Positions 1 through 64,000 of a stretch of DNA of 64,000 bases are shown here, one piece after another. The translations under genes and the position numbers were made by a program. Source of the stretch: Acidimicrobiia bacterium (GTDB lineage: Bacteria > Actinomycetota > Acidimicrobiia > Spongiisociales > JAHEDJ01); contig JARGFH010000007.1 in assembly GCA_029210695.1 (NCBI GenBank), forward strand, positions 1 to 64,000, read 5' to 3'. Numbering within the stretch: position 1 is the stretch's first letter; each line of letters opens with the position of its first letter. The notes under the pieces are model-generated. The model searched no databases, was not told where the DNA came from, and saw nothing but the letters and a program-made list of their open reading frames with translations.

Positions 1-12
1 AGTCCGCCAAAC

Positions 13-110
13 CGAGTTTGGCTTTGCCAAACTCGAACCTGTCGAGGCGGAGCTCACACGCTGGCGGGAGTTGCGCAGCAACTCCAATTTGCCGGACGAA
101 GTCCGGCAAA
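13..110. repeat. Array of three perfect short hairpins beside tRNA-Leu
   Basis: Three near-contiguous perfect inverted repeats lie just past the 3' end of the minus-strand tRNA-Leu. They are 10 bp with a TTT loop (13-35), 8 bp with a GCA loop (67-85) and 10 bp with a GAA loop (88-110). They could act as processing or termination signals for the tRNA transcript, or be a mobile intergenic palindrome. A comparable array follows tRNA-Pro at 2047-2116. Confidence 0.6.
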
Positions 111-112
111 CG

Positions 113-195
113 TGCGGGCGAGAGGACTCGAACCTCCACGGGCATTGCCCACCAGGTCCTAAGCCTGGCGCGTCTTCCAGTTCCGCCACGCCCGC
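113..195 (-). tRNA. tRNA-Leu (anticodon TAG)
   Basis: Read on the minus strand, the 7-bp acceptor stem GCGGGCG/CGCCCGC encloses a normal D arm. The anticodon stem CCAGG/CCTGG has loop CTTAGGA (anticodon TAG). A long variable arm typical of class II tRNAs and a GGTTCGAGTCC T arm follow. The discriminator is A and CCA is not encoded. Confidence 0.95.
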
Positions 196-245
196 TCTGT
201 ACGCGACGATCCCGACACATTGTGACAGGTGCCGGGATCGTATCG

Positions 246-319
246 TGGGTCGCCGGGGACTTGAACCCCGAACCTGCGGATTAAGAGTCCGTTGCTCTGC
301 CGAATTGAGCTAGCGACCC
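246..319 (-). tRNA. tRNA-Lys (anticodon CTT)
   Basis: The minus strand reads GGGTCGC...GCGACCC with the anticodon loop centred on CTT and a GGTTCAAGTCC T arm. The discriminator is A and CCA is not encoded. Its 5' end overlaps by 10 nt the 3' end of the convergently placed coding region that stops at 310. Confidence 0.95.
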
Positions 320-1059
320 GGCGATAGGATAGCGCCCGATCCTTCTTCGTCGGAAACGGCCAGTTCATCGGCGAGGCCATCAATCCAGCCCATGACTCGG
401 AACCACGCATCTGTGGACCGGCGCACTCGGACCCGTAACACGCCGTGCGCGAGATGGTTCTTGCGGTGTCCGGTTCTAGCGGGTTTGATGAATGTCCTGT
501 GGAACTGGACATCGGGAAGGCCGAGCGCAATCTTCCAGAACTCGCGCGCAAGCGGCTCGTCGTTTCCATGGTGTAGATGAAGATGAAGGACGAATATGGG
601 GTCGGAGTTGAGATGGGTTCTGACCCAGGCGATGAAAAGACGGTGCGCCCGCGGATCGGAATTCGCCAGATCGAGCTGACGCTTCGCTTTGGCTCCTTCT
701 GCCCAGTACATCACGGTTCCCGCCAGCCACAGTTGGTCACCCACCAACGTCGGAACCTCGAGTCGAGCACTCGACCGGACTAGCTCCGTGGCTGCTCTGC
801 GCTTCCTCTGGGTGTCACGTGGTACACCGCGACGCGACGAGGTTCGGCTGGCGATATCCAGGACCTGCTGTTCAGGTAGTCGGATGTCCCGGCACCAATA
901 TGCCAGCGTACCCTTAGGCACCGGGATCAGTTCCATGATCTCGCCGTAGGACCAACCGAGCCGCCGGACGGCCCGGCCCAGTTCGGATCGTTCCCAGCGT
1001 GACAGTCGATCCCATCCGGTGACAGCCTGTCGAAGTTGGGCGGGCAAATTCGGTTTCAT
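310..1059 (-). CDS. Hypothetical protein with N-terminal HTH-like region
   Basis: The product is 249 aa and I do not recognise it with certainty. Residues about 20-60 (ELGRAVRRLGWSYGEIMELI) look like a helix-turn-helix of the kind that recognises a regular recurring pattern. The central part contains the pieces YWAEGAKAKRQLDLANSDP and FIAWVRTHL, which resemble segments of LAGLIDADG-like nuclease domains found beside HTH segments in some bacterial hypotheticals; this is only a resemblance. A GAGGG precedes the ATG closely. The last codons run into the tRNA-Lys gene on the same strand, so the stop lies inside the tRNA sequence. That could mean a mobile or tRNA-targeting origin, or simply a gene with no room for a terminator. 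Confidence 0.55.
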   Translation of the reverse strand: MKPNLPAQLRQAVTGWDRLSRWERSELGRAVRRLGWSYGEIMELIPVPKGTLAYWCRDIRLPEQQVLDIASRTSSRRGVPRDTQRKRRAATELVRSSARLEVPTLVGDQLWLAGTVMYWAEGAKAKRQLDLANSDPRAHRLFIAWVRTHLNSDPIFVLHLHLHHGNDEPLAREFWKIALGLPDVQFHRTFIKPARTGHRKNHLAHGVLRVRVRRSTDAWFRVMGWIDGLADELAVSDEEGSGAILSPGR

Positions 1060-1102
1060 CCCTCGAACGTACCTCGTCGGTGTGACAAGTCCGTCCGGTG
1101 CT

Positions 1103-1807
1103 TCATCCCCCTGCCAGCGCGCGCTCGAGTGTGCGAACGCGCGCTTCGAGCTTGCTGATCGAAATCGCGGCTCCAGAGTCGTCTCCGTATCTCAGCATCC
1201 GCCAACCCGTCTGGAACTCCTGCAGGAAGACGGCGAGGCGACCCAGAACGAGAACGATCAGTGCAAGAACGATCATGATTAGCACCGCACGTACCCAGCG
1301 GAAGGTCGTATCCCATATCCCCGCTCCGTACGTCTTCGTATCAGCTGCCACCGCTCGGATCTCCTGAGGAACTTCACCGAGTGCCGCCACTGCCGCCAGT
1401 TCTTCCCCAACTGCGCGCCCGGCCTCGGCCAGATCAGCTCCCAGCGCTTTCAACTGCGTCACTCCGGGGGCCTTGAAGTCCAGGTCGGGGAGGTCGAAGT
1501 TGATTACCGGGATCTCGGGAAGCGAGATCTCTATGCGATCGGTGAGGGATCGAAGGGCCTCGGCCTGAGCGGCCACGGCATCCCTCGACTTACCCACAAA
1601 CGTACTGATGGTCTCGAGTCCCTGTGATGCAGCGCTCAGGTCGATCTGGATAGCATCGACCCGCGCCGCCATCGCTTCGCCGTACGCATCGGATGCCTCC
1701 CTGATATCGCGAACCGCCAGGCTGGTGATCAGCAAGAGGGCGAGAGCCAGCAAGAGAGGCGAGAGGAGCCGGGTGAGTATCAGCGCGCCGCGGATTCTGG
1801 TCAGCAT
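1103..1807 (-). CDS. Hypothetical membrane protein with two TM helices and a coiled-coil middle
   Basis: The product is 234 aa from the ATG at 1807; the frame stays open 41 codons further upstream but without a better start. It has a hydrophobic segment near residues 9-30 (LTRLLSPLLLALALLLITSL), then a long Ala/Glu/Asp-rich, probably helical extracytoplasmic region with a Pro-Asp-Leu-rich stretch near the middle. A second TM helix lies near residues 175-200 (AVLIMIVLALIVLVLGRLAVF). A C-terminal helical tail contains a leucine-heptad-like segment (ISISKLEARVRTLERAL). It belongs to no family I can name. It stands alone between tRNA genes and the preceding minus-strand gene. Confidence 0.65.
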   Translation of the reverse strand: MLTRIRGALILTRLLSPLLLALALLLITSLAVRDIREASDAYGEAMAARVDAIQIDLSAASQGLETISTFVGKSRDAVAAQAEALRSLTDRIEISLPEIPVINFDLPDLDFKAPGVTQLKALGADLAEAGRAVGEELAAVAALGEVPQEIRAVAADTKTYGAGIWDTTFRWVRAVLIMIVLALIVLVLGRLAVFLQEFQTGWRMLRYGDDSGAAISISKLEARVRTLERALAGG

Positions 1808-1967
1808 CTTCGGGGTCCCTTCGGTGTCGTGAGGAGGAACGTAGTAGGTGCAGGGTCGGATGCAGGCCTTTACTCGCGGGCACCCGCGCTCCGCTCCGTT
1901 GGAACGCGATGTGTCTAAGTGCTCCCGCACCTAGTACCTTGTACGGCAAGCCGCGGGGCTTTCATCA

Positions 1968-2041
1968 CGGGCTGTGGCGCAGCTTGGTAGCGCACCTGCT
2001 TTGGGAGCAGGGGGTCGCCGGTTCGAATCCGGCCAGCCCGA
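1968..2041 (+). tRNA. tRNA-Pro (anticodon TGG)
   Basis: The acceptor stem CGGGCTG/CAGCCCG begins with C1 as tRNA-Pro does. The anticodon loop is CTTTGGG with TGG at its centre, and the T arm is GGTTCGAATCC. The discriminator is A at 2041 and CCA is not encoded. Confidence 0.95.
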
Positions 2042-2046
2042 CGCAT

Positions 2047-2140
2047 GATTGAACCGGAGGTTCAATCAAATTGGAGTATCGCCTCCGGCGAAGCTCCAAT
2101 CTGCCGACTTGTCGGCGGGCCGTGACTCGTGACTCGTCAC
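2047..2140. repeat. Hairpin array and GTGACTC tandem heptamers after tRNA-Pro
   Basis: A perfect 9-bp stem with GGA loop (2047-2067) is followed by a 7-bp stem ATTGGAG/CTCCAAT (2070-2100) that contains a smaller nested hairpin. A GCCGAC/GTCGGC stem follows at 2103-2116. A tandem run of a GTGACTC heptamer follows at about 2121-2138. The arrangement parallels the array at 13-110 beside tRNA-Leu. Confidence 0.6.
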
Positions 2141-2168
2141 TCTTGTTATCCTTGCGGGCGCAAAACAC

Positions 2169-2239
2169 GCGGGTGTAGCTCAATGGCAGAGCTCCAGCCT
2201 TCCAAGCTGGCTATGAGGGTTCGATCCCCTTCACCCGCT
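2169..2239 (+). tRNA. tRNA-Gly (anticodon TCC)
   Basis: The acceptor stem GCGGGTG/CACCCGC, anticodon loop CTTCCAA (TCC) and T arm GGTTCGATCCC are all present. The discriminator is T and CCA is not encoded. Confidence 0.95.
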
Positions 2240-2289
2240 CGGCGAAGACATCGCTTCGGCGATTTCCTCGCGGTGCGTTTGCGACCTGT

Positions 2290-2362
2290 GCCCCTGTAGC
2301 TCAGTGGACAGAGCAGGAGCCTTCTAAGCTCTTGGTCGGGGGTTCGAATCCCTCCGGGGGCG
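2290..2362 (+). tRNA. tRNA-Arg (anticodon TCT)
   Basis: The acceptor stem is GCCCCTG/CGGGGGC with a G-U pair. The anticodon loop CTTCTAA places TCT in the anticodon. The T arm GGTTCGAATCC is present and the discriminator is G. Confidence 0.95.
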
Positions 2363-2374
2363 CTTTCGCCACAT

Positions 2375-2450
2375 GGTGGCCGTAGCTCAGCTTGGTTAGA
2401 GCACCTGGTTGTGGTCCAGGATGTCGCGGGTTCGAATCCCGTCGGTCACC
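2375..2450 (+). tRNA. tRNA-His (anticodon GTG)
   Basis: The acceptor stem GTGGCCG/CGGTCAC is preceded by the extra G(-1), which faces C73 and is the identity element of tRNA-His. The anticodon loop has GTG at its centre and the T arm is GGTTCGAATCC. It ends about 48 nt before the trigger factor start codon. Confidence 0.95.
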
Positions 2451-2497
2451 CCCACGTCGGGCGCCGCGCGCGCCCGTTTGTCAGCTGAGGAGCAGCA

Positions 2498-3883
2498 TTG
2501 AACACCACCATGACCGACGAGGGGCCCTTCGAGAAGCTGGTCACTCTGCAAATCCCTGAGACCGAAATCGACAAGGCGAAGTCGGGGGCTGCTCGCAAGC
2601 TCGCCCGCGAACTCAAGATCCCCGGGTTCCGCCCGGGCAAGGCTCCACGACCCGTTGTGGAGGCGACTGTCGGCGCCGATCGCCTTCGTTCTGAGGCGAT
2701 CGAGGAACTGCTCCCGACCGCCGTCACCGAAGCCCTCAGCGAACTCGCATTGCAACCCGCCGTCACTCCGTCGGTCGAAACCATGCGGGACATCGAGGAA
2801 GGGCTCGAGGTCGATGTAAGAGTCACCATGTGGCCGACCCTCGAGGCTGTTCCCCACTACGACGGCAGAAACGTTGAGGTCGCCACTCCAGACGTCACCG
2901 AGGAGGAAATCACTGAGAACGTCGATCGGATGCGCGAGCAGTTCGCCGAACTCGAGTCCGTCGAGCGGGCGGCTGTCACCGGTGATTACGTGAGCATCAA
3001 CCTCTCCGCCACCGACGGAGATCAATCCGTCGAAGAGGCTGCCGCCGAAGATCTGCTCTACGAGGTCGGCTCGGGATCGTTCATTGATGGAATCGACTCT
3101 GAACTCGAAGGCGCTTCGGCCGGGGAAATCGTGAGCTTCAGCGCACCGCTTCCTGACGGGTTCGGTGACCGGGCGGGCCGCACCGTGAACTTCAAGGCGC
3201 TGGTCAAAGAGGTCAAGCAGAAACGGCTGCCCGAATTGACCGACGAGTGGGTCGACGATGTCACAGAATACGAGACGGTTGAGCAACTCACCGAGTCGCT
3301 GCGAGCGCGCATCCAACAGATGAAGATGAACGCGGCACGCAACGAGTTTCGGGTCAAGCTGCTCGACCTCCTGCTCGACGAGGCGGAGATCGAGATTCCG
3401 GCCGCCATCATCGACGGCGAGATGGAGTCGATCTTCCACTCGTTCTCCCACCGGCTCGAGTCGCAGAAGATCTCGATCGCCGACTATCTCCAGATCACCG
3501 GGCAAGACCAGCAAGCATTCATCGACGACCTGAGGAGTCAGGCCGATCGAAACGTCCGCACCAATGTCCTACTCGACGCGGTCATTCCGGCGGCCAACCT
3601 CGGCCTCGAAGAGGGCGAGTACAGAGATCTGGTCGGGGCGCTTGGATCGCAGACGAACACAGATGTGGACGAGCTCGTTGCCCGACTGGCGGAAACGAAC
3701 CAGGAGAAAGAGCTACGCAGTGATATCCTGAGGCGCAAGGCGCTGGACGCGCTGTTGGAAGCTGCCGTAGCCGTTGATAGTCAAGGCCAACCCGTCGACC
3801 TGTCGCCGGTCGAAGAACCGATCGAGGATTCCGGTGATGAGGCTTCGGACGAAGAGCCCTTGGAGGATGCAGATGACGTTTGA
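2498..3883 (+). CDS. tig: Trigger factor (ribosome-associated chaperone and peptidyl-prolyl isomerase)
   Basis: The product is 461 aa and folds nascent chains at the ribosome exit tunnel. The N-terminal ribosome-binding domain carries the signature GFRPGKAP at residues 43-50. A FKBP-type PPIase domain lies at about 160-245 and a helical C-terminal chaperone domain follows to about 425. The tail is very acidic (repeated Glu/Asp after about 430). TTG at 2498 is chosen as the start because GAGGAG ends 4-5 nt upstream; the in-frame ATG at 2510 would be too far from it. It heads an operon with clpP and clpX, the usual actinobacterial order, and its stop overlaps the clpP start. Confidence 0.95.
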
Positions 3884-4493
3884 GAACTACATGGTGCCGA
3901 CCGTGGTCGAGCAGACCAGCCGCGGGCAGGTTGGCTACGACATCTACAGCCGCCTCTTGAAGGATCGGATCATCTTCCTCGGGACGCCGATCGACGACAC
4001 CATCGCCAACCTCATCATGGCGCAGCTTCTCCACCTCGAATCAGAAGATCCCGACAAAGACATCTTCCTTTACATCAACTCGCCAGGCGGTTCGATAACG
4101 TCGCTGTTCGCGATCTACGACACCATGCAGTACATCAAACCGGATGTCAGCACGGTGTGCATGGGAATGGCCGCCTCTGCGTCGGCGGTGATTCTGGCCG
4201 GGGGAGCCAAAGGCAAACGATTCGGACTGCCGCACAGCCGGATCATGCTCCACCAACCGCACGGCGGGGCGCAGGGGCAGGCGTCCGACATCGAGATCCA
4301 AGCCAAGTTGATCATCCATATGCGTGAGCAACTCAATGAGATTCTCGCCGAGCACAGTGGACAGGACGTCGAGAAGGTCGCCACGGATACGGAGCGTGAT
4401 TTCTGGATGCTGGCCGAACAAGCCGTCGACTACGGCATCATCGATGCGATTTTGACGAGGCGAGAACTGGCCGCGGTGAAGGAAGAAGGCTGA
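3873..4493 (+). CDS. clpP: ATP-dependent Clp protease proteolytic subunit ClpP
   Basis: The product is 206 aa, the normal ClpP length. It is the serine peptidase core that pairs with ClpX, encoded directly downstream. The catalytic triad can be placed: Ser102 in GMAASASAV, His127 in [10 protein letters not shown] and Asp176 in TERDFW. The usual GQAAS is GMAAS here. The ATG at 3873 is chosen because TTGGAGG sits 6 nt upstream; it overlaps the tig stop by 11 nt, which implies translational coupling. Only one clpP copy is in this window, whereas actinobacteria commonly have a clpP1-clpP2 pair. Confidence 0.95.
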
Positions 4494-4499
4494 TCGAGG

Positions 4500-5765
4500 A
4501 TGGCGAAGTTCAGTGAGGGTGGCGAACTCCTGAAGTGCAGTTTCTGCGGCAAGTCGCAGAAACAGGTTCGCAAGTTGATTGCCGGACCCGGCGTCTACAT
4601 CTGCGATGAGTGCATCGATCTCTGCAATGAGATCATCGAAGAGGAGTTCGCCGGCACCGAGGAACTGGACTTCACCGAACTGCCCAAACCGCAAGAAATC
4701 CTGACCTTCCTCGACGACTACGTCGTAGGTCAGGAACGGGCCAAGAGAGTCCTTTCGGTTGCCGTGTACAACCATTACAAGCGGGTGCGGGCCGGACTCC
4801 AACTTCGTGAAGACGTGGAACTACAGAAGTCGAACATCCTCCTCATTGGACCAACAGGATGTGGCAAGACGCTGCTCGCCCAGACGCTCGCCCGCATGCT
4901 CAACGTCCCCTTTGCGATCGCCGATGCGACTGCATTGACTGAAGCAGGGTATGTCGGCGAAGACGTCGAAAACATTCTGCTCAAGCTCATTCAGGCAGCC
5001 GACTACGACGTCAAGAAGGCGGAGACCGGAATCATCTATCTTGATGAGGTCGACAAGGTTGCCCGCAAAGCTGAGAACCCTTCAATAACACGAGACGTAT
5101 CTGGTGAGGGTGTGCAGCAGGCGCTGCTGAAGATCCTCGAGGGAACCGTGGCGGCCGTTCCGCCGCAGGGAGGGCGGAAGCACCCCCACCAGGAGTTCAT
5201 TCAGATCGACACGACAAACATACTATTCCTGTGCGGCGGCGCCTTCGCCGGACTCGAGGACATCATCGGAAACCGCGTCGGCAAACGTGCCATCGGATTC
5301 GGTGCCGACATACGGACGCGTGAAGAGGCCAACGGTTCTGAGCTGCTGGCGAAGGTTCTCCCGGAAGACCTCATGAAGTTCGGTTTGATTCCCGAGTTCA
5401 TCGGCCGCCTCCCAGTCGTGGCGACCGTCGACGAACTCGATCGAACGGCCTTGATCGAGATCCTCGAAGAGCCCAAGAACGCACTCACCAAGCAATATGC
5501 AAGGTTCTTCGAACTCGACGGTGTTGAACTGGAGTTCACGTCCGGGGCGCTCGAAGCGATCGCCGATCAGGCTTTGGGTCGGGGAACTGGGGCTCGCGGT
5601 TTGCGGGCGATTCTCGAAGAGGTCCTGCTCAATACCATGTTCGAGCTTCCCTCCAGGTCCGACATCGGCCGGGTCGTCATTGACGAGGGAGTCGTACGCG
5701 AACGAGTCAACCCGACACTTGTGCCGCTGGCTGAACTCGATGAACCGCAGGAGCGTTCGGCATAG
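4500..5765 (+). CDS. clpX: ATP-dependent Clp protease ATP-binding subunit ClpX
   Basis: The product is 421 aa, the AAA+ unfoldase that feeds substrates to ClpP. The N-terminal C4 zinc-binding domain uses Cys13, Cys16, Cys35 and Cys38. The Walker A motif GPTGCGKT is at residues 117-124, and the Walker B motif IIYLDEVDK follows. A sensor and C-terminal small domain complete the family layout. The ATG at 4500 is 6 nt after the clpP stop. It is the last gene of the tig-clpP-clpX operon. A 446-nt non-coding stretch with structured RNA follows. Confidence 0.97.
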
Positions 5766-6001
5766 CCGGCACAACGAAACCATGGCGGACGTAGGTCCAA
5801 AGGCCTATAGCCACGCCCCCCTTGATCTGGTTGAATGCAACCATGGAGAGTGAGGAAGGCGGGTGAGCTGGTCGCTGTTTTCAGCTGGTCTCAACGTCGG
5901 CCTGAACAGGGCACGCAGATGAGCATCTGTGGCTATCATGAGCGGCCGGCACGGCGAATAAGACTTTCCGGGGGCACGCAGCGTGGTGTCCTGAGGGGCT
6001 T

Positions 6002-6072
6002 GGGAAGCATCGACTCTAGATCCCAAGGCGTATACCTTGGATTTGGTTGAGAGAGCTAGTGATAGGCTTGCC
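6002..6072 (+). ncRNA. Degenerate upstream copy of the adhesin-leader RNA element
   Basis: Within the 446-nt gap after clpX, this stretch repeats landmarks of the element at 6096-6184. GGGAAGCATCGA (against GGGAGGCATCGA), ATCC...GGAT flanking a loop, and GAGCTAGTG appear in the same order and with similar spacing. The long pairing stem is not conserved. Instead a small hairpin CCAAGG/CCTTGG (6023-6040) occupies the loop. I read it as a decayed tandem duplicate. The rest of the gap (5766-6001) shows nothing else I can identify. Confidence 0.4.
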
Positions 6073-6079
6073 ACAGAAA

Positions 6080-6094
6080 GTCACATATTGTGAC
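6080..6094 (+). promoter_or_regulatory. GTCAC palindrome upstream of adhesin gene 1
   Basis: GTCACA-TAT-TGTGAC is a perfect inverted repeat. A similar palindrome, GTCAC-N5-GTGAC, sits at the same place relative to the RNA element before the second adhesin gene (10482-10496), with the same AAA or AA on its left. It may be a DNA operator or the first hairpin of the leader RNA. Confidence 0.45.
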
Positions 6095-6095
6095 A

Positions 6096-6184
6096 GGGGC
6101 GCAATTTGGGAGGCATCGAACTTCAATCCGAAACTCGGTCACCTATGGATTGAAGCGAGCTAGTGGTGAGACCGGCCCCGCCCC
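6096..6184 (+). ncRNA. Conserved pseudoknot RNA element, copy 1 (5' leader of adhesin gene)
   Basis: The main stem pairs CTTCAATCC (6121-6129) with GGATTGAAG (6147-6155). The 17-nt loop contains CGGTCACC (6136-6143), which can pair with GGT-GA-GACCG (6165-6174) outside the stem, making a pseudoknot. GGGAGGC (6108-6114) precedes the stem. An outer stem GGGGCG/CGCCCC (6096-6101 with 6179-6184) can close it. The same architecture with compensating base changes recurs at 10497-10591 and, without the outer stem, at 13746-13814. It looks like a riboswitch or protein-binding leader, but I cannot match it to a named class. Confidence 0.7.
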
Positions 6185-6211
6185 GTCACGAAAGTGAGGG
6201 GAGGCGGAGAA

Positions 6212-9200
6212 ATGAATAAGGGTCCGATTTCGAGGGCAGCCGGCATCGCCGTGCTTGCATTTCTGTTGGTTATTGGTTCGTTCCTGGTCGTCATGCCGGA
6301 GAGTGCCGACGCGGCGCTCGGCGGTCTCACAGGTTTTGAGATCGATGGCGATGTCGTTGCGTCCGGGGGTGTTGATTGGCAATCGTTGCCGAATTCTGCT
6401 GGGGTATTCGATCCTGGTGAAGTCTTGGTCATCAACGATCAGAACTTCACCGGTGCCCAGCTCGTCACGGATCCCTCCACTGCGGCCAACACGTATTGCA
6501 TCGGTGGTGACGACCTCATCGTGAAGAACGGCACCAAACTGACCGATTTCCCATTTGTGGCGGTAGACGGAAGTCCTGCTCCCGGAAAGAACGACATCTG
6601 TCAGACCTACGTTGCTTATGACGTGGTCCCGAACGCAGGTGTCAATGAAATCGTGCTTTACGTCGGCGTGATTCGGCGCGAAACAAATGGCACGACGGCC
6701 GTCGCCGTCGAACTCAACCGGATCGATCAAGCGCACCGCCAGTCGGGCGACCTCGTGATCTCGTTCGAGTTTGATGGAAACGGTCCTGTTGCGGTTGTGA
6801 ATATCCGAGAGTGGAACGGCTCAGGGTTTGACCTTACGGCCGTCGGAGGAACGAGCGCTGCTGAGGGCTACTCGACAGACCACTTCGGTGAGATTGCCGT
6901 CAACCTCACGGCTACCGGTATTCTGCCGCCCCCCGAAAACCCGGAGGATTGCTCGACGCTCGGCACGGTGCTTCCGTTTGGCTGGGCAGGTAACTCCGAT
7001 ACCTCGAATATTGGCGACTGGGGTGGTAGCGCCCCTCTCGGTCTCGACCTCTGCGGCAAACTGATCATTGAGAAGCAGACAAATCCGACAGGATCGACCG
7101 AAACGTTCGGATACTCGCTCTCGACGAGTGCTCCTTTCTCCCCGCTGACCGGTTCGCTCATCGGTGATGGTGATTCCTTCGAGTGGTTGCTCCCCGACGG
7201 CAATTACACCCTCGTGGAGGCCGACCCATTCGGCCTTGGGTGGGCATTCGATAACTATTCGTGTAACAACGGGGCATCAAGCGAAGATCGGGCGGCCGGC
7301 GTGACCGTTCCGGTGTCGCTGGGCACGACGATCACCTGCACCATCGAAAACGTCCAGCCGGCCATCTCGGTAACGAAGACGGCCGATCCCACGAGCGTGC
7401 CCGAAACAGGCGGCGACGTCACCTTCACGTTCCGGGTCGACAATACGGGTCCCGAAGCTGTATCCCTCACCGATCTCGTCGATTCGGTGTTCGGCGACCT
7501 GGACGGCCAGGGGAGTTGCGTTCTTCCGCAGGACCTCTCCATTGGCGGTTTCTATGAGTGCTCTCTGACTGTCTTCCTGGACTCTGACGACCTCGTCGAT
7601 CACTTCGACGAGGTCACGGCCACGGCTTTTGATGCAGCAGGTTTGACGGCAACGGCCACCGATGACGCAACCGTCACGTTCAACGATCTGTTGCCGACGG
7701 TTGGGTTGACGAAGTCGGCTGTGCCGTCGTCGTTGCCAGAACCTGGTGGTGATTTCGTCTTCACGTTGACGATTACGAATACGTCGGTGGAGCCGGTGAC
7801 GATCACTGATTTGTCGGATTCTCAATCTGGTGCGACGGACTTCTCGGCGTGTTCTGCGCTGGTGGGTTCTGTGCTGGCTGTGGACGCGACGGTTGAGTGT
7901 GAGTACACGGTTGCTCACAGCGAGGCTGGTTCTTATGACAACACGGCGTCGGTGACGGTCGAGGACAATGACGGCAACTCGGCGTCGGATGAGGCCGCTG
8001 AGACGGTCACGGTTGTCGATGTGTTGCCGACGGTGGAGTTGGCGAAGTCGGCTGTGCCGTCGTCGTTGCCAGAACCTGGTGGTGATTTCGTCTTCACGTT
8101 GACGATTACGAATACGTCGGTGGAGCCGGTGACGATCACTGATTTGTCGGATTCTCAGTCTGGTGCGACGGACTTCTCGGCGTGTTCTGCGCTGGTGGGT
8201 TCTGTGCTGGCTGTGGACGCGACGGTTGAGTGTGAGTACACGGTTGCTCACAGCGAGGCTGGTTCTTATGACAACACGGCGTCGGTGACGGTCGAGGACA
8301 ATGACGGCAACTCGGCGTCGGATGAGGCCGCTGAGACGGTCACGGTTGTCGATGTCCGGCCGTCTGTTGACTTGGTGAAGGATGCGTCGCCTGGTTCGTT
8401 GCCCGAACCGGGTGGTGACTTCACGTTCACGCTCACGATTTACAACACCACGGTTGAGCCGGTGCAGGTGACGGCGTTGTCTGATGATTACACGTTGCCG
8501 GCCGGTTGCACGGGCCTGGTTGGCCAGTGGATTCCGGTGGGCGGGAATCTGTCTTGTTCCTATACGGTGACACATACCGATGCTGGTTCGTATGACAACA
8601 CGGCGTCGGTAACGGTCGAGGACAATGAAGGCAACCCGGCGTCGGATACCGACGATGAGACCGTGACGGTCACGGATACGCCGATTGCGATCAGCATCCA
8701 GAAGACGGCCGATCCCCTGTTCCTCAACGAACCGGGCGGCACCTTCACCTACACCTTGACCATCACCAACCCGTCGCAGGAAGCGGTGGAGATCAAGGCT
8801 CTGACGGATTCCAATGCACTGTCGGCCGATTGTCTGAATCTGATCGGAGAGACACTCAACCCGGCGGGCGATGAAGGTGACAGCGTCTCATGCACGTACA
8901 CCGTCGACCACACGACACCCGGCGTATATGACAACGTCGCCACAGTGGTCGTCATGGACAATGAGGAGAACGAGGCAACCGACGATGACGATGCATCGGT
9001 CTCCGTGCTCGATGTGCCTTCGTCGATCCTCGTTACCAAGACACCCGGCGTCACTCAGATCGCAGAACCGGGCGGAACGGTGACGTTCACCGTCGTCGTT
9101 GAAAACACCAGCGAGACCGACATGCTGATCGTGGCATCGCTCGTCGACGATGTCTACGGTGACCTGAACGGTCAGGGTAACTGCACGGTTCCGCAGAAGC

Positions 9201-10312
9201 TCGCCGTCGGTGAGTCGTACACCTGCTCGTTCGATGGTGAGGTGCTCGGCAACGCCGGCGATTCTCATGTCAACGTCGTCACGGTCACGGCGGAAGATGA
9301 CGACGGCAACTTCATCGAGGATGACGACGATGCGACCGTCAATGTGACCGACGTCGCTTCAGGGATCTCGGTAACCAAGACTGCCGATCAGCCGGCGGTG
9401 CAAGAGCCGGGCGGGACCGTGACCTTCACCGTGGTCGTGCAGAACCCGAGCGCCGCCGATTCCGTGACGATTACGAGCATGGTCGACGACGTATTCGGTG
9501 ATCTCAACGGACTGGGCACCTGCTCGGTCCCGCAAGAACTCGCACCCGGTGCCAGCTACACCTGCAGTTTCGACGGCGAAGTCGCAGGGGAAGCCGGCAG
9601 TTCCGCCGATCCACATGTCAACACAGTGACGGTGGTCGGGATTGACGATGATGAGAACGAGGTCACCGACTCGGACGACGAAACCGTCGACATCACCGAG
9701 AAACCGACCGGTACGATCGGCGACTTCGTGTGGAACGACACCAGTGAGGATGGCATCCAGGACGCCGACGAGGTTGGTGTCGAGGGTGTGCTCGTCGAAC
9801 TCGTCGATGCCGACACCGGTGAGGTGATCGCCTCCATGACGACCGGCGCCGACGGAGCCTACGAATTCTCGGGTGTTGAAGAGGGTGACTACTTCGTGCG
9901 GTTCACGACTCCGAAGTCGTGGGAGTTTGGCCTCGTCGACGCGGGCGATGACGACTCTGTCGATAGCGATGCCGTCTTCAAGTCCGGGAGCGGCGAGAAG
10001 CAAGAGCACTTCGAGATCGCCGAGACACTTCCGTTCTCGCTCGCCGCCGGTGAAACGAACACCAGCTTCGATGCGGGAATGATCAAGATCTTCGTGTCGC
10101 CTCAGGTGATCACCACGACAACGACGACCACTACGGTGGCGACGACGACGATCTCGACGTTGCCGTTCACCGGGTTCGGTCAGGGTGACGTGGCGGGAAC
10201 CGCTCTCGTGCTGATCGTGCTGGGTGGATTCGTCTTGCTGGCCATGCGCCGGAGGGATGACCTCCTCGAGACTGCTGCGGCAGAGGCGCCGCATCCGGCC
10301 TGGGACGAATAG
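6212..10312 (+). CDS. LPFTG-anchored surface protein with seven DUF11-like repeats
   Basis: The product is 1366 aa and is exported. It has a signal peptide (AVLAFLLVIGSFLVV, cleavage near SADA) and a globular N-terminal region to about residue 380. Seven Ig-like repeats of about 110 aa follow, each starting with a (V/I)xxxK motif and carrying PEPGG, ITNTS and CSYT-type signatures of the DUF11/conserved-repeat family (about 382-1165). Next come an SdrD-B-like domain (IGDFVWNDTSEDGIQD, about 1166-1280), a Thr-rich stalk, LPFTG at 1317-1321, a TM helix and a basic RRR tail. This is the layout of a sortase-anchored adhesin. The ATG at 6212 is used because GGGGAGGCGGAG lies just upstream. Gene order and leader RNA are shared with the two genes after it. 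No sortase gene is in the window. Confidence 0.85.
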   Translation: MNKGPISRAAGIAVLAFLLVIGSFLVVMPESADAALGGLTGFEIDGDVVASGGVDWQSLPNSAGVFDPGEVLVINDQNFTGAQLVTDPSTAANTYCIGGDDLIVKNGTKLTDFPFVAVDGSPAPGKNDICQTYVAYDVVPNAGVNEIVLYVGVIRRETNGTTAVAVELNRIDQAHRQSGDLVISFEFDGNGPVAVVNIREWNGSGFDLTAVGGTSAAEGYSTDHFGEIAVNLTATGILPPPENPEDCSTLGTVLPFGWAGNSDTSNIGDWGGSAPLGLDLCGKLIIEKQTNPTGSTETFGYSLSTSAPFSPLTGSLIGDGDSFEWLLPDGNYTLVEADPFGLGWAFDNYSCNNGASSEDRAAGVTVPVSLGTTITCTIENVQPAISVTKTADPTSVPETGGDVTFTFRVDNTGPEAVSLTDLVDSVFGDLDGQGSCVLPQDLSIGGFYECSLTVFLDSDDLVDHFDEVTATAFDAAGLTATATDDATVTFNDLLPTVGLTKSAVPSSLPEPGGDFVFTLTITNTSVEPVTITDLSDSQSGATDFSACSALVGSVLAVDATVECEYTVAHSEAGSYDNTASVTVEDNDGNSASDEAAETVTVVDVLPTVELAKSAVPSSLPEPGGDFVFTLTITNTSVEPVTITDLSDSQSGATDFSACSALVGSVLAVDATVECEYTVAHSEAGSYDNTASVTVEDNDGNSASDEAAETVTVVDVRPSVDLVKDASPGSLPEPGGDFTFTLTIYNTTVEPVQVTALSDDYTLPAGCTGLVGQWIPVGGNLSCSYTVTHTDAGSYDNTASVTVEDNEGNPASDTDDETVTVTDTPIAISIQKTADPLFLNEPGGTFTYTLTITNPSQEAVEIKALTDSNALSADCLNLIGETLNPAGDEGDSVSCTYTVDHTTPGVYDNVATVVVMDNEENEATDDDDASVSVLDVPSSILVTKTPGVTQIAEPGGTVTFTVVVENTSETDMLIVASLVDDVYGDLNGQGNCTVPQKLAVGESYTCSFDGEVLGNAGDSHVNVVTVTAEDDDGNFIEDDDDATVNVTDVASGISVTKTADQPAVQEPGGTVTFTVVVQNPSAADSVTITSMVDDVFGDLNGLGTCSVPQELAPGASYTCSFDGEVAGEAGSSADPHVNTVTVVGIDDDENEVTDSDDETVDITEKPTGTIGDFVWNDTSEDGIQDADEVGVEGVLVELVDADTGEVIASMTTGADGAYEFSGVEEGDYFVRFTTPKSWEFGLVDAGDDDSVDSDAVFKSGSGEKQEHFEIAETLPFSLAAGETNTSFDAGMIKIFVSPQVITTTTTTTTVATTTISTLPFTGFGQGDVAGTALVLIVLGGFVLLAMRRRDDLLETAAAEAPHPAWDE
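7691..8356 (+). repeat. Two nearly identical tandem 333-bp repeat units inside the adhesin gene
   Basis: 7691-8023 and 8024-8356 are direct repeats of exactly 333 bp (111 codons) that differ at only a few positions by eye: near the left edge, and A versus G in the TCTCA(A/G)TCTGG segment. The flanking repeats of the same protein are much more diverged. This indicates a recent tandem duplication or gene conversion of a single Ig-like domain. Confidence 0.9.
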
Positions 10313-10335
10313 AACACGCCGATCAAGCGATGAGT

Positions 10336-10365
10336 TTGGGGCCCCGGAGCAATCCGGGGCCCCAA
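10336..10365 (+). terminator. Strong GC-rich hairpin after adhesin gene 1
   Basis: A perfect 13-bp stem TTGGGGCCCCGGA/TCCGGGGCCCCAA with a GCAA tetraloop lies 24 nt after the stop codon. There is no run of T after it, so it would be a non-canonical actinobacterial terminator or mRNA 3' stabiliser. Of the 309 nt up to the next gene, the second half holds the palindrome and RNA element listed next. Confidence 0.75.
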
Positions 10366-10481
10366 CTATTGGTCGTGTCTTGCCGACAGCACACCACGTT
10401 AGGTGGCAGACTAGTCACAAAGAATGAGACTTTGTCCATCCTTACGCATGGTCACACTGAGTGGTAGCGTCGACACTGAAA

Positions 10482-10496
10482 GTCACAACACGTGAC
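10482..10496 (+). promoter_or_regulatory. GTCAC palindrome upstream of adhesin gene 2
   Basis: GTCAC-AACAC-GTGAC is an inverted repeat placed directly before the RNA element, exactly as at 6080-6094. A possible promoter lies just upstream (TTACGC about 17 nt before TAGCGT, ending near 10471), but the match to consensus is weak. Confidence 0.4.
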
Positions 10497-10591
10497 ATGG
10501 GGCAACTGAATAGGGAGGCGCTGACCTTCGACCCGCAATTCGGTCACCAATGGGTTGAAGCGAGCTGAGTGGTGAGACCGGCCCGCCCCAT
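10497..10591 (+). ncRNA. Conserved pseudoknot RNA element, copy 2 (5' leader of adhesin gene)
   Basis: The main stem is CTTCGACCC (10526-10534) with GGGTTGAAG (10552-10560). Compared with copy 1, the middle base pairs are changed on both sides, which keeps pairing. Loop CGGTCACC (10541-10548) pairs with GGT-GA-GACCG (10571-10580). GGGAGGC is at 10513-10519. The outer stem ATGGGGC/GCCCCAT (10497-10503 with 10585-10591) is 7 bp. A separate hairpin ATCCGT/ACGGAT (10590-10606) then leads into the ribosome binding site. Confidence 0.72.
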
Positions 10592-10621
10592 CCGTAGACG
10601 ACGGATGTGAGGAGCGGACAC

Positions 10622-13600
10622 ATGACCGAAGGCAATTCTCTGCGAGCAGCAGGCTATGGGGTGCTCGCATTCCTACTGGTAGCGGTCTCACTAGTGACGT
10701 TGCCTCCGCCGGCCCGGGCCGAGGGGAACATCAACTACTCGGACTACACCTTCTATTTCGCGAATGGAACGGTGTGGGAGGGGAACACGTGGGACGAGGG
10801 TGGCGGCAATAACGCCACAGTGCCGGCGAATTTCGGTGTTGGAAGCGCTCGAATCCTCCATGTCTCGTGCTCCGACACATTCAGCGATGGCTTCTCCGAC
10901 GATCCGGCTCCGCGGTTCCCGCTGGCATCAGATGGCACGAGTCAAGAGTGGAAGATTCTCTCGTATCACATCGACAAATACCAGTCGAAGAACGACGTCG
11001 TTCCGGGCGACATGACGAAGATCCAAGATTCATGCGGAGAGACCTTTGTTCCTGCGAGCATCACTGTTGTGAAGGACACTTTGCCCCTCACTTCGGATCC
11101 TTTTTCCTTTGAACTCGACGCGGTGATCGCCTCACCACCCTCGGCGCCTTCGTTTGTCAGCCCGTCTCTCCCCGACGACCGGAGCGTGTCCGGCGCGGGT
11201 GGCTCGTACACCTGGGGGAATCTGCTCGCAGGTTCATATACGCTCTCCGAGTTGATCGGCTCGAATCCTCCTGAGTACGAGTTCGCGTCCGTCGAGTGCA
11301 CGAACGGCGCCTCGAGCGCTGGAGTGCCTTCTGTCGCGTTCGGCCTCCACGGAGGTGAGCACGTCACCTGCACGTTCGTCAACCAGGCTGAAATCACGCT
11401 CATCCCCAACGTCGATATTGAGAAAGCGACGAACGGCGAAGATGCCGACACGGCGACCGGACCCGAGATCCCTATTGGTGATCCTGTCACCTGGACTTAT
11501 GTGGTCACGAATACCGGCGAATTGCCGTTGACCGGCGTCACCGTGATCGACAATCAGGGCGTTGCCGTTTGGTGTCCGCGAGGCACCCTCGGTGTTGGCG
11601 AATCGATGACCTGTACAGCCAGTGGCACTGCTGTGGAAGGCCAATACGCCAACTTGGGCACGGTTACCACCACTGAGGGTCCTTCGGATGAGGATCCGTC
11701 GCACTACTTCGGTCTGACCCCGGCCGTTGATATCGAGAAGGCCACGAATGGCTTTGACGCCGACGACCCACAAGGCCCCTGGTTGGTTGCAGGCAACGAT
11801 GTCACCTGGACGTATGTGGTCACAAACACAGGTGAACTGCCGTTGACCGGCGTGACGGTGACCGACGACGTTCTCGGTGCGATTTGTGAGATCGGTGAGC
11901 TGGCGATCGGCGCTTCTGATACCTGCACGGCCGCCGGCATTGCCACCATCGGCCAGTACGCCAACCTCGGTACCGTCACGACCGACGAGGGTGTCTCGGA
12001 CGAGGATCCCTCGCACTACTACGGGTTCATACCGGAGGAACCTGGGATCGATATCGAGAAGGCCACCAACGGCGAGGACGCCGACGACCCGACCGGTCCA
12101 TCCATTCTGGCCGGCGATCCCGTCACCTGGACCTACCTCGTGTCGAACACGGGCAACATTCAGCTGACGGGCGTGGAAGTCCTCGATGACCAGGGTGTTG
12201 CCGTCTCATGTCCGACTGACTCGCTCGACGTCGGCGAGTCGATGGAATGCACGGCCACCGGTACGGCGACGGTCGGCCAGTACTCCAACCTGGGTACCGT
12301 CACCACCGATCAAGAGGTCTCTGATGAGGATCCTTCTCACTACATCGGCTATGCAGTGGGATCGATCGGAGACTTCGTCTGGTTCGACCAGAACAAGAAC
12401 GGGATTCAGGACGGTGGTGAGCCGGGCGTTGCCGGCATCGACGTCTACCTCCACGAGGGTGAGGTATGCAGCGGCGAACCGATCGCACAGACGACGACCG
12501 ACGCTGACGGCCTCTACCTGTTCGACGGGTTGTTCGCCGGTACCTACTGCATCGAATTCCAGCTCCCATACGAGTATGCGTTCAGTCCGGCAGATCAGGG
12601 CGGCGACGGCGCACTCGATAGCGACGCTCCGACCGAGGTGGTCGTTCTCGCCGAAGGCGAAGACAACCTGAGCGTCGACGCCGGTCTCGTTGGTGGGGAT
12701 ATCACCTTGGAGAAGGAGACCGACGTCGCGACAGAAGAGACCTTCGGTTTTGACTTCAACGGGACGCAGGAGGTTGATCTGGGATCGGGTGGTTCGGCGA
12801 CCTTCCACGTGCCGGGCGGTGTGTACTCGATTACCGAGTTTGTAGCGCAAGGTTGGGAACTCGTCGAGGTTCAGTGCGGAGACATCGAAGCCGACATCGA
12901 TCTCACCGGTGGAAACGTCACGTTGTTCGTGCCGCCGGGCGGCTCGGTCGGTTGCACCTTCCTGAACCATGAGATTCAAGAGCCAGTGGGTCTCATCGGA
13001 GACTTCGTGTGGAAGGACACGGACGGTGACGGTGTTCAGGACGAGGGTGAACCCGGTATCGCCGGTGTGAAGGTGGAGTTGTTCGACGCGGAAACGGACG
13101 AGTCGGCCGGCTCGACCAACACGGATGCAGACGGCATTTACGTGTTCGGCAACGTTGCGGCTGGCGACTACTACCTGCTGTTCACCGGCCCGGTCGACTG
13201 GGAGTTCACACTGGCGGACGAAGGGTCGGACGATGCAGCCGACAGCGATGCAGACGCTCTGGACCCGGAAGCCAACCCGCAGATCGGGCGAACGGCGGTG
13301 TTCGCGCTCGGCGCAGGGGTCGCAGATCTTTCCCGTGACGCCGGGCTGATCTTCGTTGAGGTGTTCCCTCAGGTCATAACAACGACGACGACTACCACTG
13401 CGCCACCGACGACGACTACAACCACCGTGCCGCCGGCCACAACGACGACCACGGTGGCCGACACGACTGTAGAAACATTGCCGTTCACCGGGTTCGGTGA
13501 GGGAGGAATGGGCAGCCTCGGCTTTGCACTCATCGTTCTGGGCGGGCTCGTGCTGATGGCAGTCAGCCGAAAGGAAACCGACCTGGAAGTCGTATCGGAG

Positions 13601-13630
13601 GAGGCGCCGGCGAGGTCCTGGGAGGACTAA
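10622..13630 (+). CDS. LPFTG-anchored surface protein with three DUF7507-like repeats and two SdrD-B-like domains
   Basis: The product is 1002 aa. It has a signal peptide (GVLAFLLVAVSLVTL, cleavage near ARA). The N-terminal region carries a SpaA-like segment beginning ASITVVKDTLPL. Three repeats starting (V/I)DIEKATNG follow, each with GDPVTWTYVVTNTG-type signatures and ending EDPSHY. Two SdrD-B-like domains (IGDFVWFDQNKNGIQDGG and IGDFVWKDTDGDGVQDEG, with Ca-binding-like Asp clusters) are separated by a short SpaA-like unit. The Thr-rich stalk, LPFTG at 953-957, TM helix and charged tail close it. The ATG at 10622 is preceded by GAGGAGCGG. It is paralogous to its two neighbours and shares their leader RNA. 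Confidence 0.85.
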   Translation: MTEGNSLRAAGYGVLAFLLVAVSLVTLPPPARAEGNINYSDYTFYFANGTVWEGNTWDEGGGNNATVPANFGVGSARILHVSCSDTFSDGFSDDPAPRFPLASDGTSQEWKILSYHIDKYQSKNDVVPGDMTKIQDSCGETFVPASITVVKDTLPLTSDPFSFELDAVIASPPSAPSFVSPSLPDDRSVSGAGGSYTWGNLLAGSYTLSELIGSNPPEYEFASVECTNGASSAGVPSVAFGLHGGEHVTCTFVNQAEITLIPNVDIEKATNGEDADTATGPEIPIGDPVTWTYVVTNTGELPLTGVTVIDNQGVAVWCPRGTLGVGESMTCTASGTAVEGQYANLGTVTTTEGPSDEDPSHYFGLTPAVDIEKATNGFDADDPQGPWLVAGNDVTWTYVVTNTGELPLTGVTVTDDVLGAICEIGELAIGASDTCTAAGIATIGQYANLGTVTTDEGVSDEDPSHYYGFIPEEPGIDIEKATNGEDADDPTGPSILAGDPVTWTYLVSNTGNIQLTGVEVLDDQGVAVSCPTDSLDVGESMECTATGTATVGQYSNLGTVTTDQEVSDEDPSHYIGYAVGSIGDFVWFDQNKNGIQDGGEPGVAGIDVYLHEGEVCSGEPIAQTTTDADGLYLFDGLFAGTYCIEFQLPYEYAFSPADQGGDGALDSDAPTEVVVLAEGEDNLSVDAGLVGGDITLEKETDVATEETFGFDFNGTQEVDLGSGGSATFHVPGGVYSITEFVAQGWELVEVQCGDIEADIDLTGGNVTLFVPPGGSVGCTFLNHEIQEPVGLIGDFVWKDTDGDGVQDEGEPGIAGVKVELFDAETDESAGSTNTDADGIYVFGNVAAGDYYLLFTGPVDWEFTLADEGSDDAADSDADALDPEANPQIGRTAVFALGAGVADLSRDAGLIFVEVFPQVITTTTTTTAPPTTTTTTVPPATTTTTVADTTVETLPFTGFGEGGMGSLGFALIVLGGLVLMAVSRKETDLEVVSEEAPARSWED

Positions 13631-13652
13631 CAACGGCGGGAGGAAGGCAACG

Positions 13653-13680
13653 CTGGGCCCCGGAGTTCTCCGGGGCCCAG
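13653..13680 (+). terminator. Strong GC-rich hairpin after adhesin gene 2
   Basis: A perfect 13-bp stem CTGGGCCCCGGAG/CTCCGGGGCCCAG with a TT loop lies 22 nt after the stop codon. Its core GGGCCCCGGA...TCCGGGGCCC is the same as in the hairpin after adhesin gene 1. Confidence 0.75.
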
Positions 13681-13745
13681 TTGCGCGATAGGGCCGGAGG
13701 CCCATTGTGTGAGGCCGTACTCAATGAGAAGATGAAACCTGGCTC

Positions 13746-13814
13746 GGGAGGCCGTGACCCCCAGTCCGAGAACGGTCACCGGGATTGGGGTGAGCCAATG
13801 GTGAGACCGGCCCG
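13746..13814 (+). ncRNA. Conserved pseudoknot RNA element, copy 3 (5' leader of adhesin gene)
   Basis: GGGAGGC is at 13746-13752. The main stem CCCCAGTCC (13759-13767) pairs with GGATTGGGG (13782-13790); the outer half of the stem differs from copies 1 and 2 on both strands. Loop CGGTCACC (13773-13780) pairs with GGT-GA-GACCG (13800-13809). The conserved GGTGAGACCGGCCCG block is intact. The long outer stem of copies 1 and 2 is not evident here, and the GTCAC palindrome is replaced by GGGCC-GGA-GGCCC at 13691-13703. A TCCC-GAAA-GGGA hairpin abuts the ribosome binding site. Confidence 0.7.
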
Positions 13815-13840
13815 CATAACATCCCGAAAGGGAGGGAGAG

Positions 13841-15775
13841 ATGCGGAACGGTTTGTCACGTTCATCTGGCGGTATCGCGGTTCTTGCTTTCCTTCTGGTT
13901 GCTTTGACGTTCGTTCTAGTGGGCCCACTTGAGGCCGGAGCAACCTCTGACGGTGGAGAGCATCGTCCACCGGCCGGGTGTGTGAAGCTCGAAGATCCCA
14001 ACGACATCCCGTCGACGACCGAGGTCGCGTTGGCGAATGGGGTGACCGTCACATTTGATTGGACGACCAAGCCATCTGAGGCCGGGGAATGGATCGGCTT
14101 CGAATGGTCCGCAGTCGGCGGATCTGCATACGGGACTGTCAAGGCGTCGACCGAGGTCTACGACTGGGGACCGAGTCAAACGGGGACCTTTCTCGTGCCG
14201 GACGATGAGAACGGGCGAGTTCACGCGATCTCCTATGTGATCGTGTGCGGCGAACCGCTGCCGCACGGTTCGATCACCGTCATCAAGGATGCCGTGCCGG
14301 ACGCCGCAGATACACCCTTCGGCTTCGTGCTCGATGGCCTCGACGATCCGGTCGAGTTCGAACTGATCGACGATGGGGAATCTCCCGGCCTGGCGGCGAG
14401 AACTTTCGATGAGCTTTCGCCGGGAACCTACGCCGTCGGTGAGACGGCCCTCCCGGAAGGCTGGGACCTCACGGACATCGATTGCGGGGAAGCAGACGTA
14501 TCGGTCGATGGCGATGCAGTGTTCATCGAACTCGAGGATGGAGATCAGGTGGTCTGCGTCTTCACCAATGAGAGGGAAGAGGAGATCGATCTCGGCTCGA
14601 TTACCGTGATCAAGACGACGTCACCTGAGACTGCACAGGAGTTCCTCTTCACGCTCGAGCCGGGCGATTACCAACCGGTCGCAGGGAACGGAGGCACGTA
14701 TACGTGGGCCGGTCTCGAGGCCGGCACATACAACCTGTTCGAAACACTGACCGAAGCGCAGAGTGCAGACGGCTGGCATCTCGAAACGGTCGAATGCGAC
14801 AACGAGGATGATCCGGACGCAATCACGCTCGAGGCCGGGGGCGACGTCGTTTGCACGTTCGACAACCACCAGACCGTCGACTTCGTGCTCGAGAAACTGA
14901 CGAACGTCGAGAGCCAGGACGAGTTCAGCTTCGAGCTCGACGGTGTTGCACTGGTCGATCTCGCCGGGGGAGAGACCTTCGAGACCGTCCTCGAAGAAGG
15001 CACGTACACGGTTACGGAACTGATCGTCGACGGATGGGACCTGTTCAGCATCGTTTGTACCGGAGCGGAAAGCACTGTTGACATTGCCGCGGCCAGCGTT
15101 GAGTTGCTCCTGCTACCGGGTGCCGACGTGCGCTGCACGTTCGTCAACAATGAGGAGGCGGCCGAGCTGGGCGTAATCGGTGATTATGTCTGGCACGATG
15201 CCGACGAGGAGGGCGACCAGGATGGTGACGAGCAGCCGCTGGCTGGGATTCAGGTTGACCTCCTGGACTCGAACGGCCGAGCCATCGCATCAACGAAAAC
15301 CGATGTGCTGGGTCTGTATAGCTTCTTCAACGTTCCGGAAGGTGACTACCGGGTTCGGTTCCACGGTCCGACAGGTTGGACATTTACGAAACGCGACGCG
15401 GCGGCGGACGCGATCGACAGCGATGCGCTCGTTGCCGACAAGAAAGCTGATCCGCAGATCGGCGAGACCGACCTGTTTCACTTGAATGCCGGCGCAGTCG
15501 ATCTGTCTCGTGATGCCGGCCTCTTTGGTGAAACCAGGGTGCTCCCGCAAGTGATCACCACAACAACCACAGCAGCCACAGCAACCACAACGACGATTGC
15601 GTCCGCGTCCACGACAGCAGAGACCTTGCCTTTCACCGGGGCACCCGAAGCCCCAAGTCTCATCGGGTTGGCGACGGCGCTGCTGGCGCTGGGACTGATG
15701 GCGGTTCTCGCCATCAAACGGAGGGAGGATCTGCCGGTAACCGGGTGGTCGCAGCGGCTGCGCGACACCTACTGA
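13841..15775 (+). CDS. LPFTG-anchored surface protein with SpaA-like repeats and one SdrD-B-like domain
   Basis: The product is 644 aa and is the smallest of the three. It has a signal peptide (GIAVLAFLLVALTFVLV). The middle contains three to four prealbumin/SpaA-like units (GSITVIKDAVPD, GSITVIKTTSPE and VLEKLTNVES start points), each with a T(Y)xxxE(T/L) element and ending in a C-x-F-x-N motif. An SdrD-B-like domain (IGDYVWHDADEEGDQDG) follows. A Thr-rich stalk, LPFTG at 596-600, TM helix and KRRE tail form the sorting signal. The ATG at 13841 follows GGGAGGGAGAG. It is the last of the cassette, before the unrelated valS. Confidence 0.85.
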   Translation: MRNGLSRSSGGIAVLAFLLVALTFVLVGPLEAGATSDGGEHRPPAGCVKLEDPNDIPSTTEVALANGVTVTFDWTTKPSEAGEWIGFEWSAVGGSAYGTVKASTEVYDWGPSQTGTFLVPDDENGRVHAISYVIVCGEPLPHGSITVIKDAVPDAADTPFGFVLDGLDDPVEFELIDDGESPGLAARTFDELSPGTYAVGETALPEGWDLTDIDCGEADVSVDGDAVFIELEDGDQVVCVFTNEREEEIDLGSITVIKTTSPETAQEFLFTLEPGDYQPVAGNGGTYTWAGLEAGTYNLFETLTEAQSADGWHLETVECDNEDDPDAITLEAGGDVVCTFDNHQTVDFVLEKLTNVESQDEFSFELDGVALVDLAGGETFETVLEEGTYTVTELIVDGWDLFSIVCTGAESTVDIAAASVELLLLPGADVRCTFVNNEEAAELGVIGDYVWHDADEEGDQDGDEQPLAGIQVDLLDSNGRAIASTKTDVLGLYSFFNVPEGDYRVRFHGPTGWTFTKRDAAADAIDSDALVADKKADPQIGETDLFHLNAGAVDLSRDAGLFGETRVLPQVITTTTTAATATTTTIASASTTAETLPFTGAPEAPSLIGLATALLALGLMAVLAIKRREDLPVTGWSQRLRDTY

Positions 15776-15790
15776 TTCTCACTACCTATA

Positions 15791-15822
15791 GAGAGCCCCG
15801 GTCCACCATGGCCGGGGCTCTC
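15791..15822 (+). terminator. Hairpin after adhesin gene 3
   Basis: An 11-bp perfect stem GAGAGCCCCGG/CCGGGGCTCTC with a 10-nt loop starts 15 nt after the stop. It separates the surface-protein cassette from valS. There is no T tract. Confidence 0.7.
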
Positions 15823-15896
15823 GCTCGTTGCGAATACCGGCCCGACTCGTGTCCAGCGTTCGTACAATGGCGATTCGCGATTGAGATGAAGGTGCA

Positions 15897-18494
15897 ATGG
15901 AAGCGACCTACGACCCCAAAACCGTGGAGGCCGACTGGTACGACCGGTGGGAGCAAGCGGGGGTGTTCCGTCCGGAACACAACCCGGACGGCGTGCCTTT
16001 CTGCATCGTCATTCCACCCCCCAACGTGACCGGGTCGCTGCATATGGGTCACGCCCTGAACCACACCATTCACGACGCCATCATCCGTCGGCGCCGCATG
16101 CAGGGGTTCGCGGCCCTCTGGTTGCCCGGCACCGACCACGCCGGCATCGCCACCCAGAACGTGGTCGAGCGGGAAATGGCCACAGAAGGGCTCACCCGGC
16201 ACGACGTCGGTCGCGACGCGTTCATCGAGCAGGTGTGGGAATGGAAGCGTCAGTACGGCAACCGAATCTCGCTCCAGATGCGCGCCCTTGGCGACTCCGT
16301 GGACTGGACGCGTGAGCGTTTCACCATGGACGAGGGTCTGTCGCGCGCCGTTAGAGAGGTATTCGTTCGCCTCTTCGAGGAAGACCTGATCTACCGGGGA
16401 GACCGGATCATCAACTGGTGCCCGCGGTGCGGAACGGCACTGGCTGAGATCGAGGTCGAATACGACGATGAGATGGGCGAACTCGCCCACATCACCTACC
16501 CATTCGTGGACGGCGAAGGGGGGATTACGGTTGCAACAACCAGAGCGGAGACGATGCTGGGTGACACGGCGGTGGCCGTGCATCCCGACGACGAACGCTA
16601 CCGGCACCTGATCGGCAAGAAACTGCTGTTGCCGCTCCTGGGGAGGGAGATCCCGGTCATCGCCGACGAGTTCGTCGACCGGGAGTTCGGAACCGGAGCG
16701 GTCAAGGTGACCCCTGCCCACGATCCGAACGACTTCGATATGGGGCAACGGCACGGCCTGGAGTCGATCAAGATCCTCGACGAGCGAGCCGTGATCACTG
16801 AGGCCGGCGGCGAGTTCTTCGGCATGGACCGGTTCGAGGCGCGAGAAGCCGTGAAGCATGAACTCCACAAGCGGGGTTACCTCGAGAAGGTGGAGACCCA
16901 CGAACACTCAGTTGGACACTGCTACCGGTGTTCCACCGTAGTCGAGCCGTACCTCTCGCTCCAATGGTTCGTGAAGGTGCGTCCGCTGACCGAACCGGCC
17001 ATCGACGTCGTGCGGACGGGCGATACCAGGTTCGTCCCGAAGCGGTGGGAGAAGAATTACTTCCACTGGATGGAGAACCTGAGGGACTGGTGCATCAGCC
17101 GCCAAATCTGGTGGGGCCATCGGATCCCCGCCTGGTACTGCGATGCCTGTCATGAGACCATCGTGGCCCGGCAGGACCCCACGGAGTGCACGAACTGTGG
17201 CCGAACCGACCTCCGCCAGGACAATGATGTGCTCGACACTTGGTTCTCTTCAGCTTTGTGGCCGTTCTCGACGCTCGGCTGGCCGGATGAGACGGCCGAT
17301 CTCGACCGGTTCTACCCCAATGCGGTGCTCATCACCGGGTTCGACATCATCTACTTCTGGGTTGCCAGGATGATGCAAATGGGCATCCACTTCATGAAGG
17401 ATGTCCCGTTCGCCGACACGGTCATACACGGTCTCGTCAGAGACGCAAGCGGGAGAAAGATGTCGAAGTCGATCGGGAATGCCATCGACCCCCTCGACGT
17501 GATCGAAGAACACGGCGCGGACCCGCTGCGCCTGGCGCTCATTCAGTCGGCCGCGCCGGGCCACGACGTCCCATTCGATATGGAATGGGTGGTAGGTGCC
17601 CGCAAGTTCGGCAACAAACTCTGGAACGCGCAGCGGTTTGCCGGGCTCCACATCGAGCGTGGCTCGGTACCGGCGGATGGTGGCTATCCGGACGATCCCG
17701 GCCCTGCCGACCGCTGGATCCTCGCCCGGCTGGGTGAGGTGCAGCGCCGGTTCGATGAGCTCGCGGATGAATATCGATTCTCGGATGCCTTCGGCCTCCT
17801 CTATAACTTCGCCTGGTCGGAAGTGTTCGACTGGTACATAGAGATGTCGAAGGCGCCCCTCCGTGACGAGGAGCGGGCGGCAACGACCCGGCAAACGCTC
17901 GGCACCGTGCTTCGGGACGTGCTGAAGCTATTTCATCCGGCCATCCCGTTTCTGACGGAAGAACTGTGGTCGGAACTGGTAGCCGACGGACTCCTGGCCG
18001 GATCGAAGTGGCCGGAGCCTCCGGAGATCGAAGCACCGGCCAATCTCGAGACCTTCCAGGAACTCATCACAGGAATTCGCCGCTTCCGGGCCGAACATGG
18101 TCTTGCTCCCCGCGCCGGGCTGGCGTTGAAACTCCTCGATCCTGAAGGAGTCGTCGAGGACTGGTGGATCGAACAGATCGAGGCTCTGGCTGGTGCAACA
18201 CATGAGCCGATTACTCAGAAACCAACCGCCGGACATACCCGGGTAGTGGCCGGGAGCGTGCAGGCGTTCATCCCTCTCGAAGGGAACGTCGACCTCGACG
18301 CCGAACGGAACCGGCTGGCCAAAGCGATTGAGGCCACCTCGGCCGACCTCGCCAAAGCTGAGACGAAGCTCTCGAATCCAGCGTTTCGCGATCGGGCACC
18401 CACCGAAGTTGTGACAAAGGAAGAAGAGAAGGCATCAGAATTCCGCGGGCGGCTCGACAAGCTCCGCACCCAGCTCGCCGAACTCGGAAGCTAG
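15897..18494 (+). CDS. valS: Valyl-tRNA synthetase
   Basis: The product is 865 aa, a class I synthetase that charges tRNA-Val in the cytoplasm. The HIGH-type motif HMGHALNHT follows PPPNVTGSL near residues 42-58, and the KMSKS motif is present as GRKMSKSIGN near residue 520. The editing (CP1) domain and zinc-type CRNC-like cysteines (CDAC...CTNC, about 415-435) lie between them. The C-terminal arm is a coiled coil (NRLAKAIEATSADLAKAETKL). The ATG at 15897 has GAAGG upstream. folC follows after only 3 nt. Confidence 0.95.
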   Translation: MEATYDPKTVEADWYDRWEQAGVFRPEHNPDGVPFCIVIPPPNVTGSLHMGHALNHTIHDAIIRRRRMQGFAALWLPGTDHAGIATQNVVEREMATEGLTRHDVGRDAFIEQVWEWKRQYGNRISLQMRALGDSVDWTRERFTMDEGLSRAVREVFVRLFEEDLIYRGDRIINWCPRCGTALAEIEVEYDDEMGELAHITYPFVDGEGGITVATTRAETMLGDTAVAVHPDDERYRHLIGKKLLLPLLGREIPVIADEFVDREFGTGAVKVTPAHDPNDFDMGQRHGLESIKILDERAVITEAGGEFFGMDRFEAREAVKHELHKRGYLEKVETHEHSVGHCYRCSTVVEPYLSLQWFVKVRPLTEPAIDVVRTGDTRFVPKRWEKNYFHWMENLRDWCISRQIWWGHRIPAWYCDACHETIVARQDPTECTNCGRTDLRQDNDVLDTWFSSALWPFSTLGWPDETADLDRFYPNAVLITGFDIIYFWVARMMQMGIHFMKDVPFADTVIHGLVRDASGRKMSKSIGNAIDPLDVIEEHGADPLRLALIQSAAPGHDVPFDMEWVVGARKFGNKLWNAQRFAGLHIERGSVPADGGYPDDPGPADRWILARLGEVQRRFDELADEYRFSDAFGLLYNFAWSEVFDWYIEMSKAPLRDEERAATTRQTLGTVLRDVLKLFHPAIPFLTEELWSELVADGLLAGSKWPEPPEIEAPANLETFQELITGIRRFRAEHGLAPRAGLALKLLDPEGVVEDWWIEQIEALAGATHEPITQKPTAGHTRVVAGSVQAFIPLEGNVDLDAERNRLAKAIEATSADLAKAETKLSNPAFRDRAPTEVVTKEEEKASEFRGRLDKLRTQLAELGS

Positions 18495-18497
18495 CCG

Positions 18498-19796
18498 GTG
18501 ATGAACTACCGGGAAGCGGTCGACTTCCTCGATGCCCATATCGGCCAGGGCGTGCAGCCCGGATTGGATCGCGTTCGGGCACTGATGGACATGATGGGGG
18601 ACCCCCAACTGGCCGCGCCGGTGATCCATTTGACCGGCAGCAACGGCAAGACATCAACCGCCCGGATGATCACGTCGTTGCTCATCGCCCACGGGTTGCG
18701 GGTTGGAACGTTCATCTCTCCACATCTCGAGAAGATCGAGGAACGACTCGCCCTCGACGGGGTCTACGCCACCGAGGATGAGTTTGCCGAGGCAGTGGCC
18801 GACATCGTCCCGTTCGTCCAGTTATTCGAAGAGCGCACCGGACAAACGCCGACCTACTTCGAACTCACCGCCGCGCTGGCTTTCTCCTATTTCGCCGTCA
18901 ACGCCGTCGATGTCGCGGTCGTCGAGGTCGGACTCGGCGGACGGCTCGACGCCACCAACATCGTCGACAGCCGGGTGGCGGTCGTGACCGGAATCTCCCT
19001 CGAGCATACGTCGTGGCTGGGCAACTCGATTGAGGAGATAGCCATCGAGAAGCTGGCCATTGCCAAGGAATCGTCGGTGCTAATCACCGGTTCGCTGCCC
19101 GAGGAAGCATATGCGGTGGCCTCCGCCCGGGCCGGGAGCCTCGGAATTGTGCACCGACGTTTCGGGGCCGAATTCCATCCTGAGTTCGTCACCATGGCGG
19201 TCGGGGGCTGGGCCGGCTCGGTGAGCGGGGTGTACGAGACCTACGATGAACTGCTTCTCCCTCTGCACGGTCGCCACCAGTTCGACAACCTGGCCGTGGC
19301 GATTGCCGCAGTTGAAGAGCTCACCGGGCGGGCGCTGGACCTGGACGCCGTGCGCGAAGGCACGGCGTCGGCAACCTCTCCCGGGCGCCTTGAAGTTGTT
19401 GGGCGGAGGCCGCTGATCTTGCTGGACGGTGCGCACAACACCCAGGCCTTCGAGCTGTTGTCGGAGGCGCTAGCCACCGAATTCCTGCCGGAGGAGTGGG
19501 TCGTTGTCATTGGAGCAATGGGAGACAAAGATCTCGAAGCGATGATCCGGAACCTCGAGGGTCAGGTGTCGGCCGTGGTGGCAACCTCCGTTGACTACGA
19601 GCGCGCCATTCCGGCCGATCGGGTGGCGAAGATCGCTTCGGCGACCCTCGATGTGCCGGTGGAGACTGTCGTCGGCATTCCGCCCGCGCTCGAGGCGGCC
19701 CGCCGGCTGGCCGGGACGGATGGTGCGATCCTGGTGACCGGCTCACTGTACGTAGTGGGGGAGGCGCGCAGCGCGCTACTCCATCCGTCGAGCTGA
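18498..19796 (+). CDS. folC: Bifunctional folylpolyglutamate synthase / dihydrofolate synthase
   Basis: The product is 432 aa and adds glutamate to dihydropteroate and folates. A Mur-ligase-type P-loop TGSNGKTSTARM is near residue 47. VVEVGLGGRLDATN is the family's Mg-binding segment, and LDGAHN in the second half is the conserved FolC motif. GTG at 18498 is used because GGAAG lies 7 nt upstream; the adjacent ATG at 18501 is equally possible. It is likely co-transcribed with valS. About 130 nt without any clear feature separate it from ndk. Confidence 0.93.
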   Translation: MMNYREAVDFLDAHIGQGVQPGLDRVRALMDMMGDPQLAAPVIHLTGSNGKTSTARMITSLLIAHGLRVGTFISPHLEKIEERLALDGVYATEDEFAEAVADIVPFVQLFEERTGQTPTYFELTAALAFSYFAVNAVDVAVVEVGLGGRLDATNIVDSRVAVVTGISLEHTSWLGNSIEEIAIEKLAIAKESSVLITGSLPEEAYAVASARAGSLGIVHRRFGAEFHPEFVTMAVGGWAGSVSGVYETYDELLLPLHGRHQFDNLAVAIAAVEELTGRALDLDAVREGTASATSPGRLEVVGRRPLILLDGAHNTQAFELLSEALATEFLPEEWVVVIGAMGDKDLEAMIRNLEGQVSAVVATSVDYERAIPADRVAKIASATLDVPVETVVGIPPALEAARRLAGTDGAILVTGSLYVVGEARSALLHPSS

Positions 19797-19928
19797 AGCG
19801 GCGGCGGCAACGCGGTGGTCCGAGGCAAATAGACCCCATTCCAGAGCGACCCGTCCCGACCGGCCTGCGGCAGACGTCCCAATGGTCGCTCGCTACCATC
19901 CACCGTCTTCACGAAGGAGCACACAGCT

Positions 19929-20333
19929 TTGCCAATCGAAAACACATTCATCATGGTGAAACCAGACGGCGTCGCTCGGGGCCTGGTCGGGGAAGTCATC
20001 GGCCGGTTCGAACGGAAGGGCCTTCGACTCGAGAAGATCCGCTCTCTCACGATCGATGAGGCGATGGCCGGTGTGCATTATGCCGAACACGTCGACAAGC
20101 CGTTCTTTGCTGAACTCGTCGATTTCATCACGAGTGGTCCGGTGGTGGCCATGGAATGGTCCGGTGAATCGGCGGTGTCTGTGGCTCGAACCCTGATGGG
20201 GGCGACAGACCCCAAGCAGGCGGCACCGGGCACCATTCGCGGTGATCTCGGCTTGATCGTGACCAACAATATCGTGCACGGATCGGACTCCACCGAAAGC
20301 GCAGAGCGCGAACTCGGGATCTTCTTCGGCTAA
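19929..20333 (+). CDS. ndk: Nucleoside diphosphate kinase
   Basis: The product is 134 aa and transfers the terminal phosphate between nucleoside triphosphates and diphosphates. The phospho-accepting histidine lies in NIVHGSDS near residue 115, and the family's [14 protein letters not shown] segment is near the N-terminus. The start is TTG at 19929, supported by AAGGAG about 10 nt upstream. The length is typical of the short bacterial enzymes. A repeat hairpin follows immediately. Confidence 0.95.
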
Positions 20334-20335
20334 AA

Positions 20336-20400
20336 GGTTCTCAGTTCTGCGTTCTAGGTCTGACCTATCAGGTAGAACGTAGAACGTAGAACCCAGAACC
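20336..20400 (+). terminator. Long imperfect hairpin built from GTTCT/AGAAC repeats after ndk
   Basis: GGTTCT (20336-20341) pairs with AGAACC (20395-20400). Inside, GTTCTGCGTTCTA (20344-20356) pairs with TAGAACGTAGAAC (20373-20385 and following) with one mismatch. Each arm is itself a short tandem repeat of about 7 nt. It starts 2 nt after the ndk stop and probably terminates or protects the ndk transcript. Confidence 0.55.
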
Positions 20401-20461
20401 GGCCGCCTGTCGGGTGGGAAAAACCTCAACCGGCAACTATCCTTGCTCTTCCATCCCCTAA

Positions 20462-21505
<1,044 letters not shown>

Positions 21506-21540
21506 GCACCGTGCAGACGCTCTCGAGGGAGATCTGAGTC

Positions 21541-22458
21541 ATGCTCCCGTACGGAAGTCCACGCCGTGGCACCGTCACTCTCGGTGTGCTGGTGCTGATC
21601 TCGTTCCTGCTCATGACGTTTGATATTCGGTCATCTGGAGAGGGTTTCATTCAGACGGTCCGGAGTGGTGCTCAGTCGGTCTTCAACCCTTTCCAGAGTG
21701 TCGCGCAAGCGGTGATCGATCCGGTTGTCGATGCATTCGACGCGCTCGCCAATCTCGCTTCGTTGCGGGATGAGAACGATCGGCTGCGAGCCGAGCGCGA
21801 GAACCTGCTGGCCAGGATGGCTGAAGCCGAGGCAGCGTTGGTCGAGAACGACCAACTCCGGGCTCTGCTTGCGTTGCAGGATAAGTTCCCCGACTTCAAT
21901 CTCACGACTGCCGCGATCATCAGCAGCGGGGACTCCTTTGATCTGCGCCTCACCATCAACCGGGGATCAGACGACGGCATCGTGCTGGGCAGCGTGGTTG
22001 TCGACGCCTCGGGTGCCCTCATCGGGTTCATCGTCGAGGTCAGCGACGCCAATGCGATCGTTGCTCCGATCATTGCCTCCGGGACGGTCGTCGGTATCGT
22101 CACGGAAGGTGGAGATCCCGGCTTCATCTCCGGGCAGGGAACCGAAGATGAGGTCCGGCTCGAGGTATACGATGCCACCAGCCCGGTGCCCGCCGACAGT
22201 GTGCTGAGGACCTTCAGGCACGACAACAACACTCCGAACGGGCTCAATGTCGCCATCGTCACCGCCCGGGCTGATGTCAACGTATCCAAGATCGATACCA
22301 ACGACGTTGTTCCGTTCGTCGACTTCATCCGCCTTCAGTTCGTAACGGTTCTGGGCATTGCCGGCGACCAGGGCGGCGAGCCTGTCGAGGTGCCAACCGA
22401 CGCGACAACACCAGACGGTGACACCTCAGGGACTACCAGCACGACTGAGGCACCGTGA
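21541..22458 (+). CDS. mreC: Rod-shape determining protein MreC
   Basis: The product is 305 aa, a periplasm-facing scaffold of the elongasome. One TM helix lies near residues 12-30 (LGVLVLISFLLMTF). A coiled coil (ASLRDENDRLRAERENLLARMAEAEAALVEN, quoted only by its key heptads) follows at about 75-105. The paired beta-barrel MreC domain includes NRGSDDGIVLGSVVV and GIVTEGGDPGF. The tail is Thr/Pro-rich and probably disordered. It overlaps mreD by 4 nt (GTGA). Confidence 0.93.
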   Translation: MLPYGSPRRGTVTLGVLVLISFLLMTFDIRSSGEGFIQTVRSGAQSVFNPFQSVAQAVIDPVVDAFDALANLASLRDENDRLRAERENLLARMAEAEAALVENDQLRALLALQDKFPDFNLTTAAIISSGDSFDLRLTINRGSDDGIVLGSVVVDASGALIGFIVEVSDANAIVAPIIASGTVVGIVTEGGDPGFISGQGTEDEVRLEVYDATSPVPADSVLRTFRHDNNTPNGLNVAIVTARADVNVSKIDTNDVVPFVDFIRLQFVTVLGIAGDQGGEPVEVPTDATTPDGDTSGTTSTTEAP

Positions 22459-22958
22459 GAGCGCGATCTGCCTCGCTCATCTTGATCTTGCTGGCGGTGC
22501 TCGTCCAGACGACTCTGTTCTCGGTCGGCGGAATCAGGCCCTTTCGCGTGGCCCCGGATGTCGTGATGGTCGTGACTATCGTCACGGCCCGCTGGCTGGA
22601 CGATGACGCGGCGCTACTGGTCGGATTCACGGGTGGTGTTTTGGTGGACCTGCTGGCATCGAGCCTGCTGGGATGGCGGGCCCTGACGCTCACTCTGGTC
22701 GCTTACATGGCGGTTCGGGCCCGGTCGCGTTTCGACCTCGGCCTCATGTCCGGGGCCCTCGTCGTGCTCGTACTGAGCCTGGCAGGCGTCCTATTACTCG
22801 GGGTGATTGGTACGCTGTTCGGGCAGGCAACTCTCACCGAACCCGACGCTCTCCGGCGGATCATGCTGGTACCCGGATACAACTTTGTTCTCGCTTTCCT
22901 GGCGCAGCCAATAATTGCACGCGCTCTCGAAGGCCGGTCGCGGAGCAGGGCGCTGTGA
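22455..22958 (+). CDS. mreD: Rod-shape determining protein MreD
   Basis: The product is 167 aa, a small integral membrane protein with about five hydrophobic segments, for example SLILILLAVLVQTTLF at the N-terminus and LVVLVLSLAGVLLLGVIG near residue 110. Identity rests on length, topology and its position between mreC and mrdA. GTG at 22455 overlaps the mreC stop by 4 nt, and its own stop overlaps the next start. Confidence 0.88.
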   Translation: MRARSASLILILLAVLVQTTLFSVGGIRPFRVAPDVVMVVTIVTARWLDDDAALLVGFTGGVLVDLLASSLLGWRALTLTLVAYMAVRARSRFDLGLMSGALVVLVLSLAGVLLLGVIGTLFGQATLTEPDALRRIMLVPGYNFVLAFLAQPIIARALEGRSRSRAL

Positions 22959-24895
22959 ACTTCCCACGCCGGCTGGCCGTATTGGGCATGGCCTTCATTG
23001 TTCTGTTCTCATTGCTCTTCACCAGACTGTGGTTCGTGCAAGTGGCCAGCGGGATCATGTATGAAGAGGAGGCCAGCAGACAGCAGTTGGATGCCGATCG
23101 GACCACGGCGGCCCGCGGCGAGATCCGCGATGCGCGAGGAACATTGCTGGCGTCGAGCCGCATCGTCCCCGAGATGATTGTCGAACAGGCTGAAGTAGCC
23201 GCCGACGAAGAAGAGCCTCTGATACAGCAGATCAGCGCGTTGCTCGATCGTCCTGCGGTCGAGGTCAGGGCGATTTTCGAGCAAGCGGGTCCGGCCACTC
23301 AACTCTCGTTGGGGATGGTCACCCCGGAGCAAATGGCATACATCCTGAAGAATGCGGAGGATTTCCCCGGTGTCGTGGTCCAGGATCGTCCGATCCGCGT
23401 CTACCCGGAAGGGTCGCTCCTGTCGCACGTCATCGGCTATATCGGCCGGCCGAGCCCCGACGACGTAGCGGCGGCGGGCCCGGATCTTGACCCGAACGGG
23501 ACGATCGGGAAGTACGGCATCGAGAAATTCTATGACGAGTACCTGCAGGGGGAGCGCGGGACCCTGCTGTATCGGGTTGATCCGCAAGGCCGCCCCCTCG
23601 GTCTCGAGGAGGAATTACCCGCCGTGCAGGGCGACACCGTGTACCTGACGCTCGATCAGGGCCTACAGCGACAGACCGAGTTCGCCGTCAATGAGGCGAT
23701 GATCCTGTCCAAGGAACTCGACGAGGGAAACCCGGAACTGGCTGCAGCCGTAGTTATGGACGTTACCGATGGTTCGGTGCTGGCGCTCTATTCCTATCCT
23801 GATTTCGATCCGAGCCTGTTTGTCGACGGCATCAGCCAGGTCGAGTACTCCGCACTCGAGGAACGCAACGTCTTTACGAGCCTGCCTATTCAGGGCGCGT
23901 ATCCCCCCGGATCCACGTTCAAGGGAATCACCTGGGCGGCCGCCATCAACGAGGGTCTTTACCCGCGCGGGATAGCTTCGCCGTCTGGAACGATCAACTG
24001 CGAAGGTGAACTCGACCTGGGCATCGACGAGAACGAAGCCGGGCAACTGGTGTTCACCGACTCCGGTCATGGGGCGACCGATCTACACACGGCGCTCGGC
24101 GAATCCTGCAATGTGTATTTCTGGCAGGTGGCGCTGACGATTTGGCGTGAGTACAAGAACGATCCTGAGAACGAAGACATTCTCCAACAATGGGCGCGGC
24201 GTCTGAGTCTTGGCGAGCCCACCGGCATAGATTTGCCGTTCGAGAAGGGGGGCCGGATTCCCGACCGGGCGCTATACGAGGAATGGGCAGCCTCGCCTCA
24301 AGGAAGCGTGCTGTTGTCTCCGGATCGATTCACCGAAGCCATCTGGCGGGGTGGTGACATCATGGGAATCGCCATCGGCCAGGGCGACGTGCTGGCAACT
24401 CCGCTCCAGATGGCCGTTGCCTACGCGGCGCTCGTCAACGGGGGTACTGTCCTCGAACCGCATGTGGTCGACCAGGTCGTATCCGTACAAGGCGATGTCG
24501 TCCTCGACGTCGGCAAGCGGGTTGCTCGCACGATCGAGTTCACTGCGGCGCACGAGCAGTTCATCCGCGAGGATTTGACCAGGGTGACCAATAGCGGCGG
24601 AACGGCGGCTGCCGCGTTCAGTGTGATGCAGAACCCCTGGCAAACCGGCGGGAAGACGGGGACTGCCGAGCGGGACGCTTCCAAGGACAACACGTCCTGG
24701 TTCGTCGGCATTGCTCCCATCGACAATCCGCGCTACGTGGTGGCCGTGATGATTGTGGACGGTGGTCTCGCCGGGAGAGTCGCAGCCCCGGCTGCTCGCA
24801 ACATCATCCAGTACCTGCTGCCCAACGAACCGGTCACGCCCGTTCGGCCCGGCGGAGCAGCCACTCCTGCCGACAACACCGAGGACGACATCTGA
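22955..24895 (+). CDS. mrdA: Penicillin-binding protein 2 (elongasome transpeptidase)
   Basis: The product is 646 aa from GTG at 22955 (start overlaps the mreD stop by 4 nt). A longer open frame upstream lies inside mreD and is discounted. It has an N-terminal TM anchor (FIVLFSLLFTRLWFV), the PBP dimerisation region (TAARGEIRDARG near 50) and the transpeptidase domain. The nucleophile is in STFK, followed by an SxN-like SCN in GESCNVYF, and GGKTGTAE is the KTG triad. It crosslinks peptidoglycan with RodA, whose gene overlaps its stop codon. Confidence 0.95.
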   Translation: MNFPRRLAVLGMAFIVLFSLLFTRLWFVQVASGIMYEEEASRQQLDADRTTAARGEIRDARGTLLASSRIVPEMIVEQAEVAADEEEPLIQQISALLDRPAVEVRAIFEQAGPATQLSLGMVTPEQMAYILKNAEDFPGVVVQDRPIRVYPEGSLLSHVIGYIGRPSPDDVAAAGPDLDPNGTIGKYGIEKFYDEYLQGERGTLLYRVDPQGRPLGLEEELPAVQGDTVYLTLDQGLQRQTEFAVNEAMILSKELDEGNPELAAAVVMDVTDGSVLALYSYPDFDPSLFVDGISQVEYSALEERNVFTSLPIQGAYPPGSTFKGITWAAAINEGLYPRGIASPSGTINCEGELDLGIDENEAGQLVFTDSGHGATDLHTALGESCNVYFWQVALTIWREYKNDPENEDILQQWARRLSLGEPTGIDLPFEKGGRIPDRALYEEWAASPQGSVLLSPDRFTEAIWRGGDIMGIAIGQGDVLATPLQMAVAYAALVNGGTVLEPHVVDQVVSVQGDVVLDVGKRVARTIEFTAAHEQFIREDLTRVTNSGGTAAAAFSVMQNPWQTGGKTGTAERDASKDNTSWFVGIAPIDNPRYVVAVMIVDGGLAGRVAAPAARNIIQYLLPNEPVTPVRPGGAATPADNTEDDI

Positions 24896-26064
24896 TGGCC
24901 GTCATTGACAGGGCAGGGGCTCCCGGCATTGTCGCGGATCGCAAGCGCCCGGGACCCGATGTGACCTCGTTCGTTGTGATGATGGCCCTGATCAGCGTGG
25001 GTGTGTTGATGATCTATGCCAGCACTCGTGAGCAACTCGAACTCCAGAATCTGGATCCGGGCAGGTTGATGCAGCGCCAGATCATCTTCGCAGTCATCGC
25101 ACTTGGTGTGTATGTGGCGGGTTCGCTGCTCGACTACCGCGAGTTTCGCAACTATGCCGCCTGGATCTATCTCGGCACTCTGGCAGCACTCATACTCCTG
25201 ATCTCTCCCTTGATTCCCGCACAGGAGAACGTGAAACGTTGGATCGACCTCGGGATCTTCCAGGTACAACCATCGGAGTTCGCCAAGATCACAATGGTGA
25301 TTGTGCTGGCCACCGTGCTGGCCCCTGCCAGACAGGAGGGCATGCAGTGGAAGCGCATCGTCCAGGCCCTGTTTCTTGTCGCGATTCCAGCGCTTCTGAT
25401 CTTCTTGCAGCCCGATCTCGGGACCATGCTGGTGTTCGCCTTCATCACTCTCATCATGCTGTTTGCCGGTGGAGCAACGTGGAAGCAGATGATCGCCCTC
25501 GGTGGGGGGACGATCGCGGCGGTGGCCGTTGTGTTTCAGCGTGGATTACTCAAGGACTATCAACTGGAGCGGTTGACGGCGTTCTACGATCCGAGCGCCG
25601 ACCCGCTCGGCATTGCCTATCAGCAAGCTCAGAGCGTCACGGCGATCGGATCGGGCCAGCTAACCGGGACTGGTCTGTTCGACGGCGCACTGACCAACCT
25701 CCGTTTTGTCCCGGAGCAAGAAACCGACTTCATCTTCACCGCAGTTGGCGAGCAACTCGGGTTTCTCGGCTCGGCCCTGGTGATTGCAGCCTTCGTCGTC
25801 CTCTTGTGGCGAGCGTTCGTCATCTCGGCAATGGCCCGCGATCGATTCGGTAGCCTGCTCGCCGTCGGTATCGGCTCGATGATCATGTTCCAGGTATTCG
25901 TCAACATCGGGATGACGATGAAGATCATGCCGGTCACCGGACTGCCGCTCCCGTTCCTCAGCTATGGGGGATCGTCGCTGCTCACCTTTGCCTTCGCCAT
26001 GGGACTACTCAACTCGATCTGGCGGAAACGATCGCCGGTCCCCGGCGAGACATACATCGTGTGA
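24895..26064 (+). CDS. rodA: RodA peptidoglycan glycosyltransferase (SEDS family)
   Basis: The product is 389 aa with about ten membrane segments. The SEDS signature GLPLPFLSYGGSSLL lies near residue 350, and GTGLFDG-type and FVPEQETDFIFTAVGEQ segments are also family-typical. It polymerises glycan strands with the PBP2 encoded just before it. The ATG at 24895 overlaps the mrdA stop (TGATG). Position and partner favour RodA over FtsW. Confidence 0.94.
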   Translation: MAVIDRAGAPGIVADRKRPGPDVTSFVVMMALISVGVLMIYASTREQLELQNLDPGRLMQRQIIFAVIALGVYVAGSLLDYREFRNYAAWIYLGTLAALILLISPLIPAQENVKRWIDLGIFQVQPSEFAKITMVIVLATVLAPARQEGMQWKRIVQALFLVAIPALLIFLQPDLGTMLVFAFITLIMLFAGGATWKQMIALGGGTIAAVAVVFQRGLLKDYQLERLTAFYDPSADPLGIAYQQAQSVTAIGSGQLTGTGLFDGALTNLRFVPEQETDFIFTAVGEQLGFLGSALVIAAFVVLLWRAFVISAMARDRFGSLLAVGIGSMIMFQVFVNIGMTMKIMPVTGLPLPFLSYGGSSLLTFAFAMGLLNSIWRKRSPVPGETYIV

Positions 26065-26148
26065 TCGAGCCCGGCCCGATTGACGCCATGTGTCGGGTAC
26101 GGTTCGCGCTCGGAGTAGGCCGAACCTGACGAGCTATGCTTCCTTGCC

Positions 26149-26736
26149 ATGTATCGACGTGGTGATCAGGGTTGGATCGAAGTGATCTGTGGCCCGATGT
26201 TTTCGGGCAAAAGCGAAGAGCTCATCCGGCGAATCACCCGCTCGAAGATCGCCCGGGTCCCCGTTCAGACCTTCAAACCCTCCCTTGATATCCGCTATGC
26301 AGATCGGCAGGTGGTCTCGCATAGTTCGTTGTCGGTGACTGCCGAGCCCGTCCCGGACTCCTTCACATTGCTGCGCAAGATAGACGACGCTACCCAGGTC
26401 GTTGGGATAGACGAAGGCCAGTTCTTCGACGATCGAATCATCGAAGTAACGGAGCGGTTGGCGAAGGCCGGCAAACAGGTGATAGTCGCAGGTCTCGATC
26501 TCGACTACCTGGGCCGGTCGTTCGAGCCCATTCCCACGTTGTGTGCGCGCTCGGAATATGTGACCAAGATGCTGGCAGTCTGTCACCGGTGCGGTGCACC
26601 GGCCGCTTTCACCCAGCGGATCATCAAGTCCGATGATCTGGTCGTGCTCGGTGCAACCGATGCGTATGAGGCTCGATGCCGCAACTGCTACGACCCGAAC
26701 GAACCAGAGCAGCCACGGTTGGCGGTGAATCGCTAG
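26149..26736 (+). CDS. tdk: Thymidine kinase (type II)
   Basis: The product is 195 aa and phosphorylates thymidine for salvage. The P-loop GPMFSGKSEELIRR is near residue 14. The catalytic and lid segments include VVGIDEGQFFDD and GLDLDYLGRSFEP. The zinc site is formed by CHRC near 145 and CRNC near 182. The ATG at 26149 is used; a possible -10 TATGCT lies about 14 nt upstream. Confidence 0.94.
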   Translation: MYRRGDQGWIEVICGPMFSGKSEELIRRITRSKIARVPVQTFKPSLDIRYADRQVVSHSSLSVTAEPVPDSFTLLRKIDDATQVVGIDEGQFFDDRIIEVTERLAKAGKQVIVAGLDLDYLGRSFEPIPTLCARSEYVTKMLAVCHRCGAPAAFTQRIIKSDDLVVLGATDAYEARCRNCYDPNEPEQPRLAVNR

Positions 26737-27038
26737 CCGTGCGGTGATTTGGTGCTAGCCTACGGGTGCGACCGCGAGCGGTCGTGAGTTTAAGGACGCG
26801 ACCTCCTTCAAGGGGTCTTCCCCGTCGATCCCGGCAGAGTCTCGAGGCGTACGAACCTCAGAACCCCTAGGACCATCCGGACTCGACGGCAGGGTATAGG
26901 TGTATGCCCGCTCTCCCATGACCACCTGAACAGGAGAGCCGGCTGAGGTGCCGCACGGATCACCGTGGGGCAGAGGTCGGAACCCCGGACTCGTTCGCTC
27001 GCACAGTGAGTAGTGAAGACCGGAAGGATACGAGTTTC
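26737..27038 (+). other. Structured 302-nt leader before the RNase E/G gene
   Basis: No open frame here looks coding. Several perfect hairpins occur: GACCGC-GA-GCGGTC (26770-26783), GGGG-TCTT-CCCC (about 26812-26823) and GCTCTCC/GGAGAGC (about 26909-26939). A long structured leader is consistent with the known autoregulation of rne in other bacteria through its own 5' UTR, but this one is unrelated in sequence as far as I can tell. Confidence 0.4.
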
Positions 27039-28574
27039 ATGGCGTTGTTCCGCCGCAAATCGGCTCAGGTTGTCCGCCGTGGGGTGGGCGATAACGAGGT
27101 CGAAGAACGCACCACCAGGCGTGTCGGCCGCGAAACGGTCGAGGTACGAAGAGTCCGGGCCGTCCCTGAAGAGAAGAAACGGGAGGCGGGGTCGAAGGGG
27201 CGCCAGAGCAAGCCCCGGCCGCCGGGGCGCGAGAGTCGCGGGCGGACGCCCCGTCACGTAGAGGAGGAGATCATCCTCCCACCCGAGACCGGAAAGAAGC
27301 AGATGCTGGTCCGGGTACTTCCTACCCAGACCCAAGTTGTCATTCTCGAGGGTCCCTCTCTGGTAGAGCATTACGTTGCCCGACAGGAGCGAACATCGCT
27401 GGCAGGCAACATGTACCTCGCCAAGGTGAAGAACGTTCTTCCGGGAATGGAGGCCGCCTTCCTCGATTTCGGAGAGCCGAAGAACGGAGTCCTCTACGCG
27501 GGCGACATCAAAGTCGATCCCGCCACCCACGGTCACCATCCGCGTATCGAGCAGGTGCTCGCCGAAGGCGACGAGGTGCTGGTCCAGGTGGTCAAAGATG
27601 CGATGGGTGCCAAGGGCGCCCGGTTGACCGGGCAGGTCACGGTCCCCGGCCGGTATCTCGTGCTGGCCCCCGACTCAGATATGCAGGGGATCTCACGGCG
27701 GCTGCCGGAAGAAGATCGCCTTCGTCTGCGCGACATTCTGCGAGATGTCAAACCGGCCGGGTTCGGCGTGATCGTGAGAACCGCGGCGGCTGCTGCGACG
27801 AAAGAAGAGATCGAGACGGACATCAACCGGCTCGTCAGAGTGTGGGAACTGATCAAAGAAGAGGCGGCTGCCGGTGGGGCTCCTCGTCCGGTGTACGAAG
27901 AGCCCGGTCTGCTTATCCGGGTCATCCGTGAGCATTTCACACCCGATTTCAAACGGCTGCTCATCGACGACGAGGCGGCCCGCGCTGAAGTCGTTTCGTA
28001 CCTCGATCGGACCGCGCCCGACCTCACCGATAAAGTCAGCATGTATCAAGATGAGATCCCGCTCTTCGAGCGCTATCACGTCGAGGATCAACTTCAGAAG
28101 GCGCTCGACCGGAAGGTATGGCTGAAATCCGGTGGCCATCTAGTAGTTGATCGAACTGAAGCGCTGACGGTGATCGATGTGAACACCGGCAAGTTCGTTG
28201 GCAGCTCCAACCTCGAGGACACCGTTCTGCAGAACAACCTCGAAGCAGCGGAGGAAATCGGTCGTCAACTGCGACTGCGCGATATCGGCGGCATTATCGT
28301 GATCGACTTCATAGATATGGAGATCTCACGCAACCGCCAGGCAGTGCTGAGGCGCCTGAAGGAAACCCTGGCTAAGGACAAAGTCCGTACGCAGGTATTC
28401 GATGTCTCGAATCTCGGTTTGGTCGAGATGACCCGTAAGAACGTTTCGGCCGGATTGCTCGAACAGTTTTCAGAGGTCTGTCCGACCTGTTCGGGACGGG
28501 GTATCGTTCTACACGAGGCCACGGCGCTTCGCGGCCTCCCGTTTGAAACCGACGACGACGTAGAAGTGATGTAA
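27039..28574 (+). CDS. rng: Ribonuclease E/G
   Basis: The product is 511 aa, an endoribonuclease that processes and degrades RNA. An Arg/Lys/Glu-rich extension of about 90 aa precedes the S1 domain (NMYLAKVKNVLPGMEAAF). The Mg-binding aspartates are in VIDVNTGKFVG and IVIDFIDME, and the Zn-link is CPTCSGRG near residue 485. It lacks the long disordered arms seen in mycobacterial RNase E, so it is closer to RNase G in length. The ATG at 27039 is preferred over GTG at 27006 because GGAAGGA lies between them. It precedes rplU-rpmA-obg, the usual order. Confidence 0.93.
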   Translation: MALFRRKSAQVVRRGVGDNEVEERTTRRVGRETVEVRRVRAVPEEKKREAGSKGRQSKPRPPGRESRGRTPRHVEEEIILPPETGKKQMLVRVLPTQTQVVILEGPSLVEHYVARQERTSLAGNMYLAKVKNVLPGMEAAFLDFGEPKNGVLYAGDIKVDPATHGHHPRIEQVLAEGDEVLVQVVKDAMGAKGARLTGQVTVPGRYLVLAPDSDMQGISRRLPEEDRLRLRDILRDVKPAGFGVIVRTAAAAATKEEIETDINRLVRVWELIKEEAAAGGAPRPVYEEPGLLIRVIREHFTPDFKRLLIDDEAARAEVVSYLDRTAPDLTDKVSMYQDEIPLFERYHVEDQLQKALDRKVWLKSGGHLVVDRTEALTVIDVNTGKFVGSSNLEDTVLQNNLEAAEEIGRQLRLRDIGGIIVIDFIDMEISRNRQAVLRRLKETLAKDKVRTQVFDVSNLGLVEMTRKNVSAGLLEQFSEVCPTCSGRGIVLHEATALRGLPFETDDDVEVM

Positions 28575-28579
28575 CCGAG

Positions 28580-28607
28580 TTGGAAACTCACCAATAGCCG
28601 GTAGAGT
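28580..28607 (+). promoter_or_regulatory. Likely promoter of rplU-rpmA-obg-proB
   Basis: TTGGAA (28580-28585) and TAGAGT (28602-28607) are separated by 16 nt and lie 27 nt upstream of the rplU start. They agree with the sigma-70 family pattern of actinobacteria. This is motif matching only. Confidence 0.4.
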
Positions 28608-28634
28608 TACCGCCCATTTGACCTGAGGACGACA

Positions 28635-29021
28635 ATGTACGCGATCATCCGCACCGGCGGGAAGCAGGCGAAAGTGCGCCAGGGAGACGTTATCGACGTC
28701 GAACGGCTCAAGAACGCCGGCGAAGCAGTAGAATTCAAGCCCTTGCTCGTTGTGGACGATGGTGGTGCAACCATCAGCGATCGTGAGCAACTCGCCGGAT
28801 ACACCGTGCGCGCCGAAGTAGTCGGTGACACGAAGGGCGAGAAGATCGATATCTTCAAGTACAAGAACAAGACGGGGTACCGTCGACGCATGGGTCACCG
28901 ACAGATCTACACCACCATCAAGGTGACTGAGATCGTCGGCCCGAAGCCCAAGAAGGCCAAGGCGGAGCCTGCCAAAGCAGAAACTGCCAAGGCAAAGGCC
29001 GCCAAGGCTGAGGAGAAGTAG
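28635..29021 (+). CDS. rplU: 50S ribosomal protein L21
   Basis: The product is 128 aa. The N-terminus [18 protein letters not shown] and the closing [16 protein letters not shown] are L21 signatures. An extra Lys/Ala/Glu-rich tail of about 25 residues, made of short AKAE-type repeats, extends beyond the usual 100-residue length. It is 3 nt upstream of rpmA. Confidence 0.96.
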
Positions 29022-29024
29022 CAG

Positions 29025-29276
29025 ATGTCCAAGACCAAAGCCGGAGGCTCGACCAAGAACGGTCGCGATTCAAAGGCAAAACGCCTCGGACCGAAGGTCT
29101 TTGATGGCCATGTTGTCAACTCCGGCGCGATCATTGTGCGCCAGCGGGGCACCCGTATTCACCCCGGTGAGAATGTCGGCCTCGGACGAGACTTCACGCT
29201 GTTCGCCATGGCCCCGGGCGTCGTCAAATACCATGCCAGCAACGGCCGCCGTTTGGTGAGCGTTCTCCCCGAGTAG
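29025..29276 (+). CDS. rpmA: 50S ribosomal protein L27
   Basis: The product is 83 aa. It includes [20 protein letters not shown] and the [14 protein letters not shown] signature of L27. The start MSKTKAGG has a short N-terminus with no sign of the cleavable extension known from Firmicutes. It sits between rplU and obg. Confidence 0.96.
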
Positions 29277-29301
29277 GGAGAGCGGCCGACGGTTTCGACG
29301 C

Positions 29302-30630
29302 GTGTTCGTCGATCAGGTCAACATCCACCTCCGCGCCGGAAACGGTGGTGCGGGGGTGGTTTCGTATGTGCGCTCGCGCGGTAAACCGAAAGGGAAGCCC
29401 ATCGGTGGTTCCGGCGGCGATGGGGGCGACGTCTACATCGAGGCAGATGAGTCGGTGGTGACCCTGCTCATCTACCAGCGGAATCCCCACCATGCTGCAG
29501 GAAACGGAACCCACGGTCGTGGCGATCTTCAACACGGCCGGCGCGGTGAGGATCTGGTGCTGAAAGTACCTCTCGGTACGACGGTGTGGGACGACGAAGG
29601 CACCATGATTGCCGATCTCGTCAAGCACGGGCAGCACGTCAAAGCCCTCCAGGGAGGTCGAGGAGGATCCGGGAATGCTGCGTTCATCTCTGCAAAGCAC
29701 CGGGCGCCTGCCTTCTCCGAACAGGGCGAATATGGTGAGTCGGCGACCTTCGGGCTCGAGATGAAACTGCTCGCCGATGCCGCGTTGATCGGATTCCCCA
29801 ATGCGGGGAAAAGCACCCTCATCTCCGCGATCAGCGCCGCTAAGCCGAAGATTGCCGATTATCCATTCACGACACTCGAGCCCAACCTGGGTGTTGTGGC
29901 AATCGGAGAGCGCGAGTTCGTTGTCGCAGACGTCCCCGGACTGATCGAGGGCGCATCTGAGGGGAAGGGCCTTGGTCACGAGTTTCTCCGTCACGTTGAA
30001 CGAGCGCGGGCATTGGTCGTCCTGCTCGATCCATCGCCATTGCAGATCGCTTCACCTGCGGAGCAATACCACGTGTTGATCGATGAGTTGCGGCGCCATT
30101 CCGGTGAACTCGTCGATCGGCCGCGGGTCGTGGCATTCTCAAAGGCCGATCTGGCTGCCGGGGACTTCGATACTGGCGAACTGGCCTCCGCCGTCGGAGA
30201 GCCCTCGCTCTTCTCTATCTCGGCCGTCACGGGGCGGGGGCTAGAACCGTTTCTGCACGCGGTGGCGGACGCGATCGACCTGGCAGTACGCGAAGAGCCG
30301 CAGCGAGAGGGGTTCATCCTCCATCGCCCGGTCCGCGAGTCGTTTGAGATCCATGCAAGGCCGGGTGGGTGGGAAGTGACGGGTCGCGCCGCCGAGCGGG
30401 CCGTCCGGCTCGACGACCTCACCGTTTCGATGACGGCCGATTTCGTAGCCGGCCGGCTCGAACGTCTGGGCGTCGACGAAGCACTCCGGCAGGCGGGAGC
30501 GGTTCCGGGCGATGAGGTGCGCATTGGCGAACTCGTGTTCGAGTTCTCCAATCCCGATGACGAGCAACACGAGGCGGGTGAACCAGGGGCGGGCGGTCCG
30601 GACGGCGTGGAGGGCGGCGAAGAGGAATGA
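29302..30630 (+). CDS. obg: GTPase Obg/CgtA
   Basis: The product is 442 aa and links ribosome assembly to growth state. The Gly-rich Obg fold occupies residues 1-157 (VNIHLRAGNGGAGVVS, GGSGGDGGDV). The GTPase domain has G1 GFPNAGKST, G3 DVPGLIEGASEGKGLG and G4 FSKADL. A C-terminal OCT domain is at about 345-415, ending in a Gly/Glu-rich tail. GTG at 29302 is the start. It overlaps proB by 4 nt. Confidence 0.96.
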   Translation: MFVDQVNIHLRAGNGGAGVVSYVRSRGKPKGKPIGGSGGDGGDVYIEADESVVTLLIYQRNPHHAAGNGTHGRGDLQHGRRGEDLVLKVPLGTTVWDDEGTMIADLVKHGQHVKALQGGRGGSGNAAFISAKHRAPAFSEQGEYGESATFGLEMKLLADAALIGFPNAGKSTLISAISAAKPKIADYPFTTLEPNLGVVAIGEREFVVADVPGLIEGASEGKGLGHEFLRHVERARALVVLLDPSPLQIASPAEQYHVLIDELRRHSGELVDRPRVVAFSKADLAAGDFDTGELASAVGEPSLFSISAVTGRGLEPFLHAVADAIDLAVREEPQREGFILHRPVRESFEIHARPGGWEVTGRAAERAVRLDDLTVSMTADFVAGRLERLGVDEALRQAGAVPGDEVRIGELVFEFSNPDDEQHEAGEPGAGGPDGVEGGEEE

Positions 30631-31748
30631 CCGGACACCGCCCGATCTCACCGGGAGCCAGGATTGTCGTGAAGGTCGGCTCATCCAGCTTGACGCGCCC
30701 CGGTGGAGGTATTGACGAAGATGCCATCGAGCGTATTACCGGGATGATCGCCGGGAGTTGGGGTGCCGGGAACCCGACCGTTCTGGTGAGCTCAGGCGCC
30801 GTGGCGGCAGGCCTTCCGGCCCTGGGTTTGCGGGAGCGTCCCACCGATCTGCCCGGGCTTCAGGTGGCGGCGGCCGTTGGGCAGGGACGTCTGATGGAGC
30901 GCTATTCGGCCGGTTTCTCCACTCGCAGAATGGTTGCCGGGCAAGTGCTCCTCACCAAGGACATCCTCGCCAACCGTGACCAGTACCTCCATGCTCGCCA
31001 GGCGCTCGACCGCATGCTGAGCGAGCGGGTCGTGCCGATCGTCAATGAGAACGACACCATTGCAGTCGAGGAACTCAGGCTCGGGGACAACGACCGGTTG
31101 GCGGCCATCGTCTCTCATCTGGTTGGTGCGGGTCTCTTGTTGTTGCTGACCGATACGCCCGGTCTCTACTCCTCGGACCCGCGATTGGCGGAGAATGCAG
31201 AGTTGTTATCGGCGGTGCGGCACACCGACGAGGTACTCGATACCGTGGCGCGCGGTACGTCGGGACCGGTGGGGTCGGGTGGCGTAGCGACGAAGGTTTC
31301 TGCGGCCCGGATGGCTGCCTGGTCGGGGATCCCGACCATCATTGCCGCGGCAGGAAACCAGTCTGCGATCAGTGCCGCGGTTTCCGGCACGTCGACGGGG
31401 ACGTGGGTGGAACCACATCCCAGCGGGCTTCCTGCTCGCAAGCTGTGGATTGCCTTCGGACTACCTTCATCCGGAACCATCGCTGTTGACTCCGGTGCCG
31501 CTCGGGCCATTATCGAGGAGGGCGCATCATTGCTGGCGGTGGGCATCAAAGAGATGCAGGGTGAGTTCGAAGCCGGCGACGCCGTCGAAGTGCTCGACGG
31601 AGACGGGGTCCTGATCGCCAAGGGGCAGGTCCAGGTCGGTGCGGACGAGTTCCGCAGGGCGGCCTGCGACAATGCTCTGGCGGGACTGACCGTGATCCAC
31701 AGAGACCAGCTGGTAGTCCTGGTTGGGCCTTGGCGACCGCCAACTTGA
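30627..31748 (+). CDS. proB: Glutamate 5-kinase
   Basis: The product is 373 aa and carries out the first step of proline biosynthesis. The kinase domain starts with RIVVKVGSSSLTRPGG, includes the SSGAVAAG substrate loop and INENDT-like VNENDTIAVEE, and has GVGSGGVATKVSAAR-type residues at its end. A C-terminal PUA domain follows (about 275-365). The ATG overlaps the obg stop. proA, for the next step, lies about 6.6 kb further on, past a minus-strand potassium cluster. Confidence 0.95.
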   Translation: MTGHRPISPGARIVVKVGSSSLTRPGGGIDEDAIERITGMIAGSWGAGNPTVLVSSGAVAAGLPALGLRERPTDLPGLQVAAAVGQGRLMERYSAGFSTRRMVAGQVLLTKDILANRDQYLHARQALDRMLSERVVPIVNENDTIAVEELRLGDNDRLAAIVSHLVGAGLLLLLTDTPGLYSSDPRLAENAELLSAVRHTDEVLDTVARGTSGPVGSGGVATKVSAARMAAWSGIPTIIAAAGNQSAISAAVSGTSTGTWVEPHPSGLPARKLWIAFGLPSSGTIAVDSGAARAIIEEGASLLAVGIKEMQGEFEAGDAVEVLDGDGVLIAKGQVQVGADEFRRAACDNALAGLTVIHRDQLVVLVGPWRPPT

Positions 31749-31783
31749 ACCCACACCTGCGACTCGGAGCTCAGGGTTCTGGG

Positions 31784-32338
31784 TCAATCCTCGAGCCGTT
31801 GTTGGCGCCTGCGTTGGCGGGCATGCTGAAGAAGCACGCCGCCGGCCACGGCGGCCAGTATCACTCCGATCGCTCCCAATGGACCTGTAGCTTCCGAGGG
31901 CAGGTGATAGCCCGGTTCGACGAGTTCGAGACTTGTCACTGCGATGTACGTCTCCCCCGTTCGGTCGGGGTCGTGATAGCGGAACTCGCCCGTTGCGGAC
32001 ACGATCGGGCCGCGCCACCGATATCCGCCCGGTTGCTCGACGGCGGCCATCTCTTCGAAGAGCTCGGGCGGCACCCGCAGGGTTACGCCGACGTTGGCCC
32101 CGGCGAGGAGGCCGGTCTCGAGCAGCGGATGTGTGGCGTAGGGGTCGTCGTTGATCTGGAGCCAGAATGCGCCCGAATGCCGGCCGAAGTCGCCGACGAG
32201 TTCCCCCGTGACTTCTACAACGCGACCGGACCATTCGTCGGGACTCGACAGAATCTCGGCGATCTCCGTCGCTCCTGCCGGAGACTGTAGTCCGGCGACC
32301 AGAGCCATAGTCATGAAGGCGGTGATGATTCCCTTCAT
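31784..32338 (-). CDS. Exported protein with OB-fold-like domain and C-terminal TM helix
   Basis: The product is 184 aa from the ATG at 32338, which overlaps the trkH stop (ATGA) and implies translational coupling. A signal peptide is evident (MKGIITAFMTMALVAGLQSPAGA). The body begins EIAEILSSPDEWSGRVVEVTGELVGD, quoted in part: the SGRxVxVxGxVxxD pattern suggests a small beta-barrel of the OB type. A second hydrophobic segment near 150-170 (LGAIGVILAAVAGGVLL) and an Arg-rich tail put the C-terminus in the cytoplasm. Function is unknown. Operon membership suggests an accessory role in ion transport or envelope homeostasis. Confidence 0.65.
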   Translation of the reverse strand: MKGIITAFMTMALVAGLQSPAGATEIAEILSSPDEWSGRVVEVTGELVGDFGRHSGAFWLQINDDPYATHPLLETGLLAGANVGVTLRVPPELFEEMAAVEQPGGYRWRGPIVSATGEFRYHDPDRTGETYIAVTSLELVEPGYHLPSEATGPLGAIGVILAAVAGGVLLQHARQRRRQQRLED

Positions 32339-33828
32339 TCGCCGACTACCCAGGTGACCGCGAACCCGATGAGAGCAAACACGGCTACGAACTCCAGACG
32401 GCCGATCCACATTTGTAGGAGGTACACGACTTCGAGCAGCACCGGCATACCGGGGTCAACCACCCCGACGGAGAGTCCGACGTTGGCGGCGGCACTGACC
32501 GATTCGAACATCGCCTGCTGGAGAGGGACGCCGTAGGCGATTCCAACCGACGCGCCCAGCAGGTAGAGGCCGACGTAGAGGAGTGAGATCGTCATGACCG
32601 ACTGTGCCAGTTCCGGCCGCATCACCTTGGCCGTGCTCTGCCAGTAGCGCTCCGAGATGACAGTCCCTTCGGGCAACAAGGCTTCCTTGATGAGGTTCCA
32701 AAGAGACCGCACCGTCAGCCCGATGCGGAGCGCCTTGACACCTCCCGCAGTCGATGAGCCCATCCCACCGAACGACATGGCGAGGGTGATCCCACCGAAG
32801 GCCAATCCGCTCCAGAGCACCAGATCGGAGGGTTGCACGGTGGCAAAGCCGGTTCCCGTATGGGCAGACAGAATCTGAAAGAACCCCTGCCGGGCCAGGG
32901 AAGCCGAGTCGGTGTAGAGGCCGGTGGCGGCGAGGCCGACAAACGCGATCAGCAACGTTCCGGCGAAGGTGATGATGATCGCACGAGCTTCGAGATTGCG
33001 CAGGAGATTGCGAGGACCCCTCCACAGCGCGTAGTGGGCCCCGAACGATAGGGCTCCCGCCACCATGAGCACGCCGATCACGGCCTCGTAGGTAATCGAG
33101 TGGTAATACCCGATGCTGGTACTCATCGGTGCGAAACCGCCGGTATCGAAGGCGGACATGAAGATGGTGATCGCATGAAACAAGGATCGGAAGGGGTCGA
33201 AGCCCAGTACGAAGGAGCCCACCACCCACAACGCCGTGATACCGAAGGCGGCGTGAAACAAACTGACCGACCAGATGAACCGGGCAGTCGAGCCGACTGA
33301 AGGGAAGATGCGTTCGTCCCGCGCTTCGCCGTGATAAAGGGCCAGCACGCCACCGCCGCCGAAGAACATCAGCGCGGCGAGAACGATTCCCTGACCCCCG
33401 AGGAATTGCAGGGCACTCCGCCATACGTTGATCGACGGTGCCAGGTGGTCGAGATCCTGAATCAAAGCTAGTCCGGTGGTGGTGACGCCGCTCATCGCGT
33501 CGAAATAAGCGTCGAGGACTCGGCCGTAGTGGCGGCTGAGTGCCAGGGGAATTGCGCCGAGGGCGGGCACAGCCAGCCAGACCAGCGCGACGGTGACCAT
33601 GCCGTGATGCCAACCCGCATTCTGGTCTCGCGGTCTAAAGCGTTCAACAGAGGCGGCGATTGCCAGAGCCAAACCGATCATGAAGATGAAGGACGACGCC
33701 GAGTGCCAGTCTCGATCTACCAGCGCCCACAGGAGCGGGATCACGCCGGCGATGCCGACCACGTAAAGCACCCGTCCCAGCTGGAAGCTGATGAGTTTGA
33801 GGTCCGAGATTTGCGGGCGTATCAGCAC
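32335..33828 (-). CDS. trkH: TrkH-type potassium uptake pore (copy 1)
   Basis: The product is 497 aa, an integral membrane K+ channel-like subunit with four selectivity-filter repeats. MSGVTTTGLALI, FDTGGFAP, GTGFATVQP and ASAAANVGLSVG are the filter regions, each with a conserved Gly. The start is GTG at 33828, one nt after the stop of a 44-codon peptide gene. The regulators TrkA lie directly upstream. The MGSSTAGGVKALR segment is a further family hallmark. Confidence 0.93.
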   Translation of the reverse strand: MLIRPQISDLKLISFQLGRVLYVVGIAGVIPLLWALVDRDWHSASSFIFMIGLALAIAASVERFRPRDQNAGWHHGMVTVALVWLAVPALGAIPLALSRHYGRVLDAYFDAMSGVTTTGLALIQDLDHLAPSINVWRSALQFLGGQGIVLAALMFFGGGGVLALYHGEARDERIFPSVGSTARFIWSVSLFHAAFGITALWVVGSFVLGFDPFRSLFHAITIFMSAFDTGGFAPMSTSIGYYHSITYEAVIGVLMVAGALSFGAHYALWRGPRNLLRNLEARAIIITFAGTLLIAFVGLAATGLYTDSASLARQGFFQILSAHTGTGFATVQPSDLVLWSGLAFGGITLAMSFGGMGSSTAGGVKALRIGLTVRSLWNLIKEALLPEGTVISERYWQSTAKVMRPELAQSVMTISLLYVGLYLLGASVGIAYGVPLQQAMFESVSAAANVGLSVGVVDPGMPVLLEVVYLLQMWIGRLEFVAVFALIGFAVTWVVGE

Positions 33829-33829
33829 G

Positions 33830-33964
33830 TCACAGAATCCATGTCACGATCCATGCGAGGAGAACGGCAGCCGCCAGCAGAGATACCAGTATCGCAACCT
33901 CGACCAGCACACCGGCCAGTCCACCGATTGCATACTGCAACGCTCTTCGACGTCTCCTAGCCAT
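33830..33964 (-). CDS. Small single-pass membrane peptide between trkA and trkH
   Basis: The peptide is 44 aa: a basic start MARRRRRALQYAIGG and one strongly hydrophobic helix (VLVEVAILVSLLAAAVLLAW) ending in IVTWIL. The ATG at 33964 lies inside the last codons of trkA (8-nt overlap). Its TGA is followed after 1 nt by the GTG of trkH, so the three are tightly coupled. The positive-inside N-terminus predicts cytoplasmic N-terminus, periplasmic C-terminus. By analogy with KdpF it may stabilise the Trk complex; this is inference from position and topology. Confidence 0.7.
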   Translation of the reverse strand: MARRRRRALQYAIGGLAGVLVEVAILVSLLAAAVLLAWIVTWIL

Positions 33965-34721
33965 CCTCGTCACCCGGGATGCCGGCTTCGCCCTCCGGTG
34001 TCGCCACGATCTCGATTCCCTCGCCCTCGAGAAGGGCGGTGTTGCCGTTTTCCTTGCCGTTCGATTCCGCAGAGACCGTCAGTAGTGCATCCCTAACCCG
34101 CTCTTCGGTTTCAGTACGGGTGACGGCGAGGATGCGATCACCAGGTTGGATCGTCGTTTCCGGACCGGGCACCAGGACGGTCCCTTCGCGGCGGACGGCT
34201 ACCAGGATGCTCGACGGCGGGAGGGTCAAGGAAGCAACTTCTCGAGGCGGCGACTCATCCGGGATGACGATCTCGAGGAGGCTGACATCTCCTCGATCAA
34301 GCAGAGCCACTCGTGCCAGTTCACCGACGTCGAGCTCCTTGCTGATCACATTGGCCACCAAGTCGGTGAAGCCGACCACGGGGACCTTCAGCGCATCGAA
34401 CGTACGACGGTTCCGGGGGTCGTTGAGACGAGCCAGCACCCGGGGAGTACCGAACGCGGTGCGGGCCAGCTGACAGGCGACGAGGTTGTCCTCATCTCTG
34501 CCGGTCAGGGCCAGCAGGTAGTCCGCTCGCTGCGTGTCGGCCCTTCTGAGCAACGCCACATCGGTCCCGTCTCCTAAAAGGCAAAGGACGTCCGCTTCCG
34601 CTGCAAGCTCTTCCGCGTTTGACTCATCCTTCTCGATCACGGTGATCGTGTGGCCCGCCTCTCGGAGCTGTTTGGCGAGGAAACCGCCCACCTTGCCTCC
34701 ACCGATGATCACGATTCTCAC
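33957..34721 (-). CDS. TrkA-family potassium uptake regulator (RCK, second of a pair)
   Basis: The product is 254 aa. The Rossmann motif is MRIVIIGGGKVGGFLAKQL, and the NAD-contacting acidic residue ends strand 2 (VIEKDE). A TrkA-C domain follows at about 140-215. The C-terminal 35 residues are Gly/Glu-rich and extra. The start is GTG at 34721, three nt after the stop of another single-RCK protein. The two-gene arrangement matches the CeoB/CeoC pair of mycobacteria, which gates a TrkH pore. Confidence 0.9.
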   Translation of the reverse strand: MRIVIIGGGKVGGFLAKQLREAGHTITVIEKDESNAEELAAEADVLCLLGDGTDVALLRRADTQRADYLLALTGRDEDNLVACQLARTAFGTPRVLARLNDPRNRRTFDALKVPVVGFTDLVANVISKELDVGELARVALLDRGDVSLLEIVIPDESPPREVASLTLPPSSILVAVRREGTVLVPGPETTIQPGDRILAVTRTETEERVRDALLTVSAESNGKENGNTALLEGEGIEIVATPEGEAGIPGDEDG

Positions 34722-34723
34722 GG

Positions 34724-35380
34724 CTACCGGTCCTGATCTACGACGTATTTGTGAATCCGACTCCGAACGCCTTCGCGAGCAGCCGCCACCACGAGATCGT
34801 CGCCTCGCAGCTTGAGATCGTCTCTGGGGATCACCGTCACCTCACCGCGTTGGATCGCGGCGATGCGGAGTTCGTGATCGATTTCGAGTTCGTCGACCCG
34901 CATCCCTTCGGCAGCTGAGGAAAGATGGAACTCCACGACCTCGATGTCTCCCTTGGGGAACGTCACGTGGAACGCGAACTCCTCGTCCATGATCTGCTCG
35001 TAGAGGACATTGGCGACGAGCTTGGTTCCGGTCACGTGATGGATGTCGAGGGCGTGATAGGTCTCCTCACGGGCCGGGTCATACAACCGGGCAATCGAGC
35101 GAGGAACGCCAAAGACCACCTTGGCAACTTCACTGGCCATGAGGTTGGCATTGTCGGAATCGGTGACGGCCAGAAAGACATCGGCTAGCTCGATACCTGC
35201 TTCCCGCAACGTGTCGACGTCGTACGCTTCGCCAACGACTTTCGTGCCGTTGAAGGTGCGACCCAGCGTGTTGAGCGCCTCCTCGCGACGGTCGACAACG
35301 GTGACGTCGTGCCCTGCTTCGACCAGCATCTTGGCGACATTCGCCCCAACCCGACCACAGCCGGCAATTACGATTCGCAC
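34724..35380 (-). CDS. TrkA-family potassium uptake regulator (RCK, first of a pair)
   Basis: The product is 218 aa with one N-terminal nucleotide-binding fold (MRIVIAGCGRVGANVAKML) and one TrkA-C domain (EGMRVDELEIDHELRIAAI). The start is GTG. It is directly followed by the second TrkA-like gene, so the pair probably forms a hetero-oligomeric gating ring. An 87-nt gap carrying a tandem octamer repeat separates it from the upstream trkH copy, and a promoter could lie there. Confidence 0.9.
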   Translation of the reverse strand: MRIVIAGCGRVGANVAKMLVEAGHDVTVVDRREEALNTLGRTFNGTKVVGEAYDVDTLREAGIELADVFLAVTDSDNANLMASEVAKVVFGVPRSIARLYDPAREETYHALDIHHVTGTKLVANVLYEQIMDEEFAFHVTFPKGDIEVVEFHLSSAAEGMRVDELEIDHELRIAAIQRGEVTVIPRDDLKLRGDDLVVAAAREGVRSRIHKYVVDQDR

Positions 35381-35419
35381 GATGTCTGCTTTCTCATGAA
35401 TGGTGATGATACGACGAAA

Positions 35420-35443
35420 GAGTCGCGAGTCGCGAGCCGCGAG
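35420..35443. repeat. Tandem GAGTCGCG octamer repeat before trkA
   Basis: Three head-to-tail copies of GAGTCGCG (the last reads GAGCCGCG) lie in the 87-nt gap between the trkH and trkA genes. Such runs also occur at 2121-2138 (GTGACTC) and in the arms of the hairpin after ndk. It could be a slippage-prone spacer affecting the downstream start. Confidence 0.6.
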
Positions 35444-35467
35444 ATTGTGGCTGAGGCTTCGGACTTG

Positions 35468-36958
35468 CTACCTTCGCCAAAGATCCCTGGTGAAGAGCAG
35501 GAGCACCGGGAAGATCTCGAGTCGGCCGGCGATCATGAGAAACGCCAGAAGCCATTTGCCGAGCCACGGGACGGCGAGGAAGTTCGATGTCGGCCCGACG
35601 ATACCGAGGCCCGGGCCGATATTGCCGAGTGACGATGCAACCGCTGAGGTAGATGTAACCAGATCGAGGCCGGTGCCCAGCCTCGACTCAATCAAGCCGA
35701 GCAGCACCGTCCCCGTCATGAACAGGAACATGTAGAACAGGAAGAACGACTGGACCGAGCCGACGATGGGGTCGGGTACCGCCTTCCCTCCGAAACGGGT
35801 CACGATGACCGCCCTCGGGTGAACCAACCGGCGGAGGTCTGCGGCCGCCGAGCGGGTCAGTACAGCAACGCGAAACGTCTTGACACCACCCGCGGTGGAT
35901 CCTGAACTGCCTCCAAGGAACATCAACCCGACGATGAGTATCTGAAGACCCGGCGCCCACGCTCCGAAGTCGGCGGTGGCGAATCCGGTCGTCGTCATGA
36001 TCGAGGTGGCGGTGAAGGCAGCATCTCGCAGCGATCCGTGCCACGTGTCGCTCGCCCAGATGCCGACGGCGACCACCGCGATCGCGCCAACGAGGAGGAA
36101 GGTGTAGAGCCGGAACTCGGTGTTGCGAAGGTACTCGCCGGGTCTCCGTAGCGCACGGAAGTGCAGGGCGAACGATGCCCCCGCAATGAACATGAAAGCG
36201 GTAATGACCCATTGGGTGTAGGGGCTGAAACCGGTGATGGAGGTCGCCTCGGTCCCGAATCCGCCGGTCGACATGGTCGTAAACGAATGCGCAACCGCCT
36301 GAAAGAGGTTCATGTCTCCAGCCCACAACATGAGCACTTCGAGCAACGTGAAGGCGACGTAGATCCACCACAGTCGCTTGGCCGTTTCGCGAAAGCGCGG
36401 GGTCAATCGGTCGGGTTGCGGTCCGGGCGATTCGGCCTTGGCCAGCTGGACACCGCCGACGCCGAGCAGGGGCAGGACGGCAATCGACAAAACGATCACC
36501 CCCATCCCGCCCAACCACTGGGTTCCGGCCCGCCAGATCAGAATGCCGTGTGAGAGAGCCCCCGGGTCGGGGATTATTGAAGCACCCGTCGTAGTGAACC
36601 CGGCCGCGGTTTCAAAGAAAGCATCGGTGAGGTTCGGGATCGATCCGGTGAAGAGATAGGGGAGAGTGCCGAAGAACGCCATGACGAACCAGGCCAGCCC
36701 GACTGCCGCAAACCCCTCTTTGGTGGTGAGCACACCGTGTCGGCCGATGAAGCGCCAGCCGATGAGGCCGACGGTCACGGTGACGGCCGCCGCAAGAAGG
36801 ATCTGACCCGCTTCGGCCCACTCCTGGTAAGCCAGCGAGACCAGGGCGGCCGGAACCATGGCAACGCCGCTGGCCGCCACGACCGCACCGATGATCAGCG
36901 AGAGCTGGCGGCCCATGGAAACCTGCTGGGATGCGCTGGTCGAACCGGAGGACGACAT
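35468..36958 (-). CDS. trkH: TrkH-type potassium uptake pore (copy 2)
   Basis: The product is 496 aa, with the same multi-spanning layout as copy 1. Filter-region segments are TAAGFTTTGASII, MSTGGFGTEA, TTTGFATADFG and AVASSLGNIGPGLG. GSSGSTAGGVKTFR is conserved. The ATG at 36958 overlaps the stop of the long TrkA gene by one base (TGATG). The two pores differ clearly in sequence, so they are not a recent duplication. Confidence 0.92.
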   Translation of the reverse strand: MSSSGSTSASQQVSMGRQLSLIIGAVVAASGVAMVPAALVSLAYQEWAEAGQILLAAAVTVTVGLIGWRFIGRHGVLTTKEGFAAVGLAWFVMAFFGTLPYLFTGSIPNLTDAFFETAAGFTTTGASIIPDPGALSHGILIWRAGTQWLGGMGVIVLSIAVLPLLGVGGVQLAKAESPGPQPDRLTPRFRETAKRLWWIYVAFTLLEVLMLWAGDMNLFQAVAHSFTTMSTGGFGTEATSITGFSPYTQWVITAFMFIAGASFALHFRALRRPGEYLRNTEFRLYTFLLVGAIAVVAVGIWASDTWHGSLRDAAFTATSIMTTTGFATADFGAWAPGLQILIVGLMFLGGSSGSTAGGVKTFRVAVLTRSAAADLRRLVHPRAVIVTRFGGKAVPDPIVGSVQSFFLFYMFLFMTGTVLLGLIESRLGTGLDLVTSTSAVASSLGNIGPGLGIVGPTSNFLAVPWLGKWLLAFLMIAGRLEIFPVLLLFTRDLWRR

Positions 36959-38286
36959 CAGCCCGTGAAGAGTTGCTCGACGTCGTGGATAGCCGTCGGA
37001 AGAGCAAATAGAATGAGGCGGTCACGGGCATGGATCTCTGTTGCGCCGTGCGGGACGACCACGTCGCCCTCGCGATGGATGCCTCCGATGATGGCGCCCG
37101 AGGTGAGGTCGAGTTCTCGGAGGAGCTTGCCAACCGCCCGGCTTTCCGGTGCCACTTCGATCTCAATGGCCTCGGCGTCGGTGTCCTTAAAGGTTGCCAC
37201 CGAGTGAATACGACCTCGCCGAACGAATCTGAGAATGGCATTGGCGGCTGCCAGGCGGGCGGAGACTGCTGCGTCGATGCCGCTGCCTCCCAGCAGGCCT
37301 ACGTAGGCAATCCGGTTGAACCGGGCAACCGTCGTAGATGCACCGAGTGCTTTCCCGACCATGCAAGAGAGGGCGTTGATTTGATCCCATCCTGTCAGGC
37401 CCACGATGGCGTCTTTGTCGCTGACTCCCAGCTCTTCCAGTACGGCCGGGTTGGTTGCATCGGCGCACAAGACCAGCACCCGATCGTGCCGTTCTGCGAG
37501 CGATCGGCATCGATCACCATCCTCGTCGACCATTACGACGTCAACTCCCCTTTCAAGGAGGCGATCTGCGGTGAGCTCGGCAAGTCGGGTGGCGCCGACG
37601 ATGATCGCTCTGCGTATGGGCTCCTGGTGCACACCCATGAACTCGGTGGCTCTGTCGAGGTTGGCGCGAGTCGTCATCAACAGCACGTGGTCGAGTTCCT
37701 CGATCACCGTGTCGCCGCGCGCCACGATGGTCTCGCCGTGGCGGACCACGGCAACCACGACCCATTCCCAGTTGGTTGCAGAGCGAAGTTCGCTGAGTGG
37801 TACTTTGACCATCGGGCTGTTCTTACGTGCAATGCTGCCAACCAGAACCAGTTCGCCGCGGGCGAACTCAACGAGGTCCGAGACGCCGCTGTGGCCAAGC
37901 AGGCCGACAATTTCTCGTGCCGCCATTTCGCCGGGATCGATGACGACGTCAACGCCGAGTCCAACCAGACCCGAGCGCAGCTCCTGGTCCTCGATACGAG
38001 CAACGGTCCGTTTCACCCCCATGGTGCGGGCGGTGTGACAAGCAAGCGCATTTGCACCATCGGAATTCGATACCGCAATCAGGAGATCCGCCTTCCGTAT
38101 CCCTGCTTCCTCCAGGGAGCTGGGGCTGGCGCCGTTACCGACGATGACAAGCGCATCGACCCGGTCCTGGAGCTCGGCGGCGTGACGCTCGTCGCTTTCG
38201 ATCACGACAACATCCTGGCCCTCACTCGATAGGCGTGCGGCCAGGTAGGAACCGACCGCTCCTGCTCCGACTATCACAATTCTCAT
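36958..38286 (-). CDS. trkA: TrkA potassium uptake regulator with two RCK units
   Basis: The product is 442 aa from the ATG at 38286; the open frame extends upstream but the Rossmann start MRIVIVGAGAVGSYLAARL fixes the N-terminus. A second nucleotide-binding fold begins near residue 220 (RRAIIVGATRLAELTADRLL). TrkA-C domains follow each (about 135-215 and 360-440). This is the full-length TrkA plan, in contrast to the two single-unit proteins nearby. It heads the minus-strand potassium operon and is divergent from proA, with an 83-nt shared promoter region. Confidence 0.92.
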   Translation of the reverse strand: MRIVIVGAGAVGSYLAARLSSEGQDVVVIESDERHAAELQDRVDALVIVGNGASPSSLEEAGIRKADLLIAVSNSDGANALACHTARTMGVKRTVARIEDQELRSGLVGLGVDVVIDPGEMAAREIVGLLGHSGVSDLVEFARGELVLVGSIARKNSPMVKVPLSELRSATNWEWVVVAVVRHGETIVARGDTVIEELDHVLLMTTRANLDRATEFMGVHQEPIRRAIIVGATRLAELTADRLLERGVDVVMVDEDGDRCRSLAERHDRVLVLCADATNPAVLEELGVSDKDAIVGLTGWDQINALSCMVGKALGASTTVARFNRIAYVGLLGGSGIDAAVSARLAAANAILRFVRRGRIHSVATFKDTDAEAIEIEVAPESRAVGKLLRELDLTSGAIIGGIHREGDVVVPHGATEIHARDRLILFALPTAIHDVEQLFTG

Positions 38287-38369
38287 TCGCCGACCGCGCC
38301 TCCCTGAGGTAGCTCGACAGGGTAGTACCGGCCAAGTGCCGGGACGGGCCGAACTACACTCCGGCCGGA

Positions 38370-39611
38370 ATGATCGATCAGATGGGCTCGAAGGCGAGTG
38401 ATTCTGCACGAATCCTTGCCTCTCTCGACACTGCCACAAAGAACGAGGCGCTCTTCGCCATGGCGGGTGAGCTCGACGCGCGCGTCGCCTCCATCCTGGC
38501 GGCGAATGCTGATGACATGCAGGATGCCCGTGCTCAGGGCATCAGTGGCTCTCTTCTCGACCGGTTGGCGCTCAGTCCCGACCGTGTCGGTGCGATCGCG
38601 AATGGCTTGCGCAAGGTGGCGGGATTGCCGGATCCGATCGGATCGCTGACGGGTGGCTGGGTGCTGACGAACGGCATCCGTCTGCAGCGAATACGCGTTC
38701 CGCTGGGAGTAGTGGCGATCATCTACGAGGCCCGGCCCAATGTGACGGCGGATGCGGCGGGGCTGTGTTTCAAGTCCGGCAATGCTTCAATTCTACGCGG
38801 TTCGTCTTACACACTGCGGTCGAACAACGCGATCGCCAACGCCCTGCGGGCCGCCCTCGAGGGGCTCGGCCTGCCTGCCGACGGCGTCCAACTCATGCAG
38901 GACACGAGCCGGGAGGGCGCCACCGCGCTCATGCAGGCGAAGGATTGGATCGATCTTCTCGTGCCGAGGGGCGGTCCCGGCCTTATCTCTGCCATCGAAG
39001 AACTGGCGACCGTGCCATTCGTGATAGATGGGGCCGGGAATTGCCACGTCTATGTTGATGCCTCGGCTGACCTCGAGATGGCGGCTGACATCGCGTTCAA
39101 CGCCAAGACACACCGACCCGGTGTGTGCAATGCAGCCGAGAAGTTGTTGGTGCACGGGGACGTCGCCGCCGAGTTCCTGCCCGTCATTGCAGAGCGATTG
39201 CTGAGTGCGGGCGTTGAACTGCGCGGTGATGCTGAAACCCGGGTCATTCTCCCGGGCATCGCACCCGCAACTGAGGACGATTGGCCGACCGAGTTCCTTG
39301 ATCTCGTCATGGCGATCAAGGTGGTGCCGTCGCTCGATGCCGCGCTCGATCACATTCGTGCGTACTCGACCGGACACACGGAGGCGATAGTGACAGGCGA
39401 TCTGATGGCTTCCGAGCGATTCGTGCGTGAGACCGACAGCGCGGTCGTCATGGTGAATGCTTCAACGCGTTTCACCGACGGCGAGGAGTTCGGCTTCGGC
39501 GCCGAGATAGGTATCTCTACCCAGAAGCTGCATGTTCGCGGCCCGATGGGCCTGGAGGCACTCACCACAGAGAAGTACGTGTTGCATGGGGAAGGCCAGA
39601 TCCGTTCATGA
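38370..39611 (+). CDS. proA: Gamma-glutamyl phosphate reductase
   Basis: The product is 413 aa, an NADPH enzyme of proline biosynthesis that reduces gamma-glutamyl phosphate. VPLGVVAIIYEARPNVTADAA, FKSGNASILRGS and HRPGVCNAAEKLL (with the catalytic Cys) are the ProA signatures. The C-terminal GEEFGFGAEIGISTQKLH and RGPMGLEALT are also conserved. A TACACT at about 20 nt upstream may be the -10 of its promoter. It overlaps the moxR-like gene by 4 nt. Confidence 0.95.
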   Translation: MIDQMGSKASDSARILASLDTATKNEALFAMAGELDARVASILAANADDMQDARAQGISGSLLDRLALSPDRVGAIANGLRKVAGLPDPIGSLTGGWVLTNGIRLQRIRVPLGVVAIIYEARPNVTADAAGLCFKSGNASILRGSSYTLRSNNAIANALRAALEGLGLPADGVQLMQDTSREGATALMQAKDWIDLLVPRGGPGLISAIEELATVPFVIDGAGNCHVYVDASADLEMAADIAFNAKTHRPGVCNAAEKLLVHGDVAAEFLPVIAERLLSAGVELRGDAETRVILPGIAPATEDDWPTEFLDLVMAIKVVPSLDAALDHIRAYSTGHTEAIVTGDLMASERFVRETDSAVVMVNASTRFTDGEEFGFGAEIGISTQKLHVRGPMGLEALTTEKYVLHGEGQIRS

Positions 39612-40462
39612 TCACATTTGCCGCACCGGGTGATGTCAAAGTCGCACTCGACGAAGCGAAGTACCTGGCAGACGATCGTATTGCTCAGGTTGTCTTCCTC
39701 GCCGAACGCCTGGGCAAACCGGTGCTGATCGAGGGTCCGGCCGGTGTCGGCAAGACCGAACTCGCCAAAGCCCTGGCAGCTGTCCACGAGAGACGGTTGA
39801 TCCGCTTGCAGTGTTACGAGGGGCTGGACGAATCGAAAGCCCTTTACGAGTGGAACTACAAGAAGCAACTTCTTCGAATTCAAGCCGACCAGGGATCGGA
39901 CTGGAGTGAGCTCGAAGACGACATCTTCAGCGAGGACTATCTGCTGACCCGCCCGCTGCTCGAGGCGATCACCACCGATGAGCCGGTGGTCTTGTTGATC
40001 GATGAGATCGACCGGGTTGAGGTGGAGACGGAGGCGCTCCTCCTCGAGGTGCTTTCCGAATTCCAGGTGTCGATTCCTGAACTCGGAACGATGCGGGCGA
40101 AGTCCCAACCGCTTGTGTTGCTCACGTCGAACAACACACGGGAGCTCTCCGAGGCCCTCAAGCGCCGTTGCCTGTTCCTCCACATCGGATACCCGACGGT
40201 TGAGCGCGAGAAGGCGATCCTCCTGGCCCGGGTTGAAGGGGTGACCGAGCATCTGGCGGAGCAAGTGGCTCGTATCGTCCGGAGTGTGCGCAGTTTCGAC
40301 CTGAAGAAGCCACCATCGGTATCTGAGTCGATCGACTGGGCGAGAACCCTCATCGCGCTCGGTGTGGCCGAGGTTGAAGCTTCGGATGTCATCGATACGC
40401 TCCACGTGCTGCTCAAGTACCAGACTGACATCGAGCGAGTCGCCAAAGACCTCGAAGTCTGA
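39608..40462 (+). CDS. MoxR-type AAA+ ATPase
   Basis: The product is 284 aa. The Walker A motif is EGPAGVGKTELAKAL near residue 39, Walker B VLLIDEIDRV near 130, and sensor-1 LVLLTSNNTREL near 175. These ATPases act as chaperone-like partners of VWA-domain proteins, and one is encoded 5 nt downstream. The closest known arrangement is CoxD-CoxE of CO dehydrogenase maturation, but no cox structural gene is nearby. The start overlaps the proA stop. Confidence 0.9.
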   Translation: MITFAAPGDVKVALDEAKYLADDRIAQVVFLAERLGKPVLIEGPAGVGKTELAKALAAVHERRLIRLQCYEGLDESKALYEWNYKKQLLRIQADQGSDWSELEDDIFSEDYLLTRPLLEAITTDEPVVLLIDEIDRVEVETEALLLEVLSEFQVSIPELGTMRAKSQPLVLLTSNNTRELSEALKRRCLFLHIGYPTVEREKAILLARVEGVTEHLAEQVARIVRSVRSFDLKKPPSVSESIDWARTLIALGVAEVEASDVIDTLHVLLKYQTDIERVAKDLEV

Positions 40463-40476
40463 GTGGGTTGAGCTTC

Positions 40477-41952
40477 ATGCTGCTCGACGTCCTCACCGGA
40501 TTCATCCAGGAGCTGAGAGCAGCGGGCGTTCCCGTGTCGATGGTAGAAGCAATCGATGCCACGGAAGCGCTCCGTTTCACGGATCTTGCCGAGCGGCCTG
40601 CGTTCAAGGCAACGCTCGAAACCACTCTGGTCAAGAACGTTCGTCACCTCGAAGCCTTCGACACGGCGTTCGAGGTGTACTTCGCCCATCATCGACCCGA
40701 ACCCGAATCTTCCGGCGAGAAGTCCGGTCCAGACGCGTCGCAGCAGCCGCCCGGGCAGTCCGACCGGCCGGGTGCCGGAGGCGAGGTAGACCTCGACGAG
40801 TTGCTCGAAGCCCTCTTCCAGGCGCTTTTGTCAGATGATCTCGCAGGGATCCGGGCCCTGGTCAGGCGAGCGGTCGACGAGTTCGCCGGCATTGAGCCTG
40901 GACGACCGGTGGGCGGCACGTATTACCTCTACCGGACGCAGCGGCGGTTGGGGATCGAAGGCCTGCTCGAGCGACTTCTGGAGTCTGAACAGGGCAAGGC
41001 CCAGTCCGATCTCGAAGAGCGCCTCATCCGCGAAGAATACGAGGAGCGGATCGAGCAACTCCGTGAGGAGATCCGTGACGAGATCCGGCGCCGGTTGGTA
41101 GCCGACCGGGGTCGAGAAGCTGTGGCCAAGACCCTCAGGAAGCCCTTGCTCGAAGACGTTGATCTGATGCATGCCTCCCGGGCCGACCTGGCCCAAATCG
41201 AGCAAATCATCAACCCGCTGACCCGCAAGCTGGCGGCGCGTTTGGCTCACAAGCGCCGGCTGCGGCGGTCGGGACGACTCGACTTTCGGAGAACGATGCG
41301 CCGATCACTGGCGACGGGCGGCGTCCCGATCGACCCCCAATTCCGCGTGCCGCATCCGATCAAGCCGGAGATCTTCATGTTGTGTGATATCTCCGGATCG
41401 ATGGCTACATTCGCCCGGTTCACTCTCCAGTTCATGTATGCGATGTCGAGTCAGTTCTCGAAGGTGCGATCGTTTGCCTTCATCGATGCTCTCGACGAGG
41501 TCACTTCATATCTGGAGGTTGGAACCGATTTCCCACAGGCGCTCGACCGGATCTCCACGGAGGCCGAGGTCGTGTGGGTAGATGGTCATTCCGACTACGG
41601 CCGATCGTTGGACCAGTTCTGGGACCGTTTCGGTGGCAGCCTGACCCGCCGGTCCACGGTCATCCTCACCGGAGACGCTCGCAACAACTACCGGGACGTG
41701 AACAGCTCAATCCTCCCCAAACTGGTTGAGGTCTCACGAGCCGTGTACTGGCTCAACCCTGAGCCGGAGGCATACTGGGACACCGGGGATTCGGTAATGG
41801 GTGCCTATTCCCGCCATTGCACCGGGGCGTATGAGGTGCGGAACCTCCGCCAACTCGAGGCATTTGTCGAGCAGATTGCGCTGCCTCCTGTGGGTCGAGT
41901 TGCCCGCCCGGTGCCTCACGAACCCGGTCCCGGACGTTTCTGGCGACGCTGA
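40477..41952 (+). CDS. VWA-domain protein, CoxE-like
   Basis: The product is 491 aa. The N-terminal half is helical and charged, with a Ser/Pro/Gly-rich linker around residues 75-105 (ESSGEKSGPDASQQPPGQ). A long coiled coil follows around 170-210. The C-terminal VWA domain has the MIDAS motif DISGSMATF near residue 305 and a later conserved Asp in LTGDARNN. The ATG at 40477 is used; TTG at 40468 is a possible alternative. It works with the preceding MoxR ATPase, probably as a metal-dependent scaffold for maturation of some target complex that is not identifiable here. Confidence 0.85.
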   Translation: MLLDVLTGFIQELRAAGVPVSMVEAIDATEALRFTDLAERPAFKATLETTLVKNVRHLEAFDTAFEVYFAHHRPEPESSGEKSGPDASQQPPGQSDRPGAGGEVDLDELLEALFQALLSDDLAGIRALVRRAVDEFAGIEPGRPVGGTYYLYRTQRRLGIEGLLERLLESEQGKAQSDLEERLIREEYEERIEQLREEIRDEIRRRLVADRGREAVAKTLRKPLLEDVDLMHASRADLAQIEQIINPLTRKLAARLAHKRRLRRSGRLDFRRTMRRSLATGGVPIDPQFRVPHPIKPEIFMLCDISGSMATFARFTLQFMYAMSSQFSKVRSFAFIDALDEVTSYLEVGTDFPQALDRISTEAEVVWVDGHSDYGRSLDQFWDRFGGSLTRRSTVILTGDARNNYRDVNSSILPKLVEVSRAVYWLNPEPEAYWDTGDSVMGAYSRHCTGAYEVRNLRQLEAFVEQIALPPVGRVARPVPHEPGPGRFWRR

Positions 41953-42122
41953 ACCAACTAGTCAATCTGCGGTTTCTTTGCATAGTTAGGATTGTGCGTA
42001 AAGATACGGGTCTGAGGGGTCGATACCAGACACATAGGTTGGGCGAAAGCGACCACTTTTCGATCGCCGGGCCCGGCCGACGAGATTGAGTAGCAGGTAG
42101 CAGAGTGCTTGAGGAGACAGTT

Positions 42123-42512
42123 GTGACACAGCGGGTGCTGGTCGTTGAGGACTCGGCGGTGATCCGCCGGTTGATCGAAGTCTGTCTTCGCCCTGCCAGC
42201 CTGGAAGTGATCATGAGGGAGGATGGGCCGCAGGGCCTCGAAGCAGCCATCACAGATCAGCCCGACCTCCTTGTCCTCGATATCGGCCTTCCTGAAATGG
42301 ACGGGTGGGAGGTCCTCTACAGGCTCCGCTCGGACATCCGCACCAAGAATCTTCCAGTGCTAGTGCTCACAGCACACGCTGAAGAAGAGTCCCGGAGGCG
42401 AGCTGATGAGGGCGGTGCCGATGCCTTCGTCACAAAGCCCTTCCAGCCCAACGAATTCCGCCAGGAAGTTCTCAACCTGCTGGCCCGCCCGCGGGCGGCC
42501 GTCAGCCTGTAG
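42123..42512 (+). CDS. Single-domain response regulator
   Basis: The product is 129 aa and contains only a receiver domain. Acidic residues EDS follow the first strand, the phospho-acceptor Asp lies in LLVLDIGLPEMDG near residue 50, the conserved Thr is in VLTAHAEEE, and the Lys is in VTKPFQP. GTG at 42123 is chosen because GAGGAG lies 6 nt before it, rather than the GTG at 42105. No histidine kinase is adjacent. The 170 nt before it are unusually AT-rich for this window and may hold the promoter. Confidence 0.9.
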   Translation: MTQRVLVVEDSAVIRRLIEVCLRPASLEVIMREDGPQGLEAAITDQPDLLVLDIGLPEMDGWEVLYRLRSDIRTKNLPVLVLTAHAEEESRRRADEGGADAFVTKPFQPNEFRQEVLNLLARPRAAVSL

Positions 42513-42519
42513 GAAGCCC

Positions 42520-42536
42520 CGGGTTCTCAGAACCCG
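42520..42536 (+). terminator. Short hairpin after the response regulator
   Basis: CGGGTTC-TCA-GAACCCG is a 7-bp perfect stem beginning 8 nt after the stop codon. There is no T run, so termination efficiency is uncertain. Confidence 0.45.
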
Positions 42537-42704
42537 TCGCCTGAGTTCTCTGCTGGTTCTTCCCTGCCAGCTGCCTATGGTCAACTGCGAACCGCCCTTG
42601 CGTATGGCCCCGGTTCGCCAGGCGGCGGGTACCGGGTAAATTGGCGTAGTTGGGGGTCGCCGTCGGCGCTCTATCGTCAGATCAATCGTTTTCCAGGAGG
42701 ATCC

Positions 42705-43706
42705 ATGAAAGTTGCCATCAACGGTTTCGGGCGTATCGGACGCGCAGTCTTCCGTATCATCGCCGAGCGAAACGACCCCGATCTCCAGGTCGTTGCCGTC
42801 AATGACCTGACCGATGACGACACGCTCGCCCATCTGCTCAAGTACGACACGGTGTTCGGTCGGTTTCCCGGAGACATCGAAGTTGGCGACGGCGTCATGA
42901 AGGCCGGCGGCCAGACCGTTGCGATGCTCATGGAGCGCGACCCGGCCGCCCTCCCGTGGAGCGAACTCGGAGTGGACGTGGTAGTCGAGTCCACCGGCGT
43001 GTTCCGCGATCGCCCGTCACTGGAGAAGCATCTGGCGGCCGGCGCCAAGCGGGTACTGCTTACTGTTCCCGCCAAAGACCCGGTCGACGCCACGGTCGTA
43101 ATGGGGGTCAACGACGAGACGATGACTGCCGAGGCCAAGCTGGTCTCGAACGCGTCGTGCACGACTAACTGCCTGGCACCGCTTGTGAAAGTACTCGACG
43201 AAGCGTTCGGCATCGAGCGTGGATTGATGACCACGATTCACGCCTATACAAACGACCAGAACATTGCCGACAGCCCGCACAAGGACCTTCGTCGGGCCCG
43301 TCACGCGGCCGCCAACATCATCCCGACGACCACCGGGGCGGCGCGGGCCGTCGGCAAGGTTCTACCGCATCTAGAGGGCAAGCTAGATGGCATGGCAATG
43401 CGGGTTCCCGTTGCAGATGGCTCGATCGTCGACTTTGTCGCAGAACTCAAAGTCGACGTGACGAAGGAACAGATCAATGCCGCCTTCAAAGCTGCTGCCG
43501 AGGGAGAACTGAAGGGCATCCTCGAATACACCGAAGACCCCATCGTCTCCTCCGACATCATCGGGAATCCGCATTCCAGTATCTTCGATTCCCAGCTGAC
43601 CTCGGTCATGGGCGGAAATCTGGTCAAGGTTGTGTCGTGGTACGACAACGAGTGGGGATACTCGAGCCGCGTCGTCGACATGCTCTCGGCGATGGCGGAT
43701 CAGTAG
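42705..43706 (+). CDS. gap: Glyceraldehyde-3-phosphate dehydrogenase
   Basis: The product is 333 aa and catalyses the NAD-dependent glycolytic step. The N-terminal NAD fold starts [18 protein letters not shown], the catalytic cysteine is in [13 protein letters not shown] near residue 152, and the active His is in [22 protein letters not shown] is the C-terminal signature. AGGAGG lies 6 nt before the ATG. It stands as a single gene, not clustered with pgk or tpi within the window. Confidence 0.97.
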
Positions 43707-43738
43707 CAACCGGCATCGAGTCGGCCCCCTACGCGTGT

Positions 43739-43808
43739 CTCCCTCGCGGCACGTGGGGGAGTACAACCTACGATCCATGAGCGTTTCTCCCTCGCGTTAG
43801 CGGGGGAG
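43739..43808. repeat. Two related CTCCC...GGGAG hairpins after gap
   Basis: CTCCCTCGC-GTTA-GCGGGGGAG (43787-43808) is a 9-bp stem. A partly matching unit with the same left arm (CTCCCTCGCGG) and GGGGGAG right arm is at 43739-43761. They probably serve as terminator for gap, and their similarity suggests a duplicated intergenic unit. Confidence 0.5.
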
Positions 43809-43935
43809 ATGCCGAGTCTTCGAGGCAGAGGGGGCAGCGGGACGGGATAGTCGAACAGGCGAACGAGGCACTTCACCCGCCGTCGACATGGTCTTACAGT
43901 GACGGTGGCGGTCGGCGGGCGGGGAGAGGAGTTCG

Positions 43936-44439
43936 TTGTATCTCGCCTCCGCCATCTTGCTGGCGATCAACCTGCTCATCCCGGCTGCGGCAAGCTGTGG
44001 TGGCATGGACCCGCCGGTCCCCGGTCCAGTGGTTCAAGGATTCGAGCCGGTGGGCCGGTATGCAGGCCACTGGGGTGTCGACTACCACGCGGTTGCGGGT
44101 ACGGCAGTCACCGCCGGTCAAGCCGGGACGGTGTCCTTTGCCGGCGTCGTGGCCGGTAATCGGACGATCACGATCGACCATGGTGGCGGGGTGAAGTCCA
44201 GCTACTCGTATCTGTCGTCGGTCTCGGTCGAGGTCGGTGAGCGCATCCGTCGCGGTGCGGCCATCGGTCTGTCCGGTCGTGCCCACGGGACGGATGCCGT
44301 CCATTTCTCCGTGAGGGTCGGCGGGACCTACGTCGATCCGAACCGACTGTTTTCGTGTTCGCTGCTCGATCCGGCCGCCGCCCTCCGACTCGTGCCCGTC
44401 TCCCGAAGGTCTCGATCGTCCGCCTATCCTGTCGGATAG
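43936..44439 (+). CDS. M23/LytM-domain exported protein, probably catalytically degenerate
   Basis: The product is 167 aa. It has a signal peptide or N-terminal anchor (YLASAILLAINLLIPAAASC, possible lipobox-like AASC). The LytM fold shows HWGVDYHA, with the first zinc ligands His and Asp, and GAAIGLSGRAHG. The expected H-x-H motif (HLHFEVR in active enzymes) reads AVHFSVR, so the first His is Ala. It may bind peptidoglycan or regulate an amidase, as EnvC-type proteins do. The start is TTG at 43936 with GGGGAGAGGAG upstream. Its stop overlaps the nadD start by one base. Confidence 0.75.
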   Translation: MYLASAILLAINLLIPAAASCGGMDPPVPGPVVQGFEPVGRYAGHWGVDYHAVAGTAVTAGQAGTVSFAGVVAGNRTITIDHGGGVKSSYSYLSSVSVEVGERIRRGAAIGLSGRAHGTDAVHFSVRVGGTYVDPNRLFSCSLLDPAAALRLVPVSRRSRSSAYPVG

Positions 44440-45005
44440 TGAAAAGGGGCATTCTAGGCGGAACATTCGATCCGCCCCACATAGCGCATCTAATCGCCGG
44501 CGAGGCCGCCTACCGGCAACTGGCGCTCGACATCGTCTCCTTCGTCCCGGCCGGGTCGCCATGGCAAAAGGCCGACTCGGGCGTTTCCGGCGCCGAGCAT
44601 CGATTGGCGATGATCAGCCTCAGCGTCGAGCATATTCCGTACTTCGTGGCAGACGACATTGAAATCCGGAGGGAGGGGTCGAGCTTCATGGTCGACACGG
44701 TAGAGTCATTCGACGGCGAGGACATCGTCCTGATCCTGGGGGCCGATGCTGCGCTCGGCATCCGCTCATGGCATCGGTGGAGGGATCTCCTCGAGCGAGT
44801 CGACTTGGCCGTTGCGCCCAGACCAGGGGTTGGACGCCACGAGGTCGAGCATGCTGTACCCAAACCCATCGAATGGCTCGATATGGCGCCGCTCGACCTC
44901 TCCGCAACCGACGTGCGCGAGCGGGCTCGCAAAGGCTTGAGCATCCGGTTCTATGTGCGCGAACGGGTGTGGCAGTACGTGCAGGAGCATCACGTTTATG
45001 GCTAG
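44439..45005 (+). CDS. nadD: Nicotinate-nucleotide adenylyltransferase
   Basis: The product is 188 aa and makes deamido-NAD from nicotinate mononucleotide and ATP. The nucleotidyltransferase motif GGTFDPPHIAHL is at residues 6-17, and SATDVRERARKG near 150 is the SxTxxR motif. The start GTG at 44439 leads directly into MKRGILGGTFDPPH; the frame is open further upstream but lies in the previous gene. It overlaps the next gene by 8 nt. Confidence 0.94.
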   Translation: MKRGILGGTFDPPHIAHLIAGEAAYRQLALDIVSFVPAGSPWQKADSGVSGAEHRLAMISLSVEHIPYFVADDIEIRREGSSFMVDTVESFDGEDIVLILGADAALGIRSWHRWRDLLERVDLAVAPRPGVGRHEVEHAVPKPIEWLDMAPLDLSATDVRERARKGLSIRFYVRERVWQYVQEHHVYG

Positions 45006-46218
45006 GTCCAGACACGGTCGGAGGCGACGGTCGGGGAATATCGGCCAAACCGCACCCTCACCCCGGGAGATCGAGCGTGAAGCCCGGTCTGAGGCGGCGA
45101 GGTTGGCTCGCCGCAGAATTGTACTGGCGACGGTTGCTGCCGTCGCGATCGTGGTAGGAACCGTGTGGGTTGCTGCTTGGTTGAACCGCACACCGGACGC
45201 CAGTCCGCCCGATGTAGAAGCCCCCCCAGATTCCGGCGCCTCGTTGCTGCTGGGTCTGACCGACGAGCGTGGTTCACTTGTCTCGATAGCGCTGGTGGCT
45301 TCGCACTCCGTCGAGGAATCCCGGCTGGTGCTGTTCCCGCCTTCGCTGGCTGCTGTTCTTCCCGGCTACGGCGAGCGTGATCTCGCCGATGCGGTCCTGT
45401 TCGGGGGGCCCGACCTGTTGCGTCTCACCATCGCCAACTTGCTGGGAATTCGCATCGACTCGGTGGGGGTAGCGGATGTCGGCGCGTTTGCCGCATCGGT
45501 CGGCGGGCCGATCAGCGTTGATCTGACGAAGCCTCTGGTCGTCTCCGATGCAGGCGGCGAGACCGTCGCGTACGGACAGGGAGTCGCCGAGCGGAGCACC
45601 GAGGATCTCAAGCGGCTGCTCTCCGAGCAGGGCACCGGAGATCAACTCGCGTTGCTCGTGAGACAGAGTGCGGTGTGGGAGGCGGTATTCGCCGCCGCCG
45701 CGATAGATGGAGTGGTTCTCGACGGTCTGCTGGCAAGCGTGGAACAGAGCTCCGATGTGGCCTATCAGGCGATGTCAACTGCGGTGGTTGCCGACCCGCT
45801 GCTGGTGAGCGCCGTACCCACCAACCGGGTAGTGGGAGTAGGGCCGAGTACCGAGCGCTACACCGTCTCTACGGAAGAAGGAGCCGCCTTTGTTCTCGAA
45901 TCGTTCGACTATCTGCAACTTGCGGATGAACCCCGGCTGCGCATAGAGATCCTCAACGGTAACGGTCTGGTTGGAACGACGGCGCCCGTCGCCCGGGTGC
46001 TGATCGAGGCCGGCTACCGGGTGGTGTTCACCGACAATGCTGATCGCCAGGACTACGAGACCAGTCGTTTGATCGCGCAGGGATCCGAGCACCAGTCGGC
46101 TGCCGTCGCGATCCAACGGCTGCTCGGTACCGGCGAGGTCTTTCTCGAACAGCGGCAACCCAGCGGAGTGGTGGACCTCACTATCATTGTTGGATCAGAT
46201 CTCGCCGTTCAGGGGTGA
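44998..46218 (+). CDS. Membrane protein with divergent LCP-like region and LytR_C domain
   Basis: The product is 406 aa. A basic, Arg-rich cytoplasmic N-terminus (MARSRHGRRRRSGN) precedes one TM helix near residues 40-60 (IVLATVAAVAIVVGTVWVAA). Residues about 80-270 resemble a LytR-CpsA-Psr domain (LADAVLFGGPDLLRLTIANLLGI and VGGPISVDL patterns). The Arg and Asp residues usual in the SIPRD segment are not visible (LFPPSLAAVLPGYG). A LytR_C domain follows (RIEILNGNGLVGTTAPVA). It sits between nadD and rsfS, the place where LCP genes are often found. Confidence 0.75.
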   Translation: MARSRHGRRRRSGNIGQTAPSPREIEREARSEAARLARRRIVLATVAAVAIVVGTVWVAAWLNRTPDASPPDVEAPPDSGASLLLGLTDERGSLVSIALVASHSVEESRLVLFPPSLAAVLPGYGERDLADAVLFGGPDLLRLTIANLLGIRIDSVGVADVGAFAASVGGPISVDLTKPLVVSDAGGETVAYGQGVAERSTEDLKRLLSEQGTGDQLALLVRQSAVWEAVFAAAAIDGVVLDGLLASVEQSSDVAYQAMSTAVVADPLLVSAVPTNRVVGVGPSTERYTVSTEEGAAFVLESFDYLQLADEPRLRIEILNGNGLVGTTAPVARVLIEAGYRVVFTDNADRQDYETSRLIAQGSEHQSAAVAIQRLLGTGEVFLEQRQPSGVVDLTIIVGSDLAVQG

Positions 46219-46598
46219 CCACCATCACAGTCGAAACCGATAGCTACAGCACCGCCCGTCAGATTGCCGACATCCTCGACGATAAGAAGGCCGAACACAT
46301 CACGTTGCTCGATGTCTCGGACCTCATTCAGATCACAGAAGTCTTCGTGATCGCCACCGGTAACTCCCGCCGTCAGATCTTGACCCTCGCCGATGAACTT
46401 TCGGTTCAGATGAAGGCTGCCGACCATGGACCGCTCCGGACCGAAGGGCGAGAGGATGCCCTCTGGATGTTGATCGATTTCGGCGACGTCGTTGTACACC
46501 TTTTCCAGCTGGAACCCCGTCGGCATTACGATCTCGAGCGATTGTGGGGCAATGCGCCGCGTCTCGAGTGGGAGCCTGCCGCAGTCGGCGAGGGATGA
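46215..46598 (+). CDS. rsfS: Ribosomal silencing factor RsfS
   Basis: The product is 127 aa and binds L14 to stop subunit joining under starvation. DVSDLIQITEVFVIATGNSRRQ and the WMLIDFGDVVVHLFQLEPRRHYDLERLW region (quoted only by its key part DFGDVVVHLF) are diagnostic of the family. The start is GTG at 46215, overlapping the previous stop by 4 nt. It ends the nadD cluster, and tRNA-Ala lies 27 nt beyond. Confidence 0.95.
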   Translation: MTTITVETDSYSTARQIADILDDKKAEHITLLDVSDLIQITEVFVIATGNSRRQILTLADELSVQMKAADHGPLRTEGREDALWMLIDFGDVVVHLFQLEPRRHYDLERLWGNAPRLEWEPAAVGEG

Positions 46599-46625
46599 TC
46601 CGGTGGTAAAGTACCGATCCGATCC

Positions 46626-46702
46626 GGGGCTGTAGCTCAGCTTGGCAGAGCACTTGCATGGCATGCAAGGGGTCAGGGGTTCAAATCCCCTCAGCTCCAC
46701 CA
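46626..46702 (+). tRNA. tRNA-Ala (anticodon GGC), likely integration site
   Basis: The acceptor stem GGGGCTG/CAGCTCC contains the G-U pair typical of tRNA-Ala. The anticodon stem CTTGC/GCAAG has GGC in the loop. Unlike the other tRNA genes in the window, it encodes CCA (46700-46702). A tyrosine integrase gene begins its stop 37 nt downstream, on the opposite strand, the usual arrangement of an island integrated at a tRNA 3' end. Confidence 0.95.
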
Positions 46703-46703
46703 C

Positions 46704-46733
46704 CGAAAACCCCTGTAAATACAGGGGTTTTCG
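46704..46733. terminator. Bidirectional rho-independent terminator after tRNA-Ala
   Basis: A perfect 14-bp stem (CGAAAACCCCTGTA with its complement) has a 2-nt AA loop. TTTT is on the right arm and AAAA on the left, so it can stop transcripts from both the tRNA and the convergent integrase gene. Confidence 0.85.
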
Positions 46734-46738
46734 CCTAT

Positions 46739-47909
46739 TCAGGGGTGAAGCTGGGTGATGGCTGGGCCGCCCTTGGGCCGCACCTGGGCCGCAACAGCTT
46801 CGGTCCGGGCCGCCTCAAGAGCGTCGGCAGCCTCTCTGTCGCGTCCCTCGAAGAGGTGTCCGTAGATGTCGTAGGTGGTACGGATCGAGGCATGGCCGAG
46901 CCGTTTCGAGATGACATAGGGGTCCTCTCCGGCGGCGATGAGCAACGCCACTTGGGTGTGGCGCAGGTCGTGGGGCCGCATCGGTTCGCCCACTGAGGCT
47001 CGAACCGCCGGATACCACATCCGCCGCCGGAAAAGGTTGGGCGCGAGCCGGCCTCCTTCGGGTGCCGTGAACACGTAGCCGTCCTTGCCCGGATAGGCCG
47101 AGAGGTGGGGCGGCCAGCACGTCGGCCAAGAACGGCGGGAAGCTCACGGTGCGGCGGGCAGCCGGTGTCTTGATCGGCTCCTTAACCCGGAGCTGACGGC
47201 GGAGGATATCGAGCCGGTCGATGCGGAGAGCGGCCAACTCGCCGGGACGCAGGCCCGTGTAGGCGCCGGTCAGGACGAAGGCGCGGTAGCGGGGCCGGAT
47301 GGCATCAGCGAGCGCTTCGACCTCGTTGATGGTCAGGAATCGCATCTCGGTGCGGCCGGCCTTGGGGAGGGCGATGTTCCGACAGGGGGAGCGCGGGATC
47401 ATCTGATCGCCAACGGCCAGTTCGAGGGCCTCTCGCAGCAAGGTGTAGGCCCGGCGAATTGTGGAAGGGGAGTAGCCGTCGGCGACAAGGTCGGCGATCC
47501 ACTTCCGGATGGCTCCCGGTTCAATGGCGCCGACCGGAACCGATCCGAAGGTGGGCAGCACCAGGTTGCGGAGGACGGACCGGTAATTGTCCCGGGTTGA
47601 AGTAGCCACATTGACTCGCCCTGCTTCGACGCTCGTGCTCCAGTCCCCCAACGTGAGTCGCCCGAGGCGCGGGTCGGTCCAGTCCCCGCGCGCCATGTCC
47701 GTCTCGACGCTGTGCAAGAAGCGATCGGCGTCGGTTCTCCGAACGAAGCTCCTCGATCGCTCACGCCCCGTCGGGTCTCGGTAGCGCACCCGCCACAGCC
47801 GGGGACGGTCCGGGCGTCGTTCGACATAGCCCATGATCGGATCGTACAGATCCGGAGTGACAGGTTCGGGGTCAAAGAGGGTATCGTCACTGAGCGTGGC
47901 GCTCCACAT
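46739..47909 (-). pseudogene. Site-specific tyrosine recombinase (integrase), frameshifted
   Basis: The product would be about 390 aa. It has an N-terminal SAM-like core-binding region (TSTRDNYRSVLRNLVLP), then the catalytic domain. The first Arg is in TGLRPGELAAL, HxxR is PHDLRHTQVAL, and the nucleophile Tyr is in HASIRTTYDIYGHL. Reading is broken at a run of four G on the plus strand (47107-47110). Removing one base joins ADVLAA to HLSAYPGKDGYVF in one frame. Either the gene is dead or the homopolymer was miscounted. It lies directly beside tRNA-Ala and defines the left edge of the accessory region. Confidence 0.85.
46772..46791. repeat. 20-bp direct repeat, left copy (inside integrase 3' end)
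   Basis: The 20-nt sequence CTTGGGCCGCACCTGGGCCG is repeated without change at 52336-52355 in the same orientation. In this copy it encodes the AAQVRPK segment near the integrase C-terminus. Confidence 0.8.
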
Positions 47910-48097
47910 AATGCCAATGCGTCCGGGATTGCCACATATGCCGGATATCGGGCGGTAAGTTGGGCCTTTCTCCTCTGGTGGGATTGAACGAGTTGGGCTA
48001 GTTCTTCAGTTGCGACTGTGTCAGGGGGGCGCGCCGCGGCGAGTTTCGCAGAAGTGATCCGTGGCAAGGCCACCGAAGGCGTCGAAAGGGGGCGCAG

Positions 48098-49342
48098 ATG
48101 ACCGACTCCGCGCCTGAAGTGTTGGGAAGTACTGCGGCAGATGCGGGCGCGGAGCCACACCCGTCTCTACTCCGGCTCGAAGCTCGACATGAGGAGCCGA
48201 CCGGGCGCAGCGAGTCGTTCGAGGCTTGCGTGGAGGACATCCGCAGGTGGTACGGCGGCGGCGGAGACGTCGTCGACCTCGTTTCAGGACTGGCGGGGCT
48301 GATCCGGCGGCGGCTCGGAGTGGCTCCGCAGAGTCCGGGAGCGGCGATGGTGGCGGTGCTGACCGGTTCTGGTATCAGGCTGTTGCCTGCGCTTCTCGCC
48401 GCCGTCCTGTTCGGACAGTGGACGGAGATTCCCTGGGGGCGGTGGGCGGTGATCCTCGCGTTCTATGGTTTTCTCGAAGGCAGCTTCGGGTGGATGAATC
48501 CGCCCCCAGGAAGCCCGCTGCTGCCAAGGGTCAAGCGGATCGTGGAGAACTGGACAGCGCTGCTCCCCACCATCGTCAGGGAGTCCGACCTGCGAGACCT
48601 GGCCGACTTCACCCGGCGCTGGATTAGCCTGCCGGTAGTCGTGGTGGCGGGCGTGGCGGTAGCAGCCATGATGATTCTGGCCTGCGCACTGTTCACTCCG
48701 GCCGCCCTGGGCGAGCTTCCGGCGGGGAGCGTCGTTTTGTTGGCCTGGCTGCTCTTTGACTTCGGGGTGAATACCGTCTACTACGGGGAAGTCTTCCAAA
48801 GGGTGTTCATGGCTCGAGAAGCCAGATACGACCACCACCTCTTCTGGCCGAGCCCGGCCGACTCGCCCGAGGTCCACAAGGTGACGCGGAAGACGACCAA
48901 CCAAGGGTTCGCAGCTGGGTTGTGGATCACCGCCTGGTTGGTGCTGGCGGTGGTGCTGGTGGGGTGGGACTCGCCGCTGGTGCTACCCCTGGCGGTGGGG
49001 TTCGTGGTGATCGGTTACCTCACCACCATCGGTTTGGCCTTCGGCAACCGGGCCAGCGTCCGCAAGATCGTCGAGCGGAGCCGCCAACAGCGTCTGGCCT
49101 TGTTCCGGTCCCGCATCGACACGTTCGAACCACGTATGGTCGACCTGTCACCCGAGGAATCAGAGCAACTCCGGGATCTGCTCTTTCTTCACCACGAGAT
49201 CCGGGACGCTCCCACCTCTTCCACCGCCACCCACACCGCGGTCCGAACCGCGGCGGGATTGCTCATCCCCACCATCGTGTTCGTCATCACCGTTTTCGGC
49301 GAGGTGTCGGCAGAACGCATCCTCGACGCCATCCTCCCCTGA
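48098..49342 (+). CDS. Multi-spanning membrane protein of unknown function
   Basis: The product is 414 aa. A hydrophilic N-terminal 70 residues precede about seven hydrophobic segments in three groups: near 90-130 (LLPALLAAVLFG, WAVILAFYGFLEG), 175-235 (LPVVVVAGVAVAAMMILACALF and SVVLLAWLLFDFGVNTVYY) and 270-315. A final one at the C-terminus (LLIPTIVFVITVFG) follows a charged cytoplasmic stretch with RKIVERSRQQRLALF. I do not recognise the family. GAAAGGGGGCG precedes the ATG. It is the first intact gene after the integrase; the 190 nt between them show nothing clear. Confidence 0.7.
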   Translation: MTDSAPEVLGSTAADAGAEPHPSLLRLEARHEEPTGRSESFEACVEDIRRWYGGGGDVVDLVSGLAGLIRRRLGVAPQSPGAAMVAVLTGSGIRLLPALLAAVLFGQWTEIPWGRWAVILAFYGFLEGSFGWMNPPPGSPLLPRVKRIVENWTALLPTIVRESDLRDLADFTRRWISLPVVVVAGVAVAAMMILACALFTPAALGELPAGSVVLLAWLLFDFGVNTVYYGEVFQRVFMAREARYDHHLFWPSPADSPEVHKVTRKTTNQGFAAGLWITAWLVLAVVLVGWDSPLVLPLAVGFVVIGYLTTIGLAFGNRASVRKIVERSRQQRLALFRSRIDTFEPRMVDLSPEESEQLRDLLFLHHEIRDAPTSSTATHTAVRTAAGLLIPTIVFVITVFGEVSAERILDAILP

Positions 49343-49436
49343 CCCGGCCAACCCGACCCCCATATCCTCACCTACGAGTGCGGCGTCGAGAATCGCGCCG
49401 ATCACTGTCCGTGGTGAGTTCAGACCCGGAAAGGCG

Positions 49437-49784
49437 TCAGCCGAAGAAGATACAGGTGGGATCTTCGTCGATCTCGTCGAGCAGGGTGCTGATGTTTTCG
49501 GAGGGATCGAGATCCCAGTAGCGGTGCCACCGCTGATTGCGATCGGCCCAATAGAGGGTCCATGAAAGATCGGAGTTGTTGAAACGGAGTTGGGCGATCT
49601 TCATTCGGGTCCATTCGGCATCCGGATCCGACCAGAGGGGCCGGCACTCCATGATGGTGATCGAATGGCCGCGGACATCTGCGTCGAGTCGCACCCGATC
49701 GCGGATATGCTCGGGGATCCGAGCGGCGCAGAAATGTCGGACTCGGGCCAGGTCGAGCTCGGGGATTGGGAGGATCGTTGCCAC
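49437..49784 (-). CDS. DUF3024 family protein
   Basis: The product is 115 aa from GTG at 49784 (MATILPIPELDLARVRHFC). The pattern RVRLDADVRGHSITIMECRP, then WTRMKIAQLRF, WTLYWADRNQRWHRY and the end DEIDEDPTCIFFG match the DUF3024 proteins common in actinobacteria. Their function is unknown. It lies alone on the minus strand; a longer start at 49847 is possible but its extra residues look non-homologous. Confidence 0.75.
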   Translation of the reverse strand: MATILPIPELDLARVRHFCAARIPEHIRDRVRLDADVRGHSITIMECRPLWSDPDAEWTRMKIAQLRFNNSDLSWTLYWADRNQRWHRYWDLDPSENISTLLDEIDEDPTCIFFG

Positions 49785-50073
49785 GTGTCGACGATAGCGA
49801 CTCGCCCGATGGCTGGGCGTGAAGAGCGAATCGGCGCCTTTGCTCAAAGCAGGGTCCAGGCATGGCTGAACCGAAGAGCCGGCTCAGGAGGGTGAGAAGC
49901 CGGTCGTACTGGAAGGGTTAAACGCCCGAAGGTGACGCGCCTCCGTCGCTTCCCTGGGCACCTACCGGGTCGTCCTGAAGCAAGCGGTCGTGGGTTCGCC
50001 CCGATCCGCCCCAATCTCGCGCCATGTGACCCCTCGGGCCCGATAGTCCTGGATCGACTGCTCGAGGAGCGGG

Positions 50074-50349
50074 TCAGCGGGGTCGGTAGACGTCGGCGCG
50101 ATGATCGACATAGACCACTCGCAGCATGTGGTCTGCTTCATGGATCTCGTAGACGACCCGATATGTGCCGACTCGTGCGGAGTGAAGTCCGGTCAGTTCA
50201 CCACGCAACGCTTTACCGACACGGTATGGATTGTCGAGAAGGGGACCCAGCATGAAGTCGAGGACGGCTACTGCGATCTTTTCGGGGAGTCGGTCAATCG
50301 TTCGCTGAGTGGGTCCGGCAACGACCAGATCCCAGGGCGGCTCCTTCAC
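50074..50349 (-). CDS. RelE/ParE-type toxin
   Basis: The product is 91 aa, a likely mRNA-cleaving toxin. WDLVVAGPTQRTIDRLPEK forms the first helices. GKALRGELTGLHSARVGTYRVVYEI and the end VVYVDHRADVYRPR carry the Arg, Tyr and His positions typical of RelE-family active sites. The start is GTG at 50349, overlapping the antitoxin stop by 4 nt, which fits co-regulation of a type II system. Confidence 0.85.
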   Translation of the reverse strand: MKEPPWDLVVAGPTQRTIDRLPEKIAVAVLDFMLGPLLDNPYRVGKALRGELTGLHSARVGTYRVVYEIHEADHMLRVVYVDHRADVYRPR

Positions 50350-50633
50350 CCTGTGCGGGCACGGAGCCGATCGCGCATGGCTTCGACTTCGTCCTTGGAG
50401 ATCACATCGCCGGCTTCGATGGCGGCTCTGCCGTGCTCGATGTCGCGAACGGCGGCCGGGTCGGACAGGATCGCCACGGTCTCTTCGATGGCATCGAGAT
50501 CATCGGTGCTGACCAGCACGGCCACTGGGCGGCCGTTGCGAGTCACCGTCACTCGCTCATGGGTAGCGACGATCTGGTCGACAACCTCGGAGAGTTTGGC
50601 TTTGACTTCCGAAAGCGGCAAGACCTTAGACAT
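50346..50633 (-). CDS. Phd/YefM-type antitoxin
   Basis: The product is 95 aa from the ATG at 50633. The N-terminal DNA-binding part LPLSEVKAKLSEVVDQI and the VTRNGRPVAVLVSTDDLDAIEE strand-helix are standard for Phd/YefM. The C-terminal half (about 55-95) is the toxin-binding tail. No Shine-Dalgarno precedes the ATG, and a TATAAT box ends 7 nt before it, so the mRNA is probably leaderless. Confidence 0.85.
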   Translation of the reverse strand: MSKVLPLSEVKAKLSEVVDQIVATHERVTVTRNGRPVAVLVSTDDLDAIEETVAILSDPAAVRDIEHGRAAIEAGDVISKDEVEAMRDRLRARTG

Positions 50634-50640
50634 GACCATA

Positions 50641-50670
50641 ATTATAGTCTGAGTGGTCGGCAAGGATCAA
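50641..50670 (-). promoter_or_regulatory. Promoter of the antitoxin-toxin operon, leaderless type
   Basis: On the minus strand, TTGATC (50665-50670) is 18 nt upstream of a perfect TATAAT (50641-50646). With a start site about 7 nt after TATAAT, transcription would begin at the A of the antitoxin ATG (50633). Confidence 0.65.
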
Positions 50671-51295
50671 CTCTATTGAGGACTCGATCAAGGCCGCCAG
50701 CCCGCCCGTTTCCGGAAGTGTTCGATACCGGTGCACCGGAGTGCGGATCGATCGTCGGGGGGTCGTCACGCATCGCGGCCGCTATCGGAATCGGTGCAGG
50801 TCGTGGACGGCCACGCCGTTCTCGGCGCCCCGGCTCAGACGATTGAAGGCCAGTTTGGCTTCCCACGCAGGAGATTCGGCAGTAGGCGACTGCCCGAGCG
50901 ACAAAAGAAAATAACCACATCCAAGAACCGACCGGGATTCCACCCCCAACCGGCCAGCACCGCTTACCGATCCACCCCTCTCAATTCCACACGCATCTGC
51001 AACAAAGTTGCGAGCGGTATACCAGTAAACCTCGCACCCAGATGATGCAACTGTGTGCGGTGGGACTCACGGCCATCACGACGGTGGGTTTCCCGCGATG
51101 CTCAGGTCGCCTGAGGTATGTCCGGCGAGGTGGCGGACTCCGCTGCGGCTGCAATAAGCCGATTGGTTGGCATCGCCCATGGTGAGCCAGTTGGAGGGTT
51201 CCTGACAGGGTCGCTGACACTCTGCGGGAAGGGTGGCGGGGTTATGACACCGAGATGACATCGAGTCCATGGGGATGAGAGCGAGGCGTACAGCA
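50671..51295. other. 625-nt region with no convincing gene
   Basis: Between the toxin-antitoxin promoter and the AbiEii-like gene I see only short frames lacking a ribosome binding site or any familiar motif. The stretch around 50900-51040 is lower in GC than the surroundings. It may be debris of earlier insertions. Confidence 0.5.
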
Positions 51296-51965
51296 TCAGA
51301 GTTCGAGTCCCGGCTCCGTGCCTTTTCCGGCATCTCGACCAGGACCTTGAATCTCCAGCTGGTGGCGCCAGCCGACGACTAAGGCTCGGAGGCGAGCGAA
51401 CTCGGCGTCGTCGACATCGAAATCGGCTCGTGGCAGACGATCGAGCCTGCGGAGCATGTCCGCTAGGACCGTTCGATCGAAACCGGGATCCTTCTCTGCG
51501 GCCAGAGTGCACAGGTGTTCAAGCTCATAGCGGGATACGAGGGCCGCTACATCCACGAAATCACGAGCAGCGGCCCTACCGAAGAGAGCCAGCAGCTTGT
51601 CTGCAGCGAGCTCCTCATCCGAGAGAATTGCTCCTGCCTCGGTCCGTTCGGTTGGGAAGCGTCGGGCATCCCAGGCAAGGTCGACCAGAGTGGTCTCAGC
51701 CCCGAAGGAAACGAGCAAGCGAGCGAACCCGTCTGCAACCTGGACTCTTCCTACATCGAGGCCGTCCTCGGTCAGCAAGGCCTCGAGCGGAGGGAGCACT
51801 CGGTTGACTTCCTCCGGGGTGGTGGCGAAGAAGTCCAGATCCCGTGTCGGGCGGTCCACGATGCCCCGCACGATCAAGGCAGCGCCGCCGGCTAACGCAA
51901 CAGTCTCCAGCCTCTGTGAGGCCTGCGACGAGCCGCCTGAGCCTCTCCTGGAGCGGGCTGAGCAT
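51296..51965 (-). pseudogene. AbiEii-like nucleotidyltransferase (toxin family), frameshifted near the start
   Basis: The core belongs to the AbiEii/MNT-like nucleotidyltransferases: LAGGAALIVRG, DRPTRDLDFF with the catalytic DxD, and ELAADKLLALFGRAAARDFVDVAAL. The natural N-terminus (MLSPLQERLRRLVAGLTEAGD) starts at ATG 51965, 3 nt after the upstream stop, but is in a different frame. One base too many near 51897-51905 separates it from VALAGGAALI. Without correction the core would have to start inside the upstream gene. Either it is inactivated or this is a sequencing error. It forms a pair with the gene just upstream. Confidence 0.7.
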
Positions 51966-51968
51966 CCG

Positions 51969-52298
51969 CTAGGCCAGCCGACCGCGCCGGCGGAGCCACA
52001 CGTCCCAGACGGCACGTACGTGCGGCGAGAGCACCAACTCGTTCCACAGATCGACCAATTGGTCGACGTCGATGAAGTAGCGGACGTCGTCGGCCGTTCC
52101 TTCGGTCAAGACCTGCTCGTAGGCGCTGATCCGATCCCGCCGATCAGAAAGGTTGTAGTCGGTACGCCCGGTCCAACGGATGTGTGGGGGAAGGGCGACC
52201 CAACCGGCTGCCTTTGAGATCGTCGGGTTGTCGACGTCATCGGGAACGGCGACCGGTCGGGTCATCGGGCCCACGCCTGCGCTTCGAGTTGTAGCCAT
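51969..52298 (-). CDS. Partner protein of the AbiEii-like nucleotidyltransferase
   Basis: The product is 109 aa from the ATG at 52298. It contains WTGRTDYNLSDRRDRISAYEQVL and VRYFIDVDQLVDLWNELVLSP. Similar small proteins often sit directly before AbiEii-like genes in actinobacteria, so it is probably the cognate antitoxin-like partner. That link is from memory of gene order and not from a proven function. It ends 3 nt before the next gene's ATG. Confidence 0.55.
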   Translation of the reverse strand: MATTRSAGVGPMTRPVAVPDDVDNPTISKAAGWVALPPHIRWTGRTDYNLSDRRDRISAYEQVLTEGTADDVRYFIDVDQLVDLWNELVLSPHVRAVWDVWLRRRGRLA

Positions 52299-52335
52299 GA
52301 TCTGGATTGTACGACCAGGTGGTGACACGGTGGAG

Positions 52336-52355
52336 CTTGGGCCGCACCTGGGCCG
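52336..52355. repeat. 20-bp direct repeat, right copy
   Basis: Identical over 20 nt to 46772-46791 (the integrase 3' end). Here it lies between the start of the AbiEii partner gene and the left edge of the truncated intron. Read on the minus strand it encodes AQVRPK, so it may be the last remnant of a second integrase gene. Confidence 0.75.
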
Positions 52356-52359
52356 TGGC

Positions 52360-53206
52360 GTTTCCTCGAGGGCGACAGTTTGTCTTCGAGACCGACATTC
52401 GGGACTTCTTCGGCAGTATCGATCATGATCGGCTTATGGGTCTTGTTGAGGCTCGGGTGTCGGACCGGCGGGTGCTCAAGTTGGTGCGGGGATGGCTGCG
52501 GGTGGGGGTGTTGACTGATGGGGTGGTGTCGGAGACGGTCACGGGCACTCCCCAGGGCGGGGTGGTTTCCCCGTTATTGGCCAACATTTTCTTGCATGCG
52601 TTCGACAAGGCTTGGGCCGAGTCCGGCACCGGTGAGCTTGTCCGTTACGCGGACGACTTTGTGGTGTTGTGCTCGTCTGGCAGTCAGGCTGAAGACGCTC
52701 AGGAGCGGGCGACCGCCATCTTGGGTGAACTCGGTTTGGAACTGCACCCGGACAAGACCCGTGTGGTCGATCTCCGGGAAGGCCGCGAGGGTTTCGATTT
52801 CCTCGGGTGTCACTTTCGGGCCCGTATGTCCGGTCGGCTTTGGGAGCAGCGCGGCATTATCCGCTACTACTTGCATCGCTGGCCCTCTGTGCGGTCTATG
52901 AAACGAGCCCGGGCACGGATCAAAGCCCTCACCAGTCGAAGCCGGGTCGGGATAGACCTCCCTGAGGTGATCAGGGAATTGAGCCTGTTCCTGCGGGGAT
53001 GGGGCAACTACTTCCGGACCGGGAACGCAGCCGACAAGTTCGTTCAGCTCGACCGGCACGTAGTGTGGCGGCTCAAACGGCTACTGATCAAGAAGCGGGG
53101 CCGCAATCTTCGCGCTGGGCAAGCTGACCGATGGACACCGGCCTGGTTCTACGATCAGGGTCTGCACAAGCTCAGTGGCACTATCCGATACCCGAAAGCT
53201 GCGTAA
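52360..53206 (+). pseudogene. Group II intron reverse transcriptase/maturase, 5'-truncated
   Basis: The frame encodes RT motifs from FVFETDIRDFFGSIDH (domain A) onward: TGTPQGGVVSPLLANI (domain B), RYADDFVVLC with the catalytic YADD, and LHPDKTRVVDL. The maturase X-like segment (FLRGWGNYFRTGNAADKF, RLLIKKRG) and the C-terminal WTPAWFYDQGLHKLSGTIRY end are present. The first RT blocks (RT0 to RT2, about 90-100 residues) and the intron's 5' RNA domains are missing. Homology begins abruptly near 52360, just after the 20-bp repeat. It cannot splice as it stands. Confidence 0.88.
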
Positions 53207-53311
53207 CCATGTCAAGAAGATCATCGGTATGCCGTATGCGGGAAAACCGCACGTACGGATTGAAAGGGGGATGGGGAACCGGGCCGTCAACGGCACCGCG
53301 CCCCTGACTAC
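53207..53311 (+). ncRNA. Group II intron 3' end, domains V and VI
   Basis: Domain V is visible at 53231-53258: CCGTA/TACGG and TGCGG/CCGCA stems, GAAA-type loop and a 2-nt CG bulge. The catalytic triad position, usually AGC, reads TGC, and the base of the helix is mismatched, so the ribozyme is probably dead. The GGGGG...CCCC stretch to about 53306 is domain VI-like. The intron would end at about CTGACTAC (53304-53311). Confidence 0.8.
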
Positions 53312-53313
53312 CA

Positions 53314-55743
53314 ATGGACCACCTGCCTGGCCGGGAGTTGGCGGCGGTCATGTTCGCCGACATGGTGGGGTTCACCGCGTTGATGCAGGCGAACGAGCAA
53401 CTCGCCATCGAGAAGCGGACCCGATACAGGACTGTCCTTGAGGCATGTCACGAGAGGTTCGGCGGGGAGGTTGTCCAGCATTACGGGGATGGTGCGCTCA
53501 GCATCTTCCACAATGCGGTTGACGCCGTCCGGTGCGCTGTAGCAATCCAGAAGGAACTGAGCCGACCGCTTGTGGTTCCGGTGCGGATCGGCATACATCT
53601 AGGGGACGTGATCATCGAACCAGGCGGCGTTATCGGTGACGCGGTCAATATTGCGTCACGGATTGAGTCGTTTGGGGCGGCTGGGGCTGTTCTGGTTTCG
53701 GACTCGCTGCACGATCAGGTGAAGAACCAGCCGCAGTTTGATTTCGTCGAACTCGGGGAATTCCACCTTGAGAACGTTGTCCGACCATTCGGCATTTTTG
53801 CGGTGGCGTCCGATGGGTTGGTGATTCCCGAAGTCGGCAAGCTGGATGGCAAGGGAAAGGTCGCCGTTCCGTCGGTCGGGCGTTCAGGACCTGGTGCGCC
53901 CACTGCAAGGGGGCTTTTCCGTTCGAGCGTGTTGGCTGCCATCGGGTTTGTGGTAGTCGGGTTGTCGGTTGGGGTGGTGTGGCTCAGTGGGATGTTGACC
54001 GGCGACAACACCACTGTCACGACGACGGTAGCTGCTTCGACCAGCACTGTTGCGGTGGTGGATGACGTTGCCGATACCACCGTGGAAGAACTGTGGTCAC
54101 TCACCCTGGACGCGCCGGTCGTCGGAATGGCGACTATGGACGGTCTGGCTGTCATCGCAACAGGTGACGGTCTGGTGCGTGGCGTTGCCGTAACTTCCGG
54201 CGACGAACTGTGGAGACACAAAGCCGCACGACCTGCCCAACTTGGCGTGTTCGCCGACGGTGGGGTCGTCTACTACGCAACGGCGGAGGGGGTGTCCCTG
54301 CTCGATCCGGCAGACGGCGAACTGATCGATGGGTGCGGGTTCAGTTTCCGGGATCAGGTGCAGGGTGTCGCGGTGGCCGACGGTTCCGTCTACTTCACCG
54401 TGCGTTCGGACGGCACTGTGCGTCGGGTTCCCACCGACCCCATCCCGGACGGCCCCTGCCACCGACCCGCAGCAGCAAGCTCGCATACATTCCTCTGGTT
54501 GCCACCACAGTCTGGTCCCGTTGTCATCGGGAGTGAAGTTCTGGTTGGGGATACTCGAACGCTCACACGGCTCGATGCGGCTAGCTTGGATCTGGTTGGG
54601 AGCTACGACCTCTCTGTGGGTACCCTCGCTGAGTCGTATGACGCCCGGGTGGTTGGACTCGTCGGTGTTGAACTGATTACTCGGACGGCGAGCGGGGTGC
54701 GAACCGATGCGGCGACTTATGGGGCCGACGGCGAAGGCGCTCTTTATGCGATGGTTCCTGGCTCTGGCATGGCGCGATCCGATTACACGGTCGAGATGGT
54801 GCCGGTCGTATCTGACCTCGGGGTGTTTCTCGTCGACACTGGTCACACGCTCCGCAGGCTTTCTCACGATCTCGGCCGCGATCTTTGGAACGTCGATCTA
54901 GCTGTCACTCCGACCGGACTATGGCTCGCCGACAACACTGTTTACGTTTCGTTGCCAGACGGAACTCTGGTAGCCATCGACGCACAAAGTGGCAGCGAAC
55001 TTCACCGCCTCGGAGTGGGAACAGGAATCGCCACTGCCGCCTTTACCGAAGGGGCGGTCATCATGGCCACAGGAGAGGGTAGAGTCACCGGCTTCCTCGA
55101 GCCGTCGGCTCCCGATCCCAGCCTGCCCAGGTTCGAACCGATTGTGAAAGACCCCCCGCCGCAGCCTGACGCTGTCGTTCGTGAGTTTTACGCCGCCGTG
55201 ACGGCGGGGGATCGGAAGCGAGTGGAGAGCCTCATTGCGGTCGATGCCGCGTTCGGTGCTGCCAAGGAAGGTGGCACCTGGTTCTCTCCAGACGCCCGCG
55301 ACGAGTTCTGGGCAAACTACGACTTCTTCAACACACTCAACGTCGCACTCTCCGTCGGCACGTGCGAACAAGAGGTCGTGGGCGAATCTGTCATGGTGGA
55401 CTGCGAAGTGACCCAGTCCGACACCTACCTCGACGCGCTCGGTGCCGAGATCTCTGGGAGTGGGCGACTCGTGGTGGAGTCGGGTCTCATCCATAGTTTT
55501 GTAGGAGGCCCCAACTTCCGCGGAGAGGTCAGAATCAGCCGTGCCAATGTCGGCTATCGACGCGGATTGACGTTCACCCTGGAATCGGAGCTTCTTTACG
55601 ACGATTTCTTCGATTGGGCTGCAACCACCCTGGCTGACGCTCTCGAAGCTTCTTGTGGTACCGACGTCTTAGAGCTCCCCACCGTTGAGTGCGCCCTCTT
55701 CATGCTTGACCACGTCGACGAATACATAGCGGCATCCGAATAG
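53314..55743 (+). CDS. Class III nucleotide cyclase with TM helix and extracytoplasmic beta-propeller
   Basis: The product is 809 aa. The N-terminal cyclase domain (about 8-170) has the metal-binding Asp in AAVMFADMVGFT, the HYGDGALSIF segment and GDAVNIASRIESFG with its catalytic Asn-Arg. A TM helix is at about 205-228. A Thr-rich linker leads to a PQQ-type beta-propeller (about 255-620; repeats such as GDELWRHKA and GRDLWNVDL). A C-terminal domain of about 180 residues resembles an NTF2-like or lipoprotein fold. Extracellular sensing coupled to cAMP or cGMP synthesis is the natural reading. The ATG follows the intron end by 2 nt, with no ribosome binding site visible. Confidence 0.8.
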   Translation: MDHLPGRELAAVMFADMVGFTALMQANEQLAIEKRTRYRTVLEACHERFGGEVVQHYGDGALSIFHNAVDAVRCAVAIQKELSRPLVVPVRIGIHLGDVIIEPGGVIGDAVNIASRIESFGAAGAVLVSDSLHDQVKNQPQFDFVELGEFHLENVVRPFGIFAVASDGLVIPEVGKLDGKGKVAVPSVGRSGPGAPTARGLFRSSVLAAIGFVVVGLSVGVVWLSGMLTGDNTTVTTTVAASTSTVAVVDDVADTTVEELWSLTLDAPVVGMATMDGLAVIATGDGLVRGVAVTSGDELWRHKAARPAQLGVFADGGVVYYATAEGVSLLDPADGELIDGCGFSFRDQVQGVAVADGSVYFTVRSDGTVRRVPTDPIPDGPCHRPAAASSHTFLWLPPQSGPVVIGSEVLVGDTRTLTRLDAASLDLVGSYDLSVGTLAESYDARVVGLVGVELITRTASGVRTDAATYGADGEGALYAMVPGSGMARSDYTVEMVPVVSDLGVFLVDTGHTLRRLSHDLGRDLWNVDLAVTPTGLWLADNTVYVSLPDGTLVAIDAQSGSELHRLGVGTGIATAAFTEGAVIMATGEGRVTGFLEPSAPDPSLPRFEPIVKDPPPQPDAVVREFYAAVTAGDRKRVESLIAVDAAFGAAKEGGTWFSPDARDEFWANYDFFNTLNVALSVGTCEQEVVGESVMVDCEVTQSDTYLDALGAEISGSGRLVVESGLIHSFVGGPNFRGEVRISRANVGYRRGLTFTLESELLYDDFFDWAATTLADALEASCGTDVLELPTVECALFMLDHVDEYIAASE

Positions 55744-55963
55744 ACCGGACATCGAAACCCCGACTCCCGGCGTTGACGGTCACCGCATCGGGCCACCAGG
55801 CTCCGTGGCTCATCTTGCCCCAAACACGTTGAGGCGGATCGCGTGGTCGTGGACTTTGATGAGAACTACGAAGCAGGATCGAAGGTCACCACACCGGCGT
55901 GGTGTTCGGATGGATACGTCAAGGGCGGCAGCGGCCGCCTCATCGGACAGCATCGCCGGGCTG

Positions 55964-56119
55964 CTAGCCAATGATCCCGAGGCCGATCAGAAGCATCGTG
56001 ACGGTTCCAAAACCACACACCCCGACCCAGATCCAACTGCCGAAGTCGAAGACTCTGGGGCCGTATCCTTTGCCCGCCAGTTCGCTCCTGACGTGCCGAA
56101 AAGCGATGTACCCGGCGAC
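55964..56119 (-). CDS. Small membrane protein or fragment
   Basis: The product is 51 aa from a GTG at 56119. A hydrophilic start (GYIAFRHVRSELAGKGYGPR) is followed by one TM helix (WIWVGVCGFGTVTMLLIGLG). It overlaps on the opposite strand the decayed transporter fragment at 56106-56348, so at least one of them is a remnant. The stretch 55744-55963 shows nothing I can identify. Confidence 0.3.
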   Translation of the reverse strand, partial: VAGYIAFRHVRSELAGKGYGPRVFDFGSWIWVGVCGFGTVTMLLIGLGIIG

Positions 56120-56348
56120 GCTCAACTCGGAGGCGTTAGCCCAGGTCAAGGAGGTGGCGGAGATCAGGAAGTTTCCCGAGGATGTCCTGACCGCCTTCAA
56201 GACCGACTTCGAGACGGTCCTGGACGACGTGGCAGCGAGCGATGCCGCCTTTGCCGCGATCCTTGCACCGTGGCGTGAGTTCCGCGACGCTGTTCAGGAG
56301 TGGCATTCCCTGGCCGAGTCGTCGATGCTCCGGGCGTACAATCTGTAG
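56106..56348 (+). pseudogene. C-terminal remnant of a TRAP-type substrate-binding protein
   Basis: About 80 residues survive. RKFPEDVLTAFKTDFETVL, ASDAAFAAILAPWREFRDAV and EWHSLAESSMLRAYNL match the C-terminal end of DctP/SmoM-like TRAP solute receptors. There is no signal peptide or binding domain upstream; the sequence before 56106 reads as unrelated. The dctQ and dctM membrane genes are absent. Confidence 0.6.
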
Positions 56349-56477
56349 GAGATCCCGGGTCGAGGACCCTTCAGATCCGAATGAACCTGCACCTCGGTGC
56401 GGGTTCATTTGATGAGGGAATGCTCCGAGTTCGGTCCCGGTGATGCCCTACGATGCTTGGTGACGAATGGAGTTCCC

Positions 56478-56942
56478 ATGTCCGGATCCGATCTGTTGGA
56501 TCAGGGTTACGCCGAAGTGCTGCGCCGGTGCGTCGCAACAGGTCGGGCGCCCCACTACACCGAACTGGCCGCTTCGCTCGGCATATCGCTGGAGGAGGCG
56601 AGATCGATGGTCCACGAGCTGGTGAGATTGACTCCGGGCTGGGTGCATCCTGGAACCGATCTCCTGGCGTCGTTCCCGCCCTTCAACCTTCAACCAACGC
56701 AGTACTGGGTGACGATCGATGGTGATCAACGCTGGTTCGCTCAATGTGGGCTCGAGGCCCTGGCCATCCGGTGGCTGGTCCCGGGCCAGACGGTGAGGAT
56801 CGATGCGCCCTGTTTGTGCTGCGGCGAACCGATGGTCTTGGAGATGATCGATGAATCCATCACCACCATCGAGCCTGAGGCAATGGTCGGCTACACGAGT
56901 TCTGAGATCGGCGGAGATCCGGCCACGCGACCATTTAGGTGA
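56478..56942 (+). CDS. MerB-like (organomercurial lyase family) protein, ends at in-frame UGA
   Basis: The product is 154 aa up to the UGA. A winged-helix-like N-terminal part (YTELAASLGISLEEARSMVHEL) precedes the core. AQCGLEALAIRWL aligns with WCALDTLIFPAL of MerB, placing Cys90 at MerB Cys96 and Glu93 at Asp99. IDAPCLCCGEP follows. The ATG at 56478 has GGAG 7 nt upstream. The frame resumes after the UGA with ANMNLFRSEDHARNW, the family's C-terminal part. If the UGA is read through, the protein is 226 aa with the UGA residue at 155, close to MerB's 212 aa. See the next two entries. Confidence 0.7.
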   Translation: MSGSDLLDQGYAEVLRRCVATGRAPHYTELAASLGISLEEARSMVHELVRLTPGWVHPGTDLLASFPPFNLQPTQYWVTIDGDQRWFAQCGLEALAIRWLVPGQTVRIDAPCLCCGEPMVLEMIDESITTIEPEAMVGYTSSEIGGDPATRPFR

Positions 56943-56979
56943 GCGAACATGAACCTCTTCCGGTCGGAAGACCACGCTC
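56941..56979 (+). promoter_or_regulatory. SECIS-like stem-loop directly after the UGA of the MerB-like gene
   Basis: GAGCG (56941-56945, including the last two bases of the UGA) pairs with CGCTC (56975-56979). An upper stem CTTCC (56957-56961) pairs with GGAAG (56966-56970) around a GGTC loop. The apical loop starts 20 nt after the UGA, within the range known for bacterial SECIS elements, and contains the G expected there. Without covariation data it could be chance. Confidence 0.4.
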
Positions 56980-57158
56980 GCAACTGGGACCGGTACGACG
57001 ACACAATGGCAGCCAGCCTCCGTCCGGTGGCCGAATGGGCAGACATCTTTAGCAATGTCTACTTCCGGTCGCGGGGCCGCCCCGATTTCGTGTCGTGGGC
57101 GAAGAGCGAAGCAGGCATAGAGGCGTTCGCCGAGCTTCGACGTCGAGCCCGATCCTGA
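56949..57158 (+). CDS. C-terminal part of the MerB-like protein, or a separate small protein
   Basis: The product is 69 aa if started at the ATG at 56949. It is in the same frame as the MerB-like gene, 2 codons after its UGA. NLFRSEDHARNW parallels the HFFASVPTAEDW segment that follows catalytic Cys159 of MerB, and EWADIFSNVYF parallels its C-terminal helix. AGGTGAG (56937-56943) is a fair ribosome binding site for this ATG, so independent translation is possible. Confidence 0.6.
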   Translation: MNLFRSEDHARNWDRYDDTMAASLRPVAEWADIFSNVYFRSRGRPDFVSWAKSEAGIEAFAELRRRARS

Positions 57159-57208
57159 CTCCGGTACGTCCCTGACTCCGGCCCGCCGATCGGCGACGCC
57201 GTCTGCGT

Positions 57209-58048
57209 TCAGATCTCCTGCAATGCCTCGGCCAGGGGCTGAACCATTCCTGGGTTGAACGGCGCCCGCAAGCTGAACACCGCCATGTCGAGTCCGGTCT
57301 CGAACAATTGAGCCGCCTCGGCGGCCAGGGCCTTCGGGTCGGCATCGGCGGGAGTGAACACGTGAGCGCTGCGCGTGATCTCGTTTGCATTGCGTCCGAC
57401 TGCCTCGCAGTGTGAGAGCAGCACTTCGTTCTTGTGGTTCCAGGCGTCGGGTTCGATCCTCAGGGCATCCCAGATGTCGGCCCATCGAGCAACGATCTTC
57501 AGGGTGCGCCTTTCGCCGCCGCCACCGATGGCGATCGGGAGGCGAGGTCGCTGCGGGCCTTTCGGTTCGCAGTGGGCATCGGTGAAGGTGTAGTACTCAC
57601 CGGCGAAGTCGAGGGACGGCTCCGACAACAGACGAGCGATGACCTCCACCCCCTCTTCGAATCGATCCATCCGCTCTTTGATGGTTCCCAACTCGAGACC
57701 GTAGGCCTCGACCTCGGTTTGAAACCAACCGGCTCCGAGCCCGAGGTTCAGGCGACCGCCGGACACGATGTCCAGAGTCGCAGCCATCTTCGCCGTCACT
57801 GCCGGATGCCGGAAGTGCATGCCGTGCACCATCGTTCCTACCCGGATCCGGGATGTGGCGCGGGCGAGCGCGGTGAGCGTGACCCATGCTTCGAGAACGG
57901 GTCCGTGCGGGTCGCCGGCGATGGGGTAGAGGTGGTCGAATACCCAGGCCGACTCGAACAGGTCGATCTGGTCGGCTTCCTTCCACACCGCCAGCGTGTC
58001 GTCCCAGCTCACATGCTGCGGGGGAGTCTTGATGGCGAATCGTCCCAT
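57209..58048 (-). CDS. LLM-class F420-dependent oxidoreductase
   Basis: The product is 279 aa from the ATG at 58048. The TIM-barrel luciferase-like fold shows ESAWVFDHLYPI, RIRVGTMVHGMHFRHPAVTAKMAATLD (key residues), GRLNLGLGAGWFQTE and PIAIGGGGERRTL, which fit the F420-dependent branch. The substrate is unknown. It lies at the left side of a catabolic cluster and is transcribed away from the importer, in the same direction as the FAH gene 86 nt upstream. Confidence 0.88.
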   Translation of the reverse strand: MGRFAIKTPPQHVSWDDTLAVWKEADQIDLFESAWVFDHLYPIAGDPHGPVLEAWVTLTALARATSRIRVGTMVHGMHFRHPAVTAKMAATLDIVSGGRLNLGLGAGWFQTEVEAYGLELGTIKERMDRFEEGVEVIARLLSEPSLDFAGEYYTFTDAHCEPKGPQRPRLPIAIGGGGERRTLKIVARWADIWDALRIEPDAWNHKNEVLLSHCEAVGRNANEITRSAHVFTPADADPKALAAEAAQLFETGLDMAVFSLRAPFNPGMVQPLAEALQEI

Positions 58049-58133
58049 GATCAAAACCTCTCAGTAGTTCGGATGGCATCCACCCTATGCGTTGTGGGGC
58101 TTGCACGTTCGATGCGGCGCGGCACGAGGGGGA

Positions 58134-59000
58134 CTACTCCACTGGATTGCGCAATGTACCGATCCCGTCGATGGAGATCTCGACGACGTCGCCCTTCACC
58201 AGGTAGCGCGGTGGGTCGAATCCGATCCCGACGCCGAGGCCGGTTCCCGTGGCGATGACATCGCCGGGCTCTAGCGTCATCACCTGTGACAGCGTGACGA
58301 TGAGAGATTCGGTATCGAAGATCAACGCCGAGATGGGCGCTTCCTGGCGGAGTTCGCCGTTGACATGGGTACGCATCCACGATGAGGTGATGTCCGGTAG
58401 TTCGTCCCGGGTGGTGATGCATGGTCCCATCGGGCAGAACGTGTCGGGGCTCTTTCCGATGAACCACTGGACGTGCCGTTTCTGGAGATCACGAGCTGTG
58501 ACGTCGTTGACGATCGTCCAGCCGAACACGTGAGAGAGGGCGTCCTGTCGACTCACGTTCTTCGCTTGGCGACCGATGACCACAGCCATCTCACCCTCGT
58601 AGTCGGTGGAGCCGGTCGGGTCGTTGGCGAGGATGATCGGTTCGTCGGGACCGATCACCGACGTCGGAGCTTTGGTGAACACCACCGGGTTGTCGGGAAT
58701 CATCTGTTTTTCGGAGGCGTCGAAGCCTGAATCAGAGAATTCCTTTGCATGGTCCCGGTAGTTCCGGCCGACCGCGATGACGTTCTTGCGCATGCGTAGC
58801 GGGGCGAGCAGTCGGACCGCGGAGAGAGGCACGCGCGGGCCTTCCCGTAGCGCCTGCATCGCAGAGTCGACCGACCAATCGGCGATCACGTCGACCATAT
58901 CGGCCGACCCGAGCCCTCCGGAACTGAGATCCACGATCTCGTCTCCTTCGATGCCACCGACTGCAATCTCTCCTTCGAACCCGAAAGTCACTAGCCTCAC
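58134..59000 (-). CDS. Fumarylacetoacetate hydrolase family protein (copy 1)
   Basis: The product is 288 aa. VIAVGRNYRDHAKE near residue 75, the metal-binding DYEGEMAVVIGR, GWTIVNDVTARDLQ, GPCITTRDELPD and GDVIATGTGLGVGIG are hallmarks of the FAH superfamily. These enzymes hydrolyse C-C bonds or hydrate 2-keto acids in aromatic and related pathways. The start is GTG at 59000, divergent from the importer operon, with the 12-bp inverted repeat between them. A second member of the family lies at 61913-62761. Confidence 0.9.
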   Translation of the reverse strand: MRLVTFGFEGEIAVGGIEGDEIVDLSSGGLGSADMVDVIADWSVDSAMQALREGPRVPLSAVRLLAPLRMRKNVIAVGRNYRDHAKEFSDSGFDASEKQMIPDNPVVFTKAPTSVIGPDEPIILANDPTGSTDYEGEMAVVIGRQAKNVSRQDALSHVFGWTIVNDVTARDLQKRHVQWFIGKSPDTFCPMGPCITTRDELPDITSSWMRTHVNGELRQEAPISALIFDTESLIVTLSQVMTLEPGDVIATGTGLGVGIGFDPPRYLVKGDVVEISIDGIGTLRNPVE

Positions 59001-59007
59001 TATCTCG

Positions 59008-59037
59008 ACATCCTACATCGCATATGATGTAGGATGT
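59008..59037. promoter_or_regulatory. Perfect 12-bp inverted repeat in the divergent promoter (operator)
   Basis: ACATCCTACATC and its exact complement GATGTAGGATGT are separated by GCATAT. The site begins 8 nt from the FAH start codon and 80 nt before the importer start. It is the size of a GntR- or TetR-type dimer site and could control both directions. No regulator gene is in the window. Confidence 0.7.
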
Positions 59038-59116
59038 TCTGCATGGCGGAGCAGATGAACAATCTGCGACTGTCCAAACGGGAAGCCCATGGCGAAGGCC
59101 TAACTTGGAGGTAAGG

Positions 59117-60187
59117 ATGTTTCGCAAGCGTTCACTAACCGTTCTGCTCATCGTATTGGTTCTGGTGGTGGCCGCATGCGGGGGAACGGAAGACACGACT
59201 ACTACCGCCGGAGCTGCTACAGCTACCACAGCCGGACCCATGGAGATGACTGAGGTCGTTGTTCTGGCTCCGAACCCGTCCGCTGTCATCTGGTTCCAGC
59301 TGTGTTCTGCCATCTATCAGGGATTCCTCGAGGAAGAGGGCATTGACGCCTCGTTCGAAGCCGTCGACGGCTCCGGAGCCGTTCTACAAGCGATGGCTGC
59401 CGGTCAAGCCGAGTTCGGCATTCCCGGCCCAGGTCCGTTGCTGGGAGCCCGGGCGGCAGGTGAAGATCCCGTTGCCATCTACAACGGCTTTGCCCAGGCC
59501 CTATTCGGGCTGGTGGTGCTAGAAGACTCCGACTACAAGGTCCCTGCGGACTTGAAGGGCACCGATGGACCGACCGTTATCGGTGTCGGAACCGCAGAAG
59601 GATCCGAAGTGACCTTCGTACGTCCGATTCTCAATGAGGCCGGCCTGGAAGAGGGCGTCGACTACGAGTTCCTGCCCGTCGGTGACGGTGGCCCCGCCAC
59701 CGCAGCCTTCGAGCGGGGCGAGATCGAAGCCTATGCAGCTGCCGTGCCGGACATGGCGATCATCGAAGCCCGCGGATTGCCGTTGCTGGAGATCACTCCT
59801 CCCGAGTACAAGACGGTGTTCGGAAACGGATATGCCACGACCCAATCACTGATCGATTCCGATCCGGATTTGGTGCAGGGCTTCGTCAACGGGTTGGTCA
59901 AGGGCGCCCTCTTTGCAGAGGGAAACCCGGATGCCGCCGAGGCAGACTGCGCGCAGATGAACCCGGAAGAGGCGACCGATCCTGAGCTCGCACGGGCTCT
60001 GCTGGATCTGACGCTCGTCGTCAGCAAGCCGCTCGGTGGGTTGCCATGGGGCACCTACGATCCACAGGCCTGGGCAGACTGGGGCCAGAGCCTCGTCGAC
60101 GACGGGACGCTGGACGAGCTGCCCGACACGGGCGTCGCGTTCACGAATGAGTACGTCGAGAAGGCTCACGCCAACGCCGGTAGCTGA
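59117..60187 (+). CDS. ABC importer substrate-binding lipoprotein (NMT1/SsuA-like)
   Basis: The product is 356 aa from the ATG at 59117, where GGAGGTAAGG precedes it. A lipoprotein signal ends LVVAAC, with Thr/Ala-rich spacer TTTTAGAATATTAG after Cys20. The body has the NMT1/THI5-like pattern: IYQGFLEEEGIDASFEAVDGSG (key part), AAGQAEFGIPGPGPLLGA and VKGALFAEGNPD. Related proteins bind sulfonates, nitrate, taurine or pyrimidine precursors; the substrate here cannot be told. It heads an operon with the ATPase and permease. Confidence 0.88.
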   Translation: MFRKRSLTVLLIVLVLVVAACGGTEDTTTTAGAATATTAGPMEMTEVVVLAPNPSAVIWFQLCSAIYQGFLEEEGIDASFEAVDGSGAVLQAMAAGQAEFGIPGPGPLLGARAAGEDPVAIYNGFAQALFGLVVLEDSDYKVPADLKGTDGPTVIGVGTAEGSEVTFVRPILNEAGLEEGVDYEFLPVGDGGPATAAFERGEIEAYAAAVPDMAIIEARGLPLLEITPPEYKTVFGNGYATTQSLIDSDPDLVQGFVNGLVKGALFAEGNPDAAEADCAQMNPEEATDPELARALLDLTLVVSKPLGGLPWGTYDPQAWADWGQSLVDDGTLDELPDTGVAFTNEYVEKAHANAGS

Positions 60188-60193
60188 TTCAAA

Positions 60194-61027
60194 GTGATCG
60201 AATCAACCGATTCGGTTGATCGGGCGGGGCAGCAGTCCCGCCCGATCAACGACGAGGTCGTGAGAGTCACGAACCTCAACAAGACCTTTCACAAGCGTGG
60301 CCTGAAGGCTCTCGACAATGTCGATATGACGCTGCGGCATGGCACCTTCACCAGTGTCATCGGGCCAAGCGGATGCGGGAAGTCCACACTCTTGAAGATA
60401 CTGGCCGGCCTGATCCCGGCCACGTCGGGTGAGATATTGCTCAGCGGCAAACCGGTCACCGGCCCGAGGCAGGATATCGGAATCATGTTCCAGCAGCCGA
60501 CGCTATTGCCGTGGCGAACCGCGTTGGAGAATGTGCTGCTCCCCATTGAGATCAGATCCGGCTCTGCTGCCGCGAAGAAGCAGTCGGACGTCGGCATGCA
60601 GTTGCTCGAGTTGGTGGGGCTGAATGGATTCCACGATGTCCGTCCTTTCGAGCTATCCGGAGGGATGGCGCAGAGGGTTGCCATTTGTCGGATGCTGGTC
60701 ACCGGACCAGCGATTCTGCTGCTCGATGAACCATTTGGTGCACTAGACGAGCTGACCCGTGAGTACATGAACGTCGAGCTACAGCGCATTTGCAGAGAAC
60801 GCGATGCCACCTCCTTCATGGTGACCCACGCAATTCCAGAGGCCGTCTTCTTGGCCGACCAGGTGTTCGTGATGTCGGCCCGGCCCGGCCGGATTGCCAC
60901 CGTGGTGGATGTTGATCTTCCTCGCCCCCGGAACCTCGACATGATGACTACTCCCGAGTTTGGGGCGCTCGTACATCGTGTGCGAGAGAGTCTCGACATG
61001 GGAATCGACGGCGGAGGCTTGGCATGA
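60194..61027 (+). CDS. ABC importer ATP-binding protein (SsuB/TauB-like)
   Basis: The product is 277 aa. Walker A GPSGCGKSTLL, the Q-loop in MFQQPTLLPW, signature LSGGMAQRVAI and Walker B ILLLDEPFGALDEL are all intact. The LLPW segment after the Q-loop is characteristic of the nitrate/sulfonate/taurine subfamily. The start is GTG at 60194. It overlaps the permease by 4 nt. Confidence 0.92.
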   Translation: MIESTDSVDRAGQQSRPINDEVVRVTNLNKTFHKRGLKALDNVDMTLRHGTFTSVIGPSGCGKSTLLKILAGLIPATSGEILLSGKPVTGPRQDIGIMFQQPTLLPWRTALENVLLPIEIRSGSAAAKKQSDVGMQLLELVGLNGFHDVRPFELSGGMAQRVAICRMLVTGPAILLLDEPFGALDELTREYMNVELQRICRERDATSFMVTHAIPEAVFLADQVFVMSARPGRIATVVDVDLPRPRNLDMMTTPEFGALVHRVRESLDMGIDGGGLA

Positions 61028-61896
61028 CACAGAAGACTGAAACCCATGGTGTTCCCAGCGCGATGTCAGACGCGGAGGAGCTTTGGTATTCGGGCAAGTG
61101 GATCGACCGGGTTCCACAACCGGTCTCGATCTTTGTTCTCGGGGTATCGATGCTTGGTGTCTGGTGGCTGATCGCCGAACTCGAGTTCGTCTCCCGGATT
61201 CTTCTTCCGGGTCCGGCGGAAACGTTCGAAGAGCTGTGGGATACGACCAAGAACATCGTTACCGGCGGGCATATTGCGGAGGGTCTTTGGATCACCACCC
61301 AGGAAGTGATTTGGGGCTTCATCTCGGCCGCGGTCCTTGGCTTCTTGCTCGGGGTGGTGGTCGGTGAAACCCGGTTGGGGCGGAGAGCGGTCATGCCCTA
61401 CCTGGTTTCATTCAATGCACTCCCAAAGGTCGCGTTCGCCCCGGTCTTTGTGGCCTGGTTTGGGTTCGGCGTCAATTCGAAAATCGTGATGGCGGCGTTC
61501 ATCGCTTTCTTCCCGGTGATTGTCGACACGGCAGCCGGTTTGGCGGCAGTCGACGCGGAAACTCAGATGCTGTTCCAATCGATGGAGTCCTCTAGGTGGC
61601 AGACGCTGCGCAAGTTGAAACTGCCTTCCGCTCTGCCGTTCATCTTCGCCGGACTCAAGACGGCGGCGGTGTTCTCGGTAGTCGGGGCAGTGGTCGGCGA
61701 GTATCTCGGCGGAGGCCATGGATTGGGTGAGCTGATCAGGTTTAGCGCCCAAACGCTGCGGATCGATCGGGTCTTCGCGCTGATCGTCTACCTCGGCGTC
61801 ATCGGCCTCCTTCTGTTCGGCCTGGTGGCCTGGACTGAGAGGAAGCTGTTGTTCTGGCACAAGTCTGAGATCTTCGAGATCCAGGGCACGGGCTGA
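61024..61896 (+). CDS. ABC importer permease (SsuC-like)
   Basis: The product is 290 aa with about six TM segments (for example VSIFVLGVSMLGVWWLIAEL near 37-56). The EAA-like loop reads AVDAETQMLFQSMESSRWQT, and NALPKVAFAPVFVAWFGFG is the usual conserved segment of the subfamily. It completes the SBP-ATPase-permease operon. Confidence 0.92.
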   Translation: MTQKTETHGVPSAMSDAEELWYSGKWIDRVPQPVSIFVLGVSMLGVWWLIAELEFVSRILLPGPAETFEELWDTTKNIVTGGHIAEGLWITTQEVIWGFISAAVLGFLLGVVVGETRLGRRAVMPYLVSFNALPKVAFAPVFVAWFGFGVNSKIVMAAFIAFFPVIVDTAAGLAAVDAETQMLFQSMESSRWQTLRKLKLPSALPFIFAGLKTAAVFSVVGAVVGEYLGGGHGLGELIRFSAQTLRIDRVFALIVYLGVIGLLLFGLVAWTERKLLFWHKSEIFEIQGTG

Positions 61897-61912
61897 ACCG
61901 AAAGGAAGACAC

Positions 61913-62761
61913 ATGAGAATCGCTCGAATTGCCGGGCCGTCCGGCCCCGCCTATGTGGTGCAGGTTGGAGACGGGTCGTGGATCGATCTGCGGCCGCTTG
62001 GCATCGACGTAACGACCACGCCGGAGCTGACCGAGGCCGCTGATGCGCTGGCCGCCCTGGACGTCGAGGCTTTGGGTGGAGGCGTCGTGGATCCGACGTT
62101 CCTCGCCCCGGTGGTCGCCCCCGGCAAGCTGATGGCGATAGGTCTCAACTACTCGGACCACATTCGTGAAACCAACTCGAACGCGCCGGTGAACCCGATC
62201 CTGTTCATGAAAGCGAATACGTCGCTGACAGGGCCCGAGGACGACATCATCGTTGATGCAGCCATGACCTCAATGGCCGACTACGAGACCGAACTCACCG
62301 CCATTATCGGGCGCCGTACCAAAGGCGTCTCCAAGAGCGAAGCACTCGATGCCGTCTTCGGCTACACCGTTGCCAACGACGTCACCGCCCGCGACTGCAT
62401 GAAGTCCGACGGCCAGTTGGTCCGGTCCAAGAGCTTCGATACCTACTGTCCGATCGGGCCGTGGATCACCACCGCCGACGAGGTACCCGATCCGCAGGCA
62501 CTCGGGATCAAGACGCTGGTCAACGGGGAAGTACGGCAGGACTCCACGACGGGCGAGATGCTGTTCCCGCTCGACCACCTCATTCACTTCCTTGCCAGGG
62601 GAATGACCTTGGAGCCCGGTGACGTGTTGCTGACCGGAACCCCACACGGAGTGGGGTTCGTCATGGATCCGCCCCGTTTCCTCCAACCCGGGGACGTTGT
62701 GGAGTGTGAAGTGGAGGGGCTAGGTAAGCTCCGCAATCGGGTCGTCGCACCCGCCAAGTAA
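61913..62761 (+). CDS. Fumarylacetoacetate hydrolase family protein (copy 2)
   Basis: The product is 282 aa. LMAIGLNYSDHIRE, the metal site DYETELTAIIGR, GYTVANDVTARDCM, GPWITTADEVPD and GDVLLTGTPHGVGF match the family. The N-terminal 70 residues differ from copy 1. AAAGGAAG precedes the ATG. It is 17 nt after the permease, so it is part of the importer operon and probably acts on the imported compound or a product of it. Confidence 0.9.
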   Translation: MRIARIAGPSGPAYVVQVGDGSWIDLRPLGIDVTTTPELTEAADALAALDVEALGGGVVDPTFLAPVVAPGKLMAIGLNYSDHIRETNSNAPVNPILFMKANTSLTGPEDDIIVDAAMTSMADYETELTAIIGRRTKGVSKSEALDAVFGYTVANDVTARDCMKSDGQLVRSKSFDTYCPIGPWITTADEVPDPQALGIKTLVNGEVRQDSTTGEMLFPLDHLIHFLARGMTLEPGDVLLTGTPHGVGFVMDPPRFLQPGDVVECEVEGLGKLRNRVVAPAK

Positions 62762-62783
62762 TCCGCCGGGAAGGAGTGCCGCG

Positions 62784-63629
62784 ATGGACGTAGGATTCAT
62801 GGGATTGGGCGCCATGGGACGACCTATGGCTTCAAACCTCGCACGAGCAGGACACCGGGTGGTCGCCTGGAATCGCTCACCGCTCGAGGCGCCCGAGGGA
62901 GTCGAATCGGCCGGCTCTCCACGGGCCGTCGGCGAGCAAACGGAAGTCGCCTTCGTCATGGTCTCGGCCGCCGATGCGGTCGAAGAAGTCGTGTTTGGCG
63001 AGAACGGCTGGGCCGATGGGGCCAAGCCGGGATCGGTGCTCATCCAATCATCCACCGTCGGACCGGCCGCCGCCGAGCGTATCGGAGCACGAGTCGCAGC
63101 AGCAGGGTTTGGTTTCCTCGACGCACCGGTCAGTGGCTCGGTGAAACCGGCCGAATCCGCCCAACTGACGGTTCTCGGCGGCGGCGACCAGGCCCTGTTC
63201 GACCGCTTCCAGAGTCTGTTCGACGCAATCTCCAAACGAACCGTGGTGTTCGGACCGGTCGGGAGCGGGTCGGTAGCCAAGCTCGGAGTGAACGGGTTTC
63301 TCGTAGCTGTGATCGCGGCTGCTTCCGAGAGTCTGTCGTGGCTCCGCGAAGCAGATCCCGAACTCGATATCACAACCTTTGCCTCGGTCATCGAGCGGAT
63401 TTCTCCGTTGGCGGCAGCCCGGGCTGAATCCATAACCGGTGAGGCGCCGGCGGGAGGCTTCTCGCTCCGGCAGGCTGCGAAAGACATGGAACTGGTCGGC
63501 GAGGAGTTTGGTTCCGGAGGCGTCATGGAAGCGGTGCGCAGCCTGACCCGATCGGGCCTCGAGCTGGGATTCGGCGAGCTCGACGTGTCGTGTCTCGGTG
63601 CTGTTGTCCGCAACCAGGGCAAAGCGTGA
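62784..63629 (+). CDS. NAD(P)-dependent 3-hydroxyisobutyrate dehydrogenase-like enzyme
   Basis: The product is 281 aa. The Rossmann motif MGLGAMGRPMASNLARAGH, the substrate-loop DAPVSGSVKPAESAQLTV and the catalytic Lys region GSGSVAKLGVNGFLV identify the beta-hydroxyacid dehydrogenase family. AAGGAGTG precedes the ATG. It overlaps the following gene by 4 nt. Confidence 0.9.
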   Translation: MDVGFMGLGAMGRPMASNLARAGHRVVAWNRSPLEAPEGVESAGSPRAVGEQTEVAFVMVSAADAVEEVVFGENGWADGAKPGSVLIQSSTVGPAAAERIGARVAAAGFGFLDAPVSGSVKPAESAQLTVLGGGDQALFDRFQSLFDAISKRTVVFGPVGSGSVAKLGVNGFLVAVIAAASESLSWLREADPELDITTFASVIERISPLAAARAESITGEAPAGGFSLRQAAKDMELVGEEFGSGGVMEAVRSLTRSGLELGFGELDVSCLGAVVRNQGKA

Positions 63630-64000
63630 CGGCAACGGCCGCTTTCGACGCAGAGGCCTGGGATTCGATAGCAGCCGCCAACCTATCCGACGTCATCGGT
63701 CGAGTAGGAGCGATGGACGGCGGTATCCGCCGCTTGAGTGGGCGGCGGATGGCCGGCCCGGCCCACACCGTTGTGACCGGCACCGGCGATTCGTCGACTA
63801 TTCACCGGGCACTGGTGCACGCCCAACCCGGCTCGGTGCTGGTCGTCGACGCCCAGGGTGGGACAGCCCGGGCCGTGTGGGGAGCCGTCATGACGGCGGC
63901 TGCGATGGCCCGCGGAATTGTCGGCGTGGTCATCGACGGTGCCGTCCGAGACATCGACGAGGTTGCAGCCACCGGTCTTTCGGTGTACGCCAGGGCGACC
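63626..64000 (+). CDS. RraA / HMG-aldolase-like protein (partial, runs off the window)
   Basis: The first 125 codons are visible from GTG at 63626. SDVIGRVGAMDGGIRRLSG, the metal/pyruvate-binding WGAVMTAAAMARGIVGVVIDGAVRD (key part VIDGAVRDIDEV) fit the RraA-like fold shared by 4-hydroxy-4-methyl-2-oxoglutarate aldolases. In a cluster with FAH enzymes, an aldolase role in ring-cleavage or keto-acid catabolism is more likely than RNase E inhibition. Confidence 0.85.
   Translation, partial: MTATAAFDAEAWDSIAAANLSDVIGRVGAMDGGIRRLSGRRMAGPAHTVVTGTGDSSTIHRALVHAQPGSVLVVDAQGGTARAVWGAVMTAAAMARGIVGVVIDGAVRDIDEVAATGLSVYARAT

Follow-up and report, generated by a model that had tools for sequence, protein, structure and literature searches.

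Known class II switches and the present locus

In Clostridioides difficile, class II c-di-GMP riboswitches are known to turn on adhesins anchored by sortase; the switches of this class are mostly transcriptional there (PMC11477304). The canonical family is catalogued as RF01786, with the structure 3Q3Z and the C. difficile CD2831 and CD3246 switches; beside it stand RF03169 (c-di-GMP-II-GAG, clan CL00127) and a sister variant of the same clan, RF03170 (c-di-GMP-II-GCG). In Paraclostridium, tandem c-di-GMP-II aptamers, two or three per gene, precede COG4932 surface anchor genes (PMC9481103). In the 64,000-nucleotide stretch of Acidimicrobiia DNA analyzed here (the window), several aptamers are likewise linked to surface anchor proteins, but with one aptamer before each of three genes. 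The architecture, the sortase-anchored adhesin targets and the proposed ON logic recall RF01786, whereas the window copies, in contrast to most C. difficile switches, look translational. These data suggest that class II c-di-GMP control of sortase-anchored adhesins, as in Clostridioides, also exists in Actinomycetota, with a translational platform. A search of part of the riboswitch literature yielded no description of such control in Actinomycetota, and an earlier one is possible. Added to the catalogued family are a bias towards LPxTG targets, a probable strand exchange between P1 and the Shine-Dalgarno sequence, and the covariation of pocket positions 37 and 69. In an order of Actinomycetota whose members are mostly uncultured, a little-studied riboswitch variant is tied almost exclusively to one class of targets, the LPxTG surface proteins, and the strand exchange proposed for it is concrete enough to be assayed with short RNAs.

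Identity and structure of the three RNA copies

Direct reading of the sequence at 6096-6184, 10497-10591 and 13746-13814 recovered all the pieces described in the original prediction, with the common GGGAGGC, the loop CGGTCACC and the downstream GGTGAGACCGGCC present in the three copies. All of them match RF03169, the c-di-GMP-II-GAG riboswitch aptamer, with 65.7, 61.2 and 57.0 bits (Rfam release 15) for a curated gathering cut-off of 40 bits. The matches span model positions 1-86 of 86 and their E-values against the curated covariance model (7e-11 to 1e-8) are far from chance. With the canonical RF01786 the scores are 46.7, 45.8 and 37.2 bits, under the cut-off of 53.5; RF03170 was found in one relative of the class, but the window copies are assigned to RF03169. 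The three copies are therefore real riboswitches of an already catalogued family and not a new RNA family. The original prediction could match the motif to no known class; the Rfam scan that it proposed returns RF03169 well over cut-off, and with this significant match to an existing family the unknown class and the novelty are both rejected. Sequence, stem, pseudoknot and conserved core are common to RF03169 and the window copies, but the Rfam model is limited to the aptamer and includes neither the P1/Shine-Dalgarno platform nor an upstream dyad. The features of the locus are collected in Table 1.

Table 1. Features of the three adhesin genes and their leaders (positions in the window).
Feature	Position	Strand	Description
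Copy 1, extended P1 5' strand	6090..6101	+	GTGAC-A-GGGGCG; complements 6179-6189 (CGCCCC-GTCAC)
Copy 1, c-di-GMP-II-GAG aptamer	6100..6185	+	RF03169, 61.2 bits, E 1e-9
Copy 1, pseudoknot strands	6136-6143 and 6165-6174	+	within aptamer 6100..6185
Copy 1, platform	6178..6209	+	P1 3' strand CCGCCCCGTCAC (6178-6189), GAAA loop, GTGAGGGGAGGCGGAG (6194-6209)
Adhesin gene 1	6212..10312	+	1366 aa, signal peptide, DUF7507/DUF11/SdrD_B, LPFTG tail
GC-rich inverted repeat, genes 1/2	10338..10363	+	GGGGCCCCGGAGCAATCCGGGGCCCC, possible transcript end
Copy 2, outer P1 5' strand	10497..10503	+	ATGGGGC; complements GCCCCAT 10585-10591
Copy 2, c-di-GMP-II-GAG aptamer	10505..10592	+	RF03169, 57.0 bits, E 1.2e-8
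Copy 2, platform	10583..10617	+	CCGCCCCATCCGT (10583-10595) pairs ACGGAT (10601-10606) and GGAGCGG (10611-10617, Shine-Dalgarno)
Adhesin gene 2	10622..13630	+	1002 aa, SdrD_B/DUF7507/SpaA, LPFTG tail
GC-rich inverted repeat, genes 2/3	13655..13678	+	GGGCCCCGGAGTTCTCCGGGGCCC, possible transcript end
Copy 3, c-di-GMP-II-GAG aptamer	13738..13821	+	RF03169, 65.7 bits, E 7e-11
Copy 3, platform	13812..13846	+	P1 3' strand CCGCAT (13812-13817) complements start-codon region ATGCGG (13841-13846)
Adhesin gene 3	13841..15775	+	644 aa, SpaA/SdrD_B, LPFTG tail

The 9-bp stem is CTTCAATCC/GGATTGAAG in copy 1 (6121-6129/6147-6155) and CTTCGACCC/GGGTTGAAG and CCCCAGTCC/GGATTGGGG in the remaining two. Its conservation with both strands changed, first claimed from these copies, extends to an alignment of 51 related sequences in which 8 of the 9 pairs are doubly changed, the ninth falling on a gapped column. 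In this alignment 95.5% of the cells that make up the stem, a short inner helix, the inner P1 and a two-part pseudoknot are paired, and 119 cells are changed on both sides versus 38.5 +/- 5.4 in shuffles and 4-29 in slid versions. Covariation is thus found beyond this locus. The compensating outer stems of copies 1 and 2 (GGGGCG/CGCCCC and AUGGGGC/GCCCCAU) are present as well, and in copy 1 the extended P1 is predicted to form in the MFE fold of the free leader. The CGGTC/GACCG pseudoknot exists, but the single CGGUC/GACCG helix had to be refined: by analogy with canonical c-di-GMP-II, the pairing may be read as CGG/CCG plus UCACC/GGUGA, with the GA between them (69-70) as a bulge of the ligand pocket. 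All three copies contain CGGUCACC with GGUGA-GA-CCG, and the pseudoknot cells of the 51 sequences are 99% paired. The pseudoknot columns are almost invariant within the window's order, and across families the pair 42/66 is A-U in 56 sequences and G-C in 36.

Of 395 genomes sampled from the class, Acidimicrobiia, 97 have RF03169 (91 over the family cut-off), and the same-genus genome G201 has the same three-copy arrangement. When one genome from each of 84,980 species was scanned with a strict pattern, 39 stretches were recovered. Their labels are Acidimicrobiia, Coriobacteriia, other Actinomycetota and, in one or two cases, plain 'bacterium'; one more label, Acidobacteria, probably belongs to a mislabelled bin of the window's order. 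Within the window's own genome (an assembly of 181 contigs), a fourth match was set aside (C5:42933-43014; L004 1501-1582; RF03169, 41.8 bits). Decay of a former copy, or a false positive, is the probable explanation, since the two-base pocket bulge is missing, ATCGGTCAC/GTGACCGAT being a perfect 9-bp complement, and since a TsaC/Sua5-like gene follows at about 170 nt. Weak matches to BjrC68 and sX12, below cut-off, correspond to the inverted repeat between genes and were rejected.

Adhesin genes and other targets

The three genes behind the RNA copies do encode LPFTG adhesins, as had been proposed: the ATG codons at 6212, 10622 and 13841, 19-29 nt 3' of the aptamers, are the likely starts of secreted proteins, all with an LPFTG tail. 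DUF7507, DUF11, SdrD_B and SpaA domains are the usual components of sortase-anchored surface proteins, and the genome encodes three sortases. Adhesin gene 1 contains two consecutive near-identical repeats of about 330 bases each (7700-8360), which look like a sign of recent domain duplication.

Other copies upstream of LPXTG-type genes, which the original prediction had suggested looking for, are the rule in the window's order: 35 of the 37 complete downstream genes carry LPxTG in their last 60 residues, and assembly Ns lie within one of the two remaining genes. In the rest of the class, riboswitches of the family stand before genes for LPxTG proteins, for type IV pilin-like proteins (FTLVELLIV) and for short secreted proteins with AYW/AYF-GSGTG at their start, and a 1290-aa LPFTG protein follows at least one of the Coriobacteriia copies. 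The riboswitch may control only a subset of the LPxTG proteins, because other LPxTG-like tails of the genome, with weak scores, are found on contigs without a riboswitch match.

Expression platform

It is likely that each adhesin gene is under its own c-di-GMP-II-GAG riboswitch and that c-di-GMP turns translation ON. At high c-di-GMP, the ligand would occupy the pseudoknot pocket and hold P1 closed, so that the 3' strand of P1 would be unavailable to the Shine-Dalgarno region (copies 1 and 2) or to the start codon (copy 3); the ribosome-binding site would be free, the ribosome would load and the sortase-anchored adhesin would be made. At low c-di-GMP, the P1 3' strand would pair with the ribosome-binding region and translation would be off. 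This ON direction follows from the P1 3' strand being common to P1 and to the Shine-Dalgarno pairing, a ligand-closed P1 freeing the ribosome-binding site. As to both direction and level of control, we infer that the platform is probably translational ON.

In copy 1, GTGAGGGGAGGCGGAG contains the Shine-Dalgarno sequence and its duplex with the P1 3' strand amounts to -19.8 kcal/mol; the platform duplex of copy 2 amounts to -16.7 kcal/mol. Copy 3 does not show the P1 3' strand/Shine-Dalgarno pairing seen in copies 1 and 2. Its platform surrounds a small hairpin, TCCC-GAAA-GGGA, adjoining the Shine-Dalgarno sequence, and a similar start-codon pairing with base changes occurs in the same-genus relatives G201 and G098; from these three sequences, copy 3 may be an anti-start-codon version of the platform.

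In the window's order, the P1 3' strand and the Shine-Dalgarno region change together, in the forms CCUGUCCC/GGGAUAGG, CCCUCCCC/GGGGAGG, CCCGUCCC/GGGAUGGG and CCGCCCC/GGGGAGGCGG. With one copy per genome, true pairs have a mean of -14.1 kcal/mol versus -11.7 +/- 0.47 after permutation (0/5000 permutations), in a test that removes shared ancestry only in part. The family f4 alone also gives 0/5000, control regions give no matched-pairing signal (1443/5000 and 4626/5000), and the signal is weaker in other orders of the class (23/5000 and 30/5000). Within a genome, exchanging the platforms of paralogs frequently gives pairings no less stable than the real ones; the match is therefore one between species more than between copies. 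The pairing of the P1 5' and 3' strands has no species-specific signal in the order (3521/5000); for P1, the evidence of an exchange comes from its conserved inner pairs and from copies 1 and 2 as read directly. In 19 of 41 cases, both inner P1 cytosines take part in the pairing of the P1 3' strand with the Shine-Dalgarno region; in the remaining ones, only the outer P1 would be shared between the two pairings.

Partition-function folding, simplified in that it takes account of neither the pseudoknot nor tertiary contacts, predicts a mean Shine-Dalgarno accessibility of 0.34 in the free leader and 0.63 with the aptamer occupied, with a gain above 0.3 in 22 of 44 leaders and a loss in one of the 44. 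For copy 2 the unpaired fraction is 0.41 free versus 0.90 occupied; no gain is predicted for copy 1 (0.39 to 0.37) or copy 3 (0.57 to 0.36). In copies 1 and 3 the Shine-Dalgarno sequence would thus be hidden no more in the free leader than in the occupied one, as could be expected if the same aptamer and ligand worked in this organism as an OFF switch or at the level of transcription. We regard this as rather unlikely, since none of the three window copies has a terminator-like hairpin with a U-run ahead of the start codon, which lies 19-29 nt after the aptamer, and since the matched complementarity across the order supports a competition between P1 and the Shine-Dalgarno sequence, which gives ON. 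Most of the Coriobacteriia copies have behind them a hairpin with the pseudoknot strand GACCGG as its 5' arm and then a U-rich stretch, an arrangement also seen in G115 and G032 (Acidimicrobiia of other orders). These terminator-like hairpins would also follow ON logic and bring independent support, because ligand binding would use up the GACCGG strand and prevent termination.

Ligand pocket and signalling genes

For position mapping we used the 3Q3Z sequence, with which all 13 published contact identities agree. The name GAG presumably designates G67 A68 G69, where 3Q3Z has GCA at 67-69. The three window copies have G67 A68 G69 together with C37. In 3Q3Z the ligand contacts are A13, A14, U37, G39, U60, A61, C68, A69, A70, C71, C72, G73 and A74 (PMC7288161). 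On the above mapping, A13, G39, A61, A70, C71, C72 and G73 are kept in the window copies, as is U60 except in copy 3, which has C. The canonical contacts are not conserved in full, positions 14, 37, 68 and 69 deviating from RF01786 and 74 being G. Positions 37 and 69 vary jointly (C-G in 61 sequences, U-A in 25, C-A in 4), a variation that partly follows lineage and counts as few independent events.

The ligand is likely c-di-GMP, because the genome has GGDEF and EAL domains and c-di-GMP is thus available. Cyclic dinucleotides, named among candidate ligands in the original prediction, were a good guess. Four GGDEF domains of the genome combine an intact motif with the guanine-specific Asp; in addition there are one REC-GGDDF protein and two strong EAL domains. 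A GGDEF match was obtained in the ten riboswitch-bearing relatives tested; the incomplete assemblies G144 and G189 have one weak match each, the REC-GGDDF protein in G144 and a match without recognizable motif in G189.

That the C37/G69 pocket of this same family senses another ligand, such as 3',3'-cGAMP, to which the adhesins would answer, appears unlikely. RF03169 is indeed separate from canonical c-di-GMP-II, whose cut-off the copies miss, the concerted change at 37 and 69 affects contact positions, and at least two genomes (G131 and G303) contain the C37/G69 as well as the U37/A69 pocket, located upstream of different genes; moreover G144, with two strong copies, showed the REC-GGDDF type as its only GGDEF protein. 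Against this, all the motif-bearing GGDEF domains inspected keep the guanine-specific Asp, with no Hypr-type serine, surface-adhesion genes are classic c-di-GMP targets, and another complementary pair in place of U37/A69 can preserve the geometry. It is more doubtful still that the GAG form as a whole is a ligand-switched class for a signal other than c-di-GMP, some relatives having both pocket forms side by side; were it so, LPxTG adhesins and other surface genes would answer to two cyclic dinucleotides. An RNA thermometer or a protein-binding leader involving no small molecule is hardly credible: hairpins near the Shine-Dalgarno sequence could act alone as thermometers, but a full-length riboswitch aptamer match with conserved pocket and pseudoknot, in 97 genomes, rejects the thermometer part of the functional leader originally predicted and leaves its riboswitch part standing.

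Nearly all the riboswitch-bearing genomes examined, the window's own (contig C58) among them, have a response regulator whose GGDEF domain is of the GGDDF type (DLDNFKAFNDHYGFMRGD).

Upstream dyad

Just 5' of P1, most copies of the window's order have a dyad, NNNCAC-N5-GTGNNN, represented in the window by GTCAC-ATATT-GTGAC (6080-6094) and GTCAC-AACAC-GTGAC (10482-10496). Its outer bases differ between species with compensation, and its mean folding z is -1.54 versus -0.24 in control stretches. From its sequence, the dyad could be an operator or form a hairpin at the mRNA 5' end. A promoter-like TTGAC-N17-CANNCT pair lies just upstream in some relatives. In copy 1, GTGAC (6090-6094) can pair with GTCAC either upstream (6080-6084) or downstream (6185-6189), and the downstream GTCAC can also pair with GTGA (6194-6197) adjoining the Shine-Dalgarno sequence, alternatives that make a multi-way exchange possible between 6080 and 6197.
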